In this document: positions 1 through 64,000 of the stretch, one piece after another
How the letters are laid out: every line of letters starts with the position of its first letter
How positions within the stretch are numbered: position 1 is the first letter of the stretch
Assembly (NCBI RefSeq): GCF_021531595.1
Contig: NZ_JADYUD010000003.1
Location: forward strand, 62,001 to 126,000
Direction of reading: 5' to 3'
Source of the DNA: Fusobacterium perfoetens
Lineage (GTDB): Bacteria > Fusobacteriota > Fusobacteriia > Fusobacteriales > Fusobacteriaceae
DNA: 64,000 bases
Notes under the pieces: generated by a model
Databases searched by the model: none
Seen by the model: only the letters and a program-made list of their open reading frames with translations
What the model was told of the DNA's origin: nothing
Position numbers and translations under genes: made by a program

Positions 1-1260
1 TGTGACATTATGGAAACAGCTATTGATCATGGATTATATACTCGTGGAGGAGGAGGAAACTTCCCTAGAAATGTTTCTCTTTCTGTTTTATCTGGAGTAG
101 AAAAAAATGAGTATTTTGATGTGACTGATTTTGCTCTTAAAACTGGAGAATATTTAATGAGTCAAATCACATCTTATAAACTTCCTAGAAAATTAAAAAT
201 TGCATTTTCTTCAAGTGACAAAGATGATTCAAATGCGACTTTAAATGATCTTGGATTTATGGCTACTATAAAAGACGGAAAACCATATTTCAGAGTCTTT
301 CTTGCTGGAGGACTTGGAGCAAATCCTGGAGTCTCTCTTCATTATAATAACCTTATAGAACCTAAAGATATACTTCACCATGTTGAAGCTATGACACAAC
401 TTTTCATGGCAGAAGGAGATTATAAAAATAAAGCCAAAGCAAGAACAAGATATATTCCAAGAAGAATGGGAACTGATGCTTTCCTTGAATGTTATGAAAA
501 ACATCTTGCACAAGTAAAAGCAGAAAGAAATCTTGATGTAAACATTCCTGTTGTTTTATCTGAAACTTTAGAAAGTTACTCACATAAACTTCCTGAAACA
601 GTTTGTCTTATTCATCAAAGACAAGATAATATGTACACAGTTGTTATACATCCATTAAATGGACAACTTCCTAAAAAAGATTTTGAAAATATAACAGCTT
701 TTCTTGAAAAATATGATATCAAAGAAGTAAGATTAAGTATGAATGAAAGTATGTATGTAAGAAATCTTAATGAAAAACAAGCTGAAGAACTTCTTGATAT
801 TACAAAAGATATAAGAATGAAATCAAAAGTTCAACAAAGTGTAAGTTGTATTGGTATACCAACATGTCAAATGGGTATAGAACAAAGTCAAAAACTTCTT
901 TCAGAAATTCTTGCATACCTTAAAGAAAATAATACTCCTGATGAATATCTTCCTTCTATTCATATTTCAGGTTGTCAAAACTCATGTAGCAGACATCAAA
1001 TTAATGAAATAGGATTTGCAGGAGGAAAAAGAAAAATAGGAGATGCCCTTGAAGATGTCTTTGATTTATATATAGGAGGAATATTCAGCAGAGAAAAAAC
1101 TGAACTTGGAAAAAAAGTTGGAACTCTTATCATGAGACAGATTCCTGAATTTATAAATAACCTTGCTATTGAACTTAATAAAAATGAAATGCCTTTCAGA
1201 GAATATATAAGTACAAAAGAGGACGAATTTAATAAAATTGTTTCTCCATACTTAGTATAA
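1..1260 (+). CDS. Ferredoxin-type sulfite/nitrite reductase (5' end missing)
   Basis: C-terminal part of a siroheme and [4Fe-4S] reductase that reduces sulfite or nitrite with six electrons in the cytoplasm. The four cluster/siroheme cysteines are visible as C-x5-C and C-x3-C; numbered from the Met at base 10 they are C280, C286, C322 and C326. The reading frame is open to base 1 and that Met lies inside a conserved region (a glycine-rich stretch then FPRN), so the true start is outside the window. Sulfite and nitrite enzymes cannot be separated from this part alone. A strong hairpin terminator follows. Confidence 0.85.
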   Translation, partial: CDIMETAIDHGLYTRGGGGNFPRNVSLSVLSGVEKNEYFDVTDFALKTGEYLMSQITSYKLPRKLKIAFSSSDKDDSNATLNDLGFMATIKDGKPYFRVFLAGGLGANPGVSLHYNNLIEPKDILHHVEAMTQLFMAEGDYKNKAKARTRYIPRRMGTDAFLECYEKHLAQVKAERNLDVNIPVVLSETLESYSHKLPETVCLIHQRQDNMYTVVIHPLNGQLPKKDFENITAFLEKYDIKEVRLSMNESMYVRNLNEKQAEELLDITKDIRMKSKVQQSVSCIGIPTCQMGIEQSQKLLSEILAYLKENNTPDEYLPSIHISGCQNSCSRHQINEIGFAGGKRKIGDALEDVFDLYIGGIFSREKTELGKKVGTLIMRQIPEFINNLAIELNKNEMPFREYISTKEDEFNKIVSPYLV

Positions 1261-1288
1261 TCTTCTTTTCACTAAATAAAACAGCAAA

Positions 1289-1328
1289 AAATCTCTTCTT
1301 AAGTTATTTTTTAAGGGGAGATTTTTTT
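1289..1328 (+). terminator. Rho-independent terminator of the reductase gene
   Basis: A 14-bp stem (1289-1302 with 1311-1324, two G-U pairs) closes an 8-base loop and runs into a T-tract, 28 bases after the reductase stop codon. Confidence 0.85.
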
Positions 1329-1329
1329 A

Positions 1330-1358
1330 TTGACTAAATAAGATTTCTGGTATACAAT
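1330..1358 (+). promoter_or_regulatory. Sigma70-type promoter for the EamA transporter
   Basis: TTGACT at 1330-1335 and TACAAT at 1353-1358 are 17 bp apart, and a TG lies just before the overlapping TATACA. It is placed right after the upstream terminator. Confidence 0.65.
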
Positions 1359-1411
1359 CCTACTTATCATGTATATAAAAACAATATATCATTTCAAGGA
1401 GATTAAACACC

Positions 1412-2275
1412 ATGCTTGACAATAAAAACCGTAGCTTACTTCAAATACATTTTGCTGTCCTTCTTTTTGGACTTACTGGAGTATTTGGAAAACTTATTAC
1501 TCTGCCAAGTACAATTTTAGTTTTAGGAAGACTTATTTCTTCTTCATTTTCAATTTTTGCTTATATGAAAATCACAAAGAAAAATATCAGCTTAAAAGAC
1601 AGAAAACATTATCTTTCTTTTTTATTTTTAGGATTTCTTCTAGCTGTGCATTGGACAACATTTTACGAATCAATAAAGCTTTCAACTGTAGCAATAGGAC
1701 TTTTAACATTTTCAACTTTTCCTGTCTTTGTTACTTTTATTGAACCATATTTTTTCAAAGAAAAAATACAGATTTCTGATATTATAACTGCCATTGTTAC
1801 ATTCGTAGGAATATTTTTTGTTGTTCCAGAATTTGAATTTGGAAATGAAATGACCATAGGAGCTCTTCTTGGAATACTTTCTGGATTTACATATGCTTTT
1901 CTTTCTGTACTTAATAGAAAATTTACAAAAGATTATAGTGGAGCTATGATTGCTTTTTATGAACAAAGCATGGCTGCATTATTTTTAATTCCATGTTATT
2001 TTATGACTCAGCCTATTATATCTATTTCAAATATATGGCTTACTATACTTCTTGGAACTATTTTTACAGCTCTTCCTCACACTTTATTTATTGGAGGAAT
2101 GAAATATGTTAAAACTCAGACAGCTGGTATTATAACTTGCCTTGAACCACTATACGGAATTATTTTGGCAGCTGTTCTTATACACGAAATTCCAAATTTT
2201 AAAGTTATTCTAGGAGGAATTATTATTTTAGGAACTGTTCTTTACTCAACTCTGAAATCTAAAAAACAATCATAA
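1412..2275 (+). CDS. EamA/DMT-family transporter
   Basis: Inner-membrane protein of 287 residues with about ten hydrophobic helices arranged as two EamA repeats, the usual length and layout of drug/metabolite-superfamily exporters. These move small metabolites or amino acids; the substrate cannot be told from sequence. An aaggaga ribosome site sits 10 bases before the ATG. It is a single-gene unit with its own promoter and is followed by a long palindromic repeat rather than another gene on this strand. Confidence 0.8.
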   Translation: MLDNKNRSLLQIHFAVLLFGLTGVFGKLITLPSTILVLGRLISSSFSIFAYMKITKKNISLKDRKHYLSFLFLGFLLAVHWTTFYESIKLSTVAIGLLTFSTFPVFVTFIEPYFFKEKIQISDIITAIVTFVGIFFVVPEFEFGNEMTIGALLGILSGFTYAFLSVLNRKFTKDYSGAMIAFYEQSMAALFLIPCYFMTQPIISISNIWLTILLGTIFTALPHTLFIGGMKYVKTQTAGIITCLEPLYGIILAAVLIHEIPNFKVILGGIIILGTVLYSTLKSKKQS

Positions 2276-2292
2276 ATATTATATATATAAAG

Positions 2293-2502
2293 AAAGAGGC
2301 TGTTGCACTTCTTAATTTATAAAAATAAAATTTTAGAATATTGAAAATATTTTTGTAATTTATGCAGTGAGTTGAACGCTGAAAAATGACATGTTTAAGG
2401 ACAAAGTCCGAGTTTGTCATTTTTAGTGAAACAAACAATATAAATAAAAAATATTTTCACAAGATAAAATTTTATTTTTATAGATTTGCAATAGCCTCTT
2501 TT
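2293..2502. repeat. Long near-palindromic repeat, MITE-like (copy 1)
   Basis: About 210 bp that fold back on themselves almost throughout. The outer arms (2293-2335 and 2463-2502) match over about 40 bp (agaggctRttgca ... taaaaataaaatttta). The inner arms also pair, and the tip at about 2399-2409 is GGAC-AAA-GTCC. The central 60 bp (about 2372-2430) is recognisably the same sequence as the core of the element at 14842-14985. It has no ORF. It sits between convergent genes and could also end transcription. Confidence 0.75.
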
Positions 2503-2511
2503 TATATTCAG

Positions 2512-3087
2512 CTATAATTTTTTATCTTCTTCTGTAATAGCTCTTATTACTTTGCAAGGATTTCCTACTGCTACTGAATTACTTGGTATATCTTTAACTA
2601 CAACACTTCCTGCACCAATAACAACATTATCTCCTATAGTCACACCAGGCATTACATGAACTCCTGCTCCTATCCATACATCATTTCCAACAATTATAGG
2701 ATAGGCATATTCTAAGCCTTCATTTCTTCTTTCTGAATCAATAGGATGTCCTGCTGTATAAAATCCACAATTTGGAGCTATAAAAACATTATCTCCAAAT
2801 ATCACTTTTGCTCCATCCAAAATAACCATATTGTGATTTGCAAAAAAATTATCTCCAACTTCTATATTATAACCATAATCACACCAAAAAGGAGAAACGA
2901 TAGAAAAATTTTCTTTTGTTTTTCCAAAAAGTTTTTTTATAATTTTCCTTTGATTTTCTAAATCTGAAGGTTTTAATTGATTATATTCATAGCACAAATC
3001 CTTTGCTATTATTCTTTCTTTTATTAATTCTTCATCGTAATTTGCGTTATATAGCATTTTATTTTTCATCTTTTCTTTTTCTGTCAC
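2512..3087 (-). CDS. Maltose/galactoside O-acetyltransferase-like
   Basis: Cytoplasmic left-handed beta-helix (LbH) acetyltransferase of 191 residues that would move acetyl from acetyl-CoA to a sugar. The N-terminal MTEKEKM...LYNA motif typical of Maa/LacA, hexapeptide repeats and the histidine of the TAGHP motif are present. I place the start at a GTG (3085-3087) preceded by aaaggagg at good spacing; that codon begins exactly the family N-terminus. A longer reading frame to 3135 would overlap the upstream gene and is not supported. The acceptor sugar is unknown. Confidence 0.85.
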   Translation of the reverse strand: MTEKEKMKNKMLYNANYDEELIKERIIAKDLCYEYNQLKPSDLENQRKIIKKLFGKTKENFSIVSPFWCDYGYNIEVGDNFFANHNMVILDGAKVIFGDNVFIAPNCGFYTAGHPIDSERRNEGLEYAYPIIVGNDVWIGAGVHVMPGVTIGDNVVIGAGSVVVKDIPSNSVAVGNPCKVIRAITEEDKKL

Positions 3088-3106
3088 AAAAAGCCTCCTT
3101 TTAAAT

Positions 3107-4213
3107 CTATATAATTTTTTTATAAAATTTTCCATCTTTAAACAGATATATTCTGTTTGGATGAGACGGAGAATATCTTATCTCTATTTCTTCTCCATTT
3201 AACTCTTTTAAAGTATCATCTCTGTAAACTCTGTTTTTAAATCTCACTGATGAAAGACTCACTTTTCTTTTTGAGGGTATAAGAAAACAATCCAACTCTC
3301 TGAAAATTTTTCCCTCTTCCAAACTGTCTGTATATGGCTTTGTACTGTATTTCCCAGAGTCAAGATATATATATGAATTTATAAATTCCTCAACCTCTTT
3401 CTCATCTACATTTTTTTCTTTTGAAAGATAATATTTATAAATATCTCCCTTAAGAAAATCTATAAACTGATCAATTTTTTTCTCTTCACTTTTGTATTCT
3501 AAAATTTTTATTCCTGTATTATCATAGATATTTTTTACAATCTCTCTGTTTATAACAGTTTCAGAACTTAAAAGAATCTCTTTTGGTTTTATAAAATCTT
3601 TACAGAGAGCAGATACCTTTAAAATAGTTTCTCTGAAAAAATCTAGGATATTATAAATATTTCCTGTTTCATAATATAAAAAATAATTTATTATTTCAAG
3701 AGAAGCCACATCAAAAATAATTAAAAGTCTTGGTACTTTATAGGAACTTTCTTTTTCTTTTATAAGTATGTAAAGAGAAGTTTCCATAGCAGCATATACT
3801 TCATGCTCTTTTTTTATTTTTTTCATATGAAGTCTGCTTGTTTTTTTGAAAAATCCATCAAGATTACCTACAATTCTATAAAAAGTTGGGTAACTTATAT
3901 TATATTCTTTCTTTTCAAGATAATCTCTGCATTTATCGTAAAGTCCTGTAATACTATTTTCTCCACTGTCCCTGTATATTTTTTTAATAATATCTATTCC
4001 CTCATCATCTATTGCTCTGAAAGAATTTTTATCCTGACGCTCTTTTTTATCAAGCCCAAGCATACCTTTTTCTTTATATGCTTTTATCCATCTTTTAAGA
4101 GTAGCATAGGATATATTAGTTTCTTTTTCTATATCTTTCAGCTTTTTTTCTTTTCTTAAAAAAGGCTCAATTATTTTGAATCTTTTTATCTGAGTATCTT
4201 TTTCCGAATCCAT
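3107..4213 (-). CDS. Degenerate Mu/TnsB-like transposase-family DNA-binding protein
   Basis: 368 residues. An N-terminal helix-turn-helix (about 15-60) is followed by an integrase-like core (about 135-265) and a C-terminal beta-barrel (about 315-368, RYSPSHPNRIYLF) as in Mu-type transposases. The expected DDE residues look replaced: the first Asp position is a METS stretch near 143, the DNG position reads SSE (216-218), and the final GxxER region reads KKIDQF. No inverted terminal repeats or partner genes flank it. It reads as a lone gene with a good ribosome site (gagagagga), divergent from the PTS gene. It may be a domesticated DNA-binding protein; function unknown. Confidence 0.55.
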   Translation of the reverse strand: MDSEKDTQIKRFKIIEPFLRKEKKLKDIEKETNISYATLKRWIKAYKEKGMLGLDKKERQDKNSFRAIDDEGIDIIKKIYRDSGENSITGLYDKCRDYLEKKEYNISYPTFYRIVGNLDGFFKKTSRLHMKKIKKEHEVYAAMETSLYILIKEKESSYKVPRLLIIFDVASLEIINYFLYYETGNIYNILDFFRETILKVSALCKDFIKPKEILLSSETVINREIVKNIYDNTGIKILEYKSEEKKIDQFIDFLKGDIYKYYLSKEKNVDEKEVEEFINSYIYLDSGKYSTKPYTDSLEEGKIFRELDCFLIPSKRKVSLSSVRFKNRVYRDDTLKELNGEEIEIRYSPSHPNRIYLFKDGKFYKKII

Positions 4214-4341
4214 AAATGTTCCTCTCTCAAAACCTATATTTCATTGGTATTTCCATTGTACTATAAATATTATTAAAAATCAATCTATATCATTCTTGAA
4301 CTTTTTATTTAAAAAAAGGCTCATTTTATTAGATAAAAAAC

Positions 4342-4370
4342 TTGACTTTTTTATTAAAAATGAGTATCAT
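4342..4370 (+). promoter_or_regulatory. Sigma70-type promoter for the PTS permease
   Basis: TTGACT at 4342-4347 and TATCAT at 4365-4370 with 17-bp spacing, 55 bases before the ATG at 4425. No antiterminator hairpin is seen in the short leader. Confidence 0.7.
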
Positions 4371-4424
4371 TCATTTATAAATAAATTTTAATGAAACAGT
4401 ATATGTTATTATTTAGGAGGGAAA

Positions 4425-5909
4425 ATGAAGGCTTTTGCAGAAATTCAAAAAATAGGAAAAGCTCTTATGACACCGGTGGCAATTCTTCCGGCAGCAGGAC
4501 TTTTCTTAGCATTTGGTAACAAATTAGGAATTCCTTTAATGGAACAGGCAGGACAGATAATATTTACTAATCTACCGCTTCTATTTGCAGTGGGAGCAGC
4601 AATCGGACTTGTGGGAGGGGACGGAGTAGCGGCTCTTTCAGCAGTAGTTGCAATTTTAATAATGAATACAACAATGGGAATTGTTTCTGATGCAGCAGCA
4701 GGGGTTGCAGCAGGAGATATGGCTTATGGTATGGTTATGGGAATACCTACTTTACAGACAGGAGTTTTTGGAGGATTAATTGCAGGAATCATTGCAGCTG
4801 TATGTTATAAAAAATTCTATAAAACAGAGCTTCCTGCATTTCTAGGATTCTTTGCAGGAAAAAGACTTGTTCCTATTATGACAGCACTTCTTGCTTTTCT
4901 TGTAGGACTAGCTATGCCTGTTATTTGGGTTCCTTTCCAAGTAGGACTTGCAAAACTTAGCTATCTTGCAAATGAAACAAATACAAATATCTCAACATTT
5001 ATATTTGGTGTTATAGAAAGATCTCTTATTCCTTTTGGGCTTCACCATATTTTCTATGCTCCTTTCTGGTATCAGTTTGGTGAATATACAAATGCAGCAG
5101 GACAAGTGGTAAGTGGAGATCAAGCTATATGGTTTGCTATGCTTAGAGATGGAGTTACAAACTTTACAAGTGTAACTTATTCTGGAGCAGGGAAATTTTT
5201 AACAGGAAAATATCCATTTATGATGTTTGGACTTCCAGCAGCAGCTCTTGCAATGTATCATGAAGCTAAAACAGAAAATAAAAAAATGGTTGGAGGAATT
5301 CTATTTTCAGCAGCTCTTACATCTTTCCTTACAGGAATAACAGAGCCTCTTGAGTTCTCATTCCTTTTTGTTGCACCTGTTCTTTATGGAATCCATTGTA
5401 TTTTTGCAGGACTTTCATTTATGCTTATGAATATGTTTGCTGTAAGAATCGGAATGACTTTTTCAGGAGGGCTTATTGACTACATCGTATTCGGTGTCCT
5501 TCCAGGAACAAGTGGATTTGAAAACCATTGGTATATGGTAATTATTGTAGGACTTATCTTCTCTGTAATTTATTATTTTGGTTTCAGATTTGCTATAAGA
5601 AAATTTAATCTTATGACTCCAGGAAGAGAAGAAGCTAAAAAAGAGCAAACAGATGTAAAAGTTGATGGAAATGAACTTGCTGTTCTTGTTCTAAATGCTC
5701 TTGGCGGAAAAGAAAATCTTGTTTCTCTTGATGCTTGCATCACAAGACTTAGAGTAGAAGTTAAAGACACAGGAAAAGTTGACGATAAAGAGCTTAAAAA
5801 ATTAGGAGCTTCAGGAGTATTAAAAGTTGGGGCTAATGGAGTTCAAGCAATTTTTGGTTCAAAAGCACAGTTTATTTGTAATGATCTTAAATCAATGACA
5901 GGAATTTAA
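4425..5909 (+). CDS. Glucose-family PTS EIICB permease (PtsG-like)
   Basis: Inner-membrane phosphotransferase permease of 494 residues that imports and phosphorylates a hexose, probably glucose. The EIIC domain (about 1-395) carries the conserved [10 protein letters not shown] motif and a [10 protein letters not shown] stretch shared with E. coli PtsG. The EIIB domain (about 415-494) has the phospho-cysteine C438 in DACITRLRV. There is no EIIA domain, so phosphate must come from a separate EIIA. An aggagg site precedes the ATG. It is monocistronic, with its own promoter and terminator. N-acetylglucosamine or glucosamine remain possible substrates. Confidence 0.85.
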
Positions 5910-5937
5910 TTCACAACAACTTAATATAGTCTTTTTT

Positions 5938-5973
5938 ACAAAAAGAGGTTAAAATTTTTTAATCTCTTTTTTT
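5938..5973 (+). terminator. Rho-independent terminator of the PTS permease gene
   Basis: A stem of about 12 bp (aaaagaggtta with its complement at 5959-5970) is followed by seven T residues. Confidence 0.8.
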
Positions 5974-5997
5974 GTATAAAAATTTAATAAAATTTTT

Positions 5998-6025
5998 TTG
6001 AAAAATCAAATTTATATAGTATACT
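5998..6025 (+). promoter_or_regulatory. Sigma70-type promoter of the 6.1-9.8 kb cluster
   Basis: TTGAAA at 5998-6003 and TATACT at 6020-6025 with 16-bp spacing. Transcription would start near 6032, ahead of the leader hairpin at 6078-6140. Confidence 0.65.
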
Positions 6026-6068
6026 TATACTAAGTTAAATAAATTATAAAGTTTTATACTCTAACAAC

Positions 6069-6140
6069 AAAGGGGTGATGCTTATGACATTAGTTATTTT
6101 TTGAAAAAATCAAAAAACAATTTTGTCATGAGCATTTTTT
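6069..6140 (+). promoter_or_regulatory. Leader hairpin/terminator enclosing an 8-codon reading frame
   Basis: A 12-bp stem (6078-6089 with 6124-6135, one G-U pair) is followed directly by seven T residues, so it looks like an intrinsic terminator between the promoter and the first gene. The 5' arm holds ATG codons at 6078 and 6084 behind an aaagggg ribosome site. The frame 6078-6104 encodes MLMTLVIF and stops in the loop, where a second small stem (ttttttga/tcaaaaaa) forms. This is compatible with translation-controlled attenuation. Confidence 0.5.
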
Positions 6141-6162
6141 TATTATGTAAGGAGCTGATAAT

Positions 6163-6633
6163 ATGACAACTTTAATAGGTATTATATTAATTTCAATTGG
6201 AAGTTTTAATATTTTTCAATACAATAAAGCTGTTGAGGGAAATTTTTATATCACAGGAACTCTTGTAAGGTATAACTACTCTCCAAGTTTTAATAAACAT
6301 TATCCTGTTTTTAAATATGTTGTAGACGGAGTAACTTATGAAGAAGAATATAGAGGAATATATAACAGCAAAGCAAGAGAAGAATTAAAAAATACAAATA
6401 TTGATGAAATGCCTGAGAAAACCAGAAAATTTATGAAAAAAATAAAAGATATTAATTTGACAGAATATGAAGTTGGAAAAGATTACAGACTTTTAGTTAG
6501 TAAATATAATCCAAAGGAATATTGGATTGCAGAAGATGGAGCTAACAAAGGCAGAGAATATATTTTGATAATTATAGGAGCAGTCTTTTTAGGAATTTCA
6601 ATTATTAGGAAAATATTTAACTTTATTTTTTAG
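6163..6633 (+). CDS. DUF3592-like membrane protein
   Basis: 156 residues with one hydrophobic helix at each end (about 1-18 and 130-155) and a soluble middle. The middle shows the DUF3592 pattern: a tyrosine/proline-rich YPVFKYVVDGVTYEEEY strand followed by YEVGKDYRLLVSKYNPKEYW. The function of this family is not known. It is the first gene of a same-strand run of five envelope or secreted proteins (to 9847), 16 bases before the next gene. The ribosome site is aaggag. Confidence 0.6.
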   Translation: MTTLIGIILISIGSFNIFQYNKAVEGNFYITGTLVRYNYSPSFNKHYPVFKYVVDGVTYEEEYRGIYNSKAREELKNTNIDEMPEKTRKFMKKIKDINLTEYEVGKDYRLLVSKYNPKEYWIAEDGANKGREYILIIIGAVFLGISIIRKIFNFIF

Positions 6634-6649
6634 AAATGGAGGGCAATTT

Positions 6650-8044
6650 ATGAAAATAAAAATGATACTAGGAGTAATTTTATTAGTTGGAGTTAGTATT
6701 GGAAGTTGTGTTTATAAAAATAGATATTCATTTTTTAAATATCTTCCTACTATTGAAGAAGAACAATTAAAAAATGTAAATGGAAAACTTTGTGATGAAG
6801 ATGGAAAACTTTTTAGTGGAAGAACTAAAAGAGCAAGTGAAGAATATACAGATATTTATTCTTATAAAAATGGAGAGCTTGACGGCTTAAATGTTGTTTA
6901 TTATAAAAATAATATTAAAGAGATTGGTCATTGGAAAGCTGGCAAACAAAATGGACTTTTCCAAATGTACACAGAAGATGGTATCCTTATTGACAGTGAT
7001 ACTTTTAAAGATGGAGAAAGAGATGGACTTACAGAGCAGTTTTATAATGATACAGGAAAATTAAGAGTATCAGCAAATTATAAAAATGGAGTTCTTGATG
7101 GAGAATTTAAAGCATACTATCCAAATGGAAATCTTCAAGGAGAAGTAATTTATAAAAACGGCGAGATGAACGGAGAATATAAAGAATATAACGAAAATAA
7201 AAGTATAAGACTTTCTGGAAACTATAAAAACAACTTACAAGACGGCGAATGGAAATCTTATTTAGAAGATGGTACTTTGGAAACAATAGTAAATTATAAA
7301 GATGGAGAACTTAATGGTTTAAAAGAAGATTATTATAAAAATGGAAATGTATGGATAAGACAAGAATTTAAAAATAATGATTTAGACGGAGTTTATGAGG
7401 TTTATTATGAAAATGGAAATCCACAGCTGAAAGCCAAAATAAAAAATGGACAGACAGTAGAAGAGCAGAGATTTAATCACGATGGCACACCATACAATGA
7501 AAAAGAAAAAATAATAAATGGTACTGTTTCTGATAGTTCTGAGGAAATAACTATAAAAGAGGTTTCTGATGATGAGATTGTAATATCAGAAAACTCAGAG
7601 GATTTTTCAAAAGAACTTGAAAAAGGAATGGAAACATTAGGAAAAGAAGTTGCAAATCCTTTAAGCTCTATGCTTGATGCTGTTGTTATTACAGAACTTG
7701 CATATATTGACCTTATGAACTTTGAAAATATAGAATTTCTTGAAGAAAATTTAGTTTTTAATGAAAATGAGAAAGTTCCATTTAAAAGAAGTTATAAAAA
7801 TGGCATATATGGAGTTAATGTACCTTTTGAAAATAACACTTATCTTTGGGTTGAATTAAAAGAGAACAGCGAGGGAAAACATAGATTATTTGCAGAAAAT
7901 TATGAGAAATTTAAAAAGATAAAAGGAGATAAAAAAATAAATCTTGAAGAACTTATTTTCCCTGCAATAGATGATTACTATAGAGAAAATAATATACTAC
8001 AGAAATTTTTTGATATAACTGTATCTGTGAAAAATCATTCTTAA
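6650..8044 (+). CDS. MORN/YwqK-type repeat protein, membrane-anchored or lipoprotein
   Basis: 464 residues. The N-terminus is hydrophobic and ends GVSIGSC, which could be a lipobox (C21) or a plain signal anchor. Residues about 55-280 are some ten copies of a 21-25 residue repeat of the form YKNGxxDGxxxxYYxNGxL, the MORN_2 repeat named after YwqK. The C-terminal 180 residues are acidic and unassigned. YwqK-type proteins are often labelled antitoxin components, but that role is not shown. It probably acts at the cell envelope, cotranscribed with the flanking small secreted proteins. Confidence 0.65.
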   Translation: MKIKMILGVILLVGVSIGSCVYKNRYSFFKYLPTIEEEQLKNVNGKLCDEDGKLFSGRTKRASEEYTDIYSYKNGELDGLNVVYYKNNIKEIGHWKAGKQNGLFQMYTEDGILIDSDTFKDGERDGLTEQFYNDTGKLRVSANYKNGVLDGEFKAYYPNGNLQGEVIYKNGEMNGEYKEYNENKSIRLSGNYKNNLQDGEWKSYLEDGTLETIVNYKDGELNGLKEDYYKNGNVWIRQEFKNNDLDGVYEVYYENGNPQLKAKIKNGQTVEEQRFNHDGTPYNEKEKIINGTVSDSSEEITIKEVSDDEIVISENSEDFSKELEKGMETLGKEVANPLSSMLDAVVITELAYIDLMNFENIEFLEENLVFNENEKVPFKRSYKNGIYGVNVPFENNTYLWVELKENSEGKHRLFAENYEKFKKIKGDKKINLEELIFPAIDDYYRENNILQKFFDITVSVKNHS

Positions 8045-8063
8045 AGAAGTATAGGAGGAGAAA

Positions 8064-8750
8064 GTGAAAAAATATTTAATGATTATAACTTGTTTTTTAT
8101 TAGTTATTTCTATAAATATATATGGAGCAGCTAAGGAGAGTGAAAATAAGATGATAAAAAATAATTTTGAATTTGGACTTACTATCAATGATACATATTT
8201 TTCTGTTCCAAGTTCATTAAAAAAACTTATTGATGATGGGTGGATTATAAGTAATAAAACACCATATTTTTTAAATCCATTAGTTGGAGAAGATTATTAT
8301 GCTGTGAGAACAGATTGGTCATTATCAAAAGATGGTAAAGGTATTCTAAATGGTGGAAAAATTATCAGACTTTTAGAAAAAAATGGAGTATTTTTAGAAG
8401 TTACAATTGCAAATCAAGATACAGAAAGTGATGAGCCATATAAAAAAATAGAAGATGGAGTAGTTAATTCTATTACTGTTTTTTATGATAAAAAATGTTC
8501 AAACATTAAAATAGATAATAAAGAATTAAGCAGTTTAACACCTGATATTTTATTTAAAGATTATACTCAAAGTGATGGATGGGAACATATCCCAACAAAT
8601 TATAGAAATCACCCTGAATTTGGAGTTTCAACAGAACACACTATTATGAAAATTATAGATAATAACGAAAGAAGTATAACTATCTATTTTGATTTAGAAA
8701 ACAGAGCTTTTAAAGTACGGCTACTAAATCAAACACCTTTAAAAAAATAA
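8064..8750 (+). CDS. Secreted protein of unknown function
   Basis: 228 residues beginning with a clear signal peptide (cleavage after IYGA, about residue 22). I take the GTG at 8064 as start because aggagg lies 5 bases before it. The mature protein is charged and has no motif I recognise; one central cysteine is present. It lies 19 bases after the MORN-repeat gene, so it is probably in the same transcript and exported to the periplasm or beyond. Confidence 0.55.
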   Translation: MKKYLMIITCFLLVISINIYGAAKESENKMIKNNFEFGLTINDTYFSVPSSLKKLIDDGWIISNKTPYFLNPLVGEDYYAVRTDWSLSKDGKGILNGGKIIRLLEKNGVFLEVTIANQDTESDEPYKKIEDGVVNSITVFYDKKCSNIKIDNKELSSLTPDILFKDYTQSDGWEHIPTNYRNHPEFGVSTEHTIMKIIDNNERSITIYFDLENRAFKVRLLNQTPLKK

Positions 8751-8771
8751 TTTGATAATTATGAAGAAAAA

Positions 8772-9257
8772 ATGAAAAAATTTTTTAAAATAATAATTTT
8801 TTTTATTTTATCTGTTTCCTCTTTTGCAGAATGGAAATTTGATAAAAACTATGATATGATTTTTACTAATTCAATAAAATCAGAGCCATTTCAAAGAGGG
8901 ACTCTTTATATAGGAAAAGGTTCTTATGATGGTATTCTTAATTATCATTCTCTTTATATATTAACAGAGGAATATCCTACTTTTACTGAAGAAACTGCCG
9001 AGGATAAAACACTACAGAAAACAGAAGTAAAATTAGTAACAGAACACCCTATTGAATTTGAACGAATTGGAGTAGTAAACATATATAAACCTAATGAGAT
9101 ATTTATACTTCTTATAGATAATGAAATGGAAATTTTTAAAAAAAGTAAAATTTTAAAAATTATTTATAAGGATAAAAATTTATCTTTTTGCTATATAGAT
9201 TTTGATATAAGAGAATTAGAAAAAGCTATTAAAGAAATTAAAACAAAAAAATTATAA
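8772..9257 (+). CDS. Secreted protein of unknown function
   Basis: 161 residues with a signal peptide (MKKFFKIIIFFILSVSSFA, cleavage near residue 19). The mature part is rich in charged residues and beta-strand-like stretches, with no recognised domain. The ribosome site is weak (purine-rich gaagaaaa), and the start lies 21 bases after the previous stop, suggesting coupled expression with its neighbours. Confidence 0.5.
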   Translation: MKKFFKIIIFFILSVSSFAEWKFDKNYDMIFTNSIKSEPFQRGTLYIGKGSYDGILNYHSLYILTEEYPTFTEETAEDKTLQKTEVKLVTEHPIEFERIGVVNIYKPNEIFILLIDNEMEIFKKSKILKIIYKDKNLSFCYIDFDIRELEKAIKEIKTKKL

Positions 9258-9328
9258 TAAAAAAATTTAAGTATTGTAAATATTGAATTTACTTTAATAA
9301 AAGAATTGACAAATAAGGAGGAGAAAAT

Positions 9329-9847
9329 ATGAAAAAATTAGTTTTTATTTTAGGATTATTAGTGAGTATGGTGTCATATGCTGAAGAACAATCTAATGTA
9401 ACCAAAGCTGTATCATCAGTAGTATCAGGAGTGGTATCTACTGGAAAAGATGTTTTAAAAGGTGTAAAAGAAGGAATAGATACAGGAAGAAAAGATGGTA
9501 CAAGTATTGATAATGCTTTTATAATTTATGATAAAGAACAATTTGAAGAAAATGTAAAAGCTGAAGTTTTATCAGTAACAAAAGATGAAGAAGGATATAA
9601 AATAACAGTTGGTTTAAAAAATAAAACAGATCAACTTATAAGGCTTACAAATCTTAATGAACAAAAGTCTTTACAGCTTTTAGATACAGAGGGATTTGCT
9701 GTTTTTTCTCAAGAGCTGTATGGAGATATTAATATACCAAAGAAAGCTGCTGTAAAAAGTACATTTAAATTTCCTGCTGATGGAACACCAAAAATGTTAA
9801 AAATTTATGAAAGTGAAATAGAAATTTCTGACAAAGTAATAAAATAA
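9329..9847 (+). CDS. Secreted protein of unknown function
   Basis: 172 residues; signal peptide cleaved after VSYA (residue 18), then a glycine/valine/serine-rich amphipathic stretch (about 22-60) and a beta-rich domain. The mature protein is predicted periplasmic. A strong aaggaggag ribosome site precedes the ATG. It is the last gene of the 6.1-9.8 kb run; its stop codon is inside the arm of the shared terminator. No family is recognised. Confidence 0.55.
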   Translation: MKKLVFILGLLVSMVSYAEEQSNVTKAVSSVVSGVVSTGKDVLKGVKEGIDTGRKDGTSIDNAFIIYDKEQFEENVKAEVLSVTKDEEGYKITVGLKNKTDQLIRLTNLNEQKSLQLLDTEGFAVFSQELYGDINIPKKAAVKSTFKFPADGTPKMLKIYESEIEISDKVIK

Positions 9848-9880
9848 GAAGGAGAGAATTTTATCTCTCCTTCTTATTTT
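9841..9880. terminator. Bidirectional terminator between the secreted-protein gene and nagB
   Basis: Perfect inverted repeat of 16 bp (9841-9856 with 9865-9880), 8-base loop, with A/T tracts on both sides. It ends the plus-strand cluster and the convergent nagB transcript. Confidence 0.85.
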
Positions 9881-9903
9881 ATGTATAATATGTAATTCAA
9901 AGC

Positions 9904-10725
9904 TTATTTAGAATATAAAGAATTTATAAGTTTTTCTGTATTTAAATTATCTTTTTCTATATCTTTAAAATATCTATAAGTTCCAACTTTTAATTCTCCA
10001 CAAGCTTCTTCTGCTGCAACAATAATTCCTTTTTCATGAAGTTGAAGAGCAGAGACAGTACACATATGACTAACCCCCTCTTCTACAGCTTTGTGAAGAG
10101 CAAGAGCCTTACTTGGTGTATCAACCATTATAAGAACTTCTTCAGATGATAAAACAGTGGATACTCCAACAGTATAAGCAGATTTTGGAACTTTATTTAT
10201 ATCATTGTCAAAAAATCTTGCATTTGCCTGAATAGTTTCTGAAGTAAGATCTTTTACCCTTGTTTTTGATGCAAGAGAAGAACCAGGTTCATTAAATGCA
10301 AGATGTCCATCAGAACCAATTCCTCCAACAAATAATTTTATTCCCCCTAGAGATTTTATTTTTTCTTCATATCTTTTACATTCTTCTGCTGAGTTTTCAG
10401 CTAGTCCATTTAATATATTTATATTCTCTTTTTTTATATCAACATGATTGAAAAAAGTTTCAAACATATATGTGTGATAACTTTGTTTATCATTTGGCCC
10501 AAGCCCAACATACTCATCCATATTAAAAGTTATAACATTTTTAAAAGAAATTAATCCATCATTATAGAATTTTATAAGATTTTTATACATATCAACAGGT
10601 GTACTTCCTGTAGGAAGACCTAAAACAAAAGGTTTCTCCTCTGTAGGAGCAAATTCTATTATTTTCTTTGCAACATAAACAGCAGCCCATTCTCCAATTT
10701 TTCCTTCAGGTATAACAAGTCTCAT
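9904..10725 (-). CDS. nagB: Glucosamine-6-phosphate deaminase
   Basis: 273-residue cytoplasmic enzyme converting glucosamine-6-phosphate to fructose-6-phosphate and ammonia, linking amino-sugar use to glycolysis. Family motifs are intact: the LPTGSTP phosphate loop (37-43), NMDEY with the catalytic Asp (D70) and GGIGSDGHLAFNEP with the catalytic His. Length matches E. coli NagB. aggagga precedes the ATG. It stands alone, without nagA or a repressor beside it, opposite the mannitol region. Confidence 0.95.
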   Translation of the reverse strand: MRLVIPEGKIGEWAAVYVAKKIIEFAPTEEKPFVLGLPTGSTPVDMYKNLIKFYNDGLISFKNVITFNMDEYVGLGPNDKQSYHTYMFETFFNHVDIKKENINILNGLAENSAEECKRYEEKIKSLGGIKLFVGGIGSDGHLAFNEPGSSLASKTRVKDLTSETIQANARFFDNDINKVPKSAYTVGVSTVLSSEEVLIMVDTPSKALALHKAVEEGVSHMCTVSALQLHEKGIIVAAEEACGELKVGTYRYFKDIEKDNLNTEKLINSLYSK

Positions 10726-10829
10726 AAATTATTCCTCCTTCTATTTATTTTTAATTTAACTTATTGTATAGTTTTTATAAAAAAACATCAAAGTTTATTC
10801 TTTTCATAATTTTTTGAAACAAATTAAAA

Positions 10830-10858
10830 GAGACAAATTCAAATTAATAATATATAAT
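10830..10858 (+). promoter_or_regulatory. Possible promoter for the mannitol permease paralogue
   Basis: A full TATAAT at 10853-10858 has GAGACA (4 of 6 match) 17 bp upstream at 10830-10835. It lies 30 bases before the ATG at 10889. Confidence 0.45.
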
Positions 10859-10888
10859 TTATAATAACCATATAATACAGGTGATTTA

Positions 10889-12616
10889 ATGAAAAATATA
10901 CTTTGTAAGACAGGAGAATTCATTCAAAGAATAATTATAAAAAATATACTGTTATTTATTACAGTAGGATTTATACAGTGGTTAGTTCCTTATTATCCGC
11001 CATTTTCACTTTTATCTTTAATTTTTACAAAATATGCAGTTCCTCTTTCAATAGGATATACTACAGGAAATTATATTGATGAAAAACATGGAGGAATAAG
11101 CGGAATAATTGGAACATCTCTTATTATTTCAACTGGAGACACAAGAAATATTCTGGAAGTTATTTTAATAAGCTTTTTAGTGAGTTATACAGTAAAATTT
11201 TTTAAAGAAAAAATTCTTATAAAAGTTGTTCCAGGATTTGAAATGTTTGCTATAAACTTTTTTGTACCTGCAACATCAATTTTATATTATTTTATATTTC
11301 TAAAAATAATTCCTTATATTAATATTTTCTTTAAAGAGGGAACTGATATTTTCTTGAAAATAGGAAATGAAATATGGGGAGTGGCAATTTTAACAGTTAT
11401 TATAGAAATCTGTAAAATATTTTTTATTAATAATTTTATAAATCATGGATTTTTAGCAGTTATGGGCTATAAGGAACTTTTATTAGATGGAAAATCTTTA
11501 TTCTTTCTTCTTGAGACAAATCCAGGACCAGGACTTGGAATACTTTTAGCTTTATATTTTTTATCAAAAAATAAAAGAAAAAATATGTTTTCAAGTATAA
11601 TTATAGAATTTTTTGGAGGAATACATGAAATATATTTTTCCTATGTTCTTAAAAATTTAAAACTTATTAGTGCTGTTATTTTAGGAGGACTTGCAGGAAA
11701 TATATTTTTTTATTACTTCAATGTTTCCCTTTCAGGAGTTCCTTCCCCAGGAAGTGTAATTTTAATAACTCTTTTATCTTCAGGATCAAGAATTATCCTT
11801 TTAACAGGAATACTATTATCTTCTATGGTGTCCTTTGGAACAGCTTATATGCTACTTACTTATGAAAAACAAAGAGATAAAAATAAAACTACAGAAGAAA
11901 CATTTTTTATAAAAGAAACAGAAAATATTGAAACAGAGATAGTTGTTTTATGCAATGGAGGAATGGGTTCAAGCCATATAGGAAGCACTATTCTGAAAAA
12001 AACCATTGATAAATATAAAATTGAAAATGTAAAAGCTTATAGTTCTTTTATAGGAGATAATATAAAAAATCATTCTTTTATAATAACACATAATAATTTA
12101 AAAAATAAAGTACAAAAAATTTATCCAAAAAATATTGTTGTAGGACTGGAAGATTATACAGATTATAACTTTTATGATGAACTTATAAAAAAATACTTTA
12201 TTTTGGAGGAATCTAAAAAAAATAACGATAAATGTGAAGAAAAAATTAAAATAAATTTAAATTTAAAAAGCATGTCTAAAGAAGAAAGTGTAAACTTTTT
12301 AGGAAAAGATTTTAATTTTGATAGCTCTTTTCAAATAGGAGAAAATTTTCTTATTGTTCCAAAAAGGGAAAATGTCTTTTCAGATAAAATAACTTTAAAT
12401 CAATATCCATACGGAATAAAAGAAAGTGAAGTTTTCTTAGTCATTGGAATATGTACTCAAAATGATGAAATTTATAATAGATTCATAGAAAAGATATATG
12501 AAATTTCACAAGATAAAAATCTTATATCAGAATTAGAAATTTCTGATGATGAAGAAGATTTTATTAAGACACTGGAATTAAATAAAATTTTTAAAGAGGG
12601 AGAGAAAAATGCTTAG
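10889..12616 (+). CDS. Mannitol-type PTS EIICBA paralogue with degenerate EIIA
   Basis: 575 residues. The EIIC membrane domain (about 1-330) keeps the mannitol-family motifs NPGPGLGILLA and GGIHEIYF. The EIIB domain keeps the phospho-cysteine (C355 in VLCNGGMGSS). The C-terminal EIIA-like domain (about 435-575) is poorly conserved: where MtlA has IPHGTSE, this protein has VPKREN, so the phospho-histidine is a lysine (K492). Its stop overlaps the mtlR start by 8 bp. It may be phosphorylated in trans, or serve as a sensor acting with MtlR rather than a bulk transporter. Confidence 0.75.
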   Translation: MKNILCKTGEFIQRIIIKNILLFITVGFIQWLVPYYPPFSLLSLIFTKYAVPLSIGYTTGNYIDEKHGGISGIIGTSLIISTGDTRNILEVILISFLVSYTVKFFKEKILIKVVPGFEMFAINFFVPATSILYYFIFLKIIPYINIFFKEGTDIFLKIGNEIWGVAILTVIIEICKIFFINNFINHGFLAVMGYKELLLDGKSLFFLLETNPGPGLGILLALYFLSKNKRKNMFSSIIIEFFGGIHEIYFSYVLKNLKLISAVILGGLAGNIFFYYFNVSLSGVPSPGSVILITLLSSGSRIILLTGILLSSMVSFGTAYMLLTYEKQRDKNKTTEETFFIKETENIETEIVVLCNGGMGSSHIGSTILKKTIDKYKIENVKAYSSFIGDNIKNHSFIITHNNLKNKVQKIYPKNIVVGLEDYTDYNFYDELIKKYFILEESKKNNDKCEEKIKINLNLKSMSKEESVNFLGKDFNFDSSFQIGENFLIVPKRENVFSDKITLNQYPYGIKESEVFLVIGICTQNDEIYNRFIEKIYEISQDKNLISELEISDDEEDFIKTLELNKIFKEGEKNA

Positions 12617-14705
12617 TAAAAGATGTATTGAAATAATAGACTATCTGACAAAAAATAATTTTTCCCTTTCACTTAAAGATATGGCTGAAAAATTTCAAAT
12701 AAGTGAAAGAAGTATAAGATATGATATAGAAAATATAAATTATTATCTAAATAGAGCAAACTTAAATGAAATTGAGAAATCTGCTAAAGGAACTTATTTG
12801 CTTAATGAAGATTCTGAAAGAATAGAAAATTTTTTAGCAGATCTTACAAAAAGATTTTATGTCTTTGATGCTGATGAAAGAAAAGAATATATTGAAATGA
12901 GATTTCTTTTTTATCCTGATAATAAATTTTTAGATTTTGCAGAAGAACTTGATGTAAGCATAAGTACAATTAAATTAGATTTAAAAGAAATAAAAATTTT
13001 TCTTCTTGAACATGATTTAAATCTTGTTTTCATATCAAAGCAGGGCGTAATCCTTCAGGGAAGTGAAGAAAAAATAAGAAATCTTCAGCTTAAATTTATG
13101 AATAAATATCTTTATATAACAAGCAGCAATATTTTTATAGAAAAACCTGGAGAAAAAAATTCCCGTGGCTCAAATATAATATTTGAAGAAATTACTTCTG
13201 TTTTTGAAGATATTGATTTAAAAATCATAAGGACTTTTGTAAAAAGAATTGAAAAAAAATTAAATGCAGTTATCTCTGATGAGGCTTTTATGCTTTTAAG
13301 ATTTTATATCGGAATTATGATTGTAAGAATAAGAGACGGACATTCATTGGAAAAAAGAGAGACAAATAAAAAATTTATAATGGAAACAAAAGAGTTTTCT
13401 ATTATAAAAAATGAGATTGAACATTTAAAAAATTATTTTGGCATAGAAATAAATGAGAGTGAAATGCTTCTCCTTACAGAAATGTTTTTAGGTTCTCACT
13501 CATATAACTTCAACTCATCATTTTTTGAAAACTGGATAGAACTTGAAACATCTGTAAATGAAATTATAAGAGATTTAGGAAAAGCTCTTAATATAAATCT
13601 TTCTCAAGATAAAATTTTAATTGATGGGCTTTTAAACCATCTAAAACCTGCTTATTATAGAATAAGAAATAATGTTGCTTTTGAAAATAATATTTATAAT
13701 GAAGTAGAAGAACTTTATAGCAGTCTTTATGAAAAAGTTGAAATGGTCAGCAAAAAATATCTTGAAAAGTATATAGGAAAAACTATTCCAAAAGAAGAAA
13801 TTGCTTTCCTTACAATTCATTTTAAAACTGCTATTGACAGAAAATTAAGCATTCAGAAGAAAACTAAAAACATACTTCTTGTCTGTGGTTTAGGATATGG
13901 AAGTTCTAAACTTCTAGCTCAAAAACTTCTTGAAAGATATGATGTTAATATAGTTGATACTATTCCTTATCATAAATTCTTAGAAATAGATAACTATAAT
14001 GATATTGATTTTATTATAACCACTCTTGAAATGGAAGAATTAAATTACCCTCTTCCTGTTATAAAAGTTCATCCAATTTTAACAAAAGAGGATAGAAACC
14101 TTTTAGAAAGTTATGGTCTTAGTGAAAGCAAAAAAAGAATTTCTTTAAAAGCCCTTATGGATATAATAAGAGAAGAAACAGAAATAGTAAATGAAGAAGA
14201 GCTTATAAATAAACTGAAAAAACTTTTAAAACATAAATATATTGATGATATTTCTTCTGCTAAAAGTTATACATTAGCAGACCTTCTTCCAATATCAAAT
14301 ATTAAGGTTAAAGAAGAAGCTTCTTCATGGGAGGAAGCTATACAAAAAGCAGGACAGTGTCTTGTAGATAATAATTCTGTAACTTTGGAATATGTTAATG
14401 AAATGATAAAAAATGTAAAAATTAATGGAAGCTATATGGTTATAAATGATAAAATAGCACTTCCTCATGCAAGGACAGAAAATCTTGTAATGAAAACAGG
14501 AATGAGTCTTTTAGAATTAAAAGAACCAGTTGTATTCCCAGGAGATAAAAAAGTAAAAATAATTTTATGTTTTTCAAGTGTAGACCATAAAGAACATATA
14601 GATGCACTTACAAAATTTGTAACTCTTATAGAAGAACATGATTTTTTAAATTATATAGAACACTCTTCAAAAGAAGATATAAAAAATTTTATAGATAATA
14701 TGTAG
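12609..14705 (+). CDS. mtlR: Mannitol operon transcriptional activator MtlR (PRD type)
   Basis: 698-residue cytoplasmic regulator with the full MtlR layout: N-terminal DeoR-like helix-turn-helix domains (about 1-160), two PTS regulation domains (about 200-410), a Gat-type EIIB-like domain with C426 (LLVCGLGYGSS) and a mannitol-type EIIA domain with H620 (IALPHARTEN). PTS phosphorylation of these sites tells the regulator whether mannitol is being transported. It begins inside the end of the permease paralogue gene (translational coupling) and precedes mtlA and mtlD, which it probably activates. Confidence 0.9.
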   Translation: MLSKRCIEIIDYLTKNNFSLSLKDMAEKFQISERSIRYDIENINYYLNRANLNEIEKSAKGTYLLNEDSERIENFLADLTKRFYVFDADERKEYIEMRFLFYPDNKFLDFAEELDVSISTIKLDLKEIKIFLLEHDLNLVFISKQGVILQGSEEKIRNLQLKFMNKYLYITSSNIFIEKPGEKNSRGSNIIFEEITSVFEDIDLKIIRTFVKRIEKKLNAVISDEAFMLLRFYIGIMIVRIRDGHSLEKRETNKKFIMETKEFSIIKNEIEHLKNYFGIEINESEMLLLTEMFLGSHSYNFNSSFFENWIELETSVNEIIRDLGKALNINLSQDKILIDGLLNHLKPAYYRIRNNVAFENNIYNEVEELYSSLYEKVEMVSKKYLEKYIGKTIPKEEIAFLTIHFKTAIDRKLSIQKKTKNILLVCGLGYGSSKLLAQKLLERYDVNIVDTIPYHKFLEIDNYNDIDFIITTLEMEELNYPLPVIKVHPILTKEDRNLLESYGLSESKKRISLKALMDIIREETEIVNEEELINKLKKLLKHKYIDDISSAKSYTLADLLPISNIKVKEEASSWEEAIQKAGQCLVDNNSVTLEYVNEMIKNVKINGSYMVINDKIALPHARTENLVMKTGMSLLELKEPVVFPGDKKVKIILCFSSVDHKEHIDALTKFVTLIEEHDFLNYIEHSSKEDIKNFIDNM

Positions 14706-14706
14706 C

Positions 14707-15070
14707 TGTTCATTTTCTTTGTACGAGCAAAGAATTAGTGTGAACAAATTAAAAATTTAATAAATAAAATTTTTAATTCGTCGGCTCTGCTAGTCGTCGA
14801 ACTTCCTGATGGTCGTTCGTCTTCTGCATCGACGAAAAGAAACTCGCCCTGCTGGTGAAAAAAGTTTTATTAATTTTGTTCTCAAAGCTAAAATTCATAA
14901 ACTCGGACTATGTCCTCAAACATATGAATTTTTTACGCTTTGTTCACTGTATTAATAACAAACTTTTTTTCAATGCAGGGTGTTTTTATTATATTAAATA
15001 ACTATAAAAAATAAAATTTTATGAAATTGAAAATAATTTTCATGGTATAAAATTTTATTTTTTTTACATA
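14707..15070. repeat. Repeat-rich intergenic island before mtlA
   Basis: The gap between mtlR and mtlA holds several nested inverted repeats. A hairpin at 14707-14746 (ttctttg/caaagaa arms) can terminate mtlR. A GC-richer block at 14777-14835 is framed by ttcgtcg/cgacgaa. A 144-bp long palindrome (14842-14985) shares its core with the element at 2293-2502. An AT inverted repeat at 15004-15064 (taaaatttta arms) follows. No ORF is supported here. Confidence 0.7.
14842..14985. repeat. Long near-palindromic repeat, MITE-like (copy 2)
   Basis: Arms starting gccctgctggtgaaaaa and ending with its imperfect complement fold over almost the whole length. The tip GGAC-TAT-GTCC (14905-14915) and its flanks match the core of the element at 2293-2502 (shared ATGTTTRAGGACAWAGTCC on the minus strand here), while the outer arms differ. 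A family with a conserved core and variable arms is implied. Confidence 0.7.
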
Positions 15071-15235
15071 CAATTCTTTTCCATTTTTTTTGAAAAATTA
15101 TCTTTCTCACTTTTTTGAATTTATCCACTATCATTTAAAATGAAATGTTTGAACTTTGAACAAAAAATACAAATTATATATAATTTAACTATAAAAAGAA
15201 GTGATAAACATAGGATAAATTTTAAGGAGGATATT

Positions 15236-17161
15236 ATGAAGACAGAAAAAAATATTAAAGTTTTGGTTCAATCTTTCGGAAGATTTTTGAGTGGAATGGT
15301 TATGCCAAATATAGGAGCTTTTATAGCTTGGGGATTTATAACAGCTCTTTTCATACCAACAGGTTGGATGCCAAATGAAAACTTTGCAACAATGGTAGGA
15401 GTTATGCTTACTTATCTTCTTCCAATCTTAATTGGATACAGTGGAGGAAAACTTGTAGCAGGAGAGCGTGGTGGAGTTGTTGGAGCAATTACTACAGCAG
15501 GAGTTATTGCAGGAACATCTATTCCAATGTTTATTGGTGCTATGATAGCAGGGCCTGTTGGAGGATATGCAATAAAAAAATTTGATGAAGCAATAGATGG
15601 AAAAATAAAATCAGGTTTTGAAATGCTTGTAAATAATTTCTCTGCTGGAATTATCGGAATGATTTTAGCACTTGTTTTTTACAAAGCAGTTGGACCTTTA
15701 GTACAAATGTCAAATACAGCACTTGGAAATGGAGTAAATAAACTTGTTGAATTAGGACTTCTTCCTCTTACATCAGTATTAGTAGAACCTGCAAAAATTC
15801 TTTTCCTTAACAATGCAATCAACCATGGAGTTTTCTCTCCTCTTGGAATTCAGCAAGTTTCTGATACAGGAAAATCTTTATTCTTCCTTATTGAAGCAAA
15901 TCCTGGCCCAGGTCTTGGAATACTTCTTGCATATATGTTCTTTGGAAAAGGAAGTTCAAAAAATTCAGCTTCAGGAGCTGCACTAATTCATTTCTTTGGT
16001 GGAATACATGAAATCTATTTCCCATACATTTTAATGAAGCCATTTTTATTAGTAGCTGTAATTTTAGGAGGAATGGCAGGTGTTTTCACAAATGTTGTTT
16101 TAGGTTCTGGATTAATTGCTCCTCCTTCTCCAGGAAGTATTTTTGCAATAATGGCTCTTGCTCCAAAAGGAGGACTTATAAATGTTCTTTTAGGAGTTAT
16201 GGCAGGTGGACTTGTATCTTTTGTAACAGCATCAGCAATTTTAAAAACTTCTAAAGAAAGTGAAGAAGATTTAGAAAAAGCAAAAAATAAAATGAAACAA
16301 ATGAAAGCTCAATCTAAAAATTCAGAAACTCCTGTTATAGCTTCAGGAAAAATTTCAAAAATAGTTGTAGCTTGTGATGCTGGTATGGGTTCAAGTGCAA
16401 TGGGGGCAAGTGTTTTAAGAAAAAAAGTAAAGGCAGCAGGTCTTGATATAGATGTAACAAACCGTTCTATTTCAAATCTTACAGAAGATATTGATATTGT
16501 TATAACACATGAAGATTTAACAGAAAGAGCAAAAGCAAAAGTAAAAAATCCTCTTCATCTTTCAATTAAAAACTTTATGGACGGAGAATTCTATGACAAT
16601 CTTGTAAATCAACTTAAAAATGAAACTGCTGAAGAAGAAACTGAAGCAAAGAAAAAAGTATACTCAAATGGTGTTGATAAAAGCACAGGAGGAAGAGAAC
16701 ATCAAGCTGCAGCACCAAATGATTTTAATAAAAAAGGAAGTATTTTAAGAAAAGAAGGACTTCTTTTAAATCTTCCATCTGTTCCAAAAGAAGAAGCTCT
16801 TAAAGCTGTAAGTAAACAACTAGCAGATTTAGGGTATGTAAGTAAAAATTATGAAAAATTTATATTTGAGCGTGAAAAAGAATCAACAACATACATTGGA
16901 AATTATGTAGCAATTCCTCATGGAACTTCAGAAGGAAAAAGTGAAGTCTTAAAACCTGGAATAACTATTCTTCAATATCCTGATGGAATAGATTTTGGAA
17001 ATGGCAACATAGCTTATTTCTTAATAGGAATTGCAGGAAAAAACAATGAGCATATAGATATTATCTCTCACATATCAGATATTGTTGAAGATGAAGATGA
17101 AGTTCTTTTATTAAAAAATGAAAAAGATTTTACAAAATTATATGAAAAATTTTCTTTTTAA
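15236..17161 (+). CDS. mtlA: Mannitol PTS permease EIICBA
   Basis: 641-residue inner-membrane enzyme importing mannitol as mannitol-1-phosphate. The EIIC domain (about 1-350) has NPGPGLGILLA and GGIHEIYFPY. EIIB has C380 (VVACDAGMGSS) and EIIA has H562 (AIPHGTSEG). The start is the ATG at 15236, 5 bases after aaggagg; a longer frame from 15140 has no ribosome site and no family match. mtlD follows after 13 bases. Compared with the paralogue at 10889 it is canonical at every phosphorylation site. Confidence 0.95.
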   Translation: MKTEKNIKVLVQSFGRFLSGMVMPNIGAFIAWGFITALFIPTGWMPNENFATMVGVMLTYLLPILIGYSGGKLVAGERGGVVGAITTAGVIAGTSIPMFIGAMIAGPVGGYAIKKFDEAIDGKIKSGFEMLVNNFSAGIIGMILALVFYKAVGPLVQMSNTALGNGVNKLVELGLLPLTSVLVEPAKILFLNNAINHGVFSPLGIQQVSDTGKSLFFLIEANPGPGLGILLAYMFFGKGSSKNSASGAALIHFFGGIHEIYFPYILMKPFLLVAVILGGMAGVFTNVVLGSGLIAPPSPGSIFAIMALAPKGGLINVLLGVMAGGLVSFVTASAILKTSKESEEDLEKAKNKMKQMKAQSKNSETPVIASGKISKIVVACDAGMGSSAMGASVLRKKVKAAGLDIDVTNRSISNLTEDIDIVITHEDLTERAKAKVKNPLHLSIKNFMDGEFYDNLVNQLKNETAEEETEAKKKVYSNGVDKSTGGREHQAAAPNDFNKKGSILRKEGLLLNLPSVPKEEALKAVSKQLADLGYVSKNYEKFIFEREKESTTYIGNYVAIPHGTSEGKSEVLKPGITILQYPDGIDFGNGNIAYFLIGIAGKNNEHIDIISHISDIVEDEDEVLLLKNEKDFTKLYEKFSF

Positions 17162-17174
17162 GGAGTGATGAAAA

Positions 17175-18320
17175 ATGAAAAAAGCTATACAATTTGGTGC
17201 AGGAAACATAGGAAGAGGTTTTATAGGAAATATACTTTCACAAAATGGTTATGAAGTTTGTTTTGCAGATATCAATAAAGCTGTAATAGATGAACTTAAT
17301 AAAAAACATGAATATATTGTTGAAGTAGTTGGAGAAGATTGTCAGGAAATTTTAATAAAAAATGTTTATGGAGTCATGTCAAATTCTTCTGATATATTTG
17401 AAGAAATTAAGAAAACTAACCTTATCACAACAGCAGTTGGGCCTGTTGTACTTCCAATAATTGCAAAAACTTTAGCAGAGGGAATAAAAACAAGAATGGA
17501 AGCAGGAATAAAAGATTATCTTAATATAATTGCCTGTGAAAATATGATAAAAGGTTCTTCATTCTTAAAAGAGGAAGTTTATAAACATATAGATGACTCT
17601 GTAAAAGAATATATTGAAACTTATGTAGGATTCCCAGATTCAACTGTAGATAGAATTGTACCTCCTATGGAAAAAGGTGCAGATATTTTAAGGGTTAGAG
17701 TTGAAGAGTTTAATGAATGGATAGTTGACAAAACTCTTTTCAAAGGAGAAATACCAAACATTGAAGGAATGACTTTAACAGATAATTTAATGGCTTTTAT
17801 TGAAAGAAAATTATTTACATTAAATACAGGTCATGCTCTTACTGCTTATCTTGGAATCTTAGAAGGACATAAAACAATAAGAGAAAGCATAAATGATGAA
17901 AAAATAAAAGATGTAGTTGTTCATGCTATGGAAGAAAGTGGAGAAGTACTTATTAAAAGATATAACTTTGACAGAGATGCCCATGAAAAATATATTAAAA
18001 AAATTGTTTCAAGATTTGAAAATCCATATCTTGTAGACGAAGTTGATAGAGTTGGAAGAGAACCATTAAGAAAATTAGGATATAATGATAGATTAATAAA
18101 ACCTCTTAGAGGAACTCTTGAATACAACACAAAAAATGATAACCTTATCCGTGGTATAGCTGCAGCTATGGCATACAGAAATGAAAATGATCCACAAGCA
18201 GTTATTCTTAAAGATAAAATTGAGCATGAAAATTTAAACAAAGCATTTAGAGAAATTACTTCTCTTTCAAATAATCCTGAAATAGAGGATAAAGTTATAG
18301 AAGTTTATAAAACATTATAA
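17175..18320 (+). CDS. mtlD: Mannitol-1-phosphate 5-dehydrogenase
   Basis: 381-residue cytoplasmic NAD-dependent dehydrogenase that oxidises mannitol-1-phosphate to fructose-6-phosphate. The N-terminal Rossmann motif is GAGNIGRG (8-15), and the C-terminal polyol-dehydrogenase domain carries the conserved ERKLFTLNTGHA segment. Length is that of the family. It is the last gene of the mannitol unit, with a ribosome site (aaggagtga) and a strong terminator downstream. Confidence 0.95.
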   Translation: MKKAIQFGAGNIGRGFIGNILSQNGYEVCFADINKAVIDELNKKHEYIVEVVGEDCQEILIKNVYGVMSNSSDIFEEIKKTNLITTAVGPVVLPIIAKTLAEGIKTRMEAGIKDYLNIIACENMIKGSSFLKEEVYKHIDDSVKEYIETYVGFPDSTVDRIVPPMEKGADILRVRVEEFNEWIVDKTLFKGEIPNIEGMTLTDNLMAFIERKLFTLNTGHALTAYLGILEGHKTIRESINDEKIKDVVVHAMEESGEVLIKRYNFDRDAHEKYIKKIVSRFENPYLVDEVDRVGREPLRKLGYNDRLIKPLRGTLEYNTKNDNLIRGIAAAMAYRNENDPQAVILKDKIEHENLNKAFREITSLSNNPEIEDKVIEVYKTL

Positions 18321-18347
18321 AGCCGACACACAACTCTCAATAAATAC

Positions 18348-18387
18348 TTAAATAAGCAGGTGGATATTTTATCCCCTGCTTATTTAA
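18348..18387 (+). terminator. Terminator after mtlD
   Basis: Perfect 13-bp stem (18348-18360 with 18375-18387) with further ggat/atcc pairing in the loop; only a weak T-run follows (ttaattt). Confidence 0.7.
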
Positions 18388-18420
18388 TTTCTTATTCAAA
18401 ATAATTATATTAAATAAAAA

Positions 18421-18443
18421 TGGAAGTACGAAATGTACTCCCA
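18421..18443 (-). terminator. Terminator of the sulfatase-tctCBA operon
   Basis: On the minus strand, gggagtac and gtacttcc pair around a 5-base loop and run into attttta, about 20 bases after the tctA stop. Confidence 0.7.
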
Positions 18444-18463
18444 CTTTTACTTTTTATAAAAAC

Positions 18464-19966
18464 TTAGTTAGGGTTTCTTTTGCTTCTTGCAATATTTTCT
18501 TTTACAATAAATCCTATTGTTATTACAAGAACTATAATAAATACAAGAGAAATAGGTCTCTTATAGAATATTGAAAGACTTCCTTGAGAAATTATAAGTG
18601 TTCTTCTTAAGTTTGATTCTGTAAGAGCTCCCAAAACAAGTCCTAATAATACAGGAATTGTTGAGAATTTAAGTTTTACAAGAATATATGCTATTATTCC
18701 AAATGCTATTGAAATATATAAATCAAACATTGAACTTTTTATTGAATATGAACCTGCAAAACAGAATACAACAATTATAGGTATCAATATTTCACTTGGA
18801 ATCTTTGTAACTTTTGCAAAGAAACCTGTTAAATATTTTCCTTGAATGTACATAAAAATATTTATAAATACAAGTCCAACCATTATTGCATAAAGAGTAA
18901 GTCCATGCTCTTGGAATAGATTAGGCCCCGGTGTTAACCCATTTGCCATAAGTGTTCCAAGAAGGATAGCAACTGCAGCATCTCCAGGTATTCCAAGAGT
19001 TAAAAGAGGAATAAGTGTTGCACCTGTAACAGCATTGTTTGCAGATTCTGCTGCTGCAATTCCATCTATTGAACCTTTTCCAAATTCTTCAGGATGTTTT
19101 GAAGTTTTTCTTGCTCTATCATAACTGAAGAATGAAGCCATTGAAGCTCCTGTTCCTGGAATGATACCAACTATAACACCAATGATTGATGATCTTAAAG
19201 CATGAGGAAACATTCTTTTATACTCAGCTTTTGTAAGTTTTCCTGTATCTTTTACAGATTCAAGGCTCATAGTGGTAGAAGCTTTAAAATCTTTACTTCC
19301 ATTTGAATTTGAAATTGTTTCAGAAAGAGCAAATAAACCTATAAGAACTATTACAAGATCAAAACCTGCATAAAGATTATAATTATTAAGAGTAAATCTA
19401 AATGTTCCACTTATAATATCCATTCCAACTGTTGAAAGGAAAAGACCTATACATCCTGAAATTATTCCTTTTGCCAGACTGTCTCCACTTACTCCAGCTA
19501 TTATTGAAAGTCCAAATACACAAAGAATAAATATTTCTGATGCTCCAAACTTTAAAGCAACTTTTGCAACTTGTGGAGCTAAGAATAATAGTACAAGAGC
19601 ACTGAATATTCCCCCAAAAGTTGAAGCTTCTAAAGCTATATTAAGAGCTTTTTTAGCAAGCCCTTTTTTTGCCATTGGATTTCCATCAAGCATTGTTGCA
19701 GCTGCATGAGGAGTTCCAGGAGTATTTATAAGAATTGCTGAAATAGATCCTCCATAACTTCCAGCACAATAAATCCCAAGTAAAAACATAAATGAATCAA
19801 TCGCTTCTAAGTTATAAGTGAAAGGAAGAAAAAGCACCAGACAAAGCATTACTGTTAAACCTGGAATACAACCAAATACTACTCCTGCAAGAAGACCTAG
19901 ATTCATATAAATAAAACTGCTAAGTTTAAAAAATTCAAAAAATCCATCTATAATATTTGCAATCAT
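18464..19966 (-). CDS. tctA: Tripartite tricarboxylate transporter large permease TctA
   Basis: 500-residue inner-membrane protein with about a dozen helices and the two family glycine-proline motifs (GCIPGLT near 32 and GIIPGTGA near 261). It forms the channel of a TTT secondary importer with TctB and the periplasmic binding protein TctC; known TTT substrates are mostly carboxylates. It is the last gene of the operon, 14 bases after tctB. The operon also holds a sulfatase, so the substrate may be an organic sulfate or the acid released from one. Confidence 0.9.
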   Translation of the reverse strand: MIANIIDGFFEFFKLSSFIYMNLGLLAGVVFGCIPGLTVMLCLVLFLPFTYNLEAIDSFMFLLGIYCAGSYGGSISAILINTPGTPHAAATMLDGNPMAKKGLAKKALNIALEASTFGGIFSALVLLFLAPQVAKVALKFGASEIFILCVFGLSIIAGVSGDSLAKGIISGCIGLFLSTVGMDIISGTFRFTLNNYNLYAGFDLVIVLIGLFALSETISNSNGSKDFKASTTMSLESVKDTGKLTKAEYKRMFPHALRSSIIGVIVGIIPGTGASMASFFSYDRARKTSKHPEEFGKGSIDGIAAAESANNAVTGATLIPLLTLGIPGDAAVAILLGTLMANGLTPGPNLFQEHGLTLYAIMVGLVFINIFMYIQGKYLTGFFAKVTKIPSEILIPIIVVFCFAGSYSIKSSMFDLYISIAFGIIAYILVKLKFSTIPVLLGLVLGALTESNLRRTLIISQGSLSIFYKRPISLVFIIVLVITIGFIVKENIARSKRNPN

Positions 19967-19980
19967 CTCTTTCCTCTCTT

Positions 19981-20433
19981 TTATGGCAGCTGTACAAGCA
20001 ATATATTTTTAAATATATAAGTTACAGCCATACATATAATAGTTACTATAATATAATATTTCCAATTTTTACATTTAAAAAATATAAGCATAGAATAACA
20101 ATAAACTATTGAAGCAATCATAAATCCTATTTTATTAAGAAGGAAAGCATAAGCTACAAGAAGTACACATACAACTGCTGCCCTTCCCTCTTCTTTAAGA
20201 TTTACTTCAACTTCACTCACTGGACGCTTTGAAATTAATTTTATAATATCTGAAACAAAAATAAACAAACTTGAAAAAAACATAAGTAAAACAATAAGTC
20301 TTGGAAAACTTCTTGAAGTTATAATCCCATCTGAATTTATAGGAATTTGCGAAGGAATTAGATACCACAATATCATTGAAAGAATGATAAAAATTGCTCC
20401 TCCTACAATATTTACTTTAATTTTGTATTTCAC
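19981..20433 (-). CDS. tctB: Tripartite tricarboxylate transporter small permease TctB
   Basis: 150-residue membrane protein with four predicted helices, the usual size of the small TTT subunit that works with TctA. Sequence conservation in this family is low; the assignment rests on topology and its place between tctC and tctA. A stem-loop (20463-20490) separates it from tctC, a common way to keep the binding protein more abundant than the membrane subunits. Confidence 0.8.
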   Translation of the reverse strand: MKYKIKVNIVGGAIFIILSMILWYLIPSQIPINSDGIITSRSFPRLIVLLMFFSSLFIFVSDIIKLISKRPVSEVEVNLKEEGRAAVVCVLLVAYAFLLNKIGFMIASIVYCYSMLIFFKCKNWKYYIIVTIICMAVTYIFKNILLVQLP

Positions 20434-20462
20434 TTGTTTTCACCACCTCAAATTTTAAAGAT

Positions 20463-20490
20463 GAGGGCGACTGCCTTTTCAGCCACCCTC
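20463..20490 (-). promoter_or_regulatory. Intercistronic stem-loop between tctC and tctB
   Basis: An 11-bp stem with two G-U pairs (20463-20473 with 20480-20490) lies after the tctC stop and is not followed by a T-run. It is better read as an mRNA-stabilising or partial-termination hairpin than as a full terminator. Confidence 0.55.
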
Positions 20491-20502
20491 TTTTAAAACA
20501 AA

Positions 20503-21471
20503 CTATTTTTTTATCATTTCGTAGAATCTTTTAGCTTTTTCAGTAGAGTCTTTTATATGTTTATCACATTCTTCAGGTCCAATAGGATCAAGAGTTAATC
20601 CTAAATTAGTTGCTGTTTCTTTAAATCCTGGTTCTTCAAATATTTGAAGAACAGCTTTATACATTTTATCAACTATAGCTGGATCAGTTCCTGCAGGCAT
20701 TAAAAGAATACATCTGTTTACTAAGAATGTATCATATCCATAATCTCCAACACATTCAAGATTATAAACTTCATCTTTTAATGGTTTTTCATCAAATACA
20801 ACAACTGGAGTTAAACGATTTGTTTTTACAAATTCTTTAGCAAGGGAAGCATGAGTAATTCCTATAACAGTATCTCCTGATAAAGTAGCTGTCATTGCTT
20901 CATTTGCACCATCAAAAGAAACACCTTCAAAATCTAATCCCATTTCACTTAAAAGAGCTGAAATCATAAGATATTCTGAAGAATTAAGACCTGCAACTGC
21001 AAATATTATTTTCTTATCTTTTCCATATTCTTTTAAATCTGCAAGAGATTTTACTCCAATTTTTGGATTAGCTACCATTACAAAGTTTGATTTGTAAATA
21101 TTAACTACTGGTGTAAATTGTTCCCACTTAAATGGAACAGGATTAAATAAAGGTCCTATTGCAAAGTTTCCTTCTCCTCCATAAATTAGTTTTACAGAAT
21201 TAGGTTTTTCACGAAGATATTCAGTAAGAGCAACTACTCCTCCAGCTCCAATTTTATTATCAGGAACAACAGGTTGTCCAAGATATTTTTGTCCATATTG
21301 AGCTAAAGCTCTGTTAGCTTGGTCTGCAAGACCTCCTACTGCCCAAGGAACTGTAATAATTACAGGTTTATTCGGCCAATTTTCTGCAGTTACTTTTTTA
21401 GCTGCAAAAGACGGTAAAGCTGTTACAAGTGCTAAAATACAAATTACTAATACTCTGAATATTTTTTTCAT
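20503..21471 (-). CDS. tctC: Bug/TctC-family periplasmic substrate-binding protein
   Basis: 322 residues with a signal peptide (cleavage after SFAA, near residue 24) and the Bug-family start WPNKPVIITVPWAVGGLAD. It captures the substrate in the periplasm and hands it to TctAB. The family binds carboxylates through conserved main-chain contacts, so the ligand cannot be read from sequence. It lies 48 bases after the sulfatase and is probably the most highly expressed gene of the operon. Confidence 0.9.
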   Translation of the reverse strand: MKKIFRVLVICILALVTALPSFAAKKVTAENWPNKPVIITVPWAVGGLADQANRALAQYGQKYLGQPVVPDNKIGAGGVVALTEYLREKPNSVKLIYGGEGNFAIGPLFNPVPFKWEQFTPVVNIYKSNFVMVANPKIGVKSLADLKEYGKDKKIIFAVAGLNSSEYLMISALLSEMGLDFEGVSFDGANEAMTATLSGDTVIGITHASLAKEFVKTNRLTPVVVFDEKPLKDEVYNLECVGDYGYDTFLVNRCILLMPAGTDPAIVDKMYKAVLQIFEEPGFKETATNLGLTLDPIGPEECDKHIKDSTEKAKRFYEMIKK

Positions 21472-21519
21472 AACTTCCTCCTGACTTTTGTTTTGTTTGT
21501 TTTATTTTGTTTATAAAAT

Positions 21520-23322
21520 TTATTTTCTTCTTGAAAGTAGATTTAAGAAATACATAATCATAGATTTTCTTTCTTCATCTACTCTTTCCTTTACAAATTC
21601 TTCAACAAATTTTTCTGTTATTAAAGAAATATTTTTAGCTTTTACTTCCTCTTTAAATTCCATTACAAGCTTATCTTTATCAGATGTTTTTACAAGATTT
21701 ATAAAAGCTGTAAGCTCATTTTTTGTATTTCCTTCCCATTCTAAAGAATCTTCCATATCTTTATCTATTGAATATTCTCTTTCAAATGTTTCTCTATAGT
21801 TTATTACATCCTCTCTTGTAACTTCTTTATCACATGAAAGTCCTATTCTTTCATATTGCTCACAAGGGGCATCGCTTTCTTTCATAAGTTCTCTCATAAG
21901 ATTTGCCATTCTTACTTCTGTATCAATATCAGTTATAGAATTTATCTGATGAGGATCTTTTTCTATATCAAAAAGCTGAGTTCCAAATCTATAGTGCTGA
22001 TTAAAGTTTTTAACTTCTATTTTCATTGTTCTGCAACCTTTTGTGAACGAGAAAGGTTCTGCTACTTCAAAATCTTTAAGTTCTTCTATGGAAAATCTTG
22101 ATTTTATATGTGTAGGCATAAGAGTATACTCATAAAGAGGAGCATTTGTATTTACTGCTTCACCTCTCATATACACATATTTTCCGTCTGTACAGTTTAT
22201 CTGATTTCCATGCCAACCAAAAATACAAGCTTCTCTTACTTTTTTATCATTTTCTATTGTTTCTCTTAAAGGTTTCCCCTGCATATCTTTTGGAATCTCC
22301 ATTCCGAAAAATTCAAGAACAGTAGGTGCCATATCTATCAGCTGAACTAAAGAATGTCTTGTCTCTCCTTTTTTCTTAGATCTTGGATCCCATATAAAAA
22401 GAGGAGTATTTACAAGTTCATTATATGCTGGCATCATATTTTTTGCCCACCATCCATGTTCTCCAAGAAGGAAACCATGGTCTGTACATACAATAAGCAT
22501 TGTATCGTCCCACATATTATATTTATCCATAAGATCTAAAACATTTCCAAGGCTTCTGTCACATTTTGAAAGAAGAGCTGCATACTTATATTTTAAATTT
22601 TCTACATCATCACTACTTTCAATTACAGGATGATAATCAGGCCAATCTAAATTTTTCTTTTTAATATGTTCCCCATAAAGTGCATCATATTCTTCAGGGA
22701 CAACATATGGTTCATGTGGATCAAAAGATTCTATCTGTAAGAACCAATTATCATCACTATGATTCTTTTCTATAAAGTCTATTCCTGCTTTAAATGTTCT
22801 TGACTGAGGATAATCTTTTTCTTCTTTAAATTCCTGACGGTTTACCCATTCCTGACGCCATATATCAGCAAGTTTTTCTCTTGAAGGAAGGAAAAGTCTT
22901 TGAGGTGCTTTTGCATCTTCAGGAATCTCAGGGAATTTTATCTGCCCTTTCCAAGGATCTCCTTCTTGTCCTCTTATCATTTCCCAGCTTGAAAATCTGC
23001 TGTGATATGTTGCTCCTCCGTCTGCCCAGTATAAATGATGATCTGTAGCAAGATGAGTATAAACTCCATTCATTTTTAAAATTTCAGGCATTGAATCATC
23101 AAATGGCTCTAAAGGTCCCCAGCTTCTATGAAGGAAATTATATCTTCCAGTATGAAGCTCTCTTCTTGCAGGCATACAAGGAAGACTTCCTGCAAAACAA
23201 TTATTAAATTTTACTGAATGTTCTGCAAGCCTTTGGAAATTTGGTGCTTTTATCCAAGAATTTCCATAAGGTGGAAGATAATTTTTATTCAATGAATCAA
23301 ACAATATCATTATTGTTTTCAC
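21520..23322 (-). CDS. Type I sulfatase (formylglycine enzyme)
   Basis: 600 residues of the alkaline-phosphatase/sulfatase superfamily, hydrolysing a sulfate ester. The core C-x-P-x-R modification motif is present with C49 (CMPARRELHTGR), so it needs conversion to formylglycine. Metal-site features include D9 and the TDHGFLLGEHG motif. No signal peptide is seen, so it is likely cytoplasmic and acts after import by the TctCBA system encoded just downstream. It starts at a GTG preceded by aggagg. No sulfatase-maturing radical SAM enzyme is encoded nearby. The substrate is unknown. Confidence 0.85.
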   Translation of the reverse strand: MKTIMILFDSLNKNYLPPYGNSWIKAPNFQRLAEHSVKFNNCFAGSLPCMPARRELHTGRYNFLHRSWGPLEPFDDSMPEILKMNGVYTHLATDHHLYWADGGATYHSRFSSWEMIRGQEGDPWKGQIKFPEIPEDAKAPQRLFLPSREKLADIWRQEWVNRQEFKEEKDYPQSRTFKAGIDFIEKNHSDDNWFLQIESFDPHEPYVVPEEYDALYGEHIKKKNLDWPDYHPVIESSDDVENLKYKYAALLSKCDRSLGNVLDLMDKYNMWDDTMLIVCTDHGFLLGEHGWWAKNMMPAYNELVNTPLFIWDPRSKKKGETRHSLVQLIDMAPTVLEFFGMEIPKDMQGKPLRETIENDKKVREACIFGWHGNQINCTDGKYVYMRGEAVNTNAPLYEYTLMPTHIKSRFSIEELKDFEVAEPFSFTKGCRTMKIEVKNFNQHYRFGTQLFDIEKDPHQINSITDIDTEVRMANLMRELMKESDAPCEQYERIGLSCDKEVTREDVINYRETFEREYSIDKDMEDSLEWEGNTKNELTAFINLVKTSDKDKLVMEFKEEVKAKNISLITEKFVEEFVKERVDEERKSMIMYFLNLLSRRK

Positions 23323-23360
23323 CTTATACCTCCTAATTAATAAATTTTATAAAATAATAT

Positions 23361-23366
23361 ATTATA
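23361..23366 (-). promoter_or_regulatory. Possible -10 element of the sulfatase operon
   Basis: TATAAT on the minus strand, 39 bases upstream of the sulfatase start. No good -35 is visible, which would fit a controlled promoter. Confidence 0.35.
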
Positions 23367-23487
23367 CCCTTTATTTTATGTATTTTTTGTATTATTTTAA
23401 TATTTATTTTATCATTTATAAACTAAATTTTAATTTCCTTGTTTTATTTATACCTCATTTATTTAAAAAAAGCAAACTTTTTTTGAT

Positions 23488-23512
23488 AATTATTAAATTT
23501 TTTTTAATAATT
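23488..23512. promoter_or_regulatory. AT-rich inverted repeat in the sulfatase/ROK intergenic region
   Basis: aattattaaa at 23488-23497 and its exact complement at 23503-23512 are separated by five T residues. It is a possible operator, but in such AT-rich DNA it may be chance. Confidence 0.3.
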
Positions 23513-23516
23513 ATTT

Positions 23517-23528
23517 TAAGAGCTCTTA
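23517..23528. promoter_or_regulatory. Palindromic operator candidate TAAGAGCTCTTA
   Basis: A perfect 12-bp palindrome just upstream of the ROK gene's extended -10 and overlapping its -35 position. It is a likely site for autoregulation by the ROK protein. Confidence 0.45.
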
Positions 23529-23545
23529 TATTTTCAAAAAAAATG

Positions 23546-23554
23546 TGCTATACT
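23546..23554 (+). promoter_or_regulatory. Extended -10 promoter of the ROK regulator gene
   Basis: TGC followed by TATACT (23549-23554), 33 bases before the ATG; the -35 position is weak and is covered by the palindrome at 23517-23528. Confidence 0.6.
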
Positions 23555-23586
23555 TTTATTATCAAAACATTTTGAAGGGAGAGACT

Positions 23587-24792
23587 ATGAAACAGCTTGA
23601 AAAATTAAAAATAAATAATATTATGTCCGTTCTTGAGTTTATGAGATTAAATGAAAATTGTTCTAAAAAATTCATATCTTCTTCAACGGGGCTTTCATCT
23701 ACCCTTCTTACAAATATCTGTAATCACTTAAAGGAAAAAAATTTAATTATAGAAGGAGATGTTCTTGCTTCAAATAGAGCAGGAAGAAAAGAAATAGCTC
23801 TTAATATAAATTACTCTCTAAAAAAGATAATAGGAATAAATATATCAAGTGAATATTGTGAAATAGTTATTTCTGACTTAAAACCATCTCTTCTTTTTTC
23901 AAAAAGAATTCCTACAAACCTCAAAGATGGAGATAAACTTATGGAATCTATTTTCAGCATAATATTTTCATATATGGAAAATAATTCTCTTTCTGTTAAT
24001 GATTTTGCAGGAATTGGAGTAAGTTCAAAAGGTACTACTGATGTTGAAAAAGGAATCATAGGAGAAGACTTCCTTGAAAAAAAATTAGAAATAAAAGAAC
24101 ATATAAAAGAAAAAATAAATCTTCCTGTTTTCATTGAAAACGATGTAAAAAGTTTATCTGTAGCACAGAATTTCTTTTTTCCTGAATATGATGATTTTTT
24201 TCTTATAAAATATACTATTCATGGAATTGGAGGAGCTCTTTTTAAAGATGGGACTCTTTATACAAATAAAGAAAATATAGTAGGAAGAATAGGGCATATT
24301 ATAATAGATCCTAAGGAGGACTATTGCCCTGTATGTAAAAGAAAGGGCTGCCTTGAAAGCATCATATCAATAAACAGAATAAAAAAAGAACTTGAAAAGA
24401 ATTTTAATAAAAAAGATTCTCCTGTTTTAGCAGAAGAACTTAATAACAGTTTTGGAAGTTTTAACATTAATAAACTTTTCTCAGCTTTTGAAAAAGGCTC
24501 TATACAAGTGAATAATATTTTAAGAAAAAGTGCTTCTCTTATGGCACAGTCTATTATAAACACATATGCTCTTACAGGAAGCAGTAATATTGTTCTTTAT
24601 GGAGATTTCTTTTCGTATAAATCATATATGTTCCTTCTTGAACAATATATAAAAGAATATCAACTCACTGAATTTTGGGATAAAATCACTTTAAGTAAAT
24701 TAAGTCCTGAACAAGAAACCCTTGCAAGTTGTGTTGTTGTTATTAAAAAAATCTTCTATGAAGAACTTAATAAATATTTTCACCTCATCTAA
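23587..24792 (+). CDS. ROK-family transcriptional repressor
   Basis: 401-residue regulator: an N-terminal winged helix (about 1-75) followed by a sugar-kinase-like ROK domain. The ROK zinc motif is present (GHIIIDP then CPVCKRKGCLES). Such proteins usually sense a sugar or sugar phosphate. I start it at the ATG at 23587 behind gggagag; the longer frame from 23545 lacks a ribosome site and overlaps the promoter. It is divergent from the sulfatase-tctCBA operon and is the likely regulator of that operon, which hints that the inducer is sugar-derived. Confidence 0.85.
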   Translation: MKQLEKLKINNIMSVLEFMRLNENCSKKFISSSTGLSSTLLTNICNHLKEKNLIIEGDVLASNRAGRKEIALNINYSLKKIIGINISSEYCEIVISDLKPSLLFSKRIPTNLKDGDKLMESIFSIIFSYMENNSLSVNDFAGIGVSSKGTTDVEKGIIGEDFLEKKLEIKEHIKEKINLPVFIENDVKSLSVAQNFFFPEYDDFFLIKYTIHGIGGALFKDGTLYTNKENIVGRIGHIIIDPKEDYCPVCKRKGCLESIISINRIKKELEKNFNKKDSPVLAEELNNSFGSFNINKLFSAFEKGSIQVNNILRKSASLMAQSIINTYALTGSSNIVLYGDFFSYKSYMFLLEQYIKEYQLTEFWDKITLSKLSPEQETLASCVVVIKKIFYEELNKYFHLI

Positions 24793-24814
24793 TTCTAAAA
24801 ATATTTTTAATATA

Positions 24815-24877
24815 ATAAGGGCTGCTGCATTTCTAATTTATAAAAATAAAATTTTATAGATTTGCAACAGCCCTTAT
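24815..24877. repeat. Short palindromic repeat, core-less relative of the element at 2293
   Basis: 63 bp with 15-bp arms (ataagggctgctgca, one mismatch) and the internal stretch taaaaataaaatttta found in the arms of the 2293-2502 element, but without its central core. It looks like an internal-deletion form and probably also terminates the two convergent genes beside it. Confidence 0.65.
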
Positions 24878-24887
24878 TTTAAAAAAT

Positions 24888-25229
24888 TTATTTTACAATT
24901 TCTTTTATCTTTTCTATAACTGATTCATCATATTTTACAGTTTCTGAAAAAAATGTATAATCATTATAATTTAATGCTATCTCTAGATATTTTTTTCCTT
25001 TTTCAATATACTCAAAGAAATTTATTTGATTTGTTTTTCTGTCTGTCATATTTGGAAACCATATTCCAAGCCATTTACATATATGGGAAACCTCAATTTC
25101 GTCAAATGAAAGCTGAATATATCTTTCTACTACAGATTCTTTTTCAGAGTCAGTCAAGGCAGCTCCAAAATTTTCATCAGCATGAATTATTTCCATATTT
25201 GTCAGTAATAATTTATTTTGTGTTGTCAT
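24888..25229 (-). CDS. Protein of unknown function
   Basis: 113 residues, acidic, no signal peptide or membrane segment, so probably cytoplasmic. The start is the ATG at 25229 after gagaggag; the frame can extend 14 residues further upstream but without a ribosome site. The middle has a WLGIWFPN stretch; I recognise no family. It is a single gene between the ROK regulator and the PP-loop gene. Confidence 0.5.
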   Translation of the reverse strand: MTTQNKLLLTNMEIIHADENFGAALTDSEKESVVERYIQLSFDEIEVSHICKWLGIWFPNMTDRKTNQINFFEYIEKGKKYLEIALNYNDYTFFSETVKYDESVIEKIKEIVK

Positions 25230-25397
25230 ATTACTCCTCTCCCTTTTCCCAAATCTCATCTTATTAAACAAAAATTTCTTTAAAATGTATATTTATAATT
25301 TAATTAATATATTTTAAGAAAAAATATATTTAATAATATACACTAATATTATACAAAATTTTTGCTTATTGATAAATATTTTTTTGCTTTTTATATA

Positions 25398-25421
25398 TGA
25401 AAAAAGGAGGCTTCCCTCCTT
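25398..25421 (-). terminator. Terminator of the hemW-yggS-sepF-PP-loop operon
   Basis: On the minus strand, aaggagg and cctcctt pair around a short loop and are followed by six T residues, just after the PP-loop gene stop. Confidence 0.75.
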
Positions 25422-25428
25422 AATCATA

Positions 25429-26433
25429 TCACTCCATTGTTACTTGATATTTTTTAATGTTCTCTTCCACAGCTTCTTTATCAATAATATCTACAGAAAC
25501 TGGTTTTTCATTAAAGAAAATTTCTATAGGCTGTTCACCTTTAAATTTACAGTATCTTGAAAAAAGATTTTTTGCAAATTCAATCTGTTCTTCTGAAAGC
25601 TCACCATATCCTAGAATATATGGACCTCCCACACCTTTTCCTCTTATAAACATAGAACCTGCATCTTTATATTTTACAATCTCGTCATTATCTTCTTTCA
25701 TTCTTCCTACAAAAAGATATTTTCTCTCTTCAAATCTAAAAAATCTACCTTTTTTTAGGAGATGGAATATTTTTGAACTTTCTTCATTAAGAAGTCCATC
25801 TTGTTCAATAAGTTTTAATCTTTTTGAATATCCAGGATCTGTTAAAAGGCATCCTCCTGCAGGAGTAGGATAGTCAACTATTCCCATTTGCTCTGCAATT
25901 TCTATTTGTCTTTTTCTGCTTCTTCCTTCTATATCAAGAAGTTTTTCTCTGTCAATAAGTCCTTCAAGTTCTGCTTTGCTAGGAGGAAGAAGTTTTGCTG
26001 ATAAAGGTCTTACTATTAAATCTTCCAATTTAGAAAGTCCTTTTACTTTTTCAAGAGCCTGATAGTTCTGAGACATAGGTCTTTGTCCTAAAACTTCTCC
26101 TGAAATAAGAAAATCTGCATCATACTTTTCTAAAAGCTCTCCAGCAAATTTAAACATAAGAGCATGACAATCAATACATGGATTCATGTTTTTCCCTCTT
26201 CCATATACTGGATTTTTCATCATTTCTATATGTTTCTGACTAAAATCAACATATTCTAGCTGTACCCCCAGCTGTTTTGCCATAGCTTCAGCCTTTTCAT
26301 TTTTTCCTCCGAAAAAATGAGAAACAAAGTTAAGTGCTATAACTTCAACTCCTTGATTTGTTATTAATTTTATTGCCAGAGCACTGTCAAGCCCTCCTGA
26401 AAATAATGCTAATGCTTTTACTTTTTTATTCAC
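25429..26433 (-). CDS. PP-loop ATP pyrophosphatase, tRNA-thiolation type (ThiI/MnmA-like)
   Basis: 334 residues. The PP-loop SGGLDSALA (13-21) binds ATP, and a CIDCHALM motif near 86 resembles the cysteine region of MnmA/ThiI-type sulfur transferases that activate tRNA uridines. The C-terminal third looks like the RNA-binding extension (NFACT-R-like) found in this subgroup. It starts at a GTG and is the last gene of the four-gene operon with hemW, yggS and sepF. The exact modification made is uncertain. Confidence 0.65.
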   Translation of the reverse strand: MNKKVKALALFSGGLDSALAIKLITNQGVEVIALNFVSHFFGGKNEKAEAMAKQLGVQLEYVDFSQKHIEMMKNPVYGRGKNMNPCIDCHALMFKFAGELLEKYDADFLISGEVLGQRPMSQNYQALEKVKGLSKLEDLIVRPLSAKLLPPSKAELEGLIDREKLLDIEGRSRKRQIEIAEQMGIVDYPTPAGGCLLTDPGYSKRLKLIEQDGLLNEESSKIFHLLKKGRFFRFEERKYLFVGRMKEDNDEIVKYKDAGSMFIRGKGVGGPYILGYGELSEEQIEFAKNLFSRYCKFKGEQPIEIFFNEKPVSVDIIDKEAVEENIKKYQVTME

Positions 26434-26456
26434 TAATTTTAACCCCTTCTATTTTC

Positions 26457-26960
26457 TTATAATTTTAAAAATGATTTTTCTTTTCTTTCGTTTTCTCCGT
26501 CAAAAAATACATTTATATTTTTTGGAACAGAAACATATACATTTTTACTGATCTCTATAAGCTTAGCTTCTTTTATACTCATAGCTCCACTTAAAAAATC
26601 TATTATTCTCTGAGCTGTTTCATTGTCAAGATGCTCAAGATTAAGTGTTACTGTTTTATCATCTTTTATATAATTTGCTATTTTTTTACAGTCTTCAAAT
26701 TTTTTAGGATCAATTATAACACTTTGATAAGCTGAAGTGTCCATTGTTTTTTCCTTTTCTCTTTCTTTTACTTTTTTCTCATTCTTAGATTTTTTAAAAA
26801 GCCCTTGAACTGGTTCAGACTGATTAGATTCTTCACCTGCATTTTTTTGAATGTCAATATCTATTATACCTGTATCTTCTGCTACTTCTTCTCCTTCTCC
26901 CATTCCAAGTATTTCTTTAAAACTTCTGAATTTACTTTTTAACTTTTCGTTATTGCTCAT
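26457..26960 (-). CDS. sepF: Cell-division protein SepF
   Basis: 167 residues. An N-terminal segment that could form the membrane-binding helix (about 1-20), an acidic/lysine-rich linker (about 25-75) and the C-terminal SepF domain (about 78-155) with FEDCKKIANYIKDDK and QRIIDFLSGA. SepF tethers FtsZ to the membrane at midcell. It sits directly after yggS, as in many Gram-positive division clusters. A second SepF-domain gene lies at 46865 in this window. Confidence 0.9.
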   Translation of the reverse strand: MSNNEKLKSKFRSFKEILGMGEGEEVAEDTGIIDIDIQKNAGEESNQSEPVQGLFKKSKNEKKVKEREKEKTMDTSAYQSVIIDPKKFEDCKKIANYIKDDKTVTLNLEHLDNETAQRIIDFLSGAMSIKEAKLIEISKNVYVSVPKNINVFFDGENERKEKSFLKL

Positions 26961-26968
26961 AACTCCTC

Positions 26969-27649
26969 CTAATTATATAATTTTGTTCCGATTCTTATGA
27001 TTGTAGAACCTTCTTCCAAAGCTATTTTATAATCATGGCTCATTCCCATAGAAAGTTCTGTTAATTTTCCATCAAAATATTTTTCATTAAGTTCATCTTT
27101 AATTTCTCTTAATTTTCTGAAACTTGCTCTTATTTTATCTTCATCTGTAACATTAGGTGCCATTGTCATAAGCCCTTTTATATTTATATTCTGAAGTTTC
27201 ATAAGTTCTGGAAGCTCTTTATAAAATTCTTCAAGATCATATCCCTCTTTGCTGTCTTCTCCTGAAAGATTTATTTCAACAAGAACATCAAGTTTTCTTC
27301 CACAAGCAGCTGCTCTCTTATCAATTTCCTGAGCAAGAGATAACTTATTTACAGAATGTATCATACATACATAATCAATTATATATTTTACCTTGTTTTT
27401 TTGTAAATTCCCTATGAAATTCCAGCTTATTTTGTCTTTCACATCATCCATAAGTTCTCTTTTAGCTTCAAGAACCTGAACTCTGTTCTCTCCAAAATTT
27501 AAAATTCCATTTTCCATAAGTTCTTCTAATTCAGCTCTTCCTACATTAGGATACTTTGTAACAGCTACAAGTTTCACTTTTTCAGGATTTTTTGAATACT
27601 TTTTTATATCCTCTAAAACTTCTTGTACATTTTTTGTAACTATTCCCAT
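26969..27649 (-). CDS. yggS: PLP-binding homeostasis protein YggS
   Basis: 226 residues, a PLP-barrel protein without known catalysis that keeps pyridoxal phosphate and amino-acid pools balanced. The PLP lysine is in VAVTKYP (K32 from this start), and the motifs NFGENRVQ and MGMSHDY are present. I prefer the ATG at 27649 with gggtga in front; a GTG at 27658 is the alternative. It lies between hemW and sepF in one operon. Confidence 0.9.
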   Translation of the reverse strand: MGIVTKNVQEVLEDIKKYSKNPEKVKLVAVTKYPNVGRAELEELMENGILNFGENRVQVLEAKRELMDDVKDKISWNFIGNLQKNKVKYIIDYVCMIHSVNKLSLAQEIDKRAAACGRKLDVLVEINLSGEDSKEGYDLEEFYKELPELMKLQNINIKGLMTMAPNVTDEDKIRASFRKLREIKDELNEKYFDGKLTELSMGMSHDYKIALEEGSTIIRIGTKLYN

Positions 27650-27663
27650 TTCATTCACCCGCT

Positions 27664-28746
27664 TTATATAAGTTTTTCAAAAACATCATTAGCTAAGAAA
27701 ATTCCTTTTTTAGTAAGAATATATCTTTCTAATTTTTTTTCAATAAAACCATCTTCTTCCAATTCTTTATAATTTTTCTTATATTTTTCTAAGGAAGAAG
27801 GGATAATACCTTCTTTTAAAAGACGAAGCCCTAAAATATGTCTATATTCCTCTTTCATATCTTCTGAAACTTCTTCTTTCTCTAAAATAGGTTTTTCCCC
27901 TACTAATATACTATCATAATAATCTGTAAATTTCATCTTGTTTTTATATCTTATTCCATCAATATATCCTGAAGCTCCCAATCCTATTCCAACATACTCA
28001 TCATTTCTCCAATATTTTGAATTGTGCCTAGCTTCTTTTCCTTCTTTTGAAAAATTTGATATTTCATAATGGCTATACCCTGATTTTTCAGAATAATCTA
28101 TTATCATTTCATACATTGAAGCTTCTAAGTCATTATCTGTCTCTTTATACTCACCTTTTTCAAGTTTTTCAAAAAATTTAGTATCAGGCTCCCAAATAAG
28201 AGAATAAATTGAAAAGTGCTCTGGATTTAAAGAAATCATTTTCTGTAAATCTTCTTTTACCTCTTCAAGAGTCTGATCAGGAAGAGAAAACATAAGATCA
28301 AGACTTATATTATCGTATCCTGCCTTTCTTGCCATTTTATATGCTTCTTCTCCCTCTTGTGAGTTATGAAGTCTTCCAAGTTTCTTTAAAAATTTTTCAT
28401 TAAAACTTTGTATTCCCATACTAAGTCTGTTTATTCCAGCCTCTTTAAAACTTTTTAATTTTTCATAATCAACTGTTTTAGGATTTGCTTCAAGAGTAAT
28501 TTCTGCCCCTTTATTTATACTTAATTTGGAAAGTATTTTCTTCACATCTTCAGGTTCTAAAAGAGAGGGAGTTCCTCCTCCAAAATACACTGTATCATAA
28601 TTATATTTAGGATATAGCTCTATTTCTTTTACAAGAAAATCTACATATTTTTTTCTCTCTTCTTTTGTACTCTGAAAAGAAAGAAAGTCACAATAATCAC
28701 ATTTTTTTACACAAAAAGGAATGTGTATATATATTGCATCTGCCAT
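27664..28746 (-). CDS. hemW: HemW-like radical SAM protein
   Basis: 360 residues with the radical SAM C-x3-C-x2-C cluster (CVKKCDYC at 12-19) in the HemW context HIPFC...CDF, GGGTPS and a C-terminal HemN-type domain. HemW is a heme chaperone; many such proteins are labelled coproporphyrinogen oxidase but lack that activity. It opens the operon hemW-yggS-sepF-PP-loop; the following gene starts at its stop. Confidence 0.9.
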   Translation of the reverse strand: MADAIYIHIPFCVKKCDYCDFLSFQSTKEERKKYVDFLVKEIELYPKYNYDTVYFGGGTPSLLEPEDVKKILSKLSINKGAEITLEANPKTVDYEKLKSFKEAGINRLSMGIQSFNEKFLKKLGRLHNSQEGEEAYKMARKAGYDNISLDLMFSLPDQTLEEVKEDLQKMISLNPEHFSIYSLIWEPDTKFFEKLEKGEYKETDNDLEASMYEMIIDYSEKSGYSHYEISNFSKEGKEARHNSKYWRNDEYVGIGLGASGYIDGIRYKNKMKFTDYYDSILVGEKPILEKEEVSEDMKEEYRHILGLRLLKEGIIPSSLEKYKKNYKELEEDGFIEKKLERYILTKKGIFLANDVFEKLI

Positions 28747-28766
28747 TTTGCTCCTTTCAAAAAAAC

Positions 28767-28818
28767 AAAGAGGAGCTGTAAGACTAAAAATAAAATTTTC
28801 AGCTGACAGCCCCTCTTT
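28767..28818 (-). terminator. Terminator of the phosphoglucomutase gene, related to the palindromic repeats
   Basis: Stem of 13 bp with one mismatch (28767-28779 with 28806-28818) followed on the minus strand by ttgttttttt. The loop carries actaaaaataaaattttc, like the inside of the elements at 24815 and 2293, so it may be a decayed copy of that family. Confidence 0.7.
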
Positions 28819-28839
28819 TATATTACTATTTTATATTTC

Positions 28840-30573
28840 TTATATTAATGAATCTACAAATTTTACAAAATTTTCTCCAAACTCTTTAAGAGCTTTATCA
28901 GCTTTTTCTTTTGTTTCTTCTTTTACATATAAGTAGTATTTAATTTTTGGTTCTGTTCCAGAAGGTCTTACTGTAACTTTAACATCTCCTTCAAGGATAA
29001 ATTGAAGAACATCTGATTTAGGAAGATCAATAGTTTTTCTGTTACATCTTTCGTAATCAATTTCAACTTGTTTTTTGAAATCTTTAAGAATTAATACTTT
29101 TCTTCCTAATATTTCTGTAATTTCTTTTTCTCTAAGAACTTCCATTATTTTAGCAATTTGTTTTGCTCCATCCATTCCTGTTTTAGTTATAGAAATAGTT
29201 TCTTCTCCATACCATCCAAATCTGTCATAAATTTTATCAAGTTCAGCAGGTATTGATGTTCCTATGCTGTCATAATAAGCTGCTATTTCAGCAAGAAGAA
29301 GAGAAGCAACCACTGCGTCTTTATCTCTTACATGAGTTCCTTTTAAATATCCTATTGATTCTTCAAATCCAAATAAATATGTTCCATCAAGTTCTTTATT
29401 TTTAAACTGTTCTATTTTTTCTCCAATATATTTAAATCCTGTTAAAGTTCTCCAAACTTTTACTCCATAAGCTTTAGCAATATCATCTAAAATAGGAGTT
29501 GAAACTATTGTTGACACAACAGCTCCATTTTTTGGAAGATCTTTAGTCATTTTTAAAATATAATCCATAAAAATCATTCCAATTTGGTTTCCATTAGGAT
29601 AGAACCATTCTCCATTTTCTCTCTTAAGAGCTAGTCCTGTTCTATCTGCATCAGGATCATTAGCTATACATACTTTTGCACCTATTTCATCAGCTAACTT
29701 TGTTGAAAGAGCAAATACTTTATGATCTTCAGGATTTGCATAAGGACAAGTTGGGAACATTCCATCTGGTTCTTCTTGCTCTTTTACAGTATATACATTT
29801 TCAAATCCCATTTCTTTTAAAATTCTTTGTACAGGTCTTCTTCCTGTTCCATGAAGAGGAGAATAAACTATTTTAAAATCTTTTTTTCCTGGAATATCTG
29901 TAATGATAGCTTCTTTTTTAACTTCTTCTATGAATCTATCGTCAACTTCTTTTCCTATTATTACAAGAAGTTCTTTAGCTTTTGCCTCTTCTTCTGTTAT
30001 CATTTTTATATCTTCAAAATTTTCAACTTTATTTACTTCATTTACAATTCCTGAAGCTTGAGGTTCTACAATTTGTCCTCCAATATCCCAATAAACTTTG
30101 TATCCGTTGTATTCTTGAGGATTGTGAGAAGCTGTTACCATTACACCAGCTTGACATTTTAATTCTCTTACAGCAAATGAAAGCTCAGGAGTACTTCTTA
30201 ATGATTCAAATAAATATGATTTTATTCCATTTCCTGCAAGTACAAGAGCTGTATTTATTGCATATTCTGTTGATCCAATTCTACAGTCGTAAGCTATTGC
30301 CACTCCTTTTTTCATTCCTTCTTCTCCAGAAGATGCTATTATATAATTAGCAAGTCCTTGAGTTGCTTTTCTTATCATATATTTATTAATTCTATTAGTT
30401 CCAACACCTCTTATTCCTCTCATTCCAGCTGTTCCAAAACTAATATTTGTATAAAATCTTTCTTCTATTTCTTTTTCGTTTCCTTCTATTGACTTAAGTT
30501 CTTCTCTGTCTGCCTCATCTATATAATCAGAGTTCATCCATAATTCATATGTCTTTCTTATTTTATCATCCAT
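28840..30573 (-). CDS. Phosphoglucomutase/phosphomannomutase
   Basis: 577-residue cytoplasmic alpha-D-phosphohexomutase that exchanges the 1- and 6-phosphates of glucose (or mannose). The catalytic serine lies in TASHNPQEYNG, the metal loop is DPDADRTG, and the C-terminal phosphate-binding motif is RPSGTEPK. The length fits the long PgcA/yeast PGM2-type subgroup. I start it at the ATG at 30573; GTG and TTG codons just upstream are closer to the aaaggag and cannot be excluded. Monocistronic, with its own terminator. Confidence 0.9.
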   Translation of the reverse strand: MDDKIRKTYELWMNSDYIDEADREELKSIEGNEKEIEERFYTNISFGTAGMRGIRGVGTNRINKYMIRKATQGLANYIIASSGEEGMKKGVAIAYDCRIGSTEYAINTALVLAGNGIKSYLFESLRSTPELSFAVRELKCQAGVMVTASHNPQEYNGYKVYWDIGGQIVEPQASGIVNEVNKVENFEDIKMITEEEAKAKELLVIIGKEVDDRFIEEVKKEAIITDIPGKKDFKIVYSPLHGTGRRPVQRILKEMGFENVYTVKEQEEPDGMFPTCPYANPEDHKVFALSTKLADEIGAKVCIANDPDADRTGLALKRENGEWFYPNGNQIGMIFMDYILKMTKDLPKNGAVVSTIVSTPILDDIAKAYGVKVWRTLTGFKYIGEKIEQFKNKELDGTYLFGFEESIGYLKGTHVRDKDAVVASLLLAEIAAYYDSIGTSIPAELDKIYDRFGWYGEETISITKTGMDGAKQIAKIMEVLREKEITEILGRKVLILKDFKKQVEIDYERCNRKTIDLPKSDVLQFILEGDVKVTVRPSGTEPKIKYYLYVKEETKEKADKALKEFGENFVKFVDSLI

Positions 30574-30718
30574 CACCAAACATCTCCTTTACATCAATAT
30601 ACAACACATATTAATATTTTACAAAACTTTTGTTAAAATAGCTAGATGTTTTTTAATTTTAATATGTTAAAACTTTTTTCTATTAAATTATTTAACTAAA
30701 ACTTTTGAAATAAAAAAT

Positions 30719-31501
30719 TTAAACTGCTCCAAATAACTTACTTAAAGGCATTAGAACTATTCCTGCAAATGTTGCAAATAATGCTTCCCTTCCATATCCA
30801 TACTGTCTGCTTGAAGGAATAAGTTCCTCTATAGCAATATAGAGCATCACTCCTGAAATAACAGCAAAAATAATTCCTAAAGTTAATTCATTTATATATG
30901 GTTTAAGCACTAAAAATGCAAGAAGAGCCCCTATTGGTTCTGCTATTCCAGATAAAAATGTATATTTCAGAGCTTTCATTCTGTTTCCTGTAGCAAAATA
31001 TATAGGCATAGCTACTGAAATTCCTTCTGGTATATTATGCATTGCTATTGCTGCTGCTATTGAAATTCCAAGAGCCATATTTTCATATCCTGCCATAAAA
31101 GTTGCTATCCCCTCAGGAAAATTATGAAGACCTATTGCCATTGTAGAAACAAAACCTACACGAAAAAGATTTTCATGTACTTTTCCATCACCGTTTTCTT
31201 CAGGTTCATGTGGAACGAATCTGTCTAAAAGTCCTGCTGTAATAACTCCTATAAGGAGAAAAAATACTTCTGATAAAATACCAAACTTATATCCTCCATA
31301 ATTTGTTAAAAGTTCATTTGCATTTGGAAGAAGATCCATAAATGATACACTTATCATTACTCCTCCTGCAAATCCCAAAGATACTGTCACAAGTTTTTCA
31401 CTTTTCTTTTTTGTAATAAAAATAATCAAAGCACCTAAAAGAGTTGACATCCCTGCTAAAAGAGAAAGTATCAAAGCTCTTGCTGCTGCATTCTCAAACA
31501 T
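30719..31501 (-). CDS. zupT: ZIP-family metal transporter ZupT
   Basis: 260-residue inner-membrane protein with eight predicted helices that imports zinc and other divalent metals. The two signature motifs HNFPEG and HNIPEG are intact on neighbouring helices. A gaaaggaagtga ribosome site precedes the ATG. It follows the rubrerythrin terminator and is probably expressed alone. Confidence 0.9.
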   Translation of the reverse strand: MFENAAARALILSLLAGMSTLLGALIIFITKKKSEKLVTVSLGFAGGVMISVSFMDLLPNANELLTNYGGYKFGILSEVFFLLIGVITAGLLDRFVPHEPEENGDGKVHENLFRVGFVSTMAIGLHNFPEGIATFMAGYENMALGISIAAAIAMHNIPEGISVAMPIYFATGNRMKALKYTFLSGIAEPIGALLAFLVLKPYINELTLGIIFAVISGVMLYIAIEELIPSSRQYGYGREALFATFAGIVLMPLSKLFGAV

Positions 31502-31514
31502 AAATCACTTCCTT

Positions 31515-31552
31515 TCAAAAAAGGCAGGGAAAGAAAAAATCTTTTCCCTGCC
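31515..31552 (-). terminator. Terminator of the rubrerythrin gene
   Basis: ggcagggaaaga pairs with its complement (31523-31534 with 31540-31552) and on the minus strand leads into ttttttga. Confidence 0.8.
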
Positions 31553-31583
31553 ATAAAATATTTTTTATAATAATTTTGATAAA

Positions 31584-32120
31584 TTAATAATTTGTAGCTC
31601 TTACTCTGAAGTAAGATTGAGGATGATCACACACAGGACATACTAAAGGAGCTTCTGTTCCAATGTGTAAATGACCACAGTTTCCACATTCCCATACAAC
31701 TATATCAAGTTTTTTAAATACTTCTTTTGCTTCTATGTTTTCTAATAGTTTTTTGTATCTTTCTTCATGTTCTTTTTCAATGGCAGCTACTCCTTCCATT
31801 AAAATAGCTATTTTTTCAAATCCCTCTTCTCTTGCTTCTTTAGCAAAAGTTGCATACATGTCAGTCCATTCATAATTTTCACCAGCTGCAGCATCTTTTA
31901 AATTTTCAACAGTTGAAGGCATTCCATCATGTAAAAGTTTAAACCAAATCTTAGCATGTTCTTTCTCATTATTTGCAGTTGCTTCAAAAAGTTCACCTAT
32001 TTGTACATATCCATCTTTTTTAGCTTTAGATGCATAATAATTATATTTTGTAAATGCTTGAGATTCACCTGCAAAGGCTGTTAAAAGATTTTTTTCTGTT
32101 TTTGTCCCTTTTAAATTCAT
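31584..32120 (-). CDS. rbr: Rubrerythrin
   Basis: 178-residue cytoplasmic peroxide reductase of anaerobes. The four-helix ferritin-like domain (about 1-140) carries the diiron E-x2-H type ligands ([27 protein letters not shown]), and the C-terminal rubredoxin-like domain has CxxC pairs (CGNC and CPVC). Full family length. It has a good sigma70 promoter and a PerR-like palindrome upstream, consistent with peroxide control. Confidence 0.95.
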
Positions 32121-32166
32121 AAATAATTCCTCCTATACTTTAAAATTAGCTGAATCATATATATAA

Positions 32167-32195
32167 ATCTTAACACACTGACATTTTAAAGTCAA
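32167..32195 (-). promoter_or_regulatory. Rubrerythrin promoter
   Basis: On the minus strand TTGACT (32195-32190) and TAAGAT (32172-32167) are 17 bp apart, about 47 bases before the rbr ATG. Confidence 0.6.
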
Positions 32196-32210
32196 TGGTT
32201 AAAATATAAT

Positions 32211-32227
32211 TTTGTAATTATTACAAA
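32211..32227. promoter_or_regulatory. PerR-like box upstream of rubrerythrin
   Basis: A perfect 17-bp palindrome TTTGTAATTATTACAAA lies 15 bp upstream of the rbr -35. The inner 15 bases match the PerR box consensus TTANAATNATTNTAA except for a symmetrical G/C pair, so it is a good Fur-family operator candidate. Confidence 0.5.
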
Positions 32228-32345
32228 TAATGCTCCAGCATAAATTTTTATATTTTATATCTTACTCATATATTTATATTAGATGCTTTAAATTCTTTTT
32301 TTGTTTAATTTTTTTATTTTTTATTTAAATCATAATAAAAAATGA

Positions 32346-32351
32346 TATAAT
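32346..32351 (+). promoter_or_regulatory. Extended -10 promoter for the ychJ-cyclase-tdk genes
   Basis: TGA followed by TATAAT (32346-32351), 31 bases before the ATG at 32382. Confidence 0.5.
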
Positions 32352-32381
32352 AATATTTGAAATTTTATTTAAGGAGGATAT

Positions 32382-32720
32382 ATGGAAAATCCAAAAACAG
32401 CTCTTGAACTTATGAAAGCAAGATATAACGCCTATGTTAAAGGAGATATTGAATTTATTAAAAAAACTCATGATCCTAAAACTATAAAAGGAATAGACTG
32501 GAAAGAAGCAGAAGAATGGTCTAAAAATTCAAAATGGCTGGGACTTGAAATTCTTGATGTAGTAAAAGGAGAAACTTTTGACACTGAAGGAATTGTAGAA
32601 TTTAAAGCAAAGTATTTTGATATTAAAGAAAATAAAGAATTTATCCATCATGAGAGAAGTTATTTTGTAAAAAAAGGAAGACATTGGTATTATAAAGGCT
32701 GGCTACCAGTTTTAAAATAA
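32382..32720 (+). CDS. YchJ-like NTF2-fold protein
   Basis: 112 residues matching the central domain of the YchJ/UPF0225 family: an opening ALELMKARYNAYVKGD, a central WLGLEILDVVKG and a closing HERSYFVKKGRHWYY. The SEC-C zinc motifs that flank this domain in E. coli YchJ are absent, so it is the bare NTF2-like fold. The function is unknown. aaggagg precedes the ATG; the next gene starts 17 bases downstream. Confidence 0.75.
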   Translation: MENPKTALELMKARYNAYVKGDIEFIKKTHDPKTIKGIDWKEAEEWSKNSKWLGLEILDVVKGETFDTEGIVEFKAKYFDIKENKEFIHHERSYFVKKGRHWYYKGWLPVLK

Positions 32721-32736
32721 ATTTCAAGGAGATATT

Positions 32737-33345
32737 ATGAAAATTTATGATTTAACTCACAAAATAGAAAATGATATGACTGTTTATTCTGAAGAAGAAA
32801 AACCTCATATTAAATCTCTTTTTTCTTTTAAAATTCATGGGTTTAATGTCACATCTTTAAATATCTCTTCACATATAGGAACTCATATTGATGTTCCTTT
32901 GCATATGACAGAAAATGGAAAAAATATTTGTGATTTTCCAGTTGAAACTTTTTTTGGAAAAGGACTTTGTATCTCCTTTGAAGAACTTAAAAATTTTAAT
33001 TTTGAAAATTTAAAAAATATAGATTATCTTCTTATTTATACAGGATGGGATAAATTTTGGAATAACAGTAGTTATTTTAAAAATTATCCAGTTATTTCAA
33101 AAGAAATAATTTTAAAAATCTTATCTTATAATTTAAAAGGAATTGGAATAGACTGTATATCTCCAGATTCTTATTCCTCAGAAGAAATGGAAAATCATAA
33201 ACTTCTTTTAAAAAACAACAAAATTATTGTAGAAAATTTATGCTCTCTTAAAAATCTTTTAGGTAAGGATTTTTATTTTTCATGTATGCCGTTAAAAACA
33301 GAATCTGACGGCTGTCCTGTAAGAGCTGCTGCAATAATATTTTAA
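32737..33345 (+). CDS. Cyclase/arylformamidase-family metal-dependent hydrolase
   Basis: 202 residues with the family metal motif HIGTHIDVPLH (about 46-56) and the start YDLTHKIENDMTVY. Members include kynurenine formamidase and isatin hydrolase; they hydrolyse amide or ester bonds using a divalent metal. No tryptophan-degradation genes are nearby, so I do not assign KynB. Probably cotranscribed with the YchJ-like gene and the thymidine kinase. Confidence 0.75.
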   Translation: MKIYDLTHKIENDMTVYSEEEKPHIKSLFSFKIHGFNVTSLNISSHIGTHIDVPLHMTENGKNICDFPVETFFGKGLCISFEELKNFNFENLKNIDYLLIYTGWDKFWNNSSYFKNYPVISKEIILKILSYNLKGIGIDCISPDSYSSEEMENHKLLLKNNKIIVENLCSLKNLLGKDFYFSCMPLKTESDGCPVRAAAIIF

Positions 33346-33367
33346 AAAATAATCAAGGAGGCATTAA

Positions 33368-33928
33368 ATGTCAGGAAAAATAAATTTTTATTACGGTGTT
33401 GTAGGTTCAAGAAAATCATCTGAACTTTTACTGACTGCTCATAGAAATAAAAGTGTAGGAAAAAAAGTTGAAGTATTTCAACCTTATAAAAATAACAGAG
33501 ACGGAAATGTAATATCAAGCAGAGCTATGGAATATACTATCCCTGCTGTTGTAGTTAAAGAAGATTTTGATTTTTATAAATACTGTATTGAAAATAAGTT
33601 TGATTTAATACTTATAGATGAATTTCAATTTCTTTCTAAAAATCATTGTGATCAATTAGTTCAGCTTATGATTGACACAGATATCAATATTTTTCTTTAT
33701 GGGCTTATGAGTAATTTCAGAGGTGAACTTTTCCCTACAGTTGCATACATGCTGCCTTTTATTACTACTCTTAATGAAATAAAAACTGTTTGTGGACATT
33801 GTGGAAAAAGAAAAGCTACTATGAATGTTATGATTGGAGATATAGAAGCTGATAAAGATGGAATATCTATAGGAAATCACTTTAATGGTGTATGTGCTGT
33901 ATGTTTTAAAGAACTTACTAAAAAATAA
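33368..33928 (+). CDS. tdk: Thymidine kinase (type II) with altered P-loop
   Basis: 186-residue cytoplasmic kinase phosphorylating thymidine with ATP. Recognisable TK1-type elements are the catalytic DEFQFL, the NFRGELF lid segment and two zinc-binding Cys pairs (CGHC near 142, CAVC near 177). The P-loop is unusual: family proteins have G-x4-G-K-[ST], here G10-VVGS-R15-K16-S17, with arginine in place of the second glycine. It may have reduced or altered nucleotide binding. Ribosome site aaggagg; a terminator hairpin follows. Confidence 0.8.
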   Translation: MSGKINFYYGVVGSRKSSELLLTAHRNKSVGKKVEVFQPYKNNRDGNVISSRAMEYTIPAVVVKEDFDFYKYCIENKFDLILIDEFQFLSKNHCDQLVQLMIDTDINIFLYGLMSNFRGELFPTVAYMLPFITTLNEIKTVCGHCGKRKATMNVMIGDIEADKDGISIGNHFNGVCAVCFKELTKK

Positions 33929-33945
33929 AAATTCTTTTATAAAAA

Positions 33946-33971
33946 AAGAGCTACATTTTATTGCAGCTCTT
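33946..33971. terminator. Hairpin between tdk and csp
   Basis: aagagct at 33946-33952 pairs with agctctt at 33965-33971, with an A-run before and T-run after, so it can end both convergent transcripts. Confidence 0.55.
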
Positions 33972-33988
33972 CTACATTTTTTTAATAA

Positions 33989-34192
33989 CTATTTTACAAC
34001 TACTACATTAGCAGCTTGAGGTCCTTTTTGTCCCTCTTTAACATCAAAAGTTACTTTTTCTCCTTCTTCTAAAGTTTTGAATCCTTCTTTTTGAATTTCA
34101 GAGAAGTGTACGAATAAATCTTTTCCTTCTTCAGAAGTGATGAATCCGAATCCTTTTTCAGCATTAAACCATTTTACTGTACCTTTGTTCAT
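33989..34192 (-). CDS. Cold-shock-family RNA chaperone
   Basis: 67-residue single-domain CSP with both RNA-binding motifs, KGFGFI (RNP1) and LFVHFS (RNP2). It melts RNA secondary structure in the cytoplasm. The promoter at 34331-34359 gives a leader of about 130 bases, a feature of regulated csp mRNAs. Which paralogue (CspA, B, ...) cannot be decided. Confidence 0.95.
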
Positions 34193-34330
34193 TTTGTTAC
34201 CTCCATAAAATACTAATTGTTCACATAAATAAGAAATTTGTTTCAGTTAAACCTTTAAAAGTACTTTATTGAGATAAAATATACTTTAAAATAAACCAAG
34301 CAAAAACTTCCTAAATTTATATTACGACTT

Positions 34331-34359
34331 ATTTTAGCATTTTTAAATCTTTCTGTCAA
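34331..34359 (-). promoter_or_regulatory. Strong promoter of the cold-shock gene
   Basis: On the minus strand TTGACA (34359-34354), 17-bp spacer, TG-C then TAAAAT (34336-34331). The predicted 5' leader of about 130 bases is long, as in cspA-type genes. Confidence 0.75.
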
Positions 34360-34363
34360 ATTT

Positions 34364-34684
34364 TTATGCAGAATATTTTTCTTTCAGCTCATTTTTTATA
34401 TTCTGAGACAATTCATCTGCATTTATAATATTTTTAAATCTTTCTTGAACAAGAGTTTCAAGGAGCATTACAAATTCCCTTTCTGATGTCATATTTGGCT
34501 TAAAACCATTTTTAAAAAGATCTTTTGCCAATTTATATATAAATTTTTGAACACTGTAAAGATCTGTTTTTACTACTTTACCACTTGCTATTTTTCTGTC
34601 ACATGAATCAAGATTATTATTTTCTAAATAATTATAAGGGCTCTCTTTCAAATATCCCTCAATTTCTAAATCTGTTAAATACAT
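34364..34684 (-). CDS. Protein of unknown function
   Basis: 106 residues, charged, without signal peptide or membrane segment; probably a small helical cytoplasmic protein. I start it at the ATG at 34684, eight bases after gagg; a GTG three codons upstream overlaps the ribosome site. No family recognised. It lies upstream of, and very close to, the csp promoter. Confidence 0.5.
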   Translation of the reverse strand: MYLTDLEIEGYLKESPYNYLENNNLDSCDRKIASGKVVKTDLYSVQKFIYKLAKDLFKNGFKPNMTSEREFVMLLETLVQERFKNIINADELSQNIKNELKEKYSA

Positions 34685-34842
34685 AAAAATCACCTCTTGC
34701 CCTTAGTTTAAAAAATTCCTATTATATCATTTATTATAAAAAAAAACTGCTTTTTTGGCAAATTTTTCTTTAAAACCATTGACTTTAATTTTATTTATTA
34801 TATACTATCATTAAGAAAAAGTCTCAATAGGAGGTACTACTT

Positions 34843-35211
34843 ATGAAAAAAACTGTTTTATTTCTATTCCTGATACTATCTTCTATATCATATTCTGAAT
34901 TTAAAATGAATTTTAAAGACAGAAGAGACGGTTTTAACGGTTTTCCTGTTTATACTTACACAACAGATGATTATGACAGGGACAGAGATCTTCCTGACCT
35001 TATAAAAAAAGCAAAAGAACTTAAAGAAAAAGAAAAAGTTGATGAAATAACTGTTCTTCTTGAAATGGAAGGTGTATACGGATATATTGACAGAGTAGAT
35101 TTACAAGACGATAAATTTTATATTGATGTAGAAAGTGATGATGATTATGTGCAGCTTTTAGTTAATGAAGATAATTTTATCAAATATAAAAAAGCTGGAC
35201 TTGTAAAATAA
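34843..35211 (+). CDS. Small secreted acidic protein of unknown function
   Basis: 122 residues with a signal peptide (cleavage after SYS, about residue 18). The mature protein is rich in Asp, Glu and Lys and ends with strand-like YGYIDRVDLQDDKFYIDV. Exported, function unknown. Ribosome site aggagg; monocistronic with a perfect terminator. Confidence 0.55.
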   Translation: MKKTVLFLFLILSSISYSEFKMNFKDRRDGFNGFPVYTYTTDDYDRDRDLPDLIKKAKELKEKEKVDEITVLLEMEGVYGYIDRVDLQDDKFYIDVESDDDYVQLLVNEDNFIKYKKAGLVK

Positions 35212-35212
35212 C

Positions 35213-35250
35213 AAAAGAATCCCCTGTAAATAAATACAGGGGATTCTTTT
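35213..35250 (+). terminator. Perfect terminator after the small secreted protein gene
   Basis: 16-bp perfect stem (35213-35228 with 35235-35250), six-base loop; A and T tracts on the two sides let it work in both directions. Confidence 0.85.
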
Positions 35251-35275
35251 ACTATATAAATTAAAGATAGGTGGA

Positions 35276-35722
35276 TTAGTCTATTTCTATTCTTCCGAAA
35301 CTTCCTCTATCAACTTTTTCCATTTCTTCAATAAGATTACAACCAAGTTTTAAATTATCATACATTTCTTTGCTGTCAAATTTTTCTGATAAAAAAAGCC
35401 AATTATTATTTATTGGGCTGTTCCATTGATCGTAAATAATATCGGCATATACAACTTCTTCTTCTTTTGTCTCATCTATTATATTTACAGCTCCTAAAAT
35501 ATTATCTTTCAGTTTCATTATTTTAAACAACAGCTCTGCCTGCTCCTCATTCTCTTCATACTTACCAGTATCAAGTGCCCAGATTGAATCTGTTTCTTTG
35601 CTTACAATAATATCCTGAAAATCTCCTTTCATATTACAAAAAGCAGTTGTTCCTGCTAAAAAAATAAAAATAGCAGTTAAAATTTTTCTTTCTTTGTTTA
35701 AAAATTCTCCTACTTCCTTCAT
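35276..35722 (-). CDS. Protein of unknown function with N-terminal hydrophobic segment
   Basis: 148 residues. Residues about 14-30 are hydrophobic (ILTAIFIFLAGTTAFC) and may be a signal peptide or anchor. The rest is acidic. The start is the ATG at 35722, after ggagga; an ATG five codons upstream lies inside that ribosome site. No family recognised. It faces the small secreted protein gene across their shared terminator. Confidence 0.5.
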   Translation of the reverse strand: MKEVGEFLNKERKILTAIFIFLAGTTAFCNMKGDFQDIIVSKETDSIWALDTGKYEENEEQAELLFKIMKLKDNILGAVNIIDETKEEEVVYADIIYDQWNSPINNNWLFLSEKFDSKEMYDNLKLGCNLIEEMEKVDRGSFGRIEID

Positions 35723-35846
35723 CAATATTTCCTCCATAAATTAATATAAAGATTATTGTAGATTTCTACAAAAAACTTAAATCTAAAATTATTTTACGGA
35801 ATTTTACTACATATAATAAAAAAATTAACTAAATTTTAATTTTTTT

Positions 35847-35863
35847 ATTTTACGAAGTAAAAT
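35847..35863. repeat. Perfect 17-bp inverted repeat upstream of a small gene
   Basis: ATTTTAC-gaa-GTAAAAT, about 125 bases upstream of the gene ending at 35276. A partial second copy (attttacggaattttac) lies at 35791-35807. A possible operator pair; no regulator can be named. Confidence 0.35.
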
Positions 35864-35923
35864 TTCATATATGAATAGCATAACATATTTTTAAAGAAAT
35901 GTCTATATCCCTCTTCAATAAAA

Positions 35924-35951
35924 AAAGCTGATACAAAAAGTACCAGCTTTC
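35924..35951 (-). terminator. Terminator of the dicarboxylate symporter gene
   Basis: aaagctg-tac and its complement (one bulged base) close a 5-base loop, and on the minus strand run into a T-tract, 28 bases after the symporter stop. Confidence 0.65.
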
Positions 35952-35978
35952 TTATTATATTTAATTTTAATCTACGAC

Positions 35979-37148
35979 TTATTTACTTACTTCGTTTTTG
36001 AAAAGTCCGTTTAAAATCATTGTTAAAGCTCCGTCACCAGTTACATTACATGCAGTACCGAAACTGTCTTGAAGAGCAAATATTGTAAGCATAAGTCCTA
36101 CACCTGCTTCATCAAATCCAAGTACAGAAATGATAATTCCAAGAGATGCCATTACTGTTCCTCCAGGAACTCCAGGTGCTCCAACAGCAAATATTCCAAG
36201 AAGAATTATAAATAACAACATTGTTCCAAATGATGGTAATTGACCATATAATATTTTAGAAACAGTCATTACAAAGAATACTTCTGTAAGAACTGATCCA
36301 CAAAGGTGAACTGTTGCTCCTAATGGAACTCCAAAGTTTACAATATCTTCTTTAAGTACTGGAGATTTTCTAGCACAAGATAATGCAATTGGAAGAGTTG
36401 CTGCAGATGACATTGTTCCTACAGCTGTTAAGTAAGCTGGTCCATAGTATCTTAAAACATCCATTGGGTTACATTTGTTTACTATACCACCGATACTGTA
36501 AAGAATTGCAAGCCAAATATAGTGTCCTATTAAAACGATTACTATAACTTTTAAGAATACAGGGAATTGTTTTAAAATTACACCTTCATAAGATAAAGTT
36601 GCAAATGTAGTAGCAACGAATAAAGGAAGAATAGGAATTACTATTCTTGTAACTATTGCAAGCATTATATTTCCAAATTCAACAAGTACATTTTCAAAGT
36701 TTTTAGAATTAGTCCATACAACTGCAAGTCCAACAAATATAGCTAGTACAAGAGCTGACATAACTGACATTGTTGGAGGAATTTCAACTTTGAATATTAA
36801 TTCTGGAATAACTTTTTTTGCTTCATCAGCTGCTGAAGTTATATTAAGCATAGGAATTAAAGAATATCCTGCTATCATTGACATAATTGCTGCCCCTACA
36901 GAAGAAAAATATGCCAATCCAATCATAACTCCAAGCATCTTACTTGCATTAGATTTCATTTGTGTTATTGCTGGAGCAATAAACCCTAGAATGATTAGTG
37001 GGATTGTAAAAGATATTACTTGTCCCAATAAGAATTTAACAGTATTTACTAATCCGATTACATTTTCATTACAATATAATCCAACTAGTAGACCAACTAT
37101 TACCCCTAATATTAGTTTTAATATTAGAGAATCTTTTAGTTTTGCCAT
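35979..37148 (-). CDS. Dicarboxylate/amino acid:cation symporter (DAACS)
   Basis: 389-residue inner-membrane protein of the GltP/DctA/SstT fold. Signature segments are the serine-rich reentrant loop SSAATLP and the second loop APGVPGGTVMAS, with the GTACNVTGDGA substrate-site helix. It imports an acidic or small neutral amino acid or C4-dicarboxylate with sodium or protons. The exact substrate is not readable. Monocistronic, with terminator. Confidence 0.85.
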   Translation of the reverse strand: MAKLKDSLILKLILGVIVGLLVGLYCNENVIGLVNTVKFLLGQVISFTIPLIILGFIAPAITQMKSNASKMLGVMIGLAYFSSVGAAIMSMIAGYSLIPMLNITSAADEAKKVIPELIFKVEIPPTMSVMSALVLAIFVGLAVVWTNSKNFENVLVEFGNIMLAIVTRIVIPILPLFVATTFATLSYEGVILKQFPVFLKVIVIVLIGHYIWLAILYSIGGIVNKCNPMDVLRYYGPAYLTAVGTMSSAATLPIALSCARKSPVLKEDIVNFGVPLGATVHLCGSVLTEVFFVMTVSKILYGQLPSFGTMLLFIILLGIFAVGAPGVPGGTVMASLGIIISVLGFDEAGVGLMLTIFALQDSFGTACNVTGDGALTMILNGLFKNEVSK

Positions 37149-37287
37149 AAAAACTACCTCCTAAAAAATTTAAAATAAAATAATCATTAAAATCCACTTA
37201 AACAATGATACTCTTTTTTTGGAAAAAAATCAATAGATTTTTTAAAAAAAGTGTTTATTTTTTATTTTATTTTGTTCTTTTTCAGAT

Positions 37288-40275
37288 CTATTTTGTATTT
37301 TTTTCTACTGCTCTTTTATAAATTTTTTCCATAAGAGATATTTTTCTTAATTCTTTTTCATTGGAAATAAAAGCCTCTTTCATTTCTTCCAAAATATTAA
37401 GAATATTTTCTCCTTGCTTATTTAGCTTATCAGGTTTATCCATTCTTTCTATAAAAAATTTAAAATATTTTACCCGTCTCTCTCTTGCTTTTTTAAAGTC
37501 TACAGTTTCTCCATTGGTATCTGTATGATTTATATCTGCACCATGTTCAAGAAGAAATTCTACTGAAGGCATATCTTCAAAAATACCTGCATAAAAAAGA
37601 GGTGTTTCTTTTCTGCTTGATTCAGAGTTAACATCTGCACCTTTTTTATAAAGAAATTTAAGCCAGCCTATTTTATCTTGTAAAATCATTTGTGTTAAAT
37701 GAATATAGTGCCCTGTAACACTTCCAAGATTTATCTTTTCGTGTATATTTAACCCTAAACTTAGAAGCATTTCAGCTGTCTCTTTTGGCTTATCATTAAT
37801 CATTATATTCATAAGAGGAGTCTTTCCTTGCCTGTCTGCTGTATTTATATCTTTTTTTCCTATATAATTTTCAACAATCTGAATTCTTTCATCTCTTTTA
37901 TCTATATCATTAAATTTTTCTTTTAGAAATTCTCTTCTTGCTCTTATTACTCCTTCTGTATTTGAAGCTTTTTTATAAAAATTTATGGCAAGATCATATT
38001 TTTTTATATAAAAATATGAATCTCCAACAATAGTAAATTCTCTTCTGTTTAAAAACATAGGAATTATTTTATTAATTTCTTTTACACTATAAAGCCCTTT
38101 ATTTATCCCTTCTGATATTTTTCTTTTTATTTCAAAGTATTTATAAGAAAGGGCAAAGCTCTCAAGATATTTAAGTGCTTTTATATAGTTTTCTTTTTCA
38201 ATGATGTTATCTATTATAAGCTTTTCAAAATAAATACGGCTTTTCTTAAAGTTTCCTTTTTCTATTTTTTCAATAGCTGTTTTGTAATCTCCGTTTTCTA
38301 TATCAATTTCTGTTTCTTTTTCTGCAATCCAAGTTGGATAATCTCCCTGCTCAAAAGCATACTGTGCTTCATCAAATTTTTCTAATTTATATAATTTTAT
38401 TCCTTCTGAAATCCATTCTTCCTTTGAAGAAAAAGAATTATTTTTTATTATTTTATCTTTATTTACTTCTTTTTCTTCTTTGATGTTCATAAAAGATTTT
38501 ATATTTTTCAGAAGCTCATTTGCTTCTGAAACTTCTTCCATAATTATTAGATTTTTCCTTGCTCTTGTTATTCCCACATAAAAAAGGTTAAAATATTTTC
38601 TATATCTTTGATCCTGTTTAACATTTCCTGAAAGAATTTTTTTCCATGCCCATAAATTTTTTGAAATTAAATTACAGCATATAACATCTCTGTATTCAAG
38701 ACCTTTTATTTCTTCTACAGTAAAAATTCTATGCTTTATACCTGAAGCTTCTGAGAATTTTTTTCTCTCATCATCATCTGATACAATTATTGCTGCATTA
38801 ACATCTTTTTGAAAATTTTCAGCAAAAGAAAAATCTGTTTTTGAGAAAATTATATTCCCTTCATCCAAAACAGCTCCTTCTTTATAATCGTCCATTCCCA
38901 GATTCCCTATATATTTTTTTCTTAAGTCAGTAAGATAATTTGCAAGCTTTACAATTTCCTTTGAACTTCTATAATTTTTTACAAGAGTTGAAAGAGAATA
39001 TCTCATATTATTTTTATAATAAAGGTTTTTTAATCTGTCAAAACTAAAAGAATTAAAATTTACCATTTGATGAATATCCCCTGCAAAAATAATATTTTCA
39101 GGAGTTTTTACAAGGTTTGATAAAAAATAAATTTCTGTTTCTGTCAAATCCTGAACTTCATCTACAAGTATAAAATCAAATTTTTCCTGAATTTTAGTTC
39201 CTGCTGCAGCTAAATCATTAACATCATATAAATTATTTTCTTTTTTCCATTCTTCATATTTTAAGGCAATCTTATATATTTCTTCTTTCTGACTGCTGCT
39301 TAATACACTGTATTTCTTGCTGAGATTTTTATATTCCTCTAAAGATATAAGAGGATTTAAAATATCTTTTTCCCAGTTATCAGCTCCTCCTTTTCCCATA
39401 ATTCCTTTTATAATTCCTATGATTTCAAAATATATATTTGAATCTTCTACTTTAAGTTTTTTACGGTTCGGATATGAAAAACTTAAGAATTCCATAAATT
39501 TTCTAAAATCTATAATTTTTCTTGTATCTATTCCTAGTTCCTTCCTGTAAAATTCTTTTAAAGTATAAAAAGAAGAGAGAGCTTTTTTATTTTTATCTCT
39601 GAAAAAATAATATTGCTCTTCAAGATTATCTTTAAGATAGCTGTTTCCTGTAAAATATCCTACTTTTTTAAATCCATAGACATCATTATGTTCTTCTATA
39701 TTTAAAATTTTTCTAAGTGTTATAGTGCTTTTTCCACTTCCTGCACTTCCTATTACAAAAAGAGGAGAAGGAGATATTATTGTTTCATATTGTTCGTCAT
39801 TTAAATAATAATAAAAATATTTATTATCCCTGTTAAAAATAAAAAAATTATCATTTTTTATTTCATAAGTTATAACATTGTTATAATTTAAAAAGACACT
39901 CTTATCAATTTCTTCAATTGGTGATGGCTCAAAATCATCTTTAAAAATTTCAAAATCTTTTACTGACTGAATTTCAGCTCTTTTTGAATTTTTTACTCCA
40001 CGGTCGTGAGAAGAATACAAGAGAAATGTGATTTTTTCTTCTTCATCTCCTCTTTTAGAAAAAGAGAAAAAAATTCTATCCCCATTATTTACCCTGAATT
40101 CAAAACGATTCTTTACTCCAGCAAGCTTTTTTATCCAAAATCCTTTTGGAATTTCTTTTATGTTTTTAGAATTTTTTTCAATTTCTTCATAAAAATATTT
40201 TAAGTTCCCAGAAACTATATCTATTTTTTCTTTTGGAATAGATTTAAAGAAATTATCTCTAATTAAAAATTTCAT
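37288..40275 (-). CDS. RelE-like/SF1 (UvrD-type) helicase with TPR and ankyrin repeats
   Basis: 995 residues. Residues 1-92 resemble a RelE/ParE-type fold (FWIKKLAG, FEFRVNNGDRIFF, SSHD). A UvrD-like helicase follows: Walker A GSAGSGKST (176-184), Walker B LVDEVQDLT, motif IV NYRSS and motif VI-like GITRARKN, up to about 620. Residues about 640-800 look like TPR-type helical repeats and 810-945 are ankyrin-like (GADVNSESSRKETPL, HGADINHTDTNGET). The domain order after the helicase recalls eukaryotic TRANK1. Divergent from the replication-initiator homologue. A role in replication, repair or defence is possible; none is shown. Confidence 0.75.
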   Translation of the reverse strand: MKFLIRDNFFKSIPKEKIDIVSGNLKYFYEEIEKNSKNIKEIPKGFWIKKLAGVKNRFEFRVNNGDRIFFSFSKRGDEEEKITFLLYSSHDRGVKNSKRAEIQSVKDFEIFKDDFEPSPIEEIDKSVFLNYNNVITYEIKNDNFFIFNRDNKYFYYYLNDEQYETIISPSPLFVIGSAGSGKSTITLRKILNIEEHNDVYGFKKVGYFTGNSYLKDNLEEQYYFFRDKNKKALSSFYTLKEFYRKELGIDTRKIIDFRKFMEFLSFSYPNRKKLKVEDSNIYFEIIGIIKGIMGKGGADNWEKDILNPLISLEEYKNLSKKYSVLSSSQKEEIYKIALKYEEWKKENNLYDVNDLAAAGTKIQEKFDFILVDEVQDLTETEIYFLSNLVKTPENIIFAGDIHQMVNFNSFSFDRLKNLYYKNNMRYSLSTLVKNYRSSKEIVKLANYLTDLRKKYIGNLGMDDYKEGAVLDEGNIIFSKTDFSFAENFQKDVNAAIIVSDDDERKKFSEASGIKHRIFTVEEIKGLEYRDVICCNLISKNLWAWKKILSGNVKQDQRYRKYFNLFYVGITRARKNLIIMEEVSEANELLKNIKSFMNIKEEKEVNKDKIIKNNSFSSKEEWISEGIKLYKLEKFDEAQYAFEQGDYPTWIAEKETEIDIENGDYKTAIEKIEKGNFKKSRIYFEKLIIDNIIEKENYIKALKYLESFALSYKYFEIKRKISEGINKGLYSVKEINKIIPMFLNRREFTIVGDSYFYIKKYDLAINFYKKASNTEGVIRARREFLKEKFNDIDKRDERIQIVENYIGKKDINTADRQGKTPLMNIMINDKPKETAEMLLSLGLNIHEKINLGSVTGHYIHLTQMILQDKIGWLKFLYKKGADVNSESSRKETPLFYAGIFEDMPSVEFLLEHGADINHTDTNGETVDFKKARERRVKYFKFFIERMDKPDKLNKQGENILNILEEMKEAFISNEKELRKISLMEKIYKRAVEKNTK

Positions 40276-40807
40276 TCTATCTCCTTTTCTATATAAAAGC
40301 TAATAAATTTATAACAAAAATTCGCATTTATATTGTATATTTTATCTACAAGAGAAATGTGAAAAATTATACAATTTTAATACATCCCATAATACATGAG
40401 TAAATAGAATTTTCTACAAGAGAAATACATCCTACAATACATGAGAAAAGAGAAGAGTTATACTATATAAAAGAGAATAAAAAAAATAAAAAATATTTTT
40501 ATAATTATTTTTATTATAAAGTATTAAGATAAAATTTTTCATATTTTTTCTTCCCATAAACAATATAAAACATTAATAAACAAATAAAGAACATACTAAC
40601 AATATCTTTATTGTTTTTTTGTCAGTTTTTTTTATTTATAATCTCTCTTGTATTTTTTGTAAGAATAAGATAAAATCATATTAGAAAATTCATCTCATCT
40701 CTTGTATAAAATGTTATACAAAAATATATATTTTATTATAATATTAAATTAAAAAAATATAAAGCACATTTTATACAAGATACATAAGATTTTTCTCAGG
40801 AGGATTA
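40276..40807. other. Origin-like intergenic region with repeated motifs
   Basis: 532 bp between the divergent helicase and initiator-homologue genes. It holds three to four good copies of the 20-bp motif (40321-40339 minus, 40345-40365 plus, half copy 40413-40426 plus) and three decayed copies (40637-40652 minus, 40690-40711 minus, 40771-40789 plus). Two 29-bp direct repeats (40381-40409 and 40426-40454, four mismatches) and a long A+T stretch at 40470-40620 are also present. This resembles an iteron-type origin or autoregulatory region. TATAAT at 40737-40742 may be the initiator gene's -10. Confidence 0.55.
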
Positions 40808-42844
40808 ATGAATAAAAAGAATGAAATATTCGCTGTTCCTAAAAATGAAGTAATAGATACAGGACCTAGTGAGATAGTTGAAAAATTTCTTGATGTTTCA
40901 GAAGTAGAAAATGAAAAACAACACAGTTTAGTCAGAATAGATATCAATGTTATTGAATATCCCTTATTTACTAAAAATCCAAGAAGAAAAAAAAATCAAA
41001 TTATAAGATATTTCTTTAACAGAGATAAAGAAGCTTATATTCAAGTTAATCCAACTTCAGGAGATTTTATTCCTGGGGAATTTGAAGAAAGAGTTTTTAT
41101 TGCTATTTTAAAAATAATGAGGGATAAAAAATATAACAATGAATTTTATACTAAACCTTCAGAAATTTTATATAACATGGGAATTCCTCAGACTTCATAT
41201 AAAAGTTTTTATAAAAAAATAACTTTAGCACTTCAGAGATTATCCCAAACAAGTTATACTTTTAAAAATTCTCTTTATTCTAATAAAATGAAGGGGATAA
41301 TTGACGATAAAATCAATACAAATATAATGAATATAAGAATTATAACTTTAAATCAAGCTGAAAAAGATGAGATGGAATACTTTCAAGATAAGAGAACAAA
41401 AGAAGTTATAAAAATATCTATTTCAAATTATTTTTATGATAACATTATAAGAAAAGGTTACTTAGTTTATGATTCTCAGCTTCTTTTAAATATGGATAGT
41501 CCTATAACAAGGGCTCTTTATATGCTTGTAAATAAATTAAGATTTAATAAATTTCACTTGAGAGTTTTAGCTCTTAGTCTTATAAAAAAAATACCTTTAA
41601 GTGATGATGCAAAATCTTTGGGAAGAAGTATAAAATCTTTAGAAAAAAGCTGTAAGCAGCTTAAAGAAATGGATCTTATTTCAGATTATAATGTGATTAA
41701 ACAAGGAAAACTTGTTCAAACTGAAATAGAGTTTTTCTTTGAAGAAAAACATAATGCTATAAAGCAAAGTTTCTTTTATGATGATAAAAATCATTTTGAT
41801 AACCTTCTTATTACTTACACAGATAAAGGTGAAGAGGGTGAAATTATAACAGAAAGTGAAGAAGCACTTAAAGAAATTCAGCATGAAAGAGAAAATATAA
41901 CTCCAACAGAAGAAAAAATTAATATAATTTTTGAAAAACTTCCTCCAAGAGCAAAAGAATTAAAAACAATGCCAGGAACAATAAAAGATGCAATCCGTCA
42001 ATATGGTTTTGAATATGTTAAATATACAGCTGAATATATGAGTAAAAATAAAGTAACAAAAATAAGAAGTTATTTTATACAAGCTTTAGAAAAAGGCTGG
42101 GCAGAAAACTTTATGACAATAGAAAAAAGTAAATCTCAGAAAAAGAAAGAGCAGCAGCTTACATTTAATACAATAGAAATGCAGAATACAGAAAAAGATA
42201 AGGCTGATGAAGAAATAAAATCTAGGAAAACAGAACTTTATAATACTTATTATAAGAATTTAAGTGAAGCAGAACAAGAAGAAGTTACAAAAAAAGTTTT
42301 TGATGATTATATAAAAATGTCAGGAACAGCAGTTGCAGGTCCTGCACAAAAAATAGCTTTCCAAAGAGCAAAGGAAAGTTTAATAAAAGAATATTTATAC
42401 AAGACAGATGCAGAAAAAATAAAAGATAAAAAATCAACACCAGAAAAAGAGATGAAAGAAATCCATATGGGAACTCTTATTTTTGGAGAAGATTTTAATA
42501 AAGAAAAGGAAAATGAAATATCTGGAAGCAGTGTTGAAGATATTTATAAAGATATAGAAGATATAACATTTACAGAAGAAAAAGAAGAAGGTACTTCTGA
42601 AAAGAAAATAAAAAAATCTGATATAATATGTGATATTAAAAAAGTTTATAATGAAATTTCATTGTTTCAAATGGAGCTTCTTGATTTCCTTGAACTTTTA
42701 GATACAATAGAACAAGAAACTCAAGATAAAATAGTAAGAATAGTAGGAATTTCAAAACATTTTGAAGCAACAGTAGGTGGATATTATATGAAAATAGAAT
42801 ATGTAAAAGATAAAGAAAGCAGTATAAAAATTATAAAAAAATAA
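40808..42844 (+). CDS. Plasmid-type replication initiator homologue (RPA-like)
   Basis: 678 residues. Residues about 45-310 match replication initiator protein A-type winged-helix proteins in layout: a RIDINVIEYPLF opening, a stretch on determining ploidy of the culture by pairs of helices with TKPSEILYNMG, and LALQRLSQTSYTF. Residues 370-440 have the RSYFIQALEKGW segment common in initiator C-termini. The rest is a charged coiled-coil-like tail. Such proteins bind iterons and start plasmid replication. Here it sits among housekeeping genes, with no partition or mobilisation genes, and is surrounded by a repeated 20-bp motif. Ribosome site caggagg. Confidence 0.6.
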   Translation: MNKKNEIFAVPKNEVIDTGPSEIVEKFLDVSEVENEKQHSLVRIDINVIEYPLFTKNPRRKKNQIIRYFFNRDKEAYIQVNPTSGDFIPGEFEERVFIAILKIMRDKKYNNEFYTKPSEILYNMGIPQTSYKSFYKKITLALQRLSQTSYTFKNSLYSNKMKGIIDDKINTNIMNIRIITLNQAEKDEMEYFQDKRTKEVIKISISNYFYDNIIRKGYLVYDSQLLLNMDSPITRALYMLVNKLRFNKFHLRVLALSLIKKIPLSDDAKSLGRSIKSLEKSCKQLKEMDLISDYNVIKQGKLVQTEIEFFFEEKHNAIKQSFFYDDKNHFDNLLITYTDKGEEGEIITESEEALKEIQHERENITPTEEKINIIFEKLPPRAKELKTMPGTIKDAIRQYGFEYVKYTAEYMSKNKVTKIRSYFIQALEKGWAENFMTIEKSKSQKKKEQQLTFNTIEMQNTEKDKADEEIKSRKTELYNTYYKNLSEAEQEEVTKKVFDDYIKMSGTAVAGPAQKIAFQRAKESLIKEYLYKTDAEKIKDKKSTPEKEMKEIHMGTLIFGEDFNKEKENEISGSSVEDIYKDIEDITFTEEKEEGTSEKKIKKSDIICDIKKVYNEISLFQMELLDFLELLDTIEQETQDKIVRIVGISKHFEATVGGYYMKIEYVKDKESSIKIIKK

Positions 42845-42878
42845 TTCTGCATTACTCTTGTATATTTTATGCAGAATT
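42843..42878 (+). terminator. Hairpin with embedded 20-bp motif after the initiator homologue
   Basis: 10-bp perfect arms aattctgcat (42843-42852) and atgcagaatt (42869-42878), starting just after the stop codon. The 5' arm and loop contain a full minus-orientation copy of the motif. No T-run follows, so termination is uncertain. Confidence 0.5.
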
Positions 42879-42894
42879 AATTTGGGAGGCTGAA

Positions 42895-43821
42895 ATGGAA
42901 GAAATGAAGTATGTTTTTGGACCTGTTCCCTCAAGAAGATTGGGAAACTCTTTGGGAATAAGTCCTATACCGAGAAAAGTGTGCAATTATTCATGTATTT
43001 ACTGTCAGCTTGGAAGAACTGATAAAATGACAGGAGAAAGAAAGGAATTTTTTAAAAAGGAAGATATTTTAAAAGAATTTAAAGAATATCTAAAAGACTC
43101 AAATAAATTTGATGTAATAACAATTGTAGGAGAGGGAGAGCCTACTTTATATTTAAAATTAGGAGAGCTTATAAAAGATGTAAAAAAACTTACTTCTAAA
43201 CCAGTTGCTGTTATAACAAATGGTGCACTTCTCCATGATAAAAATGTGAGAAAAGAACTTTGTGAAGCTGACATTGTTCTTCCTTCAATTGATGGATATG
43301 ATGAAGAAACATCAAAGATAATAGACAGACCTTTAGGAACAATAAAATTTGATGAAGAGCTTCAAGGGCTTATAGAATTTTCTAAAGAATATACAGGGCA
43401 GTTATGGCTTGAAATAATGCTTGTAGAAGGAATTAACAGCGATAAAAATTCTATAGAAGCTTTTAAAGAAATATTAAAAAAAATAAATTATGACAGAGTA
43501 TATATCAATACTCCAGTAAGACCACCTGCAGAAGATTATGTTAAAAGTGTAGGAAAAGAAACAATAGAGTATGCAGTTAAAGAACTGGGAGGAATTTCAA
43601 TAGATATGTTAAGCTCAGGAAATTTCTTCAGCGAAATATCTGATAATTATGAAGCAGTCCTAAGTATTATAAGAAGACACCCTATGAATCAGTTTGAAGT
43701 TGAAAGCTTTATAAATTCAAGAGACATAAAAAATACAAAAGAAATTTTTGAAAGACTTAAAGAAGACAGTAAAGTAAATGTAATAGATTATAAGGGAATA
43801 AAAACTTATAGATTAAAATAG
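42895..43821 (+). CDS. Radical SAM protein of unassigned substrate
   Basis: 308 residues with the radical SAM cluster C-x3-C-x2-C in KVCNYSCIYCQLG (about 29-41), a SAM-binding GEGEPTLY and a C-terminal winged-helix-like segment (about 250-305). The start VFGPVPSRRLGNSLG defines a widespread, uncharacterised subgroup distantly like TYW1. It uses SAM and a [4Fe-4S] cluster in the cytoplasm; the substrate is unknown. Ribosome site gggagg, 10 bases after it the ATG; a motif copy lies about 30 bases upstream. Confidence 0.8.
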   Translation: MEEMKYVFGPVPSRRLGNSLGISPIPRKVCNYSCIYCQLGRTDKMTGERKEFFKKEDILKEFKEYLKDSNKFDVITIVGEGEPTLYLKLGELIKDVKKLTSKPVAVITNGALLHDKNVRKELCEADIVLPSIDGYDEETSKIIDRPLGTIKFDEELQGLIEFSKEYTGQLWLEIMLVEGINSDKNSIEAFKEILKKINYDRVYINTPVRPPAEDYVKSVGKETIEYAVKELGGISIDMLSSGNFFSEISDNYEAVLSIIRRHPMNQFEVESFINSRDIKNTKEIFERLKEDSKVNVIDYKGIKTYRLK

Positions 43822-43842
43822 AATTTAAAAAAAATAAGTTTA

Positions 43843-43962
43843 TAAACAGAAAAAGCCGTCCTTTTCTTTATTAAGAAAGTCGGCTTTTTCTGTTTTTTAA
43901 AGTTTAGGGTAGGAACTCTAAGACCGTCATCACCATAAGTCTTAAAGCAGAAATTAATCTTG
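43843..43962 (-). ncRNA. Candidate stand-alone small RNA
   Basis: A near-perfect minus-strand promoter (43968-43996) would start an RNA near 43962 that ends at the hairpin 43846-43893, about 120 bases with no ORF. The stretch 43901-43945 is visibly less AT-rich than its surroundings and can fold (ttag..ctaa and gacttat/ataagtc-type pairs). I do not recognise an Rfam family. The gap 43899-44143 holds nothing else I can name. Confidence 0.5.
43846..43898. terminator. Bidirectional terminator between the radical SAM gene and a candidate small RNA
   Basis: 13-bp outer stem (43846-43858 with 43881-43893) plus an inner cttttctt/aagaaag stem, T-run on the plus strand and A/T-rich tail on the minus strand. 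Confidence 0.8.
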
Positions 43963-43967
43963 ACTAA

Positions 43968-43996
43968 ATAATATCATAAAATATTTTGCTTGTCAA
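43968..43996 (-). promoter_or_regulatory. Strong sigma70 promoter of the candidate small RNA
   Basis: On the minus strand TTGACA (43996-43991), exactly 17 bp, TATTAT (43973-43968). No protein gene starts within range downstream. Confidence 0.75.
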
Positions 43997-44143
43997 ACAA
44001 TTTTTTTTATTTTTTTAATAAAGAATTAAAAAAAATTATATTTTTATTATAAGTAAAAATATATAAATAATTTATTTAAATATAAAATTTTTTATGATTT
44101 ATATTTTTATCAAAAGCTTTTCCTTCAGATAAAAACATAAATA

Positions 44144-44857
44144 TTATTTTAAATCCATTCTTTCTTTCATTTCAACGATGAGAATATGAGATTTATTTAA
44201 AGCCATTATATCAAGAGACTCTCCTATTGCCTGAAGTCCATCTTTTTCTTTTGTTACATATCTGTTATTTATAAGAGAAGCTCCTTCTGCCTGAATAAGA
44301 TATGCCTGTCTTTTTTCCTTAATTTCAAAGTGAAGATTTTTATTTTTTTCTATCTCTGCAGCAAAAATATTTATATCTTGATTTATTTTAACAGGGGCAT
44401 TTCCATTTTTTTCTGATGCTATATGGAAAAATTTATTTACTCTTTCTTCCCATTTAAATTTAAAATTTTTATAGTCAGCTTTTTTTCCAATAACATTCGG
44501 AAGAATCATAAGTTGTATAAATCTTAAATCTTCATCAGAATTATTATATTCAGAATGAGAAATTCCTGTTCCTGCACTCATATACTGGACTTCTCCTTTT
44601 TCAAGAACAGCTTTTTTTCCAGTACTGTCTTTATGTGAAAGCTTTCCTTTTATTACATAGGATAAGATTTCTATATCAATGTGAGGATGTTCATCAAATC
44701 CTTTTCCTGGGGATATTACATCATCATTTACAACTCTTAAAACTCCAAAATTAATATTTTTTTCATTATAATATTCGGCAAAAGAAAAGTGAAAATTACT
44801 TTTTAGCCAGCCTAAATTTGATTTCCACATATTTTCTGATGGTATTTGTTTAATCAT
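44144..44857 (-). CDS. Pirin-family cupin protein (YhhW-like)
   Basis: 237 residues with two cupin domains. The N-terminal metal site is visible as HPHIDIEILSYVIKGKLSH and GTGISHSEYN. E. coli YhhW has quercetin 2,3-dioxygenase activity in vitro; the physiological role is unclear. Cytoplasmic. Its upstream region carries the inverted pair of the 20-bp motif (44923-44975). Confidence 0.85.
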   Translation of the reverse strand: MIKQIPSENMWKSNLGWLKSNFHFSFAEYYNEKNINFGVLRVVNDDVISPGKGFDEHPHIDIEILSYVIKGKLSHKDSTGKKAVLEKGEVQYMSAGTGISHSEYNNSDEDLRFIQLMILPNVIGKKADYKNFKFKWEERVNKFFHIASEKNGNAPVKINQDINIFAAEIEKNKNLHFEIKEKRQAYLIQAEGASLINNRYVTKEKDGLQAIGESLDIMALNKSHILIVEMKERMDLK

Positions 44858-44922
44858 TTCATCTCCTTTTTGTTGTTATACATTATTTTACATTAAGAAA
44901 GTAAAAAGAATTTTATATAAAA

Positions 44923-44975
44923 ATTCTCATTACTCTTGTATAAATTTTAATATAATATACAAGGGTAATGAGAAT
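44923..44975. repeat. Inverted pair of the 20-bp motif
   Basis: A minus copy (44923-44942) and a plus copy (44956-44975) form 20-bp arms with one mismatch and a 13-base spacer, upstream of the pirin gene and downstream of ybaK. It may also act as a terminator for ybaK. Confidence 0.75.
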
Positions 44976-44982
44976 AAAAAAA

Positions 44983-45459
44983 CTAGAAAACTATAATATC
45001 TCCTGTTTTCATTTTTAAATAATCAATGAGATCTTTAGGATTTATTTCTATCTGAAGTCCTCTCATTCCTCCACTAATAAGTATTGAGTCAAATTTTAAA
45101 GCAGATTCATGGATAAAAGATTCATGTTTTTTTCTTATTCCTACAGGAGAGCATCCTCCTCTTACATACCCTGTATATTTAGTTAATTCCTTTAAAGGGA
45201 GCATTTCAACTCTTTTTGTTCCAGCAAGTTTTGCAAGTTTTTTTAAATCAATGCTGTCTCCTCCAGGAATACATGCAATTATAAGTTCATTTTTTTCATT
45301 TAAGAGAGAAAGAGTTTTAAATATTCTGTCAAGGTCTGTATTTGTAACAAGAGCCACATGAACAGCACTTAAATCGCTTTCATCAACCTCATATTCTTTT
45401 GTGCTATAAGGTATTTTATGCTGATCAAGTTCTCTTACAGCATTTGTTTTTTTTATCAT
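44983..45459 (-). CDS. ybaK: Cys-tRNA(Pro)/aminoacyl-tRNA deacylase (YbaK/EbsC)
   Basis: 158-residue cytoplasmic editing domain protein that clears mischarged tRNA. Family motifs: the start KTNAVRELDQHKIPY, FKTLSL near 47-52 with the catalytic lysine, YVRGGCSPVG and ISGGMRGLQIEI. Full length for YbaK. A motif copy lies at 45491-45509, about 30 bases upstream of its start. Confidence 0.9.
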   Translation of the reverse strand: MIKKTNAVRELDQHKIPYSTKEYEVDESDLSAVHVALVTNTDLDRIFKTLSLLNEKNELIIACIPGGDSIDLKKLAKLAGTKRVEMLPLKELTKYTGYVRGGCSPVGIRKKHESFIHESALKFDSILISGGMRGLQIEINPKDLIDYLKMKTGDIIVF

Positions 45460-45515
45460 AAAAAGTCCTCCATAAAATTTAAAATAAAAATATACAATAG
45501 TAATGCGAAAAAAAT

Positions 45516-46223
45516 TTATTTTATTGAAACATACCCATTTTCATATTCAGGGACAGAAGAATATTTATTTAAAGTAAAGATATGTTCCATATCTTTTTCA
45601 AATCCTAAAGCTAAAAGACGGGAATAATGAGTGCTTCCTTTAAGAATATCTTTTATATTGTCGTGAGATTCTGATATTCTTACAAGAGCAAGAAGTTTAT
45701 CACTTAAAGAAATATCAATATGTTTTTCCAGTTCCTTTATAATAAGTCCTGCACATAAAGCATCATCAAGAGAAAATTCCCCATTTGTTCCAGCACAGAT
45801 AATGGTGCAGTCTTTTCCATATTCAATAATTTTTTCAGCAGCACTTTTAACATTTAAGAAAGAACAAATAATGATTTTTTCAGCAAAAATAGAATTTTCT
45901 ATAGCTTTTGTTCCATTAGTTGTGCTCATATAAATATCTTTTCCAAAAACTTTTTCTTTAGTAAACTCAAGAGGGGAATTTCCTAAATCAAATCCTTGTA
46001 TTTTAAGAGCATTTCTTTCTCCACATTTGATTACATTTTTTAGATTTCTGCATTTCTCTTGTATAGTTTCTATATCTTTAAAAGGAAATATTCTTTTTGC
46101 TCCATTTTCAAGAGCTGTAATCATAACAGATGTAGCACGAAGAACATCAATGACAACACATATTTTTCCTTGTGTTTTAGATTGTGATACTTCATCAGCT
46201 GTAAAAATTATATTTACTTTCAT
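45516..46223 (-). CDS. comB: 2-phosphosulfolactate phosphatase (ComB family)
   Basis: 235 residues of the ComB family, magnesium-dependent phosphatases first known from coenzyme M synthesis. Motifs: VVIDVLRATSV, GERNALKIQGFDLGNSP, STTNGTKAI and AGTNGEFSLDD. Coenzyme M is not expected here, so the real substrate may be another sulfonate phosphate. The ATG at 46223 follows ggagg; longer frames start inside that site. A copy of the 20-bp motif lies inside the gene (46045-46066) and another just upstream (46297). Confidence 0.8.
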   Translation of the reverse strand: MKVNIIFTADEVSQSKTQGKICVVIDVLRATSVMITALENGAKRIFPFKDIETIQEKCRNLKNVIKCGERNALKIQGFDLGNSPLEFTKEKVFGKDIYMSTTNGTKAIENSIFAEKIIICSFLNVKSAAEKIIEYGKDCTIICAGTNGEFSLDDALCAGLIIKELEKHIDISLSDKLLALVRISESHDNIKDILKGSTHYSRLLALGFEKDMEHIFTLNKYSSVPEYENGYVSIK

Positions 46224-46386
46224 TTCTGCCTCCATGAGATAGGATAATATTGTATTAATTGAATTATACCACAAATAGCAAAATATTAAAAAATTTTTCG
46301 CATTTCTCTTGTATAAAATAGGGTTGTGTTTTTACTAAAAAATATGTTATCTTATAGTTACATATTAAAATCAGGAGGAAAAAATA

Positions 46387-46740
46387 ATGATAAAAAGACA
46401 TAATCTTGGAACAAGATACAGTGAAGCTGTAATTTATAATGGAGTAGCTTATCTTTGTGGGCAATGCTGTCATGAAGGTGATGAAGGAAAAAAAGATGTT
46501 AAGGTTCAAACAAAAGAAACACTTGAAAATATTGATAGAGTTCTTTCAGAAATAGGTTCAGATAAATCTAAAGTTCTTATGGCTACAATTTATTTAAAAG
46601 ATATAAGCTATTATGATGAAATGAATGAAGTATGGGATTCATGGATAGCAGAGGGACATTATCCTGCAAGAGCATGTGTTGAAGCTGCACTTGCTGAAAG
46701 AGACCTTCTTGTTGAAATAGTTGTTACAGCAGCAGTCTAG
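46387..46740 (+). CDS. ridA: RidA-family enamine/imine deaminase
   Basis: 117-residue cytoplasmic trimeric protein of the YjgF/YER057c/UK114 family. The substrate-anchoring arginine is in YPARACVEA, and the opening YSEAVIYNGVAYLCGQ and VEIVVTAAV match. It clears reactive enamines such as 2-aminoacrylate. It is a member of the RidA-like subgroups rather than certainly the archetype. Ribosome site aggagg; divergent from comB with a motif copy between. Confidence 0.85.
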   Translation: MIKRHNLGTRYSEAVIYNGVAYLCGQCCHEGDEGKKDVKVQTKETLENIDRVLSEIGSDKSKVLMATIYLKDISYYDEMNEVWDSWIAEGHYPARACVEAALAERDLLVEIVVTAAV

Positions 46741-46838
46741 AAAATTTTCAAGTATTCCATAGTAATGTGAATAAAATATATTTTTATAAAAAATATATTA
46801 AAAAAATATACAAGACTAATGAGAATAAAAATAATAAA

Positions 46839-46866
46839 AGAATCAGGGGCTTATACCCCTGATTCT
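46839..46866. terminator. Terminator between ridA and the short sepF paralogue
   Basis: 11-bp stem agaatcagggg with its complement (46839-46849, 46856-46866), six-base loop, T-run on the minus strand; it overlaps the stop codon of the minus gene. Confidence 0.8.
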
Positions 46867-47170
46867 ATTTATATATTGGAATTATTTCCTCTTCTTCATC
46901 GTATCTTTGACTTACTTTTGATTTATCTACATAATCCATGTAATATTCTTTTGTTTTTGGAATTGTACAGAAAACTTTTTCTCCAGGATTAATTATTTTA
47001 CCTTCCTGAATAAAAATAGCTCCACTTAAAAAATCAAGAATTCTTTGTTGTAAATCTGCTTCAAGACCGAAAAGATTTACATGAACAATCTTATCTTTTT
47101 TTATATATTCTATGCATTTCATACAATCTTCAAATCTTGTGGGTTTAAAAAATACTATATCGTAATCCAT
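46865..47170 (-). CDS. Short SepF-domain paralogue
   Basis: 101 residues, essentially only the C-terminal SepF domain: FEDCMKCIEYIKKDK and QRILDFLSGA align with sepF at 26457, followed by a short acidic tail. The N-terminal membrane-binding helix and linker are missing. It could dimerise with SepF or modulate its polymerisation, or serve another role. Standing alone between ridA and nrnA with its own terminator. Confidence 0.75.
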   Translation of the reverse strand: MDYDIVFFKPTRFEDCMKCIEYIKKDKIVHVNLFGLEADLQQRILDFLSGAIFIQEGKIINPGEKVFCTIPKTKEYYMDYVDKSKVSQRYDEEEEIIPIYK

Positions 47171-47240
47171 AAAATGCCCTCCTTGAATTATTCTTATTAA
47201 ATTTTAATATTATTTTTTGTTTTTTTCAAGAAAATTATTT

Positions 47241-48185
47241 TTATATTTTTTCAGAAATTTTTTCTATTATTTCTTTTTCAGAAAGGTTTGTTGTAAAGCC
47301 AGCAGCTCTTTTATGACCTCCCCCTCCAAAAATAGATGCTATTTCATTAACATCTATCATATTTTTACTTCTCATGCTTCCTTTTATTTTTCCATTTTCA
47401 ATTTCTCTTAAAAATACAGAAACATCACAGTCTTTATACTCAAGAAGGTTTTCAACTATTCCGTCTGTTTCACCTTTTTTAATATTTTCTTTTTGTATAA
47501 AATCATTTTTTAAAGTGAAATAAACTAATTTTTTTTCAGGTATTATTGTCATTTCAGTAAGAGCTTTTCCTAAAGCTTTCATTGCTCCAAGAGATTTATT
47601 TTTATAGACAGCATCAGAAATTTTTGTTCTGTCTATTCCTTTATCAATAAGTTCTCCTCCAACATAAAAAGTTTCTTTTGTTGTACTTTCATATTTAAAG
47701 TTTCCTGTATCTGTGATAACTCCTGTATATATAGCCTCAGCTGTTTTTTTATCTATAGAAATATTAAGCATATCTCTTAAGATGAAAAATATTATTTCAC
47801 TTGTAGAAGAAGCTTCTTTTACAATATTAATATCTCCAAAATTAGGATTGCTTACATGATGGTGATCAATATTTACAAGAAAAGCATTTTTTCTAAGAGA
47901 AGCAGTTTTTCCTATTCTTTCAAATGTAGCAGAATCTACTGTGATAAAAAGATCAGGAGAAAGATTTTCCATCTCTTCAGAAAATTTTTCAATAAGCTCT
48001 GAGCCTTCAAGAAATTTCATATTGTCAGGAATTTCATCTTCCAGTATAAATCTTATATCTTTATCTTTATATTGGTTTTTAAGAGCAAGAAAAAGTGATA
48101 ATCCACTTCCTACAGCATCTCCATCAGGATTTACATGGGAAGTAATAATTATACTTTTGCTCTCTTCTATTTTTTTTAAAAACAT
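47241..48185 (-). CDS. nrnA: DHH-family oligoribonuclease/pAp phosphatase NrnA
   Basis: 314 residues. The N-terminal DHH domain has the metal motifs HVNPDGDAVGS, VDSA and IDHHHVSN; the C-terminal DHHA1 domain has FGGGGHKRAAGF. NrnA degrades short RNAs and dephosphorylates 3'-phosphoadenosine 5'-phosphate in the cytoplasm. I prefer the ATG at 48185 after aaggag; the GTG at 48191 overlaps the ribosome site. Directly follows hprK in the same operon. Confidence 0.9.
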   Translation of the reverse strand: MFLKKIEESKSIIITSHVNPDGDAVGSGLSLFLALKNQYKDKDIRFILEDEIPDNMKFLEGSELIEKFSEEMENLSPDLFITVDSATFERIGKTASLRKNAFLVNIDHHHVSNPNFGDINIVKEASSTSEIIFFILRDMLNISIDKKTAEAIYTGVITDTGNFKYESTTKETFYVGGELIDKGIDRTKISDAVYKNKSLGAMKALGKALTEMTIIPEKKLVYFTLKNDFIQKENIKKGETDGIVENLLEYKDCDVSVFLREIENGKIKGSMRSKNMIDVNEIASIFGGGGHKRAAGFTTNLSEKEIIEKISEKI

Positions 48186-48197
48186 ATTCACTCCTTT

Positions 48198-50141
48198 TTA
48201 AAAGTCATCAGAGAATATTTCTCTTTTTTCTTCTTCAGTCATTCTTGACAGTCCGTCGTTATAAGCATGTTCAGCATTATGTCCAAGTCTTTTTGCCATA
48301 AGGTTCATAACAACTATTTCAACCATGGCTGCAGCATTTCTACCAGATGACATATAAAGTTCAGCTTTATAAACTTCCTTATCAAGTATGACAGCTTTAC
48401 TACTCATATAGTTTATGGAAGTAAGATAATTTTCAGTTGTCTGCTCTTTAATTTCTATTACAGCATCAAGTCTTTTCTTTATTCTTACAGCTCCAAGTCC
48501 ATAAAGAGTTTTTATATCTATAATTCCAAGCCCTCTTATTTCCATAAAGTATGGAAGGTTTGCAGCTCTTCCTACTATATCTCCATTTGTACGCTTTTTA
48601 AATTTAACCATATCGTCAGCAATAAGTCTGTGTCCTCTGTGAATAAGTTCAAGTGCAGTTTCACTTTTTCCTATTCCACTTTTTCCAGTCAGAAGGACTC
48701 CAAATCCATACATTTCAACAAAAACTCCATGCATAGAAACAGAAGGAGCAAAGTGCTGTTCAAGATATGTATTAAGTTTTGCTATTATAAGGGAAGGAAT
48801 TTCCTCTTCAGATTTAAGTAAAACTTTTCCTGTTTTTTCAACAAGTTCTATTATATATTTTGGAACTTCCATTTTACCACAGATGATAATAGCAGGGAAT
48901 TTATAACTGAAAAACTTTTCTAAATTTCTGATTCTTGTTTCTTTATCAAGACTGTTTAAATATTTAACTTCAACTATTGTAAAAATTTGAAGTCCATTAT
49001 TTTCATAAGGTGCTTCATCTAAGTCAAAGTATCCTGAAAGAGCAAGGGCAGGTCTATGAATACTTGTGTCTTTCAGAAATCTTTCATCAGCTATTTCTTC
49101 TCCAATTAATATTTCAAGTCTGTTTTCTTCTGCAAACATTTTTACAGAAAGGCTGTCTTCACCCACGGCTTCTCCACGCTCCCTTCTTTCTTTGTTCTTT
49201 TCAATAAGTTTTTTAGATTCTTCCATAAAGTATCGTGCAGAGTTTACACCCATAGCTTTAAGTCTGTAGTTTATAGCTGCAGTCTCAATAATTACAGCAA
49301 GATTTCTCCCTTTTCTTGCAGGAAGAGTAATTTTTGGAAGCTTATATCCTAAAATATCTTCACGGATATCATCTATTCCCAGTCTGTCATAAAATTTTTT
49401 TTCCTGCCATATTTCAAGTTCAATTATCATATCAACTTTTTTTACAGGTCTTGTGGATTTTATTCCAAAATAGTTTGTAATATTAATATTTTCTTCTCCC
49501 TGCATTTCAAGGAAATAATCTTTTTCAGGGACAAGTTCTGCCTTGCTGTTCATTCCAGAAAGTCCACTTTCTGTTTCTTTTAAATTAAGCCTTGCATCTG
49601 TTATAAATTTATGACCTCTCTCAAGAAGTTCTACAGTAGCTCCTATTTTAAGTTCATCAGGGCCTCTTAAAAGAATTCCTATTCCATATACCTCAAGGAA
49701 AATATGCTCATCAAGCATTCCTTCTCTTCCAAGAGCATTTTTAAGATAGAAATTAAGTTCTCTTATAAACTTTGTTGCCCTCATATTACATTTTAAAATT
49801 ACTTTTTTCTTTTCTTTTGCTACCTCAAGAAGAAGCTTGTGATCTGCCACCTGAGAACTTAAAACCATAGCAGGAAAAGGATAAGAAAAATATTTTTCAA
49901 GAATCTTTCTTTTTTCTGTAGGACATATTCTTGAAAGATAACGGCTTTCCCTTGCTCCCATCACATGAATAGCAGTTTTAAGTTCAAGTGCATCTTTAGA
50001 GAAAAAACCTGTAAGCTCATATCCTGATCTATATATTTCATTTTTATGGAGAGCCTGTTCCAAATCTCCGTCAGCAAGGACTTCAAGATTAAAATGCTTT
50101 ATAATTTGTTTAAGAGTTACTCTTTTTTCATTAAGTTCCAT
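48198..50141 (-). CDS. hprK: Tandem HPr kinase/phosphorylase: pseudo-kinase fused to kinase
   Basis: 647 residues, twice the usual length of about 310-320. Both halves are HprK-like at an offset of 326 residues. The C-terminal half is canonical: Walker A GKSGIGKS (486-493), RGHRLIADD and the signature EIRGLGIIDIKTLYG. The N-terminal half has lost the P-loop (G160-PDELKIG), reads RGHKFITDA and lacks the signature. The active half phosphorylates or dephosphorylates Ser46 of HPr; the N-half may regulate or replace a subunit in the hexamer. In an operon mtnN-folC-(small)-hprK-nrnA. Confidence 0.85.
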   Translation of the reverse strand: MELNEKRVTLKQIIKHFNLEVLADGDLEQALHKNEIYRSGYELTGFFSKDALELKTAIHVMGARESRYLSRICPTEKRKILEKYFSYPFPAMVLSSQVADHKLLLEVAKEKKKVILKCNMRATKFIRELNFYLKNALGREGMLDEHIFLEVYGIGILLRGPDELKIGATVELLERGHKFITDARLNLKETESGLSGMNSKAELVPEKDYFLEMQGEENINITNYFGIKSTRPVKKVDMIIELEIWQEKKFYDRLGIDDIREDILGYKLPKITLPARKGRNLAVIIETAAINYRLKAMGVNSARYFMEESKKLIEKNKERRERGEAVGEDSLSVKMFAEENRLEILIGEEIADERFLKDTSIHRPALALSGYFDLDEAPYENNGLQIFTIVEVKYLNSLDKETRIRNLEKFFSYKFPAIIICGKMEVPKYIIELVEKTGKVLLKSEEEIPSLIIAKLNTYLEQHFAPSVSMHGVFVEMYGFGVLLTGKSGIGKSETALELIHRGHRLIADDMVKFKKRTNGDIVGRAANLPYFMEIRGLGIIDIKTLYGLGAVRIKKRLDAVIEIKEQTTENYLTSINYMSSKAVILDKEVYKAELYMSSGRNAAAMVEIVVMNLMAKRLGHNAEHAYNDGLSRMTEEEKREIFSDDF

Positions 50142-50161
50142 CTATAACCCTCCTGTTTTTG

Positions 50162-50359
50162 TTATTTTGCTTCTTTGTAAAAGTCTTCTTTTCTGGAGTG
50201 GTAATTTTCATCTATATCTTTAAGGATAAGTTCTTTTCTGCTTTCTTTTTCATCTTTTAAGGCAACAGCTTCTTTAAAGAAACCGTATTCTTTATATAAA
50301 AGAGCACTGCCTGCAGCAAGAATTAATAAAATATAAAATATTTTTAACACTTTTTTCAT
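50162..50359 (-). CDS. Small single-pass membrane protein of unknown function
   Basis: 65 residues: an N-terminal hydrophobic helix (about 6-22) and a charged, probably coiled-coil tail. It lies 5 bases after folC and 20 before hprK, so it is in the same transcript. No family recognised. Confidence 0.55.
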   Translation of the reverse strand: MKKVLKIFYILLILAAGSALLYKEYGFFKEAVALKDEKESRKELILKDIDENYHSRKEDFYKEAK

Positions 50360-50364
50360 AATAT

Positions 50365-51594
50365 TTATATTTCCTTTTTAAATTTTTCACATGTATAGAA
50401 AGAACCACAGACAACTATTATTCTTCTATTAAGTTCTTTTGCTTCTTCATAGGCTTTTTTAATATTATCTTCAACAGTGAAAATAGATTTATTATCAGTA
50501 TATTCAATAAGCTGTTCTCCTGAAAGTCCTCTTGGATTTCCTGAAAGGGAAGTAAGTATTATTTTATTGCTTAATGTACTGCATACTTCAAGCATTTCCT
50601 TAACTTTTTTATCTTTTAATATGGAAACAATTAAAACTATTTCATCAGGTGTATATTCCTGGATAAGAATTTTTTTCAGGTTATTTATTCCATCTATATT
50701 ATGTGCCCCTTCTAAAACTGTAAGAGGTTTTTCAGAAAATCTTTCAAATCTGCATTGCCATATAACTTTTTTAACAGCTTTTTTTATAATTTCATCACTT
50801 ATATTTAAAGCTTTCAGAGCCTCATAAGCACATAAAAAGTTTTTTACTTGATAATCTCCAAAAAGAGATAAAGAGTATGTGTCTTCTCCTATTTTAATTT
50901 CAGTTATAAAGTTTTTAAAATCAAGTTTATACTCTATATTTTTATACTTATCAGCTGTATTTATTATATTTTGTTTTTTTGTATATATAGCCTTTAAAAA
51001 TTCTTCGTTGTCATCTCCTGCTATAACAACACTTTTATCTTTTATGATTCCTGCTTTTTCAAGTGCTATATCATATATATTTTTTCCAAGATATTCTGTA
51101 TGATCAAGGGAAACATTTGTTATTATACATACATCTCCATCTGCAACATTTGTAGCATCATATCTTCCTCCCATTCCAACTTCAAGAACGGCATACTGAA
51201 CTTTTTTTTCAGCAAAATAAAGGAACATCATAGCAGTTGTCATTTCAAAAAATGTAGGTGTTATACCTAGATTTTCCACAGCTTCTTTTACCTTTGCATA
51301 AGATAATGCAATATCTTCATCTGTTATATCTTTTCCATTTGCTCTTATTCTTTCATTAAATTTTAAAATATGAGGTGAAGTATATTTTCCTACACTATAA
51401 CCTGCTTCAAGAAGAACAGTTTCAACTATTGTAGATGTAGAACCTTTTCCATTTGTTCCTGTTATATGAATAATCTTATATTTTTTTTCAGGATTTCCAA
51501 GATAATCACATATTTTTTTAATATTTTCAAGTCCTAGTTTTATTCCAAAAAGAGAATATGAATACAGTTCTTCTAGGAGTTTGTTAATTTCCAT
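50365..51594 (-). CDS. folC: Folylpolyglutamate synthase/dihydrofolate synthase
   Basis: 409-residue Mur-ligase-type cytoplasmic enzyme that adds glutamate to dihydropteroate and folates. The ATP loop HITGTNGKGST (about 43-53) and the motif KYTSPHILKFNERI are present, and the length is typical. Whether it has one or both activities is not decided by sequence. Between mtnN and a small membrane protein gene, same strand. Confidence 0.9.
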   Translation of the reverse strand: MEINKLLEELYSYSLFGIKLGLENIKKICDYLGNPEKKYKIIHITGTNGKGSTSTIVETVLLEAGYSVGKYTSPHILKFNERIRANGKDITDEDIALSYAKVKEAVENLGITPTFFEMTTAMMFLYFAEKKVQYAVLEVGMGGRYDATNVADGDVCIITNVSLDHTEYLGKNIYDIALEKAGIIKDKSVVIAGDDNEEFLKAIYTKKQNIINTADKYKNIEYKLDFKNFITEIKIGEDTYSLSLFGDYQVKNFLCAYEALKALNISDEIIKKAVKKVIWQCRFERFSEKPLTVLEGAHNIDGINNLKKILIQEYTPDEIVLIVSILKDKKVKEMLEVCSTLSNKIILTSLSGNPRGLSGEQLIEYTDNKSIFTVEDNIKKAYEEAKELNRRIIVVCGSFYTCEKFKKEI

Positions 51595-51608
51595 AGTAAG
51601 TCCATCTC

Positions 51609-52301
51609 CTATTTTAAATTTTTTAACATTTCATCAACTAATGTGATAGAGTTTTCAGCAGCTATTTTCATAAATGTTGAATAATCTGTATGTGCTTCAG
51701 AATTTGCTTTGTCAGACATAGTTCTTACAACAACAAAAGGTATATCAAAAATTTGACATACATGACCTACAGCAGCTCCTTCCATTTCAGCACAGTCTCC
51801 GTTAAATTCTTTTTTAAGAAAAGCTATTTTTTCAGGAGAAGCAATAAACTGATCTCCACTTAAAATTCTTCCTACAATAACTTTTCCTTTAAGTTTTTTT
51901 CCAGCTTTTACAGCTAAATCAATAAGTCCTCCATCAGCTTCAAAAACAGATTTTTCCATTCTTGGTATAACACCAAGTTTTTCTCCGAAAGCAGTAACAT
52001 CAACATCATGCTGAATTAAATCTTTTGATATTACAACATCTCCAAGGTCAAGTTCATCATTTATTCCTCCAGCAACCCCTGTAAAGATTATAGCTTCTAC
52101 ATCAAATGCTTCTATCATAAGAGTAGCTCCTATAGCAGCATTTACTTTTCCTATTCCTGTTTCTAAAAGTACAATATCTTTATCGTGCATAACTCCTGTA
52201 TAAAAAGTAAGGTTTCCTATTTTTTCTTCATCAATGTTTTCAAGAAGTTTTTTAAGCCCTTGCACTTCTTCAGACATTGCTCCTATTATTCCAATTCTCA
52301 T
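51609..52301 (-). CDS. mtnN: 5'-methylthioadenosine/S-adenosylhomocysteine nucleosidase
   Basis: 230-residue cytoplasmic enzyme that cleaves MTA and SAH to adenine and a thioribose, supporting methionine salvage and autoinducer-2 formation. Motifs GIIGAMSEEV, FTGVAGG, AEMEGAAVGHVC and RTMSDKA (catalytic Asp) are intact. First gene of the operon that runs to nrnA. A TG-extended TATACT (52353-52358, minus) is the likely -10. Confidence 0.95.
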   Translation of the reverse strand: MRIGIIGAMSEEVQGLKKLLENIDEEKIGNLTFYTGVMHDKDIVLLETGIGKVNAAIGATLMIEAFDVEAIIFTGVAGGINDELDLGDVVISKDLIQHDVDVTAFGEKLGVIPRMEKSVFEADGGLIDLAVKAGKKLKGKVIVGRILSGDQFIASPEKIAFLKKEFNGDCAEMEGAAVGHVCQIFDIPFVVVRTMSDKANSEAHTDYSTFMKIAAENSITLVDEMLKNLK

Positions 52302-52352
52302 ATTTATTTCCTCCTGATTATTCTTATCTTTTGTTCAATGTATCATTATTAA

Positions 52353-52361
52353 AGTATACCA
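52353..52361 (-). promoter_or_regulatory. Extended -10 promoter of the mtnN-nrnA operon
   Basis: On the minus strand TG-G followed by TATACT (52358-52353), about 50 bases upstream of mtnN; no clear -35. Confidence 0.5.
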
Positions 52362-52430
52362 TATTTTTAACTTTGGCTCACTTAATTTTATATTTTTTGT
52401 ATTTCTGTATAGTCATATATCTGATTTTTA

Positions 52431-52439
52431 TGATATAAT
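52431..52439 (+). promoter_or_regulatory. Extended -10 promoter of the lpxL-like gene
   Basis: TGA followed by TATAAT (52434-52439), 41 bases before the ATG at 52481. Confidence 0.55.
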
Positions 52440-52480
52440 TTAATGTATGATAAGTTGTATATTTTAAAAGTGGAGGAAAA

Positions 52481-53365
52481 ATGAAAAAATTAATATATAA
52501 ACTCCAGTATGGAATTTTCAGGGCATTCAGAGGATTTCTTTTAATGCTTCCTGAAAAAGCTCGTTTTTCTGTGGGAGAAAAAGTTGCAGTTTTAGGATAC
52601 TGGCTTATAAAATCAAGAAGAATAACAACTCTTGCAAATCTTGAACTTGCTTTTCCTGAAAAATCAGAAAAAGAAAGAAAGAGAATAGCAGTTCAGTCAT
52701 ATAAAACTATGGGAAAAGCATTTCTAGGAACTATATGGCTGGAAGAATATATGAAAAATGATGATAATTTCCGTATTCATGGAATGGAAATTGTTGAAAG
52801 AGAGTGTTTAAAAGGCCCTGTTGTTTTTGCTACAATGCATTTTGGAAATATGGAATCTATGCTTAAATTTTCAGAAAAATATCCTTTTGTCACTGTTGCA
52901 AAAAAACAAAGAAACCCATATCTTAATAAGTATATTTCTGAAAACAGAAAACATCTTAATATCACTCTTTTAGAGAAAAGTAAAAAAACAAGCAGAGAGC
53001 TTTTTGAATATGCTGAAGAGGGAAAAAATATTGCACTTTTTTCAGATCATAGAGACAAAGGAACTACTGTTGAATTTTTCGGAGCAGAAACAGTATCTCC
53101 TACAGGTGCAGCAACTCTTGCATTAAGATATGACAGACCTCTTATTCTTGGTTACTGTACTTTTAACAGGGATAACACAACAAGTGTGCATTTTAAAAAG
53201 ATAGATGTTATAAATGATAAAGATAAATCTTTTAAAGAAAATGTCCATCTTACTACTCAAAAACTTATTTCAATTATGGAAGATATTATTACATGTTACC
53301 CTGAACAATGGATGTGGCTTCACGATAGATGGAAACTTTATAAAGTAGTCTCTAAGAAAAAATAA
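52481..53365 (+). CDS. Lysophospholipid/lipid A acyltransferase (LpxL/HtrB family)
   Basis: 294 residues. The acyltransferase H-x4-E site is MHFGNMES (about H123), and SDHRDKGTTVEFFG matches the LpxL second motif. An N-terminal hydrophobic stretch (about 10-45) would anchor it to the inner membrane. LpxL-type enzymes add secondary acyl chains to lipid A; this supports a Gram-negative envelope. No other LPS genes are adjacent. Ribosome site ggagga, then its own terminator. Confidence 0.85.
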   Translation: MKKLIYKLQYGIFRAFRGFLLMLPEKARFSVGEKVAVLGYWLIKSRRITTLANLELAFPEKSEKERKRIAVQSYKTMGKAFLGTIWLEEYMKNDDNFRIHGMEIVERECLKGPVVFATMHFGNMESMLKFSEKYPFVTVAKKQRNPYLNKYISENRKHLNITLLEKSKKTSRELFEYAEEGKNIALFSDHRDKGTTVEFFGAETVSPTGAATLALRYDRPLILGYCTFNRDNTTSVHFKKIDVINDKDKSFKENVHLTTQKLISIMEDIITCYPEQWMWLHDRWKLYKVVSKKK

Positions 53366-53376
53366 AATATTAGTTG

Positions 53377-53407
53377 AAAAAGGGAGCAGTAAAACTGCTC
53401 TCTTTTT
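53377..53407 (+). terminator. Terminator of the lpxL-like gene
   Basis: 14-bp stem aaaaagggagcagt (53377-53390) with actgctctcttttt (53394-53407), the T-run forming part of the stem. Confidence 0.8.
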
Positions 53408-53490
53408 AAGTTTTATTTTTTAGAAATTTATAAGTTATAACTGATAAAAAAATAGATAAGGTTTATGAGATTTTTTTATCAAAAAAACAA

Positions 53491-53527
53491 AACTCAGCCC
53501 CAGTGTATAAAACACCAAGACTGAGTT
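53491..53527 (-). terminator. Terminator of the autotransporter gene
   Basis: aactcag/ctgagtt arms (53491-53497, 53521-53527) with inner tggtgt/acac pairing; on the minus strand ttttgttttttt follows. Confidence 0.75.
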
Positions 53528-53580
53528 CTGCTTTTATTAAGGATTTTATTTGGGTGCTTATTTAGTTAAGATTTTATTTA

Positions 53581-56500
53581 TTAAAATCTATAAGAGATTC
53601 CTGCTGTTACTCTTGAGTTATCTCCTTTATCTGTCCAAATCATTTCATATTTTGTATCTACACCAACACCACTTTCGTGTTCGTAGTCAATTCCAATATG
53701 ACCTTCAATTCTGTTATCTGCAATATCTTCTTCTCCTGTAAGAGCTATTTCTTTTCCATAAAGAGTATATCTTGCATCATCTGATTTACTTACATCAGCA
53801 AGAACATATTCTGCTCCAACAGAAAGAGAAAGTTTTCCATTGTATAAATCAAATTCTTTTACAGCATTTCCTCCAAACATTCCTTCAAAGATTGTTACAT
53901 CTTGTTCGTCCATTCTGTAGTTTGCATCACTGCTTTCAACAGCATCTTGATTTATAAGAGTGTATCTTGCACCAAATACTGGCTGAAGTTTTACTGTATC
54001 TGTTACTAAATAATCTTTTTTACCTTTTAAAGCAAATGTTAAAGCATCTGCATCAGATTTTCCACTTGTAATCATATTATAAACACCAGCTGATGTTGCA
54101 AGATTTAAATCAAGTTCACTCTTAGTATATCCAACATTTCCTGTTAAATCAAATCCACCTTGAGTTCTATGTTTTACATAACCACCAAAGTAAGTGTTAT
54201 CTCCGTCAAGTTTTCCTCCACCTTGAATATCAACTTCAGTGTCACCTTGTCCATAAACAACTCCGTATGATGTTGTATCATTTATACCATATTCAAGCAT
54301 ACCAACAGTTCCTGTAATATCTCCATCATATCCTTTAGAAGCTTTTCCACCGTCAAATTCAGTGTCAGAATTTACATATGTACCAAATGCAATCCATTCT
54401 CCTTTTCCTGCTTTTCTTCCAAAATCATCAACAACAGACATATAAGTATCAGTTACATCTTTTGTTACAGCATAACCTGTTGTATAGAATGCTTCAGCAG
54501 TGTTTCCTGCTTTTGTTATCATACCAACAAGTTTACTTTCATCTGAATAGTTTACAGCATCTCTTAATTCTTGATTTCCAGATAATCCACCAAGCATTGC
54601 ATCATAAACAGATTTATAGTCATCAAGTTGTCCATTATATTCTGTTGCATCTTTTACAGTAAGAGCAATTTTTCCATCTTTTTCTTCAACTGCTCCATCT
54701 TTTCCAGTTCCTTTAAATATTACAGCTGCTTTAATATTAGTATCATCTTTAAAACTATAATTTTCTGCAACATTAAATTGTTTTTGAGAAACATTAAATT
54801 TATCTCCTACAACAAATTTAACTTCAGCATCAGTTCCAGTTGTAACTGATAAATCAGCTCCACTTGCCATTTTATCAAGAGAAGTAGTAACATTTCCTTT
54901 TCCATAGTTATTATTCATATCTACATGAAGAGAACCTTTATCTGCAATGTGAAGTTCTGTTTTTTCTCCAGCTTTTGTTGTAGTTCCTCCGTTAAGTTCT
55001 GCATTTTCTCCTATATGCCAACCTTCTCCATTAAGAATTATTTTTTCAGCTCCATTTACTTTATAGTCAAAAGTATTTCCTGCTTCTTTTTTATGTTCAG
55101 CTTCTACTGCTCCAAGAGAAACATTAAATTCGTCATTTCCTGTTCCCATATCAATTATTCCATTATGAGCAGAATTTGTTACAGTAAATTTATCATCATT
55201 TTGCCCTAAAGTAATATTTCCAATATTTTCTGTACTGTCAACTGTAAGTTCTATTTTTTCAGTTGAAGAACTTCCGTCAATTTCTCCTATTTCAGAAGCA
55301 TTTAGTATATTAACTATATTAGCTTTATCATCTCCTGTTGTAAAATCAAGCTCCATTTTTTTAACATTTACTTCTTTATACTTAACATCTGTATAATTTT
55401 TTCCTGCATCTACTAAAATTTCTTCATGTTCATCAGCATTTCTTAATTTTAAAGTTTCAGCAGTTATATCTGTAACTCCTTTTGTATCTTGTAGAGCTAT
55501 ATTTTCAACAAGAGTATTATCATTTTTTCCACCATCAATTTTTCCTATTACTTGTCCTGTTCCTATTACTGTAAGAACTCCATCTTTTCCAAGTTTTACA
55601 GCTGTTGCTCCTGTTGTAAAATCTTCTTGAACAGCATTTATTACAGTTCCTCCGCCTATAACTAATTTTTTATCTGTAACATCTAAAAGAGTTCCTGCTT
55701 TTTGGAAATAACCTGTTATAACTGTATCATCTAAAACAAGAGCATTTCCATTTCCTGTAAATTTATATAAAGTTGTATTATCTCCTGCTGAACTGTCAAC
55801 TACACCTGTTAAAGTTTTTCCTGCTAAATCATTTATCATATTTCCTGTTATTTCAGCTGTTGTATTCTGAGTATAAACAGTTGTTTTAGAAGTATCATTT
55901 TTTAAAGCTGTATTTACATCTTTACTGCTTTCATTTGTAAGATTAATAACTTTTGTATTATTATTTTCATCATATGTAATTCCTGTTACTTTTCCTGTTT
56001 CATTGTCAATACTTCCAGCTTTCAAAACAACACCTTTAATCTCTCCTGTTCCTAAACTTAAATCTTTACCGGATATATCTTTATAAATAATTATTCCTCT
56101 GTCATTAACTTTTCCTGAATAAATAGTATCATCTTTTTTATTATTATTTATAACAACACCATAGTTATAGGCTGTTGAAGAAGTAGTTGTATTTGCTATA
56201 TTTATTCCTTTTGTTGTTAAAATAGTTCCATAATTATAAGTATTCCCTCCTTCATGTCCATTTTTAGTATTAATATACTGTCCTTGGCTTTGAGAAATAA
56301 TATATCCATAATTATATGCTTCGCTTCCTGCTGAATTATTTGTTACCTGTCCTTTAGCCCCTGTGGTTTTTATAAGACCATAGTTATAACCTATCCCTTT
56401 TTGAATATCTTGTCCACGATTAGTAGAAGTGGCATTTAAAACTCCATAGTTATATCCATTTCCACCATTAATAGTTTGAACAGCTGAACTTCCGTTCCTG

Positions 56501-57039
56501 ATTATTATTCCGTGATTATATCCTTCCTCAGAAATTACTTGTCCACCTAAAATAAGTCCATAGTTATTTTTTAATGTTTGTCCTCCAACTATTATTCCAT
56601 AATTATTTATTAAAGAACCACTAGCTTTTAATATTCCAAAATTATTTTCTGTATTTGAATTTGCAGAATTTATATTTTTTAAATTATTTAAAATATTATT
56701 TGAAATATATTGATTTGGTACACTAATATCAGCAGCTAGGTTCCCAACTGATATTTTGCTATTTCCATTTTCCTCTGTTATTGTGATTGTATAATCATTA
56801 TCTGTTTTTCCATTTAACTCAGATAATGAATTAGTTCCCTTTCCATTTAAGAATGTACCTTCTAAGGCTTTTTCTGCTTCCCATTTGTGATATTCAATAG
56901 TTCCTTCTTTATATGGATTTGCTTCTTCTGCAAAAGAAACCATTCCTGTAATAAGAAAAGTAACTACTAACCCCAATGTAATTTTTACTTTTCTTTTAAG
57001 AAATCTTTTAAGTGAATTTTCAATATAACTTTTTCCCAT
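53581..57039 (-). CDS. Type Va autotransporter (putative adhesin)
   Basis: 1152 residues. A long signal peptide (1-37, basic then hydrophobic, cleaved after SFA) precedes a beta-helix-like passenger. Residues about 131-320 hold ten short repeats of the type N-[YFH]-G-[ILV]. The last 270 or so residues form the autotransporter beta-barrel (starts near GEWIAFGTYVNSD, ends GISYRF with a terminal Phe). The passenger is displayed on the outer surface; no protease motif is seen, so an adhesin or surface-layer role is likely. It has its own promoter (57121-57149) and terminator. Confidence 0.85.
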   Translation of the reverse strand: MGKSYIENSLKRFLKRKVKITLGLVVTFLITGMVSFAEEANPYKEGTIEYHKWEAEKALEGTFLNGKGTNSLSELNGKTDNDYTITITEENGNSKISVGNLAADISVPNQYISNNILNNLKNINSANSNTENNFGILKASGSLINNYGIIVGGQTLKNNYGLILGGQVISEEGYNHGIIIRNGSSAVQTINGGNGYNYGVLNATSTNRGQDIQKGIGYNYGLIKTTGAKGQVTNNSAGSEAYNYGYIISQSQGQYINTKNGHEGGNTYNYGTILTTKGINIANTTTSSTAYNYGVVINNNKKDDTIYSGKVNDRGIIIYKDISGKDLSLGTGEIKGVVLKAGSIDNETGKVTGITYDENNNTKVINLTNESSKDVNTALKNDTSKTTVYTQNTTAEITGNMINDLAGKTLTGVVDSSAGDNTTLYKFTGNGNALVLDDTVITGYFQKAGTLLDVTDKKLVIGGGTVINAVQEDFTTGATAVKLGKDGVLTVIGTGQVIGKIDGGKNDNTLVENIALQDTKGVTDITAETLKLRNADEHEEILVDAGKNYTDVKYKEVNVKKMELDFTTGDDKANIVNILNASEIGEIDGSSSTEKIELTVDSTENIGNITLGQNDDKFTVTNSAHNGIIDMGTGNDEFNVSLGAVEAEHKKEAGNTFDYKVNGAEKIILNGEGWHIGENAELNGGTTTKAGEKTELHIADKGSLHVDMNNNYGKGNVTTSLDKMASGADLSVTTGTDAEVKFVVGDKFNVSQKQFNVAENYSFKDDTNIKAAVIFKGTGKDGAVEEKDGKIALTVKDATEYNGQLDDYKSVYDAMLGGLSGNQELRDAVNYSDESKLVGMITKAGNTAEAFYTTGYAVTKDVTDTYMSVVDDFGRKAGKGEWIAFGTYVNSDTEFDGGKASKGYDGDITGTVGMLEYGINDTTSYGVVYGQGDTEVDIQGGGKLDGDNTYFGGYVKHRTQGGFDLTGNVGYTKSELDLNLATSAGVYNMITSGKSDADALTFALKGKKDYLVTDTVKLQPVFGARYTLINQDAVESSDANYRMDEQDVTIFEGMFGGNAVKEFDLYNGKLSLSVGAEYVLADVSKSDDARYTLYGKEIALTGEEDIADNRIEGHIGIDYEHESGVGVDTKYEMIWTDKGDNSRVTAGISYRF

Positions 57040-57120
57040 AATAAATTATCCTCCTGTAAAATAAATACCATTTTTAAAAAATAATATTAAGTAAATACAA
57101 AGTTTTCCCCCTCTAAACTC

Positions 57121-57149
57121 TGTATAATTACTTTTAATTTATTAAACAA
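57121..57149 (-). promoter_or_regulatory. Proximal promoter of the autotransporter gene
   Basis: On the minus strand TTGTTT (57149-57144), 17 bp, TATACA (57126-57121), giving a leader of about 75 bases. Confidence 0.6.
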
Positions 57150-57209
57150 GAAGAAATCATAAGAAAAAGACTATTTTTTTATTAAAATTTCAAAAAAAAC
57201 AATAAAAAA

Positions 57210-57280
57210 AACAGCTTATTTTATATTTTTTAAGCTGTTTAAATAGTTAAAATTTCTTATACACTTATCCCCATACCTTT
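57210..57280 (-). ncRNA. Candidate short leader RNA upstream of the autotransporter
   Basis: From the distal promoter the RNA would begin near 57280 and end at the 57212-57243 hairpin, about 70 bases, without an ORF. It may be a small RNA or an attenuated autotransporter leader. Confidence 0.4.
57212..57243 (-). terminator. Terminator in the autotransporter upstream region
   Basis: On the minus strand aaacagctta pairs with taagctgttt around an A/T loop and is followed by eight T residues. It ends RNA from the distal promoter before the proximal one. Confidence 0.7.
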
Positions 57281-57285
57281 TCTTA

Positions 57286-57314
57286 AGTATAGTCCTGATA
57301 CTTTTAATTGTCAA
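57286..57314 (-). promoter_or_regulatory. Distal, near-consensus promoter upstream of the autotransporter
   Basis: On the minus strand TTGACA (57314-57309), exactly 17 bp, TATACT (57291-57286). Confidence 0.75.
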
Positions 57315-57593
57315 TACCGTTTTTTTAAAAAAAGTTTTCAAAAAAATTTTTTTGTTTTTTATGCTCTTTTTTTGCCCATTTTATATACCTTTGCTTTTAG
57401 TAATTTTTTCATTATTTACAAAAATATTTTTTAAAAATTGATTAGTTTTTTATTTTCTTTTTTTCACTTTTGGTTGATTTTTAAAACTTTTTTTCTTTGA
57501 CTTTTAAAAAATTATTTTATATAATTCATTCGCATATGCTTCTTACAAGGGAAATTTCTCTTTCTTAATTTTTTTAATAAGGAGATATAAAGT

Positions 57594-58070
57594 ATGAAAA
57601 ATCCAAAAAAACAGCTAAAGAATGATGAAGAAGAAATTGAAGAAGACGATTGCGAACTCTTAAGACTAGATGACAAAGGTTATCTTAAAAAAATAAATTA
57701 TATTAAGCAGATAAATTACAAAAGTTTTTATAAAAGTGGAAAAACTCCTGAACAACTTGAAAAAGAGATTGATATATTTTTTAAAAATTGTTCAGAATAT
57801 TCAAGAAAACCTGAATCCCATGTCCCTTTTGGAACAAAAGGGATAGATGAATACAGATATATCTCTAAAATTTTAAAAAATCTTGGGGTTCTTGCAGAGC
57901 CATGTATTCTAGCCGATTTTTTAAATATTGATGTTGATATTATTTTAAACGGAGTTGAAAAGGGAGAAGTTCCATGTTTTTTCTGTGAAGGTATATGTTC
58001 TGTTAAAGTAAACAGTATCATAACTTTTTTGAAAAAAGTTTTTCCAGATAAGATAATAAAATATTTATAA
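57594..58070 (+). CDS. Small protein with excisionase-like helix-turn-helix
   Basis: 158 residues, no signal peptide. The N-terminus is acidic (EEEIEEDDCELL). The C-terminal 60 residues (about 90-150; ILADFLNIDVDIILNGVEKGEVPCFF then a second helix) resemble the excisionase/MerR-type helix-turn-helix, in which a wing reads KGEIP. Four cysteines near the end are notable. Ribosome site aaggag. Its stop lies 6 bases before the array of phased palindromes at 58076, so it is the best local candidate to bind them. Function unknown. Confidence 0.5.
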   Translation: MKNPKKQLKNDEEEIEEDDCELLRLDDKGYLKKINYIKQINYKSFYKSGKTPEQLEKEIDIFFKNCSEYSRKPESHVPFGTKGIDEYRYISKILKNLGVLAEPCILADFLNIDVDIILNGVEKGEVPCFFCEGICSVKVNSIITFLKKVFPDKIIKYL

Positions 58071-58075
58071 CTTTA

Positions 58076-58175
58076 CCCCATGAAAAATCTTCAAGGGGGT
58101 AATGAAAAAATTTCATGCCCCCCATGAAAAATTTTCATACCAAAGATCATTCTAGTAATAATCATACTAGTAAAA
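58076..58175. repeat. Phased palindrome array, module A
   Basis: Three 15-bp units start at 58080, 58102 and 58124, exactly 22 bp apart: ATGAAAAATCTTCAA (degenerate), ATGAAAAAATTTCAT and ATGAAAAATTTTCAT. G/C runs fill the 7-bp spacers. Two 15-bp direct repeats (58146-58160, 58161-58175; ATCATWCTAGTAAWA) follow. All of this recurs in module B at +136. Confidence 0.85.
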
Positions 58176-58194
58176 TCATAAATAAATATATAAA

Positions 58195-58204
58195 GGGCGT
58201 GCCC
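58195..58204. repeat. GGGC-GT-GCCC mini-palindrome between the two modules
   Basis: A GC-only 10-base palindrome in otherwise AT-rich linker DNA, followed by six A residues. Confidence 0.5.
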
Positions 58205-58215
58205 AAAAAATTCAT

Positions 58216-58311
58216 ATGACATTTTGTCATAACCCTCATGACAATTTGTCATGCCCCTCATGACAAAATGTCATGACAAAGATTATTCTATAGTAGATTA
58301 CTCTATAGTTG
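58216..58311. repeat. Phased palindrome array, module B
   Basis: Three perfect-arm 15-bp palindromes start at 58216, 58238 and 58260, again 22 bp apart: ATGACATTTTGTCAT, ATGACAATTTGTCAT and ATGACAAAATGTCAT, with CCCTC-type spacers. Two 15-bp direct repeats (58282-58296, 58297-58311; ATTAYTCTATAGTWG) follow. The unit starts equal those of module A plus exactly 136. Confidence 0.85.
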
Positions 58312-58349
58312 ATTAATATATATTACACACACAGGGAAAAACTGGCAGA

Positions 58350-59096
58350 CTAAAAGATTCTTTCAAAAACATATTCAGTTTCAGAAGATAAATTTTCTCT
58401 GAAAACATAACCTAAAGAATTAAATTTTTTTAATTCTTCAGGACTTTGAATATTATTTTCTGCCATAAAACGAACCATTTCTCCCCTTGCCATTTTTGAA
58501 TATGTTCCTTTTACAACAAGTTTTTCTCCTGACATTTCAACAAAAGAACAAGTGATAAACTTATCATCTTTGCTTAAGAATTTTTCAATACATTTTGAAT
58601 ATTCTTTTGAAGCTAGATTTATTATAGTTTTACTTTCATCACTTATTTCTTTGTATAATTTTATTCCCCAGAAATCATACAAATTTTTAAATTCATTGAC
58701 TTTTAGTTTTGACTGCATTTCAAGACGATAAAGAGTAATTCCGTCTAAAGCTTTTAAAAAACCATAAAGCCCTGAAAGGATTCTTAGATTTTCCTGAAGA
58801 TATTTTATATTTTTATCATAAGAAAGGGCAGGAACTATATGTTGAAAAACTATTCCTTCGTATGTAAGAATTGCAGGAGTTAAGTTATCTTTTAAATTCA
58901 TGCTTTTTATACGCTCAAAGTTTTCATCAGCAAGTTTATCACTGCATTTCCAGATATTCTGAAGTTCAGAAACTGTTTTTTCTTTTAAAACAGATAATAT
59001 TTCTTCAGATTTTTTTAAAAACAGAGGAAGACTATCATATTTAAGTGATATATTTTCCTGTGACATATTTTTAGCAGGAGATATAATAATTTTCAT
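58350..59096 (-). CDS. yaaA: Peroxide-stress protein YaaA (DUF328)
   Basis: 248 residues with the YaaA signature: start IIISPAKNM, a central LSGLYGFLKALDGITLYRLEM and KGTYSKMARGEMVRF. YaaA lowers free iron during peroxide stress and binds DNA in E. coli. It overlaps the bcp stop by one base; grouping with a thiol peroxidase supports an oxidative-stress role. Confidence 0.9.
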   Translation of the reverse strand: MKIIISPAKNMSQENISLKYDSLPLFLKKSEEILSVLKEKTVSELQNIWKCSDKLADENFERIKSMNLKDNLTPAILTYEGIVFQHIVPALSYDKNIKYLQENLRILSGLYGFLKALDGITLYRLEMQSKLKVNEFKNLYDFWGIKLYKEISDESKTIINLASKEYSKCIEKFLSKDDKFITCSFVEMSGEKLVVKGTYSKMARGEMVRFMAENNIQSPEELKKFNSLGYVFRENLSSETEYVFERIF

Positions 59097-59548
59097 TATA
59101 TTTCTCCAAGCATTTTTTCAGGATCATCAGCAGCTTTAACTTTATCATTTGCTTTTATGATAATTCCATTTTCATCAATAAGATAAGTAGTACGAACTAC
59201 CCCTAAAGAAACTTTTCCATATAGTTTTTTTTCTTTCCACACATCATATGCTTTTATTACTTCTAATTCAGGATCTGCAAGAATTGTGATTTTTAAATTT
59301 TGTTTTTCTTCAAATCTTTTATGAGAAGCAACAGTATCTTTACTGATACCAATTATTTCAGTATTTTTTTCTGTAAATAAAGGATATCTTTCAGAATAAC
59401 CACATGCTTGTTTTGTACATCCAGGAGTATTATCCTTTGGATAAAAATATAGGATAACTTTTTTTCCAAGATAATCACTTAGTTTGTGCATTACTCCGTT
59501 TTGATCAGGGAGAGAAAAATCAGGTGCTTTTTTTCCAACTTCTAACAT
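59096..59548 (-). CDS. bcp: Thiol peroxidase Bcp (PrxQ type)
   Basis: 150-residue cytoplasmic peroxiredoxin reducing peroxides with thioredoxin. The peroxidatic Cys is in NTPGCTKQACGYS with the resolving Cys five residues on, as in atypical two-Cys PrxQ. Full length. Strong ribosome site aaggagg. Cotranscribed with the SDR gene upstream and yaaA downstream. Confidence 0.92.
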   Translation of the reverse strand: MLEVGKKAPDFSLPDQNGVMHKLSDYLGKKVILYFYPKDNTPGCTKQACGYSERYPLFTEKNTEIIGISKDTVASHKRFEEKQNLKITILADPELEVIKAYDVWKEKKLYGKVSLGVVRTTYLIDENGIIIKANDKVKAADDPEKMLGEI

Positions 59549-59569
59549 AGTTAAATCCTCCTTAAAATT

Positions 59570-60331
59570 TTAAATTTTTTTCTTTTGAATCTCTTTTATT
59601 ATTTTTAGTTCTTTTTTTCTTGGTATAAATTTAGAAGTAAAAGTTAAAAATTTATTGATAAATCCAGGAACAGAAATATCTTTATTTTTAAAATAATCTT
59701 CTACTGCTATTTCTGCAGTTTTTTCAGGAGTCATTATATAAAAACTTTTTTTAGCATATTTCATTCCCTTAAAATCTGTTTTTACAGGGCCGGGGCATAG
59801 GCACATGACTTTTATATTTTGACTGTGAAGTTCTTCATAAAGAGCTGCTGTAAAGGATTTTACATAGGCTTTGCAAGCATAGTAAACAGCAGCATAAGGG
59901 CCTCCACTTTGAAAAGCAGCAGTAGAAGAAACATTAATTATTCCAGTACCTTCAGAAATATTTTTATTTTCAAGATTTTTAAGGAATAGTTCTGTCATAT
60001 GGGTAAGGGCTGTTATATTAAGATTTATAACCTCATTGCTTTCTTTCCAGCTTATATTCTGGAATCTTCCAAGGCTTCCAATTCCAGCATTATTTACAAG
60101 AACATCAATTTTTATATTTTGTTCTTTAAGCCAGCTGAAGATTTTTATTCTTTCGTGGAAATTTTCTATATCAGCTTTTATTGGGATAAACATATTATTA
60201 AAATTTTTTTCTGCTTTATAGAAATTATCCCAGTTTCTTCCTATACCGAAAACTTTATGCCCTTTTTTTATAAAAGATAAGGCCATATGATAGCCTATCC
60301 CTCTTGTAGCTCCTGTTATTAAAATATTCAA
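59570..60331 (-). CDS. Short-chain dehydrogenase/reductase
   Basis: 253 residues, classical SDR: TGATRGIGYH cofactor loop (7-16), NNAG, catalytic Ser in NVSSTAA and Y-x3-K in YYACKAYVKS, LCPGPVKTDF. It reduces or oxidises an alcohol/carbonyl with NAD(P)H; the substrate is unknown. TTG start preceded by ggagga. First gene of the SDR-bcp-yaaA unit. Confidence 0.85.
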   Translation of the reverse strand: MNILITGATRGIGYHMALSFIKKGHKVFGIGRNWDNFYKAEKNFNNMFIPIKADIENFHERIKIFSWLKEQNIKIDVLVNNAGIGSLGRFQNISWKESNEVINLNITALTHMTELFLKNLENKNISEGTGIINVSSTAAFQSGGPYAAVYYACKAYVKSFTAALYEELHSQNIKVMCLCPGPVKTDFKGMKYAKKSFYIMTPEKTAEIAVEDYFKNKDISVPGFINKFLTFTSKFIPRKKELKIIKEIQKKKI

Positions 60332-60352
60332 AATATTCCTCCGTAAAAAAAT

Positions 60353-60403
60353 AAACAGAAAATAAAACTCCAGTTTTTATTTATGGAATTTTATTCTCTG
60401 TTT
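60353..60403 (-). terminator. Terminator of the L,D-transpeptidase gene
   Basis: 19-bp stem with two G-U pairs (60353-60371 with 60385-60403); on the minus strand tttattttttta follows. Confidence 0.8.
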
Positions 60404-60409
60404 AAGATA

Positions 60410-61600
60410 TTAGAAAATTATAAACATTACATTTTCTTTAGGATATTGTTCATTGCTTGCAACATTTTTATTGTTTTCTCCAAGTATCCATTCAAAAAGA
60501 AATTTAGCATGGCTTACTGTATTTCTTATACATTTTCTTGTTCCTTTAAAAGTTCCAAGCCCTGTTTCTTTTTGTGCAAGGAAAAACTCTTTGTTAGGTT
60601 CTTCAGGATAATCTACAGGAGTTCCATGAAGGTATCCTCCTCCACTGAATCTTATAGCATATCTTGCAATTCCTAAGTCTTCTCCGAAGTTTCCTCTGTA
60701 TCCCATTTCATATTTTACCATAGGTACAATAAAAGAACCTCTTGGTGTTTCAAATCCTAAAATGCTTTCTATACCTGTTTTTCCATAAATATATGATATA
60801 AGAACCCATTCATCTCCAACTTTTTCAAAAGCAGCAAGGTTTTGGTTATCTATATCAGCAACAATAGCTTTTTTAAATCCAGAAGATATTTTTGGCCTTT
60901 CTGTAAGATATTTTTTTTCAATAACAAGAGGGAATTCTTTTATTCCTTCAACTCTTACTTCAGCTTCTTTTTTCCCTTCACTTAAAACAGAAAGAACAGA
61001 TCTGTCAGGAATATATATCTTTTCATCATTATATTTTCCAATGATATTTTGATCAAGTGAAGTTCCATATTTATCTTTTATTCTAAGCATATCTTTATTG
61101 TATGGATTAGGAATATATGAATTTGTTGATGCAAGTTTTATTCCAGCTTCATTATTATCTGCAATAAATTTTTCTACATTTTGTATTCTTTCAAGCATTT
61201 TTTCAAATCTAAAACTTCTGTCTTCACAATAAACAGAAGAAATATATCCTATGCCATTTGGTGTTTGTACTTTATACCAGAAAGATTCTGTAGAGCCTTT
61301 TTGGCTTCTTTTTTCAAGAACCTGAAGTTTATGATTAAAAGGTACTTGATAAATAACTGGTGATGAACCAGTAGGAAATTTTCTTACATTTCCATACTTT
61401 GTTTTTATGAAAATATAGTCAAGTAATTCTGGAAGATCATCACCTTTATATTTTATATCTGTTTTTATATTTTCGGGTATTTTATTATCATATAGCTTTA
61501 CAACTTTGATTTCTGTTTTTTTCGGTTCTGCTCCATAAAGAACTGATGTAAACATTATAAATGTCATAATACCTGTCAATATTTTTCTTTGTAACTTCAA
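60410..61600 (-). CDS. L,D-transpeptidase with SH3-like domain
   Basis: 396 residues. A signal peptide (cleaved after LYGA, about 24) exports it to the periplasm. An SH3b-type domain (about 55-125) is followed by a YkuD catalytic domain: FETPRGSFIV, the HG in YLHGTPV and the catalytic Cys in GTRKCIRN. The family motif is usually SHGCIRM; here the residues before Cys are TRK. It would crosslink or anchor peptidoglycan. TTG start behind agggggaa. Confidence 0.8.
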   Translation of the reverse strand: MKLQRKILTGIMTFIMFTSVLYGAEPKKTEIKVVKLYDNKIPENIKTDIKYKGDDLPELLDYIFIKTKYGNVRKFPTGSSPVIYQVPFNHKLQVLEKRSQKGSTESFWYKVQTPNGIGYISSVYCEDRSFRFEKMLERIQNVEKFIADNNEAGIKLASTNSYIPNPYNKDMLRIKDKYGTSLDQNIIGKYNDEKIYIPDRSVLSVLSEGKKEAEVRVEGIKEFPLVIEKKYLTERPKISSGFKKAIVADIDNQNLAAFEKVGDEWVLISYIYGKTGIESILGFETPRGSFIVPMVKYEMGYRGNFGEDLGIARYAIRFSGGGYLHGTPVDYPEEPNKEFFLAQKETGLGTFKGTRKCIRNTVSHAKFLFEWILGENNKNVASNEQYPKENVMFIIF

Positions 61601-61610
61601 ATTATTCCCC

Positions 61611-61886
61611 CTAAACTACTTCATGTATCTTTTCTATATGTTTTTTTAAGCCGTGTTTTTCCACAAGAGAAATTGTAACTTTTATATCTTCATCTTTTAC
61701 TATATTTTTAATTTTATCAGTATATTCTGTTTCAACTCTTACAGCAAGTCCACAGTTTGCAGAAATTTCTGTAGGCAGAGGTATAACTCTGCATGGAATA
61801 TTTTTATCCAGAAGATTTTTTTCAAGCTGAATTATAAGGTGTGTAGACTCTGCAGAAAGTATTAAAAATTTTTCATCTCTTATCAT
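61611..61886 (-). CDS. DUF3343 protein, selenium-operon type
   Basis: 91 residues matching the small DUF3343 family: FLILSAESTHLIIQLEKNL and ANCGLAVRVE, with one conserved Cys (C45). DUF3343 proteins are often encoded with YedF and are proposed sulfur or selenium carriers. It overlaps yedF by 4 bases in the selB-yedF-DUF3343 unit. Confidence 0.8.
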   Translation of the reverse strand: MIRDEKFLILSAESTHLIIQLEKNLLDKNIPCRVIPLPTEISANCGLAVRVETEYTDKIKNIVKDEDIKVTISLVEKHGLKKHIEKIHEVV

Positions 61887-62458
61887 GGTTTTATTACCTT
61901 TGCAGCTTTCATTTGTCTTTCAAGGATAGTATACATATTTGTAAGAGTTCCTACTTTTATTTGATCTTGTACATGATAGAAGTTTGCACAAGTTCCACAA
62001 GATAAAATTTCAACACCTCTTTCTTCAAGAACTTTTAAATCTTTAACAGTATCTTCAAAAGTTGATGCTAAAAGCACTCCTTTATTATAAAGAAGAACTG
62101 TTTTAGGAAGAGTTTCAGCTTCAGTAAGAGCATAGATAAATCCTTTTATAAGTATTTTTCCAAGCTCATCTTCTCCTTCTCCCATTTTGTCAGATCCTAT
62201 TGAAACAACAATATTTTCTTCTTTTTCAGCAGATTTTTCAGTTTCTCCTGTTTTTGTTATAGTGATAATAAAAACACCATTTTCTTCTTTTGTTTCAAAT
62301 TTATGTCCCATTTCTTTTGCCATTTTTTGAACATTTTCTTTAGAAGTTTCATTGTCAACACTTACTTCAACAACTCCACTTTCTATTTCTTTTAAAGCTT
62401 TTTTAGTCATTATTACAGGTTTAGGACAAACTTCACCTATTGCATTTACTTTAATCAT
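61883..62458 (-). CDS. yedF: Selenium-metabolism protein YedF (TusA-DsrE fusion)
   Basis: 191 residues. The TusA-like domain (1-72) has the CPKP cysteine motif in GEVCPKPVIMTKK, and a DsrE-like domain (about 82-191) has a Cys pair in LSCGTCANF. This fusion is a marker of selenium-using genomes and may traffic selenium to selenophosphate synthetase. It overlaps the selB end by 8 bases. Confidence 0.88.
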   Translation of the reverse strand: MIKVNAIGEVCPKPVIMTKKALKEIESGVVEVSVDNETSKENVQKMAKEMGHKFETKEENGVFIITITKTGETEKSAEKEENIVVSIGSDKMGEGEDELGKILIKGFIYALTEAETLPKTVLLYNKGVLLASTFEDTVKDLKVLEERGVEILSCGTCANFYHVQDQIKVGTLTNMYTILERQMKAAKVIKP

Positions 62459-64000
62459 GTTTTTCTCCTTTATATAAAATTCTGTAATCTTTATTTCTTT
62501 CTGTAATTTTTAACTTATCAAGTTTTTCTAAAATCATAACAGCTGATAATCTGTCAATATTTAGAAGAGTTCTTGTTTCAGAAAGAGTTATTTTTTCATG
62601 TTCTTTAAGATATTCTTTTATAAGTTTTTCAGCTTCTTTAAGAAAACCTTTTAAAATATAGAAATCATTTTCTAAGAAAATAATCATTCCTTCTTCATAA
62701 AGATAGTTATGAATATTTCTGAAATTTTCTGCATTAAGAAAGTCTCCTTCTATTATACTCTGTTTTTTAGGAATAAATCTACTTTCTTTGTAAATTTTAA
62801 AGATTTTTTCTTTCAGCTCTTTTTCATCTTTTGTAAGTTTTATTTTATAATCTTTAAGAGAAAGATATTCTCTCTCATAAATTTTTTCAGATTTAATTTC
62901 ATTTTTTATGATATTTTCATCTATAAACTTTTTAAAATCTTTATGTGAGAAATCTTTAAAATATTTATTTTTAAGTTCAGCTCTTAATATTCCTCTTTCA
63001 AGATGAGAAAACTTATGAAAGTTTTCAAGAATATTTTTTAAATAAGCACTGTCTTTTTTATTTTCAAAAGTTTCATCTTCTTTATAAATATTTATAAGTT
63101 TTTCTGCATATAAAATATTACTTTGTTTTATTTTTTCAGAAGAGAGATTTAATACTTTTACTCCTCCTAAAATTTTTCCTGAAACAGAATCTCTTATAAT
63201 ACCTTTTTCTTTATAAATAAGAGCTGCTTTTTCTTCAAGATAAATTTGTGCAGGGTGTTTTATTTTCTTGTCATTTATTTTTATAAATTGAGAATTTTCT
63301 GTAAAAATTTTTATTTTACCTAAAATTTCTCTTGTACCAAAATAAACTTTTATCTTTTGATTATTCTTTACTGAAACATTTGACAAAGGTTCAAACATTA
63401 CATCAATAATATCAGAAGATTTAAAATCAGGTGCTGAAGATACAATACTTCCCCTTTTTACATTTTCTTTTTCTATATCAGAAATATTTAAGGCACATCT
63501 GTTTCCCTCTTCTATTTTTTCAAGCCTGATTCCATGATTTTCTATAGACTTTATACGGACTTTGCTGTTTAGAGGATAAGTATACAAGGAGTTTCCAACA
63601 GATATTTCTCCCTGAAGCACAGTTCCTGTAATAACAGTTCCGAAGCCTTTTACAGAAAAAGCTCTGTCTACATACATTCTAAAATCTTTTTCTTCGCTTT
63701 TTTTATCTTCTTTCTCACATTTTTCAATATCTTTTATAAGAAAGTTTTTTAGTTTTTCATATGAATTTTTATCTTTAGCAGAAGTTTCTAAAATTTCTGC
63801 ATTTTCTAAAAAAGAATTTTTAACAAGGTTTTTTATCTCTTTTTTAACAAGACTTTTTTGTTCTTCATTTACTAAATCACATTTTGTAAGAACTATAACT
63901 CCATATTTTATACCAAGAAGTTCTGCAATGTTAAAATGCTCTTCTGTCTGAGGCATAACTCCATCATCACATGCTACAGTAAGAATAATATAATTTATTC
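62451..64000 (-). CDS. selB: Selenocysteine-specific elongation factor SelB (5' end missing)
   Basis: The frame is open to the window edge. Visible are the G3/G4 GTPase region (ACDDGVMPQTEEH, LTKCDLV), domain II (VKGFGTVITGTVLQG), domain III and the C-terminal winged helices that bind the SECIS hairpin (to the end). The N-terminal P-loop lies beyond base 64000. SelB delivers Sec-tRNA to UGA codons; with yedF and DUF3343 it shows that the organism makes selenoproteins, although none is obvious in this window. Confidence 0.92.
   Translation of the reverse strand, partial: INYIILTVACDDGVMPQTEEHFNIAELLGIKYGVIVLTKCDLVNEEQKSLVKKEIKNLVKNSFLENAEILETSAKDKNSYEKLKNFLIKDIEKCEKEDKKSEEKDFRMYVDRAFSVKGFGTVITGTVLQGEISVGNSLYTYPLNSKVRIKSIENHGIRLEKIEEGNRCALNISDIEKENVKRGSIVSSAPDFKSSDIIDVMFEPLSNVSVKNNQKIKVYFGTREILGKIKIFTENSQFIKINDKKIKHPAQIYLEEKAALIYKEKGIIRDSVSGKILGGVKVLNLSSEKIKQSNILYAEKLINIYKEDETFENKKDSAYLKNILENFHKFSHLERGILRAELKNKYFKDFSHKDFKKFIDENIIKNEIKSEKIYEREYLSLKDYKIKLTKDEKELKEKIFKIYKESRFIPKKQSIIEGDFLNAENFRNIHNYLYEEGMIIFLENDFYILKGFLKEAEKLIKEYLKEHEKITLSETRTLLNIDRLSAVMILEKLDKLKITERNKDYRILYKGEKHD

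What the first reader, a model, noticed from the sequence alone, without database searches (positions are those of the whole stretch)
40808..42844. Plasmid-style replication initiator encoded among housekeeping genes
An RPA-like initiator with a long charged tail is flanked by ordinary chromosomal genes and by no other plasmid function. Either an integrated replicon has lost all but its initiator, or the chromosome uses this protein for replication control or regulation.
Basis: partly seen in the sequence, partly recalled or inferred. Interest (0 to 1): 0.62.

Follow-up and report, generated by a model that had tools for sequence, protein, structure and literature searches.

The report
Second replication origin without DnaA
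The gene is a plasmid-type replication starter sitting in its own origin of replication, and chasing it showed that its whole bacterial family seems to have lost the near-universal starter protein DnaA and to start its chromosomes with a relative of this protein.

Summary
The ORF is real (window 40808-42844, + strand, 678 aa). It is one of the RPA-like initiators of Fusobacteriaceae, and it is not alone. (1) Eleven copies of an iteron, predicted from another genus's array, lie within 7 kb of it, against 3 in 250 kb elsewhere. (2) Third-codon strand asymmetry on its 181-kb contig flips here, origin-like. (3) Cetobacterium sp. 2A has the same helicase-initiator order. ParAB is missing, and core genes begin 4 kb downstream. 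So this is an origin module of a secondary replicon (chromid), still separate or fused into the chromosome; the data do not decide which.

The larger result lies outside the window. Fusobacteriaceae lack DnaA: domain IV is in 0 of 61 genomes, against 36 of 37 other Fusobacteriota. At the usual dnaA place (rpmH - X - yaaA - recF - dciA - gyrB) sits a distant relative of the window protein, strong in 56 of 61 genomes, preceded by spaced iterons TATTATTGNNNNTATACA (383 sites against 15 for the reversed control). The GC-skew minimum lies just upstream in Cetobacterium somerae and Fusobacterium vincentii. The window's own genome has this chromosomal initiator on another contig. I found no report of this in the papers searched. 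Nothing was tested at the bench.

The parts
40808..42844 (+). RPA-like replication initiator gene (678 aa), 'type II' secondary-replicon initiator
   Evidence: ORF; relatives; homology to chromosomal RPA-like initiators; purifying selection
40276..40807 (.). A+T-rich intergenic region upstream of the initiator, holding scattered iterons; probable origin core and autoregulated promoter (function inferred)
40011..40033 (-). iteron (inside the helicase gene)
   Evidence: 16.4 bits with the matrix trained only on Cetobacterium sp. 2A iterons
40320..40342 (+). iteron
   Evidence: 16.6 bits
40342..40364 (-). iteron
   Evidence: 15.9 bits;
40407..40433 (-). iteron (weaker; found by local motif only)
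   Evidence: one of the five training sites
40634..40660 (+). iteron (weaker; found by local motif only)
   Evidence: training site
40688..40714 (+). iteron (weaker; found by local motif only)
   Evidence: training site
40766..40792 (-). iteron just before the ribosome-binding site (local motif only)
   Evidence: training site
42845..42867 (+). iteron in a hairpin directly after the initiator gene
   Evidence: 19.3 bits; sequence
44923..44945 (+). iteron, first of an inverted pair
   Evidence: 23.0 bits
44953..44975 (-). iteron, second of an inverted pair; best match in the window
   Evidence: 25.0 bits
45488..45510 (-). iteron
   Evidence: 20.3 bits
46046..46068 (+). iteron (inside the comB-like gene)
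   Evidence: 14.2 bits
46296..46318 (+). iteron
   Evidence: 19.4 bits
46750..46772 (-). iteron, weak
   Evidence: 12.2 bits
46804..46826 (-). iteron
   Evidence: 18.7 bits
37288..40275 (-). UvrD-like helicase with TPR and ankyrin repeats; neighbour of the same initiator type, same relative orientation, in Cetobacterium sp. 2A (there one further ORF lies between)
   Evidence: Pfam; synteny (47% identity)
34843..42844 (.). interval in which third-codon G/C strand asymmetry flips from minus-leading to plus-leading (within 3 log-likelihood units)
35979..46274 (.). segment in which the five ORFs with a C. somerae placement (symporter, helicase, initiator, YbaK, ComB) all hit the C. somerae chromid; others in the segment (radical SAM, pirin) have no hit

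Best explanation
Window 40808-42844 encodes an iteron-binding initiator of the RPA group that starts replication at an origin at or beside its own gene. The initiator and its sites come from a secondary replicon (chromid) shared with Cetobacterium-like relatives. Proposed working: the protein binds 22-23-bp iterons (TTCNCATTNCYCTTGTATA) upstream of and around its gene, opens the A+T-rich upstream region, has the replicative helicase loaded, and represses its own promoter through the overlapping sites; spare iterons out to 46.8 kb may titrate it. Shown by sequence: gene, iterons, their match to the initiator type, origin-like strand asymmetry. Inferred: binding, opening, helicase loading, autoregulation. 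This is one case of a family-wide system: Fusobacteriaceae have no DnaA and appear to start their main chromosome with a distant RPA-like initiator ('Rep_chr') at the old dnaA place, from its own iterons. The window's strain carries both, on different contigs. Whether the window's origin is still on a separate replicon (I favour this slightly) or fused into the chromosome is open.
For: Window gene: a matrix trained only on the iterons of Cetobacterium sp. 2A finds 11 sites within 12 kb of the gene, 2 in the other 169 kb of the contig and 1 in 81 kb of two other contigs. A matrix trained on the five upstream sites finds 8 more sites of 16 bits or more, all at 42161-47787, none in 250 kb elsewhere. 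Iteron type follows initiator type: the same iterons stand before the two closest relatives; of five type-I loci scanned, four have none and one (L022) has a single 12.2-bit hit at the threshold. Strand flip: 0 of 500 gene-order shuffles reach it with all third positions; interval 34.8-42.8 kb. In C. somerae the chromid's skew minimum lies 1.2 kb upstream of the related initiator, and 11 C. somerae plasmid records carry a relative. Family: DnaA domain III has no good match in 61 Fusobacteriaceae genomes (best E 3.4e-12, in a 288-aa frame) but E below 1e-44 in 36 of 37 others; domain IV 0 of 61 against 36 of 37. Rep_chr strong (E 1e-170 or better) in 56 of 61. rpmH - iterons - Rep_chr - yaaA - recF - dciA - gyrB with the skew minimum between rpmH and Rep_chr in F. 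vincentii; minimum 733 bp upstream in C. somerae. Iterons 383 against 15 control sites in 61 genomes.
Against: No experiment. No parAB by the gene or on the 180,874-base contig. The iterons are scattered, in both orientations, and less perfect than the tandem array of Cetobacterium sp. 2A, which could be decay. Strand asymmetry fades to about zero beyond 40 kb left and 47 kb right, and an inversion boundary could mimic the flip. From 47.2 kb on, core genes begin that have no ortholog in the chromid or in the 58% of the C. somerae chromosome I held, so the module abuts chromosomal-looking genes. The other six genomes of the genus lack the full gene, and the loci I read from them show no iterons. 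The contig ends do not overlap, so it is not shown to be circular. The structure model was poor (mean pLDDT 50), so the winged-helix fold is not shown.
Confidence: 0.7

Rival explanations
1. Relic: the secondary replicon has fused into the chromosome; the initiator is still made but its origin is silent or rarely used. The scattered iterons are a decayed array, and the strand flip is left over from the past or made by an inversion boundary.
For: No parAB; degenerate scattered iterons; core genes begin 4 kb downstream of the gene; helicase and symporter have changed relative orientation in relatives, so rearrangements happened here; asymmetry limited to about 90 kb.
Against: Intact ORF, core under strong purifying selection; 11 recognisable iterons; the flip interval includes the gene.
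Confidence: 0.2
2. The window protein is the main chromosomal initiator of this strain.
For: DnaA is absent; origin-like flip at the gene.
Against: The genome also has Rep_chr on C7 (E 5.9e-273) with spaced family iterons upstream (five by eye) and minus-leading asymmetry over the 59 kb held to its left; six congeners live without the window gene.
Confidence: 0.04
3. Not an initiator now but a DNA-binding regulator of nearby genes that uses the scattered sites.
For: Sites extend to 46.8 kb, some inside other genes and in intergenic pairs.
Against: Close relatives sit on plasmids and chromids, at the chromid's skew minimum in C. somerae; origin-like flip.
Confidence: 0.05
4. On the family claim: DnaA is present but too divergent to see, or initiation is DnaA-independent in another way and Rep_chr is only a neighbour.
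For: Authors of the F. [quoted passage not shown]
Against: Two separate DnaA domains give nothing good in 61 genomes while sister families score strongly; at that very place stands Rep_chr with iterons and the skew minimum.
Confidence: 0.1

Closest known systems
RPA family, PF10134 'Replication initiator protein A' (plasmid initiators)
   Same: Sequence relationship through relatives; initiator gene on plasmids and large replicons.
   Different: The window protein itself does not reach the Pfam model, is far longer (678 aa against a 228-position model) with a charged tail and a conserved C-terminal domain; a distant relative seems to run the main chromosome of a whole family.
Iteron plasmid initiators (RepE, pi, TrfA) - recalled
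   Same: Direct repeats near the gene, initiator-specific sites, probable autoregulation.
   Different: Used here on very large replicons and, as Rep_chr, apparently on the main chromosome; chromosomal iterons are about 105 bp apart rather than contiguous.
RctB / chromosome II of Vibrio (secondary chromosome with an iteron-type initiator) - recalled
   Same: Plasmid-like initiator on a large second replicon carrying core genes.
   Different: Vibrio keeps DnaA for chromosome I; here DnaA is absent and the main chromosome has an RPA-like protein too.
dnaA-lacking free-living cyanobacteria (PMC7198777, passages seen)
   Same: Free-living bacteria without dnaA.
   Different: They replicate from multiple origins with irregular GC skew; the Fusobacteriaceae chromosome looked at (C. 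somerae, 58% held) has a regular skew with its minimum at a dedicated initiator gene.
Secondary chromosome of Ilyobacter (PMC3035301) and chromid of Psychrilyobacter (PMC10580919), passages seen
   Same: Large second replicons in Fusobacteriaceae; the Ilyobacter 961-kb replicon starts with an RPA-like gene.
   Different: Those papers, in the passages seen, do not name the initiator; the Ilyobacter gene is annotated 'hypothetical protein'.

Membership tests
PF10134 RPA | Pfam gathering score reached by the protein itself | tested here: not met
   0 families for P0001 at E up to 1; Ilyobacter Rep_chr reaches 29 bits against a cut-off of 27; 1 of 16 close relatives hits it at E 1.2e-5
PF10134 RPA | Homology to proteins that do reach the model | tested here: met
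   BLASTP E 9e-8 over 313 columns to Ilyobacter Rep_chr; hhalign probability 90%, E 1.6e-6
Iteron-type replication initiator | Initiator-specific direct repeats at the gene | tested here: met
   in the window they are scattered, not tandem
Iteron-type replication initiator | Two winged-helix domains | tested here: inconclusive
   model of P0001 had pLDDT 50, pTM 0.29; no fold search was made with it
Iteron-type replication initiator | Site-specific binding and origin opening | not testable with these tools
   needs the purified protein
Replication origin | Strand-composition flip at the site | tested here: met
   0 of 500 shuffles, interval 34.8-42.8 kb; an inversion boundary could also give it
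Chromid / autonomous secondary replicon | Separate circular molecule | tested here: inconclusive
   contig of 180,874 bases, ends do not overlap
Chromid / autonomous secondary replicon | Partition genes parAB next to the initiator | tested here: not met
   none on C3; C. somerae chromid has ParA beside its initiator
Chromid / autonomous secondary replicon | Gene content shared with known chromids | tested here: inconclusive
   C3 ORFs of at least 120 aa: 23 chromid, 12 chromosome, 112 unplaced of 147; control contigs C7 and C15: 10 chromid, 31 chromosome, 31 unplaced of 72 (Fisher p 4e-4); but 42% of the C. somerae chromosome was not held and the main control contig is origin-proximal
DnaA | Domain III (PF00308) or IV (PF08299) in the family's genomes | tested here: not met
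   Rep_chr gives no DnaA match in Pfam

The most novel reading that the evidence does not exclude
A whole bacterial family (Fusobacteriaceae, which includes Fusobacterium nucleatum) has discarded DnaA and starts its main chromosome with a plasmid-type RPA-like initiator that took over the dnaA place and works from its own spaced iterons; other large replicons of the family use relatives of the same protein. In the stronger form (about 0.2), the window's strain runs two such origins with different initiators on one chromosome.
Probability: 0.8. Interest if true: 0.93.

Novelty: new variant of a known kind. Interest (0 to 1): 0.86.

Why it matters
DnaA is treated as the universal bacterial initiator. 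A 2020 paper says that, outside cyanobacteria, no free-living species without dnaA had been reported (PMC7198777, passage seen). A family of free-living and host-associated bacteria, with human pathobionts among them, that instead uses an iteron-binding plasmid-type protein would show that the chromosomal initiator can be exchanged for a plasmid's. It would raise the question how once-per-cycle control works without DnaA and its regulators, and would offer a lineage-specific essential target. The window adds a strain with two initiator types and a way to ask how second origins arise and are tamed.

Tried and rejected
Pfam, NCBIfam, PHROG and PDB look-ups of the window protein gave nothing useful (a weak PHROG of unknown function, E 1.8e-6). 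No phage record matches, and two scans of viral contigs found no relative, so a prophage origin was dropped. Rfam finds no RNA in the window. The structure model was too poor to search with; no fold search was run. Contig circularity was tested and not found. The idea that the window protein is a strict ortholog of the C. somerae chromid initiator was dropped after the tree: it groups with a second type found in two Cetobacterium-like genomes (99/98). In that tree long branches meet, so the joins among distant plasmid rows are unsure; 5 of the 22 plasmid-type loci I gave were dropped by my ORF filter. The paper on Fusobacterium 'replication initiator protein A' as a nucleomodulin concerns a different RepA-like protein of about 276 residues (PMC12611965, passages). 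The enrichment of chromid genes on the contig is weaker than its p-value because the control is biased; I do not lean on it. Claims of not being in print rest on searches of an open-access library without preprints, of which I read only passages of eight papers.

Full report
THE OBSERVATION. The ORF is there as described: 40808-42844, +, 678 aa, preceded by AGGAGG. Its flanks are ordinary genes. The protein has no Pfam, NCBIfam or PDB match of its own. The 'RPA-like' label holds only through relatives: the Ilyobacter relative reaches PF10134 RPA above its gathering score (29 bits, cut-off 27), two other chromosomal relatives score just below it (25.5 and 25.7 bits) and one has no match; 1 of 16 closer relatives hits RPA. 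P0001 and the Ilyobacter protein are homologous (BLASTP E 9e-8; hhalign of the two families 90%). Over the first 345 residues it keeps 274 identical to a Cetobacterium sp. 2A copy, although third bases at shared fourfold codons agree only at chance level (17 of 41, 0.39 expected): long purifying selection.

WHO HAS IT. In the window's own genome (G000, 2.06 Mb, 36 contigs; window = C3:62001-126000) the gene is single. Of 7 genomes of its genus, only G000 has it; G006 has just the last 79 residues in another ORF. Of 98 Fusobacteriota genomes, 20 match at E 0.001 or better. Among plasmid records it hits 11 Cetobacterium, 1 Sebaldella, 3 Rubrobacter and 1 Candidatus Manganitrophus record, the closest on the 665- and 705-kb replicons of C. 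somerae. There the relative lies near ParA. No phage record matches. A tree puts the window protein with copies in two Cetobacterium-like genomes (G009 contig C10, G008 contig C38; 99/98), apart from the C. somerae chromid type. G009 is Cetobacterium sp. 2A by record title and contig length.

THE ORIGIN MODULE. Upstream of the Cetobacterium sp. 2A copy stand five tandem repeats of the type TTCGCATTACCCTTGTATATCTA plus flanking single copies. A matrix trained on these seven sites alone, never on the window, finds 11 sites of 12 bits or more within 12 kb of the window gene, against 2 in the other 169 kb of its contig and 1 in 81 kb of two other contigs. It finds 4 in the short G008 contig. In five loci of the other initiator type it finds none in four and one 12.2-bit hit in the fifth; in nine loci of congeners that lack the gene, none. 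A second matrix, trained on the five upstream sites of the window, finds 8 further sites of 16 bits or more, all at 42161-47787, none in 250 kb elsewhere. Those five were picked by me from CTTGTA matches upstream of the gene, so only the untrained hits count. In the window the sites are scattered and in both orientations, unlike the tandem array. The neighbour upstream, a UvrD/ankyrin helicase on the opposite strand, also stands next to the initiator in Cetobacterium sp. 2A (47% identity, one further ORF between). Three more genes of that 20-kb stretch lie elsewhere on contig C3 (153.5, 178.0 and 180.2 kb; 72, 78 and 59%).

STRAND ASYMMETRY. On contig C3 (180,874 bases, 159 ORFs of at least about 100 aa) third-codon G against C, taken separately for each coding strand, flips in an origin-like way. 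The best split is at 98.6 kb for all third positions and 105.4 kb for fourfold sites; gains are 33.7 and 10.1 log units over the whole contig, reached in 0 and 2 of 500 gene-order shuffles; for 75-150 kb they are 52.1 and 20.1, both 0 of 500. The interval within 3 log units is window 34.8-42.8 kb. The raw cumulative skew does not show it (its minimum in C3 60-160 kb is at 130 kb), because genes on the lagging strand dominate to the right. The asymmetry fades beyond about 40 kb left and 47 kb right. An inversion boundary could imitate the flip; congeners do show helicase and symporter in another relative orientation.

CHROMID OR FUSED? For a separate replicon: iterons, flip, shared gene content. 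Of C3 ORFs of at least 120 aa, 23 are placed on the C. somerae chromid, 12 on its chromosome, and 112 of 147 are unplaced; in contigs C7 and C15 it is 10, 31 and 31 of 72 (Fisher p 4e-4). This test is biased: 42% of the C. somerae chromosome was not held, and C7 is the origin-proximal contig. Against: no ParA on C3, no end overlap, and from window 47.2 kb on a run of core genes with no ortholog in the held parts, so probably on the unheld half of the chromosome. I leave this open, with a slight lean to a separate or recently separate replicon.

THE FAMILY HAS NO DnaA. Looking for the normal initiator gave the main result. PF00308 (DnaA domain III) has E below 1e-44 in 36 of the 37 Fusobacteriota genomes outside the family of the window's genome; the miss is 82% complete. 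In the 61 genomes of the family the best is E 3.4e-12, and the hits lie in frames of about 150-300 aa, which look like helicase loaders or transposon proteins (my reading). PF08299 (domain IV) is in 36 of the same 37 and in 0 of 61. The family is Fusobacteriaceae: it holds Ilyobacter polytropus (chromosome length 2,046,464) and Cetobacterium.

WHAT STANDS IN ITS PLACE. I read the DNA upstream of recF (placed) in ten genomes. In four of them (G041 Ilyobacter, G037, G032, G009) a protein of 580-612 aa, here 'Rep_chr', lies upstream of yaaA - recF; in G009 two other genes lie between. A fifth, G022, was seen only in part. The other six (G000, G001, G005, G012, G016 C. somerae, G054) have other genes there. 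A profile of four Rep_chr finds it in 59 of 61 family genomes: 56 at E 1e-170 or better, 3 weak or fragmentary (G051, G056, G060), 2 misses (G039, G045). The window's genome has it at C7:109083-110942, so it carries both initiators. In F. vincentii SB055 (a 2.1-Mb record filed as a plasmid) the order is trmE, jag, yidC, yidD, rnpA, rpmH, then 96671-98584 Rep_chr, yaaA, recF, dciA, gyrB (gene names from my reading of the translations): the classical oriC neighbourhood with dnaA replaced. In the 200 kb examined the GC-skew minimum is at 96,071, between rpmH and Rep_chr; the strand-separated third-codon skew there is less clean than in C. somerae. In C. somerae the chromosome minimum, over the 58% held, is 733 bp upstream of position 1 (Rep_chr starts at 16), and the chromid minimum is 1.2 kb upstream of its own initiator, with the maximum at 227 kb near the opposite side.

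CHROMOSOMAL ITERONS. Between rpmH and Rep_chr stand copies of TATTATTGNNNNTATACA, in Cetobacterium mostly about 105 bp apart, ten helical turns. A slightly looser form is found in 28 of 30 Rep_chr loci held; the two without it start at the contig's end and hold almost no upstream DNA. The exact pattern occurs in 59 of 61 family genomes, 383 sites against 15 for the reversed control. In C. somerae 6 of 7 genome-wide sites lie in the 530 bp before Rep_chr, and the seventh about 13 kb away; the listing of sites was cut, so places were not seen for all genomes. In the tree all 19 chromosomal sequences fall on one side of a 100/100 branch and all 17 plasmid-type ones on the other.

KNOWN OR NEW. 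The 2007 F. [quoted passage not shown] by place this should be Rep_chr (inference). A 2020 paper states that outside cyanobacteria no free-living species without dnaA was reported (PMC7198777, passages). The Ilyobacter and Psychrilyobacter papers describe a second chromosome and a chromid, in the passages seen without naming an initiator. Ten library searches found no paper on this replacement; the library is open access only.

MECHANISM. By analogy with iteron plasmids (recalled): initiator monomers bind iterons, the A+T-rich region melts, the replicative helicase is loaded (in this family perhaps with DciA, whose gene sits beside recF), and initiation is limited by autorepression and handcuffing. 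Only gene, sites, co-specificity and asymmetry are shown here.

Noticed in passing
window about 33980-34215: A stretch of about 235 bp with a 95%-identical copy in the same genome (C12) and 89-93% copies in other genomes of the genus (two side by side in G002 and G005), with no Rfam match: a conserved multicopy element of unknown kind.
   Followed up: no
NZ_CP084075.1 (L261, L263-L266): F. vincentii SB055 'plasmid pSB055A' of 2.1 Mb is by content a chromosome (rpmH, recF and gyrB beside its initiator) and looks misfiled.
   Followed up: partly
G015 contig C6, about 11.9-18 kb: An inverted second copy of the chromosomal origin with four iterons on each side and a Rep_chr full of stop codons: a decayed duplicate origin or an assembly artefact.
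   Followed up: no
Cetobacterium chromosomes (G010, G012, G016, G017, G018): One lone chromosomal iteron lies about 13 kb upstream of the origin in several species: a conserved distal site, possibly for titration.
   Followed up: no
L070 (G006 contig C48) 9989-10750: A 253-aa ORF on a mobile-looking contig carries only the initiator's C-terminal domain (52% over 79 residues) behind an unrelated start: the domain is re-used separately.
   Followed up: partly
G008 and G009 (G009 = Cetobacterium sp. 2A): Ten and seven matches to the window protein per genome, mostly on different contigs: genomes with many replicons, or many copies.
   Followed up: partly
window 58216-58322: Two adjacent short tandem repeats (22 bp x 2.7 and 15 bp x 2.9).
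   Followed up: no
G000 contig C10 about 66.3-68.2 kb (L251): A ParA/ParB pair beside a resolvase, only 27% identical to the chromid ParA; may be a mobile element or the missing partition system of a second replicon.
   Followed up: no

What the first reader, a model, noticed from the sequence alone, without database searches (positions are those of the whole stretch)
48198..50141. HPr kinase fused in tandem to its own pseudo-kinase
Both halves of the 647-residue protein are full-length HprK-like. The N-half has lost Walker A (GPDELKIG at 160-167), one of the paired Asp residues and the C-terminal signature; the C-half is intact. HprK is normally a homohexamer of identical active subunits, so a fusion would give three active and three dead modules, with possible new ligand sensing in the dead half.
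Basis: partly seen in the sequence, partly recalled or inferred. Interest (0 to 1): 0.7.

Follow-up and report, generated by a model that had tools for sequence, protein, structure and literature searches.

The report
Fused HPr kinase with split duties
In Fusobacteriota the sugar-regulation enzyme HPr kinase is two joined copies that decayed in opposite ways, so that one copy keeps the ATP-handling half of the active site and the other keeps the helper half normally lent by a neighbouring subunit; the pair probably works as one obligate composite enzyme rather than as a live copy tied to a dead one.

Summary
The 647-residue ORF (48198-50141, minus strand) is real: two full-length HprK-like halves, both passing Pfam. 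The tandem itself is not new; one sentence in PMC2405797 (2008) reports it for F. nucleatum. New here: (1) Essentially every HprK-bearing Fusobacteriota genome held (69 of 98) has it, from one duplication on the group's stem; about 120 HprK genomes of other lineages have single copies. (2) The C-half is not intact. Of 46 kinase-domain positions conserved in outside HprKs, 18 survive only in the C-half (all residues 140-210: P-loop, catalytic Asp, MEIRG) and 8 only in the N-half (all 217-294: Arg245 loop, K3-loop Pro, C-terminal region); p = 6e-7. In solved HprK hexamers these two sets come from different subunits of one active site, so the N-half looks like the trans half of a composite site, not a dead module. 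(3) One reduced genome has a 269-residue version keeping just those two parts. (4) HPr Ser46 is Ser in 35/35 HprK+ genomes and Asn in 20/20 HprK-less ones. (5) A Shine-Dalgarno site plus start codon is conserved at the junction, predicting an extra free C-half. Activity, stoichiometry and the second product are untested.

The parts
48198..50141 (-). hprK tandem ORF, 647 aa, ATG start, AGGAGG upstream
49194..50141 (-). N-half (residues 1-316): HprK-like, trans-element half
49641..49664 (-). N-half degenerate P-loop GPDELKIG (160-167)
   Evidence: G160, S162, E163 absent in 62/62 N-halves
49371..49415 (-). N-half retained Arg245 loop EIWQEKKFYDRLGID (243-257); W245, R253, G255
   Evidence: R245 62/62, G247 62/62, W237 61/62
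49194..49322 (-). N-half retained K3-loop PARKGRN and C-terminal helices (274-316)
   Evidence: P266 62/62, I305 62/62
49172..49175 (-). internal Shine-Dalgarno GGAG at the junction
49164..49166 (-). predicted internal start codon GTG (V326), 5 nt after GGAG; would give a 322-aa free C-half
48201..49166 (-). C-half (residues 326-647): HprK-like, ATP-binding/catalytic half
48663..48686 (-). C-half intact Walker A GKSGIGKS (486-493)
48612..48617 (-). C-half catalytic D509-D510 (Asp178/Asp179)
   Evidence: 62/62
48519..48551 (-). C-half signature YFMEIRGLGII (531-541), E534 = Glu204
   Evidence: E204, R206, G207, G209 62/62
48405..48449 (-). C-half degenerate Arg245 loop (565-579, KEQTTENYLTSINYM)
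   Evidence: R245 in only 3 of 62 C-halves
48336..48356 (-). C-half altered K3-loop YMSSGRN (596-602); P266 lost, G270-R271-N272 kept
   Evidence: P266 0/62, GRN 62/62

Best explanation
This is the HPr(Ser46) kinase/phosphorylase of Fusobacteriota, rebuilt by an ancient gene duplication and in-frame fusion into an obligate composite enzyme. In ordinary HprK hexamers each active site is shared: one subunit gives the P-loop, His140, Asp179 and Glu204, and a neighbour gives Arg245, its K3-loop and its C-terminal helix. After fusion each half could drop the part its partner supplied: the C-half kept the ATP-binding/catalytic part, and the N-half kept the Arg245 loop, K3-loop and C-terminal helix and lost ATP binding. 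The active unit would be an N-half/C-half pair (three pairs per pseudo-hexamer, hence three HPr sites instead of six). A conserved ribosome-binding site and start codon at the junction probably also yields some free C-half. Shown from sequence: the complementary retention, single origin, the natural mini-version, the HPr Ser46 co-loss, and selection on the junction start signal. Inferred: catalysis, pairing geometry, hexamer, the second product and its role.
For: Complementary retention: 46 kinase-domain columns at least 90% conserved in 30 outside HprKs; 18 kept only in C-halves, all at residues 140-210; 8 kept only in N-halves, all at 217-294; Fisher p 6.4e-7. The two sets match the two-subunit make-up of the HprK site stated in PMC9399212 (Arg245, Thr294, Leu301, Ile305 of one subunit; His140, Ser157, Asp179, Glu204 of the other). 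Arg245 is 62/62 in N-halves although its loop is disordered in 1KO7 and 1KKL, so fold alone does not explain it. Natural deletion: genome G067 has a 269-aa ORF in the same neighbourhood (MTAN-like gene upstream, nrnA-like DHH gene downstream) made of the N-half trans module joined to the C-half catalytic core, without either Hpr_kinase_N domain or the dead P-loop core. HPr target: Ser46 kept in 35/35 HprK+ genomes including G067, Asn in 20/20 HprK-less genomes. Tree: N, C and outside clades each 98-100% bootstrap, so one fusion. Junction start: SD plus start in 52/62 genes against 3.4 expected elsewhere in the same genes and at most 38 in 200 synonymous shuffles.
Against: No biochemical or structural data. 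The full-length AF2 model is weak (pLDDT 67.5, pTM 0.41, few sequences) and gives no inter-half geometry. Three close relatives (L032, L040, L041) have an Arg aligned at position 245 of the C-half. Leu301, an HPr-contact residue, is Ser/Thr in N-halves. K3-loop GRN is kept in both halves. The N-terminal domains diverged in a mixed way. HprK losses and Ser46 changes lie in one family, so they are few independent events.
Confidence: 0.72

Rival explanations
1. One reading: a mixed hexamer with three active C-modules and three dead N-modules, the N-half serving as a pseudokinase with a new ligand-sensing or scaffolding role.
For: N-half lost P-loop, Asp179 and Glu204 yet keeps an HprK fold and some N-half-specific invariant residues such as N198 and K234.
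Against: Does not predict that the C-half loses exactly the trans elements that the N-half keeps, nor the mini-version that keeps only the N-half trans module.
Confidence: 0.12
2. The C-half is a self-sufficient kinase that lost phosphorylase activity (K3-loop altered); the N-half is kept only as an oligomerisation scaffold, its Arg loop being a structural relic.
For: The K3-loop is the segment assigned to dephosphorylation (PMC9399212) and is altered in C-halves.
Against: A disordered loop is an unlikely structural relic, yet W, Y, D, R, L and G of that loop stay near-invariant in the N-half across 19 genera; Arg245 is described in that paper as a catalytic-site residue.
Confidence: 0.1
3. 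Mainly two proteins: the internal start makes a free C-half HprK that is the main kinase, and the fused form is a minor regulatory isoform.
For: Conserved SD and start codon at the junction; the predicted product has the size of a normal HprK.
Against: The free C-half would lack Arg245, Trp237 and Pro266. The reading frame is unbroken between the halves in all complete copies, and the mini-version of G067 has no junction start codon.
Confidence: 0.1
4. A narrower rival on the second product only: the junction start signal is a fossil or a translational-pausing site rather than a working start.
For: SD-like motifs inside genes can have other effects; no expression data here.
Against: The start codon is retained as ATG, GTG or TTG in different lineages and the SD exceeds every synonymous shuffle.
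Confidence: 0.3

Closest known systems
HPr(Ser) kinase/phosphorylase (HprK/P; TIGR00679; PDB 1JB1, 1KKL, 1KO7, 1KNX)
   Same: Both halves are full-length relatives by sequence, the N-half also by predicted fold; intact P-loop, Asp pair and signature in the C-half; HPr with Ser46 in the genome.
   Different: Two copies in one chain with complementary loss of the cis and trans parts of the shared active site; known HprKs are homohexamers of identical complete subunits.
Tandem HPrK of Fusobacterium nucleatum (PMC2405797, 2008)
   Same: Same architecture; one sentence in that survey reports two HPrK domains in tandem.
   Different: The passages read do not mention complementary degeneration, group-wide distribution, the mini-version, the Ser46 co-loss or the internal start.
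Enzymes with composite sites made of one degenerate and one catalytic paralogue (e.g. F1-ATPase alpha/beta; from general knowledge)
   Same: A paralogue without catalysis gives a trans Arg to its partner's nucleotide site.
   Different: Here both are fused in one chain and the enzyme is a P-loop protein kinase/phosphorylase.
Bacterial genes with internal starts giving a full and a C-terminal product (e.g. SpaO, PMC13059759; HrcQ, PMC8553256; titles and abstracts)
   Same: In-frame internal start predicted to give a C-terminal product that may co-assemble with the full one.
   Different: Only predicted here from conserved sequence; no product has been seen.

Membership tests
HprK/P (TIGR00679) | Two-domain architecture Hpr_kinase_N plus Hpr_kinase_C | tested here: met
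   twice over
HprK/P (TIGR00679) | Score above the family cut-off (240 bits) | tested here: met
   whole 483, C-half 283.8; the N-half alone (209.7) does not reach it
HprK/P (TIGR00679) | Walker A GxxGxGKS, Asp178/179, Glu204 signature | tested here: met
   C-half 62/62 at the key residues; not met by the N-half
HprK/P (TIGR00679) | Arg245 loop and PVxPGRN K3-loop | tested here: met
   N-half 62/62 for R245 and P266; not met by the C-half, so met only by the chain as a whole
HprK/P (TIGR00679) | HPr substrate with Ser46 in the same genome | tested here: met
   L103 NGKSIMGLM
HprK/P (TIGR00679) | Homohexamer, kinase and phosphorylase activity, FBP/Pi control | not testable with these tools
   no assay or multimer modelling
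Pseudokinase (N-half as catalytically dead module) | Loss of nucleotide-binding and catalytic residues | tested here: met
Pseudokinase (N-half as catalytically dead module) | No role in catalysis | tested here: inconclusive
   retained trans elements argue against; no assay
CcpA-type carbon catabolite repression | CcpA orthologue above the NCBIfam cut-off in the genome | tested here: not met
   best LacI-family hit 198.8 bits, cut-off 442

The most novel reading that the evidence does not exclude
One gene makes, by a conserved internal start, both a fused N-C protein and a free C-half. They co-assemble into a hetero-oligomeric HPr kinase/phosphorylase with split active sites (cis part in C, trans part in N), so the ratio of the two products sets the number of complete sites: a fused enzyme that evolved by complementary decay and carries its own dosage control.
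Probability: 0.4. Interest if true: 0.82.

Novelty: new variant of a known kind. Interest (0 to 1): 0.68.

Why it matters
Homo-oligomeric enzymes with shared active sites are common, but cases in which a fused pair has visibly divided the shared site between its halves across a whole bacterial group are few. This one lets the cis and trans roles of the HprK subunit be separated by simple point mutations in one chain, gives a natural 269-residue minimal enzyme to test, and ties the enzyme to its target by a clean Ser46-to-Asn change in relatives that lost it. It also predicts that HprK chemistry needs the neighbour's Arg245, a question about ordinary HprK that this protein makes directly testable.

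Tried and rejected
Tandem outside Fusobacteriota: four ORFs that might have been tandems (L108-L111) hold one HprK each; the long ones are open upstream frames. The first alignment of halves with outside HprKs was spoilt by a wrong ORF (L075) and was redone. Scans of viral contigs gave two single HprKs and no tandem. The structure papers for 1JB1, 1KKL and the V267F mutant are not in the paper library, so which symmetry axis relates the two subunits that share one HPr could not be read. A search for work on HprK in Fusobacterium found only the 2008 survey. L065 (G056) has a broken copy in a 62%-complete genome; treated as assembly error or pseudogene and not used.

Full report
Observation. The ORF at 48198-50141 on the minus strand is 647 codons with an ATG start and AGGAGG upstream. 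Pfam Hpr_kinase_N and Hpr_kinase_C each match twice. TIGR00679 matches twice; the C-half alone passes its cut-off (283.8 against 240 bits), the N-half alone does not (209.7). Both halves align to full-length S. xylosus HprK 1KO7. An AlphaFold2 model of the N-half (pLDDT 80, pTM 0.62) finds 1KNX and 1KO7 by Foldseek over both domains (TM about 0.64-0.73), so the N-half does model as HprK. The full-length model is weak.

Distribution and origin. In 98 Fusobacteriota genomes 69 have an HprK, nearly always as two matches in one ORF of about 610-670 codons; exceptions are truncated contigs, one broken copy and the mini-version below. Most members of one family (f4) lack it. In a search that also took in 193 genomes beyond those 98, about 120 have HprK and none of the copies listed is a tandem; long frames were checked. 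A maximum-likelihood tree of 15 N-halves, 15 C-halves and 30 outside HprKs gives three clades with 98-100% bootstrap: one duplication and fusion on the Fusobacteriota stem, then joint descent. The tandem was reported for F. nucleatum in one sentence in 2008 (PMC2405797); no other paper in the library treats it.

What each half kept. 62 distinct full-length tandems were aligned with the 30 outside HprKs and numbered as L. casei HprK (anchors His140, P-loop 155-162, Asp178/179, Glu204, Arg245 all fall into place). Of 46 kinase-domain columns conserved at 90% or more outside, 18 are kept only in C-halves: H140, G141, S157, G158, G160, S162, E163, A165, L166, R174, L175, D179, V181, E204, R206, G207, G209, I210. 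Eight are kept only in N-halves: F217, W237, R245, G247, P266, A281, L286, A294. Fourteen are kept in both. No C-only position lies above 212 and no N-only position below it (Fisher p 6.4e-7). R245 is Arg in 62/62 N-halves and 3/62 C-halves; P266 is 62/62 and 0/62. In several lineages the C-half also lacks the C-terminal helix, which the N-half always has.

Why this pattern. In solved HprK hexamers each HPr lies between two subunits: one offers beta-A/His140, P-loop, Asp179 and Glu204, the other its C-terminal helix and Arg245 of a flexible loop; the K3-loop of an adjacent subunit lies by the P-loop (PMC9399212). The positions lost by the N-half are in the first set, those lost by the C-half fall in the second. 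That is what is expected if the N-half has become the permanent trans partner of the C-half. Inference: in a threefold assembly of N-C chains, N can serve C only if the two subunits sharing a site are related by a twofold axis; this should be checked on 1KKL coordinates, which I could not do.

Natural mini-version. Genome G067 (1.2 Mb, family f4) has at the same place, after an MTAN-like gene and a short gene and before an nrnA-like DHH gene, a 269-codon ORF (L064:4112-4921). Its first part is a short remnant strand plus the N-half trans module (NWNKEEHFDRLG ... IRIPIKKGRDVGILIEVAVLDYKL ... KIFNKEI); directly after it comes the C-half catalytic core (SVHGVLLE ... GKSGVGKSE ... FIADD ... YMEVRGLGI), after which the sequence decays. 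Both Hpr_kinase_N domains and the dead P-loop core are gone. The short link between the N-half C-terminal helix and C-half beta-A fits the fact that both touch the same HPr in solved complexes.

Target. The window's genome has two HPr genes: HPr-A next to a ptsI-like gene, with NGKSIMGLM around Ser46, and HPr-B with KGTSLLKLLS. HPr-A has Ser46 in 35 of 35 HprK-bearing genomes examined, including G067; in 20 of 20 HprK-less genomes it is Asn (DAKNVFG, DGKNIMG and the like). HPr-B keeps its Ser in both groups. The HprK-less genomes are all of family f4, so this is a small number of events, but it marks HPr-A Ser46 as the target and the mini-version as probably working. No CcpA passes the NCBIfam cut-off in the window's genome.

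Internal start. At the junction nearly all tandems have an in-frame ATG, GTG or TTG where the second HprK would have begun, with a Shine-Dalgarno motif before it. Anti-SD pairing of -5 kcal/mol or better is found in 52 of 62 genes; same-size windows elsewhere in the same genes predict 3.4 (at -6: 48 against 1.5). Shuffling synonymous codons gives 31.9 on average and 38 at most in 200 trials, so codon choice adds to what the linker residues give. Where Met was lost the codon is still a start codon in the window and in genus g3 (GTG) and in L033 and L038 (TTG). In the window GGAG lies at 49175-49172 and GTG at 49166-49164. This predicts a free C-half of 322 residues besides the fusion. Whether it is made is untested; the mini-version has no such start.

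Conclusion. Best reading: an obligate composite HPr kinase/phosphorylase in which the C-half does ATP chemistry and the N-half supplies the trans Arg loop, K3-loop and C-terminal helix, with a likely extra C-half product.

Caution. The HprK family search did not ring in the B. subtilis control genome, where HprK is known from the literature, although HPr did. Absence calls from this tool can therefore miss; the Ser46 change independently supports the absences in f4.

Noticed in passing
L173-L193, L195, L196 (HprK-less genomes G064-G096): HPr-A has Asn at position 46 in 20 of 20 HprK-less genomes, Ser in 35 of 35 HprK-bearing ones.
   Followed up: yes
L104:1486-1752 and relatives: A second HPr paralogue (KGTSLLKLLSLGI) is widespread in the group and keeps its Ser even where HprK is absent; its role is unclear.
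   Followed up: partly
L064:4112-4921: A 269-codon compact HprK made of the trans module of one half and the catalytic core of the other.
   Followed up: yes
L065 (G056): Tandem hprK broken by stops/frameshifts in a 62%-complete genome; assembly error or pseudogene.
   Followed up: no
window 46865-47170: A SepF-like cell division protein (Pfam PF04472) encoded downstream of hprK and the nrnA-like gene.
   Followed up: no
window 53581-57039: A 1152-residue ORF near hprK that looks like an autotransporter (repetitive passenger, barrel-like C-terminal end).
   Followed up: no
L105:788-1726: A complete single HprK on a contig filed as viral (IMG/VR), next to genes that look like phage structural genes; probably the host flank of a prophage.
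   Followed up: no
L107 (NZ_CP084075.1): A 2.1 Mb Fusobacterium vincentii record labelled as a plasmid in PLSDB carries the tandem hprK and is evidently a chromosome.
   Followed up: no
L067, L068 (G033, G031): Weak Hpr_kinase_C matches (E about 7e-4) in ORFs of about 310 codons, possibly another P-loop kinase.
   Followed up: no
control genomes: The B. subtilis control did not ring for the HprK families although HprK is known there; a warning on absence calls.
   Followed up: no
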